Below, piece after piece: positions 1 through 12,451 of a DNA stretch of 12,451 bases. The stretch is taken from NCBI GenBank assembly GCA_016780605.1, contig JADHLS010000066.1, positions 1 through 12,451 on the forward strand. Reading direction: 5' to 3'. The notes under the pieces were generated by a model. That model saw only the letters and a program-made list of their open reading frames with translations. It was not told where the DNA came from and searched no databases. The position numbers and the translations under genes were made by a program. Every line of letters starts with the position of its first letter. Position 1 is the first letter of the stretch. The stretch comes from Reyranella sp. (GTDB lineage Bacteria > Pseudomonadota > Alphaproteobacteria > Reyranellales > Reyranellaceae).

Positions 1-3
1 ATG

Positions 4-31
4 AGCGCCACTGGAGTGGCGCGCCCCCGGC
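4..31. repeat. Partial copy of the intergenic palindromic (REP-like) element, copy 1
   Basis: A GCGCCACT...AGTGGCGC palindrome is followed by CCCCCGGC. It matches the right arm of the fuller copies at 2604-2629 and 12388-12410, and the preceding ATGAGCGCCAC is also shared. Only half an element is visible because the window begins here. It lies just beyond the stop codon of the minus-strand cytochrome gene, the same 3'-of-gene position as the other copies. Confidence 0.7.
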
Positions 32-39
32 GATGAGCG

Positions 40-546
40 TCAGGGCGCATACCTGTTGAAGACCAGGTCGCGGCCCTTGGCGATGGCATGGCAGGCAAAG
101 CAGGCATTGTGCACCGCCTCGCCGGCGGGCTTGTTGTTGTCGAACTGGGCGAAGCCCCAGCCGCCGGTGCTGGCGTACTTGGTGGAGTCCTTGACCATGA
201 ACTGCACGTTGGTGGGCTTGCCGGCGACGAAGGATTGCGCCTGGCCGAAGGCCTCGGCGCTTTCCGGCAGCGGCTCGTAGCTCCAGGCGACGCGGGCGAC
301 GATGCTGCCGTCGGGATACGGCAACTGCCCCTCGCGCGCCGCCTTGTAGGCGATGTCGTTGCCCAGGATGGCGCGCAGGTCGTTGAGCTTGCCCGCCTCA
401 TGGGCCACCGAGATCACCTTCCACTCGCGATAGCCGGGCGGGAGCGTGATGCCGAAGATGGGTGCGGCGTCTTCCTGCGCCCTGCTGGAGGCGACGATGG
501 TTGCCGATAGTGATGCCGCTGCCAGCACGAGAAAGGCCGGACGCAT
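40..546 (-). CDS. Cytochrome P460 family protein, secreted c-type haem protein
   Basis: This 168-residue protein has an N-terminal Sec signal peptide (hydrophobic residues about 4-20, likely cut near SSRAQ). The body is typical of the cytochrome P460 family: PPGYREW near the start of the mature chain, ILGND, PDGSIVARVAW, GKPTNVQFMVKDS and GGWGFAQF. It ends in a c-type haem motif CFACH (Cys149, Cys152, axial His153) close to the C-terminus, so it should be exported and haem-loaded in the periplasm. Known P460 proteins bind an unusual cross-linked haem and act on hydroxylamine or NO. Whether this one oxidises anything, or only transfers electrons, cannot be read from the sequence. I start at the ATG at 546 because GGAG lies 7 bases upstream and the signal peptide begins there; an 11-residue upstream extension is open but lacks such support. 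It stands alone, separated from the next minus-strand gene by a repeat. Confidence 0.88.
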   Translation of the reverse strand: MRPAFLVLAAASLSATIVASSRAQEDAAPIFGITLPPGYREWKVISVAHEAGKLNDLRAILGNDIAYKAAREGQLPYPDGSIVARVAWSYEPLPESAEAFGQAQSFVAGKPTNVQFMVKDSTKYASTGGWGFAQFDNNKPAGEAVHNACFACHAIAKGRDLVFNRYAP

Positions 547-573
547 CGAGTGTCTCCGCGTGGACCATGAACT

Positions 574-709
574 AGCCACAGATGAACACAGATAAACACG
601 GATGCAGAGTCACCGCGGCGCTTCTCATGCTCTTTTGGACCGCCGGCCTCCGGCCGGCTCATGATCATGATGCCGGCCGGAGGCCGGCGGTCCGGGAGAC
701 CATGAGCAG
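574..709. repeat. Dispersed intergenic repeat, copy A (full form)
   Basis: The block begins AGCCACAGATGAACACAG with short near-tandem units (ACAGATGAAC, ACAGATAAAC, ACGGATG) and ends AGACCATGAGCAG. It recurs at 1669-1777 with the same order of blocks. Copy A has one extra short unit and a complete hairpin (637-693) that copy B lacks on its left side. Similar CACAGAT...ACACGG intergenic repeats are common in environmental bacterial genomes. No ORF here looks real. Confidence 0.85.
637..693. repeat. Perfect 21-bp inverted repeat (hairpin) inside repeat copy A
   Basis: Arms 637-657 and 673-693 are perfectly complementary over 21 bp (GGACCGCCGGCC... on the left). The 15-base loop, 658-672, itself contains the palindrome TCATGATCATGA. 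It lies 17 bases past the stop of the ABM-fold gene on the minus strand. It could fold in that transcript, but no U-run follows in that direction, so a classical intrinsic terminator is not supported. Confidence 0.85.
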
Positions 710-710
710 C

Positions 711-1079
711 CTACGCCACGCAGATGTCCGGCACGGCGACCTTCTGGAACAGGTGCGGCGAGGCGACGGCCGACGACGGATAGGCCGTGAGCTTGGCGCG
801 GAACTCGGGATTGGCGAAGGCGGCGCGGAACACGGCGGTCGATTCCCACACGGCGTAGTTCAGGTAGGTCGGGCTCTCGCCGATGGCGCGGTGCAGCTGG
901 GTCGAGATGAAGCCGGGCTGGCGCTTCATGATATGGGCATCGCCCTCCCAGGCGGCGAGGAAGGCCTGCTCGTCCGCCTTGTCGAGGGTGAAGACGTTGA
1001 CCAGCACCACGGGGCCGGCCTCGAGGCTGAGCTGGCGGTCGATGGGAAAGGCGGGATCCAGGGGGCGCAACAGGCTCAT
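711..1079 (-). CDS. Antibiotic biosynthesis monooxygenase (ABM) domain protein
   Basis: This 122-residue cytoplasmic protein has a single ferredoxin-like ABM fold at about residues 24-95. The signs are VVLVNVFTLDKADEQAFLAAW, then HIMKRQPGFISTQLHRAI, then YLNYAVWESTAVFRAAFANPEF. Members of this family are small dimeric enzymes or binding proteins, including quinol and polyketide monooxygenases and haem-degrading enzymes; the substrate cannot be assigned. The ATG at 1079 is taken because the reading begins cleanly there, although only a weak purine stretch (AAAAGAA) precedes it. It is divergent from the MarR-type regulator starting at 1172, and the 92 bp between them hold an inverted-repeat operator, so this is probably the regulator's target gene. 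A role in quinone or aromatic compound detoxification is the usual context for such pairs and is inferred here. Confidence 0.88.
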   Translation of the reverse strand: MSLLRPLDPAFPIDRQLSLEAGPVVLVNVFTLDKADEQAFLAAWEGDAHIMKRQPGFISTQLHRAIGESPTYLNYAVWESTAVFRAAFANPEFRAKLTAYPSSAVASPHLFQKVAVPDICVA

Positions 1080-1134
1080 GACGGTTCTTTTATGTAATGA
1101 TGATGTCTATTTGGTATGGTGGTGACATAATATT

Positions 1135-1152
1135 TTGACATCATCATGTCAA
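1135..1152. promoter_or_regulatory. Inverted-repeat operator with overlapping divergent -35 elements
   Basis: TTGACAT-CATC-ATGTCAA is a perfect 7-bp inverted repeat. Each arm holds a consensus -35 hexamer TTGACA, one per strand, so one bound MarR dimer could block transcription in both directions. On the plus strand a weak -10 candidate (ATCTAT, 1158-1163) lies 17 bases downstream. On the minus strand, TATGTC lies 17 bases from the opposite TTGACA. A further TGACAT half-site is at 1123-1128. Autoregulation plus control of the ABM gene is inferred. Confidence 0.68.
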
Positions 1153-1171
1153 TATGAATCTATGGTGACGA

Positions 1172-1663
1172 ATGCGTGAACCCAGATCGACGCCGGCAAA
1201 GTGGACGCCTGCCAAGTGGACGGGGGCCGGCGCGGCATTGAGCAACCTGATGCTCGATTTCTTCCGCCTGAACAGCCTGATCCTGACCGCCGGCGACCGC
1301 CTGGTGGCCCCGCTCGGCCTGACCAGCGCGCGCTGGCAGGTGCTGGGGGCCATCGTCGCCGCCGAACGGCCGCAGCCGGTCGCCTGGCTGGCGCGCAATC
1401 TCGGCGCCAACCGCCAGAACGTGCAGCGCATCGTCAACGACCTGGCGGACGACGACCTGCTCGCCTTCGAGGCCAACCCGCATCACCGGCGGGCGCAGCT
1501 CGTGGTGCTGACCGACAAGGGACGGCGGGCCTTCGAGGCCGCCATGCGCCTGCAGGTGCCGTGGGTCAACGGCCTGTCGGACGGGCTGGCGGTGAAGGAT
1601 ATCGAGGCCGTCGGCCGCGTCGTCGCGGCGTTGCGGCAGAAGCTCGAGAGTGAGCAAGACTGA
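1172..1663 (+). CDS. MarR family winged-helix transcriptional regulator
   Basis: This is a 163-residue DNA-binding protein. After a basic N-terminal tail come a dimerisation helix (NLMLDFFRLNSLIL), then LTSARWQVLGAIV, and the recognition region LARNLGANRQNVQRIVNDLADDDLL (about residues 73-97). A typical MarR wing follows, FEANPHHRRAQLVVLTDKGRRAF, and then a C-terminal helix. Length and order match the MarR family, dimeric repressors often released by phenolic ligands or thiol oxidation; there is no Cys in this protein, so a thiol switch is unlikely. ATG 1172 has GGTGA just upstream. The N-terminus carries a duplicated TPAKW from a 15-bp imperfect tandem at 1190-1219, so the true start could lie further in. 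It is divergent from the ABM gene across the 1135-1152 operator. Confidence 0.92.
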   Translation: MREPRSTPAKWTPAKWTGAGAALSNLMLDFFRLNSLILTAGDRLVAPLGLTSARWQVLGAIVAAERPQPVAWLARNLGANRQNVQRIVNDLADDDLLAFEANPHHRRAQLVVLTDKGRRAFEAAMRLQVPWVNGLSDGLAVKDIEAVGRVVAALRQKLESEQD

Positions 1664-1668
1664 AGAAT

Positions 1669-1777
1669 AGCCACAGATAAACACGGATGCAGGGTCACCG
1701 CGGCGCTCTTCTCATGCTCTTTTGGCTCATGATCATGATGCCGGCCAGAGGCCGGCGGTCCGGAAGACCATGAGCAG
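1669..1777. repeat. Dispersed intergenic repeat, copy B (left hairpin arm missing)
   Basis: This is a direct repeat of 574-709: AGCCACAGATAAACACGG, then TCACCGCGGCGC, then TCATGCTCTTTTGG, the palindromic loop TCATGATCATGA, and the right hairpin arm ending GACCATGAGCAG. Relative to copy A it lacks one of the short ACAGAT units and almost the whole left arm of the hairpin, so it cannot form the 21-bp stem. It sits between the MarR gene and the phosphotransferase gene. Confidence 0.85.
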
Positions 1778-1813
1778 AGTAACTCTTACGCCAACTGAAA
1801 GGAGCTGCCGCCA

Positions 1814-2545
1814 GTGGGATGGGATGCACTCAGGCAGTGGGGCAAAGACGCGGCCCGCGTCGATCGGCTGGCCGGCGGCGTGGCCAATGACGTGTGGCGC
1901 GTGCGCGTCAACGGACGCGTCGCAGTCGGCCGCCTCGGGGCCAGGAGCGACGCCGATCTGGCGTGGGAAACCGAGCTCCTGAAATACCTCGACCGCGAAG
2001 GTCTCGCCGTGCCGCTGCCGATCCCGACGATGGACGGCCGGCTGTTCTCGGACGGGCTGGTGGTGATGACCTATGTCGAGGGCGGGCCGCCCGAGACCGA
2101 GGCCGACTGGCGTCGCGTCGCCGACATGCTGCGCCGCCTGCATCGTCTGACGCGAGGCTGGCCGCAACGTCCCGGTTGGCGTTCGTCGATCGACCTCCTG
2201 CACGCCGAGACCGGGACAAGGATCGATCTCGGTGCGATGCCAGCCGAAGGCGTTGCCCGATGCCGGGCGGCGTGGGCGCGGCTGGTCGGACGGGAGACAT
2301 GCGTCGTCCACGGCGACCACAACCCCGGCAACGTCCGCCTGACGGCGGAACGGGTCGCGCTGATCGACTGGGACGAGGCGCATGTCGACGTCCCCGACCT
2401 CGACCTGGTGCTGCCCCACAATGCCGCTGGCCTGAACGACGGCGCCTTTGACATCGCCGCGCAAGCGTCGGCCGCCTGGGAAGCCGCCGTCTGCTGGGAC
2501 GACGAGTTCTCAAGGAAACGGCTTGCCGAGGTGCGCGCGGCCTGA
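1814..2545 (+). CDS. APH/choline-kinase-like phosphotransferase
   Basis: This 243-residue protein has the aminoglycoside phosphotransferase (protein-kinase-like) fold. The N-lobe shows LAGGVANDVWRV (ATP-loop region, 19-30) and WETELLKYL, and the hinge is VVMTYVEG. The C-lobe has the catalytic Brenner motif VVHGDHNPGNV (His166, Asp168, Asn173) and the metal-binding IDWDEA (Asp185, Asp187). Relatives phosphorylate small hydroxyl substrates such as aminoglycosides, choline, homoserine, thiamine or sugars; none can be chosen here. The N-lobe position where kinases usually keep the ATP-binding Lys reads VAVGR, with no Lys, as in some divergent members. It starts with GTG at 1814, supported by a strong AAAGGAG 9 bases upstream (1798-1804). 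At about 243 residues it is shorter than typical resistance enzymes, so an antibiotic-resistance role should not be assumed. A palindromic element follows its stop codon. Confidence 0.85.
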   Translation: MGWDALRQWGKDAARVDRLAGGVANDVWRVRVNGRVAVGRLGARSDADLAWETELLKYLDREGLAVPLPIPTMDGRLFSDGLVVMTYVEGGPPETEADWRRVADMLRRLHRLTRGWPQRPGWRSSIDLLHAETGTRIDLGAMPAEGVARCRAAWARLVGRETCVVHGDHNPGNVRLTAERVALIDWDEAHVDVPDLDLVLPHNAAGLNDGAFDIAAQASAAWEAAVCWDDEFSRKRLAEVRAA

Positions 2546-2554
2546 TCTGTCTTC

Positions 2555-2629
2555 GCTGGGAGCGCGCCACGCCGTGGCGCGTTCTTGTCCCAACGATACA
2601 TGAGCGCCACGGAGTGGCGCGCTCCCAGC
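2555..2629. repeat. Intergenic palindromic (REP-like) element, copy 2
   Basis: Two 26-base arms (2555-2580, beginning GCTGGGAGCGCGCCAC, and 2604-2629) are inverted repeats with one mismatch. The spacer is 23 bases. Each arm also contains its own GCGCCAC...GTGGCGC mini-palindrome. It starts 9 bases after the phosphotransferase stop and ends 21 bases before the start of the flavoprotein gene, so it could form the 3' end of one transcript and separate the two genes. Confidence 0.85.
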
Positions 2630-2650
2630 CATGAGCATGAGGAGACCGCC

Positions 2651-4021
2651 ATGACGACGTACGACGCGATCATCATCGGTACCGGGCAGGCGGGGCCAGC
2701 GCTGGCGCGACGGCTGGCGGGCGCCGGCATGAAGGTGGCGATCGTCGAGCGCAAGCGCTTCGGCGGGACCTGCGTCAACACCGGCTGCACGCCGACCAAG
2801 ACCCTGGTCGCCAGCGCCTACGCCGCTCACGTCGCGCGCCGCGGCGCCGATTACGGCTTCAGCGCCGGCGAGATCAAGGTCGACATGAAGCGCGTCAAGG
2901 CGCGCAAGGACGAGGTCGCAGGCGCCTCGACCCGCGGCGTCGAGCGCTCACTGAAGACGCTCGAGAACTGCACGGTCTACGAGGGCCATGCGCGGCTGCG
3001 CGCACGCAACGAGGTCGAGGTCGGCAACGACGTCCTGCAGGCCGAGAAGATCTTCCTCAATGTCGGCGGCCGCGCCGCCGTGCCCGACATCGCGGGCCTC
3101 GCCGAGGTCGAGTACCTCACCAACAGCTCGATGATGGATGTCGACTTCCTGCCCGAGCATCTGGTGGTGCTGGGCGGCAGCTACATCGGGCTGGAGTTCG
3201 GCCAGATGTATCGCCGCTTCGGCAGCCGGGTGACGGTGGTCGAGCTCGGGCCGCGGCTGGTCCCGCGCGAGGACGAGGACGTGTCGCGGGAGATCGCGGC
3301 GTTCCTCGGCCGCGAGGGCATCGACGTACGCACCAATGCGAAGTGCCTGCGCGCCGCGAAGAAGGACGGCGGCATCGCCCTGCAGGTCTCCTGCGAGGGC
3401 GGGCCGATGGAGGTGCCGGGCTCGCATCTCCTGCTGGCGACGGGGCGGCGGCCCAACACCGACGATCTCGGGCTGGAGCGCGCCGGCGTGAAGACCGACA
3501 AGCGCGGCTATATCGAGGTCGACGACGAGCTTCGCACCAACGTGCCCGGCATCTGGGCGCTGGGCGACTGCAACGGGCGCGGCGCCTTCACCCACACGGC
3601 GTGGAACGACTACGAGATTGTGGCGGCCAACCTGCTGGACGGCGACTCGCGCCGCGTCAGCGATCGCATCACCGCCTATGCGCTCTATACCGATCCGCCA
3701 TTGGGACGCGCCGGCATGACCGAGGCGGAGGTGCGCAAAAGCGGCAAGCGCGCGCTGATGGCCAAGATCGCCATGGAGGACGTCAGCCGCGCCTACGAGA
3801 AGGGCGAGACCGAGGGCTTCATGAAGGTGCTGGTCGACGCCGAGTCCCAGCAGATCCTGGGGGCGAGCTTCCTCGGCGCCAGCGGCGACGAGGCGATCCA
3901 TTGCGTGCTCGACACCATGTACGCCAAGGCGCCCTACACGGTGTTGCAGCGGGCCATGCATATTCATCCGACGATTGCCGAGTTCATCCCGACCATGCTG
4001 GGGGATCTGGCGCCGCTGTGA
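2651..4021 (+). CDS. FAD/NAD-dependent disulfide oxidoreductase (mercuric reductase / lipoamide dehydrogenase-like)
   Basis: This 456-residue class I flavoprotein disulfide reductase has all parts present. The FAD-binding Rossmann motif is IIIGTGQAG (G10, G12, G15). The redox-active Cys pair is GGTCVNTGCTPTK (Cys41, Cys46). The NAD-binding fold is VVLGGSYIGLEFG (171-184), with the acidic Glu198 at the end of its second strand suggesting NADH. The second FAD motif is TNVPGIWALGDCNG (297-309). The C-terminal dimer domain carries the catalytic HPTIAE (His439, Glu444). It lacks the extra N-terminal metal-binding domain and the C-terminal Cys pair of true MerA, and no mer genes are nearby, so mercury reduction is not supported. 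It may instead reduce a thiol, lipoyl or other disulfide. ATG 2651 has GAGGAG 6 bases upstream; the reading frame is open upstream of this, but that part lies in a repeat. It is transcribed alone or with the following small gene. Confidence 0.92.
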   Translation: MTTYDAIIIGTGQAGPALARRLAGAGMKVAIVERKRFGGTCVNTGCTPTKTLVASAYAAHVARRGADYGFSAGEIKVDMKRVKARKDEVAGASTRGVERSLKTLENCTVYEGHARLRARNEVEVGNDVLQAEKIFLNVGGRAAVPDIAGLAEVEYLTNSSMMDVDFLPEHLVVLGGSYIGLEFGQMYRRFGSRVTVVELGPRLVPREDEDVSREIAAFLGREGIDVRTNAKCLRAAKKDGGIALQVSCEGGPMEVPGSHLLLATGRRPNTDDLGLERAGVKTDKRGYIEVDDELRTNVPGIWALGDCNGRGAFTHTAWNDYEIVAANLLDGDSRRVSDRITAYALYTDPPLGRAGMTEAEVRKSGKRALMAKIAMEDVSRAYEKGETEGFMKVLVDAESQQILGASFLGASGDEAIHCVLDTMYAKAPYTVLQRAMHIHPTIAEFIPTMLGDLAPL

Positions 4022-4023
4022 CT

Positions 4024-4050
4024 CCCTCCCCACGCGGAGCGTGGGGAGGG
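4024..4050 (+). terminator. GC-rich hairpin after the flavoprotein gene
   Basis: A perfect 12-bp stem (CCCTCCCCACGC with GCGTGGGGAGGG) with a 3-base loop begins 3 bases after the stop codon. No U-run follows directly, so it may act as an RNA-stabilising or Rho-assisted 3' end rather than a classical intrinsic terminator. Confidence 0.5.
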
Positions 4051-4134
4051 AAGCGCCAACATTATCCCCAGAATCTTTTATGACGTCTCACAACCCTGCC
4101 CTGTCCCGCACCATTTATTGCCTGGAGGTGGTGT

Positions 4135-4572
4135 GTGGGAATTGCAATCGGCTTCGAAGCACCGGAGCGAGGCGAGCGCGGACGCGACGCCCTGAACCTG
4201 ATGGCGGCGATCTACGAGATATTGAGTGATCGGGGGCTCACGGCACACGAACTGGTAGCCGTCGACCTGCAATCCACACCCGGCGCCATCGAGCTGCTGA
4301 CCCGGCCGACGCTTCGGCCCGACTATCCCGACCTGCTCGCCGTCCTGGGGCAGCTCGGCCAGACCTGCCTCGAGCACGCCATCCCGGCCCATCGCCTGCA
4401 GCGCATCGCCTTCCTTGACCGCGAGATCGGCCTGGAGGTGGTCGACGGCAACGGCGATCCGGAGGTCTTCGTCTTCCCCATCGCTCCGGCGGCGGGGCAA
4501 CAGCCGGAGAGCACCCTGCTCCCGCTGCCACGCGTCGGCGGGCGCCTGCGGTCGAGTCCGAAATCGTACTGA
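4135..4572 (+). CDS. Hypothetical protein, 145 aa
   Basis: I do not recognise this family. The protein looks cytoplasmic and acidic to neutral, with no signal peptide or membrane segment. A helical N-terminal half (ALNLMAAIYEILSDRGLTAHELVAVDL) is followed by LPDLLAVLGQL-type helices (really YPDLLAVLGQLGQTCLEHAI) and a possible strand pair ending in EVVDGNGDPEVFVFPI. The C-terminal 25 residues are low-complexity and basic. The GTG start at 4135 is chosen because GGAGG (4124-4128) lies 6 bases upstream. Its composition is ordinary for a protein, whereas the antisense reading here is Arg/Pro-rich and unlikely. It is 113 bases beyond the flavoprotein gene and converges with the membrane-protein unit, whose last stop lies 31 bases away. 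Confidence 0.6.
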   Translation: MGIAIGFEAPERGERGRDALNLMAAIYEILSDRGLTAHELVAVDLQSTPGAIELLTRPTLRPDYPDLLAVLGQLGQTCLEHAIPAHRLQRIAFLDREIGLEVVDGNGDPEVFVFPIAPAAGQQPESTLLPLPRVGGRLRSSPKSY

Positions 4573-4603
4573 CTCATTGCGGCGCTGCCGCCTGAAGCGA
4601 GCC

Positions 4604-5347
4604 CTAGGGCAGCCCCAGCATGCGCGGCAGCGTGCAGGGGATCCGCTCGATGGCGACGATCAACGCCGCGATCAGGCCGCCGAAGATGACGACGATCAGC
4701 GCCGAGAGCGGGCTCAGCATGACAACGGCGATGATGGCGCCCGCCACGATGGCCCATTTGAGCGCCCAGCCGATGGCGCCGAAGGCGCGGCAGCGGCTCG
4801 CGTCGCACAGGGAGCGCGCCAGCACCAGCGCCGCAACCGCAACGGGGAGCGCGATCGGGATCCAGGGTGCGGCGATCGCGGCCCAGGCCGGCACGCCCTG
4901 CGCCACGATGGCCAGCAGGACCACCAGCAACGCCAGCGCACCCACAAGGATCAGGAGCCCGCACAGCGCTTCCAGCCCGCAGACGATGGCGAGCACCGCC
5001 CACTTGACCACCTGGACGACGATCGACGCCAGCACCCAGATCAGGGTGACGATCAGGTGGCAGATCGCTGCAATCACATGATCGATGGTCGTGATGACGA
5101 CCGTGATGACCTGGACCAGCACGTCGATCAGCCAGCAGAACCACTTGTTGCAGCACAGGCACCCCCAGTTGCACTCCTGCTCCGAGCAGCGCTGCTGCTG
5201 GGTATGCAGCCAGCTCTGGAGGTCCTGCTCGACCTGTTCGAGCCAGTGCTGCGCCTGGGTGCATTGCTGGTCGGCCGAGGCGCGCCACTGATTGACCCAC
5301 TGCTCGACGTTGTCGGTGAACCACTGGCCGATGTCGCGACAGTTCAT
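4604..5347 (-). CDS. Cys/Trp-rich multi-pass membrane protein (third gene of the membrane unit), unknown function
   Basis: This 247-residue protein of no family I recognise begins with a hydrophilic N-terminal segment (1-50) rich in Trp, Gln and acidic residues and probably helical (QWFTDNVEQWVNQW, HWLEQVEQDLQSWLH). Next comes a tight cysteine cluster, CSEQECNWGCLCCNKWFC (54-71; spacing C-x4-C-x3-C-x-C-C-x4-C). Several strongly hydrophobic helices follow: about 73-90, 92-117, 118-149, 160-177, 195-212 and 215-233. There are fourteen Cys in all, including some inside or between helices. The clustered Cys could bind a metal or Fe-S group or form disulfides, but this is inference. Its ATG overlaps the stop of the gene before it as ATGA (5344-5347), a sign of translational coupling. 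A GGGGG run lies about 7 bases upstream of the start. Confidence 0.72.
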   Translation of the reverse strand: MNCRDIGQWFTDNVEQWVNQWRASADQQCTQAQHWLEQVEQDLQSWLHTQQQRCSEQECNWGCLCCNKWFCWLIDVLVQVITVVITTIDHVIAAICHLIVTLIWVLASIVVQVVKWAVLAIVCGLEALCGLLILVGALALLVVLLAIVAQGVPAWAAIAAPWIPIALPVAVAALVLARSLCDASRCRAFGAIGWALKWAIVAGAIIAVVMLSPLSALIVVIFGGLIAALIVAIERIPCTLPRMLGLP

Positions 5348-5805
5348 GGCAACCCCCGCTCTGCTGATCGTGCGCGCCTCACGAGCAAGGATGCCTGCGA
5401 GGCGAAGACTGCGCGTGCCGCCACGATCGCCAGGGCCTTGCCCAGGATACCCATGCCGACGACGAAGGCGGCCGCGTACAACACCATGACGGGCGTCGAG
5501 CCGGACTCCGGCACCAGGATCGACGGTGGACCCGCGATCGACCAGGCGAGCGCAGCAAGCGCGAACAGGGCGCCGGCCTGGCAGCCGCAAACGCCCCGCA
5601 GGAAGTTCAGTCGCCGCTCGGACTTGCGCTGAAGCTCGGCCTCGACGAACGGCAGCTTGAGCGAGAGCGTCGCAAGGGGCGACCACCGCGACAGCGGGGC
5701 CGCGAGCGCCGCCAGCTGATCCGGCGACGTCACTTCCAGGACGCCGGCGCTACGCGCCTGGACCTTGGAGGCCCGCTCCGTGAGGGGTTGGTTCCTGGTC
5801 GGCAT
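5344..5805 (-). CDS. Small two-helix membrane protein (second gene of the membrane unit), unknown function
   Basis: This is a 153-residue protein. A hydrophilic N-terminal part (1-70) contains LEVTSPDQLAALAAPLSRW and an amphipathic charged stretch FVEAELQRKSERRLNFLRG. A first membrane helix spans about 74-92, with CGC at its start. A short loop, PPSILVPESGSTP, leads to a second helix at about 105-130, and a basic tail ends LVRRARSAERGLP. Two helices with charged flanks place both ends on the cytoplasmic side by the positive-inside rule. I do not recognise the family. It starts 4 bases after the stop of the HETGH protein gene and its own stop overlaps the start of the Cys/Trp-rich gene, so the three are very probably made together and may form one membrane complex. 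Confidence 0.7.
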   Translation of the reverse strand: MPTRNQPLTERASKVQARSAGVLEVTSPDQLAALAAPLSRWSPLATLSLKLPFVEAELQRKSERRLNFLRGVCGCQAGALFALAALAWSIAGPPSILVPESGSTPVMVLYAAAFVVGMGILGKALAIVAARAVFASQASLLVRRARSAERGLP

Positions 5806-5809
5806 GGCG

Positions 5810-6748
5810 TCAGAACCACAGCCGCAACGAGAAGTCGGCGACCGCCGTGCCGGGCATGTTGCGCGAATGGCCCTCGGCCGTCAGCTCGCCATAGGCGAGG
5901 TTCTCGCTCGACGGGAAGATGTTCTCGTCGATTGCGTTGATCCACAGCACGACGCCGCCCATAGCCGCCGTGTTGAGCGAATGTCCGGTCTCGTGCGAGC
6001 TGGTCGACGGCGTCGTGAAGCGGCCGGCCGCGGCGCCTGCCGCCGTGGTGCCCGCCAGGAAGGTGAAGTTGCCGAGCGAGAAGCCGCCGTTGAAGCCCGT
6101 CACACCGCTCAGGCCGCCGCGCGTCTCGATGACCCCGGTGGTCCAGTCGAACGCGAAGGCGCCGATGCCGAAGGCGGTGAAGGCGAACGGGATGTTGATG
6201 AAGAACAGGAGCAGGCCGAAGACAGTCGCCAGCCAGGACAGCGGGAACAGCCAGGCGGACCAGCCGAGGAAGCCCTGATAGACCCGGTTGCGCGCGACGA
6301 AGATGACGGCGGCCAGGGATATGACCGTGAACGCCCAGGTTGCCAGCACCGGGCCGACGATGGGTACCAGGGACAGCAGGATGACATCGACGGACACGTT
6401 CATGCCGATCAGCAAGCCGCGCCCGAAGAACTCGCCGGGCGTGGCCGCCAGGGTGACCGGCACCGGCGTCGGAAAGGGCGCCGCCAGCGGAAAGGTGGCC
6501 CCGGCCGGCAGCAACGGCGCGATGCTCCTCGTCGCGATCAAGTAGGCGACCAGGAAGCCCATGACGAGGAACAGGATGGCCACGGCGAGGGCCAGCGAGC
6601 CCAACGCGGCAACCATGGGCGCCAGCACACCGCCGAGTGCGCCCAGCACGCCCTGCAAGGCAAATCCAAGACTGAGGAGTGCGGTGACCGTGGCGAGCGC
6701 GCCGAGAACCAGTCCGACAAGCCAACCCAGTAGGATGAACACCGGCAT
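5810..6748 (-). CDS. Multi-pass membrane protein with an HETGH (HExxH) motif, first gene of the membrane unit
   Basis: This is a 312-residue protein. The first 200 residues are mostly membrane helices (about 2-30, 46-71, 112-135, 137-153, 165-200), with a Pro-rich loop at 78-104. A roughly 110-residue hydrophilic C-terminal domain follows: Gly-rich GFNGGFSLGNFTFL, then TSSHETGHSLNTAAMGG with H252-E253-x-x-H256, then LWINAIDEN and AYGELTAEGHSR. HExxH is the zinc-binding and catalytic signature of many metalloproteases; it follows a Ser/Thr-rich turn and runs into a hydrophobic helix, as in real zinc sites. The third ligand cannot be named, but Asp274, Glu275, Glu288 and Glu292 are candidates. 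I do not recognise the family, and proteolysis is an inference. The ATG at 6748 begins directly at the first helix; a GTG at 6784 would add 12 residues. It is first in a three-gene unit. Confidence 0.75.
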   Translation of the reverse strand: MPVFILLGWLVGLVLGALATVTALLSLGFALQGVLGALGGVLAPMVAALGSLALAVAILFLVMGFLVAYLIATRSIAPLLPAGATFPLAAPFPTPVPVTLAATPGEFFGRGLLIGMNVSVDVILLSLVPIVGPVLATWAFTVISLAAVIFVARNRVYQGFLGWSAWLFPLSWLATVFGLLLFFINIPFAFTAFGIGAFAFDWTTGVIETRGGLSGVTGFNGGFSLGNFTFLAGTTAAGAAAGRFTTPSTSSHETGHSLNTAAMGGVVLWINAIDENIFPSSENLAYGELTAEGHSRNMPGTAVADFSLRLWF

Positions 6749-6913
6749 GATCGAACCCGCCTTTCCACTCGGAATGCGAGACACGACCCACCCATTGCTA
6801 CTTTAGATGGTAATTGTGTTCACGTGAGGGCACGCGGCGATAGAAAGGAATGGCGACGGAGGCGTCATGGGCTTCAGTACTGGTGCTCACGACCCCTCCG
6901 GCCCTTCGGGCCA

Positions 6914-6944
6914 CCTCCCCTTCGCGGCTTCCGCGAAGGGGAGG
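6914..6944 (-). terminator. GC-rich hairpin downstream of the amidohydrolase gene
   Basis: A perfect 14-bp stem (CCTCCCCTTCGCGG and its complement) with a 3-base loop lies 10 bases past the stop of the minus-strand amidohydrolase. A second small hairpin, GGCCC-TTC-GGGCC, adjoins it at about 6900-6912. No U-run follows. This pair resembles a common alphaproteobacterial intergenic repeat and may help end or stabilise the transcript. Confidence 0.5.
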
Positions 6945-6954
6945 AAGGCTTTGC

Positions 6955-8466
6955 TCAATCCGCGCGCACGTAGCCGTAGCGCAGGTTCGACGGGCCGGCC
7001 GCGGCCAAGGCGTAGTCCTTCTTGAGCGCGGCGAACCTGTCCTCTGAGTAGGCCGGCATCTTCGTGTTGGACGCAGCCTTCAAGCGGATGCCGTACATGC
7101 CGAGCGCATTGTTGGCGAAGATCATCTGCTTGGTCATGCTGTTGGCGTCGCCCAGGGCGGCGAAGCCGTGCTTCTTGCGCATGTCCTCGGGGATCTCGAG
7201 CCGCCGCATGGCCTCGATCTGCCATTGCGGCGAGCCGTACCACACCGAATCGGTGCCCCACAGCACGTGGTCGGCGCCCATGCCCTTGATCAGCGTGCCG
7301 ACCAGGGCGGCGCAGAACTTGGGATGCGACACGGCCGAGTTGGCGAAGGCCGTGCCGAGCTCGGCGTAGACGTTGTTGACGCCATACTTCTGCGGGATCT
7401 CGGCGAGATCGGAGACCCACTTCATGCGGCCGGTTTGCTCGAACTCGCCCCACGCCTGCTCGGGCAGCTCGAAGGCCGGGCGCAGGCAGGCGTGGTACAT
7501 CACGAACTTCATCTGCGGCCAGTCTTTCGCCGCCTTGCCGATGTCCTGGGCGGTCGCGTACTGCCACACGCCGGCATAGGACTTCTCGTAGTCGGGCGGC
7601 AGCAAGCCCTTGTGGATGCAGATGGTGGTGATGCCGGCCTTCACCGCCTTCTCGTAGAACGGATAGACCAGCTTCTCGTCGTCGAGCCGCCACGGGAACT
7701 TCGACGGATTGAGCGGGTCGCCGATGGTGTAGCCCTTCCACGACTCGGGCTTGTGCACGGCGATCGCCTTGTCGACCTCATCCATCCAGCCGGGCTGGCC
7801 AGGGATGATCAGGCTGTGCGCCAGCAGCCGCCGCGAGCCCGCGAAGCCGTTGATCAGGGCGCGCGCCTGGGCCATCTGCTCGTTCGACAGGAACCACCAG
7901 GTGGGATCGTCGAACGGCGCGCCGCTCAGCAACGCCAGGCTGGTGTCGCTGTCATAGAAGATCTCCTTCACGTAGTTCTGGAACTTGTAGCGGCCGAGCG
8001 AGGCCACGCCCTCCTCGGCGAGCTTCTTGTTCCAGTTCACGCTGGCGAACTTGGCGAGGTCGAGAAGCTCCTTGTGCTCGAAGTCGTCGCGCACGAAGTG
8101 GGTCTGGACGTCGAAGATGAACTGGCCTGAAAGGCCATCGGCGCGGGCCTGCGCCAGCTCGGGCTCGCGCGCCTCGGCCGGCGTCACCTGGAAGACGTTG
8201 CCGCCATAGACCTCGTTCATGGCGACGAACGCCGCCGCCATGCCGCACGAGGTGCGGAAGAACTGGCGGCGGTTGAGCCCGAGCCGCGCCGCGTTGGCGT
8301 CGGCCAACTCGTTCAGCCGCGCCTCGACCCGCTTCTGGGTCGCCGACTGCGGCGGCGGCAGATACTCGCCGTTGGAGACGATCTGGGTCGGGATCGGCGT
8401 CGCCGCCGAGGCGGCTTCGGCGCCGGCGACCAGGCGCTGTTCGCGTTCACTGAGCCAATTACCCAT
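6955..8466 (-). CDS. Amidohydrolase-2 family metal-dependent hydrolase with internal Tat-type signal
   Basis: This is a 503-residue TIM-barrel hydrolase of the amidohydrolase-2 group (the ACMSD/decarboxylase-like superfamily). Likely metal or catalytic positions are FDVQTHF (Asp119, His123), CIHKGL (His285), MYHAC (His325) and LWGTDS (Asp406), in the usual order. The first motif is D-x-Q-x-H rather than the standard HxH, so one metal ligand is replaced by Gln121, which may mark a subfamily or altered metal binding. A twin-arginine motif NRRQFF with a hydrophobic stretch (65-84) suggests Tat export of a folded, metal-loaded enzyme, but it is preceded by an unusual 64-residue hydrophilic extension. 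The ATG at 8466 is well supported by GGAGG 6 bases upstream, so the extension is probably translated. Hydrolysis or decarboxylation of a carboxylated substrate is typical; the substrate is unknown. The TetR gene lies upstream on the same strand. Confidence 0.9.
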   Translation of the reverse strand: MGNWLSEREQRLVAGAEAASAATPIPTQIVSNGEYLPPPQSATQKRVEARLNELADANAARLGLNRRQFFRTSCGMAAAFVAMNEVYGGNVFQVTPAEAREPELAQARADGLSGQFIFDVQTHFVRDDFEHKELLDLAKFASVNWNKKLAEEGVASLGRYKFQNYVKEIFYDSDTSLALLSGAPFDDPTWWFLSNEQMAQARALINGFAGSRRLLAHSLIIPGQPGWMDEVDKAIAVHKPESWKGYTIGDPLNPSKFPWRLDDEKLVYPFYEKAVKAGITTICIHKGLLPPDYEKSYAGVWQYATAQDIGKAAKDWPQMKFVMYHACLRPAFELPEQAWGEFEQTGRMKWVSDLAEIPQKYGVNNVYAELGTAFANSAVSHPKFCAALVGTLIKGMGADHVLWGTDSVWYGSPQWQIEAMRRLEIPEDMRKKHGFAALGDANSMTKQMIFANNALGMYGIRLKAASNTKMPAYSEDRFAALKKDYALAAAGPSNLRYGYVRAD

Positions 8467-8731
8467 CGGTTTCCTCCGTTTGTGGTGGAGATCAGTCCGA
8501 GGAAATTCTTCGCAGGCTCGACGAGGACGATTGCAGGTTCTTTTAGGGCATGCCTTGCGAGAGCGCGCATCCTGGGATGCCGCTCGCGCGATCGAGCCCG
8601 GTTTCCTCCTGGGTGTCTTCCGGAAAACTGGTCATGCCGTTACCCCGGTTACACGCAGCGGAGTCTGGGACCGCGGGCCCTGTCCGTCCAGTGCGATGCA
8701 GGCATACCTCCCCACGCTTAGAAGGAAAGGA
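8467..8731 (-). promoter_or_regulatory. Leader/promoter region of the amidohydrolase, with an inverted repeat
   Basis: There is no convincing gene in these 265 bases between the TetR stop and the amidohydrolase start. An imperfect inverted repeat at 8557-8587 has GCATCC-TG-GGATGC (8567-8580) at its centre and GCGAG/CTCGC at its ends. It could be an operator for the neighbouring TetR protein or a 3' hairpin of its mRNA. No consensus -35/-10 pair stands out. Confidence 0.4.
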
Positions 8732-9364
8732 TCAGGCGCGCCCGGGCGTCAGATAGCCCGCGACCAGGCGCGTCACCTCGTTGACGAACCGATCCCGGTC
8801 GCGGTCCAGGGCATTGGGCTTGTTGATGACGAACTCATGCGTCAGGGCCTCGACCGTGGTCGCCAGAATGGAGGTCGCTGCATCAAGGTCGCGAACGGCG
8901 ATCTCCTTGCGGCGGTCTTCGAGGTAGGCCCGGATCAAGGCGAAGGTCTCCTCCTTCAGCGCTTCGATCTTGGCGAGCTGGCCCATGCGCGGCACCTGGT
9001 CGGCGAAGATGCGATGCAGGGCGGGATCGACCAGGTGCGCGTCGAGCGTGGCCTTCACCATCTCGCGCATCGCCGTCGCGAGATCGAGCGACGCCACCTT
9101 CTTCAGCGCGTCGCGGATCAGCTGCAGCATCTCGCGGTTATGGCGGGCGACCAGGGCGGCGACCAGCGCCTCCTTGTTGGGGAAGTACTGGTAGAGGGAC
9201 CCCACGCTGACGCCGGCCTTGGCGGCGATGCGGTTGGTGCTGGCGCGGTCGTAGCCGTCGCGCACCAGAACGCGAGCGGTGGCGTCGAGCAACGCCTCGA
9301 CCGTCGCCTTCGAACGCTGCTGGGACGCCGATTTTCGCGGGATTGTCGGGAGTGTGCGCGCCAT
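8732..9364 (-). CDS. TetR family transcriptional regulator
   Basis: This is a 210-residue regulator. The N-terminal DNA-binding domain is classical: SKATVEALLDATARVLVRDGYDRAST (18-43), then the helix-turn-helix NRIAAKAGVSVGSLYQYFPNKEAL (44-67). The helical ligand-binding domain runs to the C-terminus. TetR proteins act as dimers, usually repressing neighbouring genes until a small hydrophobic ligand binds. Here the neighbours are the amidohydrolase on the same strand and the divergent DinB-cupin pair, and either could be the target. The ATG at 9364 gives an N-terminus of usual length; a GTG at 9412 would add 16 residues. Neither has a clear Shine-Dalgarno sequence, so the start is uncertain and a leaderless message is possible. 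Confidence 0.92.
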   Translation of the reverse strand: MARTLPTIPRKSASQQRSKATVEALLDATARVLVRDGYDRASTNRIAAKAGVSVGSLYQYFPNKEALVAALVARHNREMLQLIRDALKKVASLDLATAMREMVKATLDAHLVDPALHRIFADQVPRMGQLAKIEALKEETFALIRAYLEDRRKEIAVRDLDAATSILATTVEALTHEFVINKPNALDRDRDRFVNEVTRLVAGYLTPGRA

Positions 9365-9412
9365 GGAAGGGTCGCCGGCCAATGCGAGTAGACAATGCGA
9401 GCCATAGCTCAC

Positions 9413-9579
9413 AAATTGACAGGCAGCAATGGCTGCCCGTTACCCTGAGCGAAGTCGCCTGAAAGGCGGCGTAGTCGAGGGATCTGTTCTGTCGATGCAT
9501 CGACAAAAATAGGTTCCTCCGCTACGCGCTTCGCGCTCCGGTCGGGATGACGGGGTTGGCTAACCGAAAGGAGACCAAC
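9413..9579. other. Divergent intergenic region with several short palindromes
   Basis: The stretch between the TetR gene and the DinB gene holds a hairpin GGCAGC-AATG-GCTGCC (9422-9437), a small hairpin CGCCT-GAA-AGGCG (9456-9468) and a perfect 14-bp palindrome GTCGATGCATCGAC (9491-9504) followed by AAAAAT. Text such as CCCTGAGCGAAGTCGCC resembles a common alphaproteobacterial dispersed repeat, so these may be repeat-derived. The 14-bp palindrome is also a possible regulator site. The right end carries the DinB ribosome binding site AAAGGAG (9567-9573). Confidence 0.5.
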
Positions 9580-10092
9580 ATGGTCACCCTCCCCTATCGC
9601 ACCCTGATCCAGCAGAAGCGCTGGGCGACCAACGGCCTGAATGCGGTGCTGGCTGAGAATTTCGAGCGGCTGTCGATGGACGAGCAGGTCATCGTCCGCC
9701 GCCTGCTCGATCACGTCCAGGTCGTCGACGAGATCTTCCGGCACAATCTCGAAGGCCGGCCGCACGGCCAGTCGGCGCCACGCTCGGCCGAGCTGCCCTC
9801 GCTCGAGGCGCTGGCCGCGGCCGCCCGCGCGACCGCGGACTGGTATGCCGACTATGCCGATGCGCTCGAGCCCGCCGAGGTCGACGAGGCGATTTCCTTC
9901 GCCTTCTCCAACGGCGAGCCCGCGCGCATGACGCGCGGCGAGATGCTGCTGCATGTCGCCACGCACGCCGCCGGCCATCGCGGCCAGGTCGCGCTGCTGC
10001 TCCAGAAGAACGGCATCACGCCCTTCCCCGACCGCATCACCGACTTCCTGATGGCGGGCGATGGCGCAGCACAGCGACAGGTGGCGGCATGA
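9580..10092 (+). CDS. DinB family protein (putative metal-dependent)
   Basis: This 170-residue protein is of the DinB/YfiT four-helix-bundle superfamily, which uses a three-histidine metal site. The likely ligands are His45 (LLDHVQVVDEIF) and His129 and His133 in HVATHAAGHRGQV (125-137), the family's clearest signature. The C-terminus ends with FPDRITDFLM. Relatives include thiol S-transferases (bacillithiol, mycothiol, glutathione-type) and stress proteins; no substrate can be assigned. The ATG at 9580 has AAAGGAG 6 bases upstream, whereas the upstream in-frame start at 9547 has no such site. Its stop overlaps the start of the cupin gene (ATGA at 10089-10092), so the two are translationally coupled. 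Confidence 0.9.
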   Translation: MVTLPYRTLIQQKRWATNGLNAVLAENFERLSMDEQVIVRRLLDHVQVVDEIFRHNLEGRPHGQSAPRSAELPSLEALAAAARATADWYADYADALEPAEVDEAISFAFSNGEPARMTRGEMLLHVATHAAGHRGQVALLLQKNGITPFPDRITDFLMAGDGAAQRQVAA

Positions 10093-10484
10093 CGGAGCCC
10101 CTGTCCCTGGCGCGCTTTCCGCTCCATCTCGGGCTTGGCGCCCGCGCGGTGCCGCAGCCCGAGTTCACCGGCATGGAATGGTACGACGCCTATGTCGCGC
10201 GCCACGCCAACGACGGCGACGAAGGACGACTGGTCCAGCTCTCGAGCTTCAGCGAGAGCTGGACGAGCTGGGAGCGCCATCCCGTGGGTGACGAGGCGGT
10301 GATCTGCACCGCGGGGGAGATCGTGCTGATCCAGGAGCTGCCCGAGGGCCTGCGCAAGGTGACGCTGCGGGCCGGCGAGTACGCGGTCAACCCGCGCGGC
10401 GTCTGGCACACGGCGGACGTCACGGCGACGGCGACGGCGCTGTTCATTACGGCAGGGCGCGGGACGGAGCATCGGCCGCGGTGA
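10089..10484 (+). CDS. Cupin domain protein
   Basis: This 131-residue protein has a single small beta-barrel of the cupin type. The first motif region is WERHPVGDEAVICTAGEIVL (61-80; His64 and Glu69 are candidate metal ligands) and the second is GEYAVNPRGVWHTA (96-109; His107). The strand between them is LRKVTLRAGE. Such small cupins bind a metal and act as isomerases, dioxygenases or sugar/ligand-binding proteins; the reaction here is unknown. It begins inside the stop codon of the DinB gene (ATGA), so both are made from one message and probably act in one process. A palindromic repeat element follows its stop. Confidence 0.88.
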   Translation: MTEPLSLARFPLHLGLGARAVPQPEFTGMEWYDAYVARHANDGDEGRLVQLSSFSESWTSWERHPVGDEAVICTAGEIVLIQELPEGLRKVTLRAGEYAVNPRGVWHTADVTATATALFITAGRGTEHRPR

Positions 10485-10485
10485 G

Positions 10486-10585
10486 TCTTTGCAGGGGGCG
10501 CTCCACTCTGTGGCGCTCATTGTCTTCGGAGCGCCACTTACGACGGAGCTCCGCTCCGCCTCTAGTGGCGCGCTCCCAGCAAAGA
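10486..10585. repeat. Intergenic palindromic (REP-like) element, copy 3
   Basis: The outer arms at 10486-10507 and 10564-10585 are complementary at 19 of 22 positions (TCTTTGC... with ...GCAAAGA). The inner parts include GTGGCGCTCAT and a small hairpin around GGAGCTCCGCTCC. A 52-base block at 10531-10582 matches 12355-12406 with two differences. It follows the cupin stop codon. Confidence 0.85.
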
Positions 10586-10617
10586 GGTGACAATCGCTTC
10601 CCACAAAGGAGCCTTCC

Positions 10618-11124
10618 ATGAACAGGCAGTTGTCCGTTGGCCTCCTCTCCTTGCTCATATGGGCGCTCACCCCCAACAACAGCTTCGCCCAGGCGGCGTC
10701 GCTCAAGGACCAACTCGTCGGGACGTGGATTTACGTTTCGAGCACGGCCAAGCGTGACGATGGCACCAGCGTCCCGCGGCCGAGCCTGCAGGGAGCCGTG
10801 ACCTACACAAAGGATGATCGATTCCATTTCATAACGACGCGCACCGATGCGCCGAAGTATGCGTCGAGCGATCCTGCTCGCCCTTCGCCGGACGAGGCCA
10901 TGGCCGTCGCCTCGGGATCGATCGCCTATGCCGGCACGTACAGGGTGGACGAGGCCACGAAAACGATCCTTCCGACCATCGAGTTCAGCACGTTTCCAAA
11001 TCTTGTGGGAGCTCCCAATCAGCAGCGGATCGTCACGTCCATCACGGCGGACGAGATGAAGTTCACGAACCCGCGCACGGCTGCCGGCTTGACGCTGGAA
11101 ATCGTCTGGAAGCGGGCGAAGTGA
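10618..11124 (+). CDS. Secreted lipocalin-like domain protein
   Basis: This 168-residue protein has a Sec signal peptide (MNRQLSVGLLSLLIWAL..., cut near NSFAQA, about residues 23-26). The mature part opens with LVGTWIYVSS, the usual lipocalin-like start, then SLQGAVTYTKDDRFHFITT, SIAYAGTYRVDEATKTI and IVTSITADEMKFTNP. This fits a small beta-barrel of the lipocalin-5-like type found in many alphaproteobacterial periplasmic proteins of unknown role. Such barrels bind hydrophobic ligands, but no ligand is known here. ATG 10618 has AAAGGAG 6 bases upstream (10605-10611). Its stop overlaps the beginning of the following broken amidohydrolase reading frame, which may once have been its operon partner. 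Confidence 0.85.
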   Translation: MNRQLSVGLLSLLIWALTPNNSFAQAASLKDQLVGTWIYVSSTAKRDDGTSVPRPSLQGAVTYTKDDRFHFITTRTDAPKYASSDPARPSPDEAMAVASGSIAYAGTYRVDEATKTILPTIEFSTFPNLVGAPNQQRIVTSITADEMKFTNPRTAAGLTLEIVWKRAK

Positions 11125-11147
11125 TTGCGCCGCGCGCCGCCGTCGCG

Positions 11148-11469
11148 ATGAACCTGAGAATTCGCTGGGCCTCGGCCTGCGGCCTGGCGGGGGCTCTCAT
11201 CCTCGGCCTGACCGGCGCCAGCCTGGCGCAGACTCCGCCGGCCGCCGCTGCGACGACGCTGTTCCAGAACGTCCGCGTGTTCGACGGCCGCGGCGCGAGC
11301 CTCTCGGCGCCGACCAACCTGCTGGTGCGCGGCAACACCGGCGCTCGCCGACCTGCTGCTGGTCGACGGCGATCCGCTGGCGAACCTCGGGCTGGTCGCC
11401 GACCCGCACAAGAACTTCCTGGTCATCATGAAGGATGGCAGGATCTACAAGGACATGCTGACCAAGTGA
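11148..11469 (+). pseudogene. Remnant of a secreted amidohydrolase: N- and C-terminal ends joined, core deleted and frame shifted
   Basis: The first part reads in one frame from the ATG at 11148: signal peptide MNLRIRWASACGLAGALILG..., AQ, then TTLFQNVRVFDGRGASLSAP and LLVRGN, which is the opening of exported amidohydrolases of the imidazolonepropionase-like type. At about 11331-11343 the reading changes. In the next frame (from 11341) it reads ALADLLLVDGDPLANLGLV and then DPHKNFLVIMKDGRIYKD to a stop at 11467-11469, the family's conserved C-terminal end. All metal-binding histidines and the barrel between these ends are missing, so no active enzyme can be made. In the original frame, translation would run to 11513 with an unrelated tail. 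A GTG at 11121 is an alternative start, overlapping the lipocalin-like stop. Confidence 0.85.
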
Positions 11470-11522
11470 CCCGGCTTGATCCAGATCATGGAGACCCGGC
11501 CTCGACCCGGTAGGTTGCCCAG

Positions 11523-12278
11523 ATGCGAGTGAACCTGATTCACCTGACGGGCTGCGCCGCGATCGCGGCGAGCCTGGCGACGAGCGCGGCGCCCCCTGCC
11601 GCGGGGGAGACCTACGAGGCGCTGTACAAGGCCTGCTTCTCCAGCGGCATGCCGGACCAGGTGATCGCGAGCTGCTCGGTCGTCATCGGCCGGCGCCTGG
11701 CCGAAGGCGAGGACCTCGCCACGGCGTTCAAGAACCGCGGCAATGCCTACGACGACCAGGGCGACTATGCGCACGCCGTCGAGGATTATGGGCAGGCGCT
11801 GGCGGTCAATCCGCAGGATGGCAGCGCCTTCAACGCGCGCGGTGCGACGTTCACGGCGCTCGGCCAGTACGACCGCGCCATCGCCGACTTCGACCAGGCG
11901 GTGCGCCTCAACCCGGCGAGCCCGCAGGCGCTGGGCAACCGCTGCTTCGCCAAGGCGCTGCTCGGTAAGCTCGACGCGGCGCTGGCCGATTGCGACGAGG
12001 CGCTGCGGCTCAAGCCCGGCAATGCGGCGCTGGCCTCGCGCGCCTTCGTCCACCTCAAGGCCAGGCGCATCGATGCCGCCATCGCCGACTACAACGCCCA
12101 TCTCGGCAGGCGGCCCGAGGATCCCTATGCCCTGTTCGGCCGCGGCCTCGCCCGCACCCTCAAGGGCGACAAAGCCGGCGCCGACCACGACATCGCCGCC
12201 GCCCGCAGCCTCAAGCCCGACATCGAGGAGCAGATGGCGAAGCTCGGGCTGAAGCTGCAAGACTTCCGGCAGAGCTAG
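11523..12278 (+). CDS. Secreted tetratricopeptide repeat (TPR) protein
   Basis: This 251-residue protein has an N-terminal signal peptide (hydrophobic 7-22, likely cut near AAPPAAG) and about five TPR units covering residues 67-232. Examples are AFKNRGNAYDDQGDYAHAVEDYGQAL, then SAFNARGATFTALGQYDRAI, ALGNRCFAKALLGKLDAALADCDEAL and ALFGRGLARTLKGDKAGA. Each shows the Gly/Ala, Tyr/Leu and Pro positions of the TPR consensus. A pair of Cys before the repeats (Cys39, Cys51) may form a disulfide. TPR proteins are interaction scaffolds and the partner is unknown. ATG 11523 is used; the upstream AGG is weak. It may share a transcript with the lipocalin-like gene. A full palindromic element follows. Confidence 0.9.
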   Translation: MRVNLIHLTGCAAIAASLATSAAPPAAGETYEALYKACFSSGMPDQVIASCSVVIGRRLAEGEDLATAFKNRGNAYDDQGDYAHAVEDYGQALAVNPQDGSAFNARGATFTALGQYDRAIADFDQAVRLNPASPQALGNRCFAKALLGKLDAALADCDEALRLKPGNAALASRAFVHLKARRIDAAIADYNAHLGRRPEDPYALFGRGLARTLKGDKAGADHDIAAARSLKPDIEEQMAKLGLKLQDFRQS

Positions 12279-12296
12279 GGCCCGAGATCAGGGGCT

Positions 12297-12410
12297 CTCA
12301 TTGCCGGGAGCGCGCCACTCCGTGGCGCTCATGTGCTTCGTGATCGACGAAGATGCGCCACTTACGACGGAGCTTCGCTCCGTCTCTAGTGGCGCGCTCC
12401 CAGCAATGAG
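12297..12410. repeat. Intergenic palindromic (REP-like) element, copy 4 (longest)
   Basis: The outer arms 12297-12319 and 12388-12410 (CTCATTGC...GCAATGAG) are complementary at 22 of 23 positions. Inside are CTTCGT-GATCG-ACGAAG, GTGGCGCTCAT facing ATGCGCCAC, and ACGGAGC-TTC-GCTCCGT, so a multi-branched structure is possible. It lies 18 bases after the TPR gene stop. Nothing further is seen from 12411 to the end of the window. Confidence 0.88.
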
Positions 12411-12451
12411 TTGACCTCAAGTCATCCGCTCTACCGCCAACCGCCGGGCAG

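Follow-up and report, generated by a model that had tools for sequence, protein, structure and literature searches.

Three adjacent minus-strand genes in the window, the whole 12,451-nt stretch of DNA analysed here, form a conserved, translationally coupled unit that recurs in other genomes. The product of its first gene, A, is on the evidence of its sequence homologous, from the membrane helices to the end, to the C-terminal domain of SpvB/TcdB/RHS proteins, which are some 1,960 residues long. Our preferred reading, in which we place somewhat less than even confidence, is that A, B and C make up a membrane metalloprotease module related to Tc/RHS cargo, in which B and C are two dedicated partners and which may have a conflict-type role.

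Organization of the unit

Gene A (positions 6748-5810, minus strand) encodes a 312-residue integral membrane protein with an HExGH motif at residues 252-256 (HETGH) and downstream glutamates at positions 288 and 292. Its C-terminal region (residues 198-312, encoded at 5813..6157, minus strand) is composed of strands, a helix carrying HExGH and a further helix carrying E288 and E292. A 4-bp gap (5809-5806, minus strand) separates A from gene B (5805-5344, minus strand), which encodes 153 residues comprising a polar N-terminus, an invariant C-G-C at 73-75 and two hydrophobic stretches at approximately 72-98 and 102-142. The stop codon of B and the start codon of C overlap in the sequence ATGA (5347-5344, minus strand), and gene C (5347-4604, minus strand) encodes 247 residues that include an amphipathic N-terminal helix, a cysteine cluster at 54-71, several hydrophobic helices and 14 cysteines in total. 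The membrane nature of A is established by hydropathy together with its predicted model. The first-pass annotation had described three minus-strand genes joined by a 4-bp gap and an ATGA overlap, encoding a polytopic HExxH protein, a small two-helix protein and a cysteine-rich polytopic protein, and each part of that description agrees with the coordinates, hydropathy and composition given here.

The unit does not stand out in GC content (0.680, against 0.673 and 0.663 in the flanks), and a simple scan saw no promoter-like site for it. Its neighbours are ordinary, with a pyridine-nucleotide oxidoreductase to the left and, to the right, an amidohydrolase followed by the mention of a TetR regulator. 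The window belongs to a 4.34-Mb metagenome-assembled genome (MAG) that is 60.7% complete (G000:C483:1-12451).

Recurrence in other genomes

A pattern scan of GTDB species genomes with A returned five loci, three of which carry A, B and C in the same order. These complete loci, all from MAGs, belong to Gemmatimonadetes (L002), Parerythrobacter (L003) and Amaricoccus (L004), and with the window they span two phyla, one being from Gemmatimonadetes and three proteobacterial. The ATGA overlap of B and C is present in all four, the spacing of A and B being 4 bp, 5 bp and, in two loci, a 1-nt overlap, and relatives of B occupy the same place in each (phmmer E 5e-16 in L002, 1.4e-8 in L003 and 1.7e-7 in L004). 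The flanks are unlike one another in every locus: an alcohol-dehydrogenase-like gene (named by eye) and a PepSY_TM protein in L002, NAD kinase together with what we take by eye to be a SecA-like gene in L003, and a transposase and a DNA methylase in L004. The trio stays together elsewhere, a point that the first-pass annotation had proposed to check, with A, B and C coupled in every complete locus found.

An indirect indication comes from contig sizes among the database clusters. For 15 of 42 C clusters the longest contig is exactly the same size as that of one of 119 A clusters, and the proportion rises to 14 of 28 for contigs of 2.5 kb or more. The comparison took in 119 of the 120 listed A rows and 42 of the 43 C rows; as the listing left out 47 of the 167 A matches, the true number of shared sizes can only be equal or higher. 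At one gammaproteobacterial locus (L005) A is followed by an overlapping gene for a 171-residue protein whose similarity to C is limited to the C-terminal part of the latter (E 2.6e-5 with the profile, over the ORFs of the loci; hhalign E 1.8e-5, probability 78), and B was not found in that locus. Behind the L004 trio lies a 690-residue protein whose last domain looks C-like by eye; its match to the C profile is insignificant (E 0.019 among 4 sequences, hhalign probability 0.6), and it shows a weak pairwise match to the C-like protein of L005 (E 0.001).

One alternative, that A, B and C are neighbours without joint function whose packing is incidental, draws on this partial locus, with its A and short C-like gene only, and on the A-like domains that occur without B or C in RHS proteins. 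The conserved coupling largely refutes it: order and overlap are the same in a Gemmatimonadetes genome and in three proteobacterial genomes whose flanks differ. We rejected three unrelated genes on this ground and leave the alternative only a marginal chance.

Relationship of A to Tc/RHS proteins

A further locus, from a deltaproteobacterial MAG (L006), places the A match at the end of a 1963-residue frame with SpvB, FG-GAP, TcdB_toxin_midN and RHS repeats. Rhs_assc_core occupies residues 1614-1696 of 1963 and the A-like domain follows directly, from about 1697 to the end. Window A and this RHS end are identical at 76 of 198 positions (38%, BLASTP E 2e-30), and the RHS end matches the A profile at E 3.7e-33. 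With the RHS end as the query, in a search that returned proteins of 0.55-1.75 times the query length (roughly 1,080-3,435 residues), 125 proteins were found, 120 of them listed; 111 of the 120 are 1,841-1,995 residues long, most carry SpvB, TcdB_midN and RHS domains, and every one of the 120 matches the A profile (A1). In both loci read, a gene with a TcA_TcB_BD domain stands just before the RHS gene (E 6e-28 in L048, which is the L006 locus, and E 4.8e-32 in L046, from genome G1608). Because the domain follows Rhs_assc_core directly and a TcA-like gene precedes the RHS gene, it lies at the cargo position of a Tc-like B/C protein.

Window A, on the other hand, is free-standing and lacks the SpvB/TcdB_midN/RHS shell. 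In a FastTree phylogeny of 113 A sequences, among them the added ones of L003 and L004, 111 RHS domains and the L005 protein (9 of the 120 A rows, shorter than 280 residues, and 9 of the 120 RHS rows, shorter than 1800, being omitted), all 111 RHS domains separate from the 114 others with a support of 0.999. TcA_TcB_BD had no match in the genomes with free-standing A (G000, G455, G456, G457 and G458), all of them MAGs in which the contig concerned may be missing, and TcdB_midN had none in G000 (60.7% complete) or in the genomes of L002-L004; the L005 genome holds one TcdB_midN match (E 1.9e-4, 22.3 bits, or 28.3 with in-frame neighbours). Homologues of A therefore do occur apart from B and C, as the C-terminus of SpvB/TcdB/RHS proteins, which the first-pass annotation had named as a finding that would count against a single system. 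They form a separate clade, however. L005 has A with only a short C-like gene, whereas the four complete loci keep the trio intact, and every B and C sequence seen to date accompanies a free-standing A.

Motif conservation and predicted structure

The HExGH motif is present in 119 of the 120 listed free-standing A proteins and in 119 of the 120 listed RHS-borne ones, the exceptions being P0040, whose frame by eye appears to shift there, and P0270, which ends early. H252, E253 and H256 are conserved at 1.00 in 113 A sequences and at 0.99-1.00 in 111 RHS domains. E288 (1.00 in A, 0.99 in RHS) is the first acidic residue past HExGH to exceed 0.9 in both sets, E292 reaching 0.96 and 0.82 and E275 0.82 and 0.85, respectively. 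In all, the two sets have 36 conserved columns in common (0.90 or more in A, 0.85 or more in RHS), among them R110, G115, G159, L161-G162-W163, P169, G178, G205, G226 and W311.

An HExxH motif with a glutamate 32 residues past the second histidine is a gluzincin-like ligand pattern, and A conforms to it, with E288 as the putative third ligand. On this pattern A is probably a metal-dependent peptidase, and we regard the enzyme assignment as fairly strong for one made from conserved residues. The earlier proposal of a membrane protease is strengthened by the retention of both motif and downstream glutamate in the free-standing proteins and their RHS-borne relatives.

The AlphaFold2 model of A has a pLDDT of 86 and a pTM of 0.88. 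For A and its putative peptidase fold Foldseek returned no match at E<=0.001 in the PDB or in the viral library; two phage proteins of the viral library were given probabilities of 1.00 and 0.99, but at E 0.04 and 0.046. Neither VIA-align on A nor Foldseek on C gave a trusted match. One might instead take A for a non-enzymatic part of a channel or transporter, its HExGH binding a structural metal and C serving as a cysteine-rich metal-handling partner, but E253 is kept at 1.00 and 0.99 although structural metal binding needs no such glutamate, and the transporter matches are untrustworthy (Foldseek E >= 3.3); we consider this improbable.

Searches against known families

Among 5.8 billion proteins, 167 homologues of A and 43 of C were found at E <= 1e-3, the searches with A, C and the RHS end scoring the approximately 8000 candidates that shared most words. 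No Pfam domain is present in the 120 listed A and 43 C homologues, and any name given by the source is 'hypothetical protein'. Pfam and NCBIfam held no match above cut-off for A, B or C of the window, and what PHROGs and PADLOC returned carried no weight (best E 0.97), the anti-phage defence models of PADLOC giving only SspH for C (E 0.97) and nothing for A or B. Window A has no Pfam match even at E<=10, Peptidase M48 (PF01435) included, and in NCBIfam the one match of its C-terminal region, to an ammonium transporter, is below threshold (13.5 bits, against a cut-off of 514). The PDB sequences likewise held no match, the best E being 1.2 for the A alignment and 0.46 for the C alignment. At HExGH the RHS-borne counterpart in L006 gives sub-threshold matches to Peptidase_M48 (E 0.074, 13.3 bits against a cut-off of 20.3) and to eCIS_core (E 0.078), and no Tox-MPTase model appeared among the Pfam results for the A family and the RHS counterpart.

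Matches of individual family members to Pfam were not accepted as evidence of kinship. For A these were EccD (E 0.0036, 1 of 29 members), DUF2721 (0.0074, 1 of 29) and YccF (0.02, 2 of 29), and for C it was ARGLU (E 0.022, 2 of 19). The statement of the first-pass annotation that none of the three proteins matches a known family accordingly stands for Pfam, NCBIfam, PHROGs and PADLOC, but not for A as a whole, which has relatives inside RHS/Tc-type proteins.

Genes B and C

Comparison of B across the four complete loci (window, L002, L003 and L004) leaves 13 invariant columns, which include the C-G-C at 73-75. In C, counted over the window's own sequence and 42 others with the short P0154 omitted, 13 of the 14 cysteines are present in all 43 sequences and the remaining one, C71, in 42; exactly 14 cysteines are found in 32 of the 43. 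A by contrast is poor in cysteine, 79 of the 120 listed proteins having none and no protein more than two. Six of the 14 cysteines of C fall at 54-71, after the N-terminal helix, which is polar and amphipathic, and before the hydrophobic part. The predicted model of C has a pLDDT of 80 and a pTM of 0.55.

In another account A would be a membrane-attacking protease toxin with B, C or both as its immunity proteins, the whole being an orphan cassette from Tc/RHS polymorphic toxins. Such an arrangement would suit the cargo position of the A-like domain in RHS/TcdB proteins, the translation-coupled placement of B and C directly after A, and a patchy distribution. The genome of L006, however, which has an RHS-borne copy, gave no match to C at E<=1e-3, and C as it stands is therefore not the antidote of that RHS-borne version. 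We accordingly rejected the idea that C neutralizes the RHS-borne domain in general, with the reservation that the same whole-genome search also missed the distant 171-residue C-like protein of L005, such that a diverged C in the L006 genome could have escaped it. A moreover carries no export or delivery domain and the genomes with the trio have no TcA match, and the relevant table in PMC3482391 lists no immunity partner for Tox-MPTase1, an HExxH protein delivered by TcdB/TcaC. We hold the toxin-and-immunity account to be unlikely.

Distribution and mobility

The unit is rare, accessory and thinly scattered. Profile A1 found only the seed genome among 61 relatives (36 of them others of the genus), among 398 genomes of the window's phylum, among 395 of the phylum of L002 and among 328 of the family of L003, and found the seed and G1608, with its RHS-borne copy, among 325 of the family of L004; a search of 377 genomes with the RHS end of L006 gave back the L006 genome alone. 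These counts come from partly overlapping sets that include the seed, and in the 398-, 395-, 377-, 328- and 325-genome sets at most 5-6 candidates were scored per genome. The searches double as a specificity control, since every A1 match was either a free-standing A or an RHS-borne end.

Plasmids and phages searched with A and with C gave no match, nor did plasmids searched with the RHS ends of L006 and P0262, and viral_contigs searched with A1 and A2 held no relative; on these results plasmid or phage cargo was rejected. Five relatives keep the amidohydrolase at 85-90% protein identity, with conservation at the DNA level ending at about 6939-6957, and beside it they have no other window gene except for TPR-protein matches of 32-39% identity (L040 and L041). 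As the conserved DNA ends there and the window genes are otherwise missing, no insertion boundary can be defined, and we rejected the reading of a clean empty site within the genus.

This scatter weighs against a further alternative, in which A is a resident, regulated membrane protease of site-2 or M48 style, with B or C as its substrate or sensor and the cysteine set sensing redox state or metal. The membrane helices with HExGH and downstream glutamate, the near-invariant cysteines of C and C-G-C of B, and the stability of the operon would all fit such a protein. Its occurrence is nevertheless not lineage-typical, being confined to its own genome among the 61 relatives and the 398 genomes of the phylum, and no regulator recurs beside the unit among the neighbours looked at in the window and the other trio loci. 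We judge a resident regulated protease unlikely.

Proposed mechanism

In the reading that we favour, of a Tc/RHS-related membrane metalloprotease module with dedicated partners, A would be a metal-dependent peptidase integral to the membrane, with H252, H256 and probably E288 as metal ligands and E253 as the catalytic base; metal binding and proteolysis are both read from the conserved residues. Free-standing A would stay in the membrane of the producing cell. B and C would be co-translated partners, most likely binding A within the membrane, in a physical complex that we infer from the coupling of the genes. They may hold, assemble or gate A, and the 14 cysteines of C and the C-G-C of B could pair as disulfides or build a metal centre. 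The sister domain of A, which rides on Tc-like proteins, and the patchiness of the unit suggest a conflict-type role in the producer. A scan of neighbouring genes (eight in the window, two in L002 and one in L003) showed no known defence family, and the conflict role thus finds no support in the neighbourhood.

A bolder version is that a toxin-type A sits in the producer's own membrane under a redox- or metal-gated lock made of the cysteines of C and the C-G-C of B, and that stress or invasion releases the protease; it would follow that a protease integral to the membrane is what certain Tc-like complexes deliver. We offer this as speculation and think it rather unlikely. If A is a protease, its Tc-like carriers would be delivering a protein with several membrane helices, an unexpected load given that Tc cargo must traverse a narrow channel. 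The free-standing form makes the activity of the domain directly testable without the giant toxin. C is in its own right a striking and unexplained membrane protein, in that its cysteines are almost entirely the 14 fixed ones.

Comparison with known systems

HExxH motifs in multi-helix membrane proteins are known from the M48 (HtpX/Ste24) and site-2 M50 families, and gluzincins combine HExxH with a downstream glutamate. A resembles M48 and M50 proteins in carrying HExxH within a multi-helix membrane protein, with the downstream glutamate of gluzincins, and differs from them in having neither a Pfam match to either family nor a fold match.

A survey of polymorphic toxins (Zhang et al. 2012, PMC3482391) describes Tox-MPTase1, an HExxH metallopeptidase toxin that has RHS repeats and counts TcdB/TcaC among its delivery modes. 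On that description Tox-MPTase1 may be the family of the RHS-borne domain; the part of that account concerned with the family makes no mention of membrane helices, unlike what is found in A. The pattern given in the same account for eCIS_core/PVC-metallopeptidases is HExxHxxQ-E, and the corresponding passage describes no membrane part; A differs in having HExxHxxN, not HExxHxxQ, and in its membrane helices, and the likeness of eCIS_core to the RHS counterpart at HExGH is below threshold (E 0.078). In the main text of a 2021 survey of Tc toxins (PMC7861908) 'protease' occurs twice, each time for the RHS aspartyl autoprotease, and words that begin with 'metallo', 'peptidase' or 'transmembrane' are absent. 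We found no published description of the free-standing trio in the literature or the family libraries, and no paper for the strings CLCCNKW, HETGHTLN and HETGHSLN.

The nearest known relative of A is thus the Tc/RHS cargo domain, which shares its membrane helices, GxLGW...P.S block, HExGH, third glutamate and C-terminal tryptophan, and from which A is set apart as a free-standing protein of 312 residues, in a separate clade and accompanied by B and C. What is new is this anchoring to the Tc/RHS cargo position, the first for an unnamed family, together with the finding that the domain also exists as a protein of its own, accompanied by two dedicated partners. The catalytic domain has company of a known type; for the three-gene membrane unit and the partner proteins there is none.

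Surroundings of the trio

On one side of the trio the window carries an amidohydrolase gene (6955-8466), whose protein shares 85-90% identity with its counterparts in five genus mates (G012, G014, G020, G024, and G033). Conserved DNA patches in this comparison extend to about position 8711 of the window, and conservation with the genus mates ends at the 3' end of the amidohydrolase gene, on the side facing the trio. The short interspersed repeats of the window (621-707, 1725-1775, 2599-2629, 10485-10585, and 12295-12409) also occur in the examined stretches of three genus relatives, L038, L040, and L041.

Behind the complete trio of Amaricoccus (L004) lies a gene for a 690-residue Cys-rich protein (12675-14747), with a PKD-like region that scores below threshold. 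This protein ends in a hydrophobic, Cys-containing domain that weakly resembles the C-like protein of the gammaproteobacterial locus L005 (E 0.001), and the 898-residue protein encoded next has no Pfam match. Among the homologues of A, the database entry for P0040, an exception to HExGH conservation, seems to contain a frame change right at the HExGH region.

Tc-like proteins with an A-like end

In the deltaproteobacterial locus L006, the RHS gene shares its end with an overlapping 136-residue Cys-rich ORF (10591-11001) that looks lipoprotein-like by eye. This ORF could be a partner, with codon-position GC that is not convincing. In L046, a gene for an SNase-family protein (7062-7454) directly follows the RHS gene.

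These RHS proteins are Tc-like B/C proteins (L006, 4709-10600; L046, 7461-13289), and the C-terminal domain of each is strongly hydrophobic and contains HExGH. The single 12.2-Mb genome that contains L006 (G459) has six matches to TcdB_toxin_midN. In both loci a TcA_TcB_BD gene precedes the Tc-like B/C gene, and the cargo position of the encoded protein is apparently taken by a predicted membrane protease.
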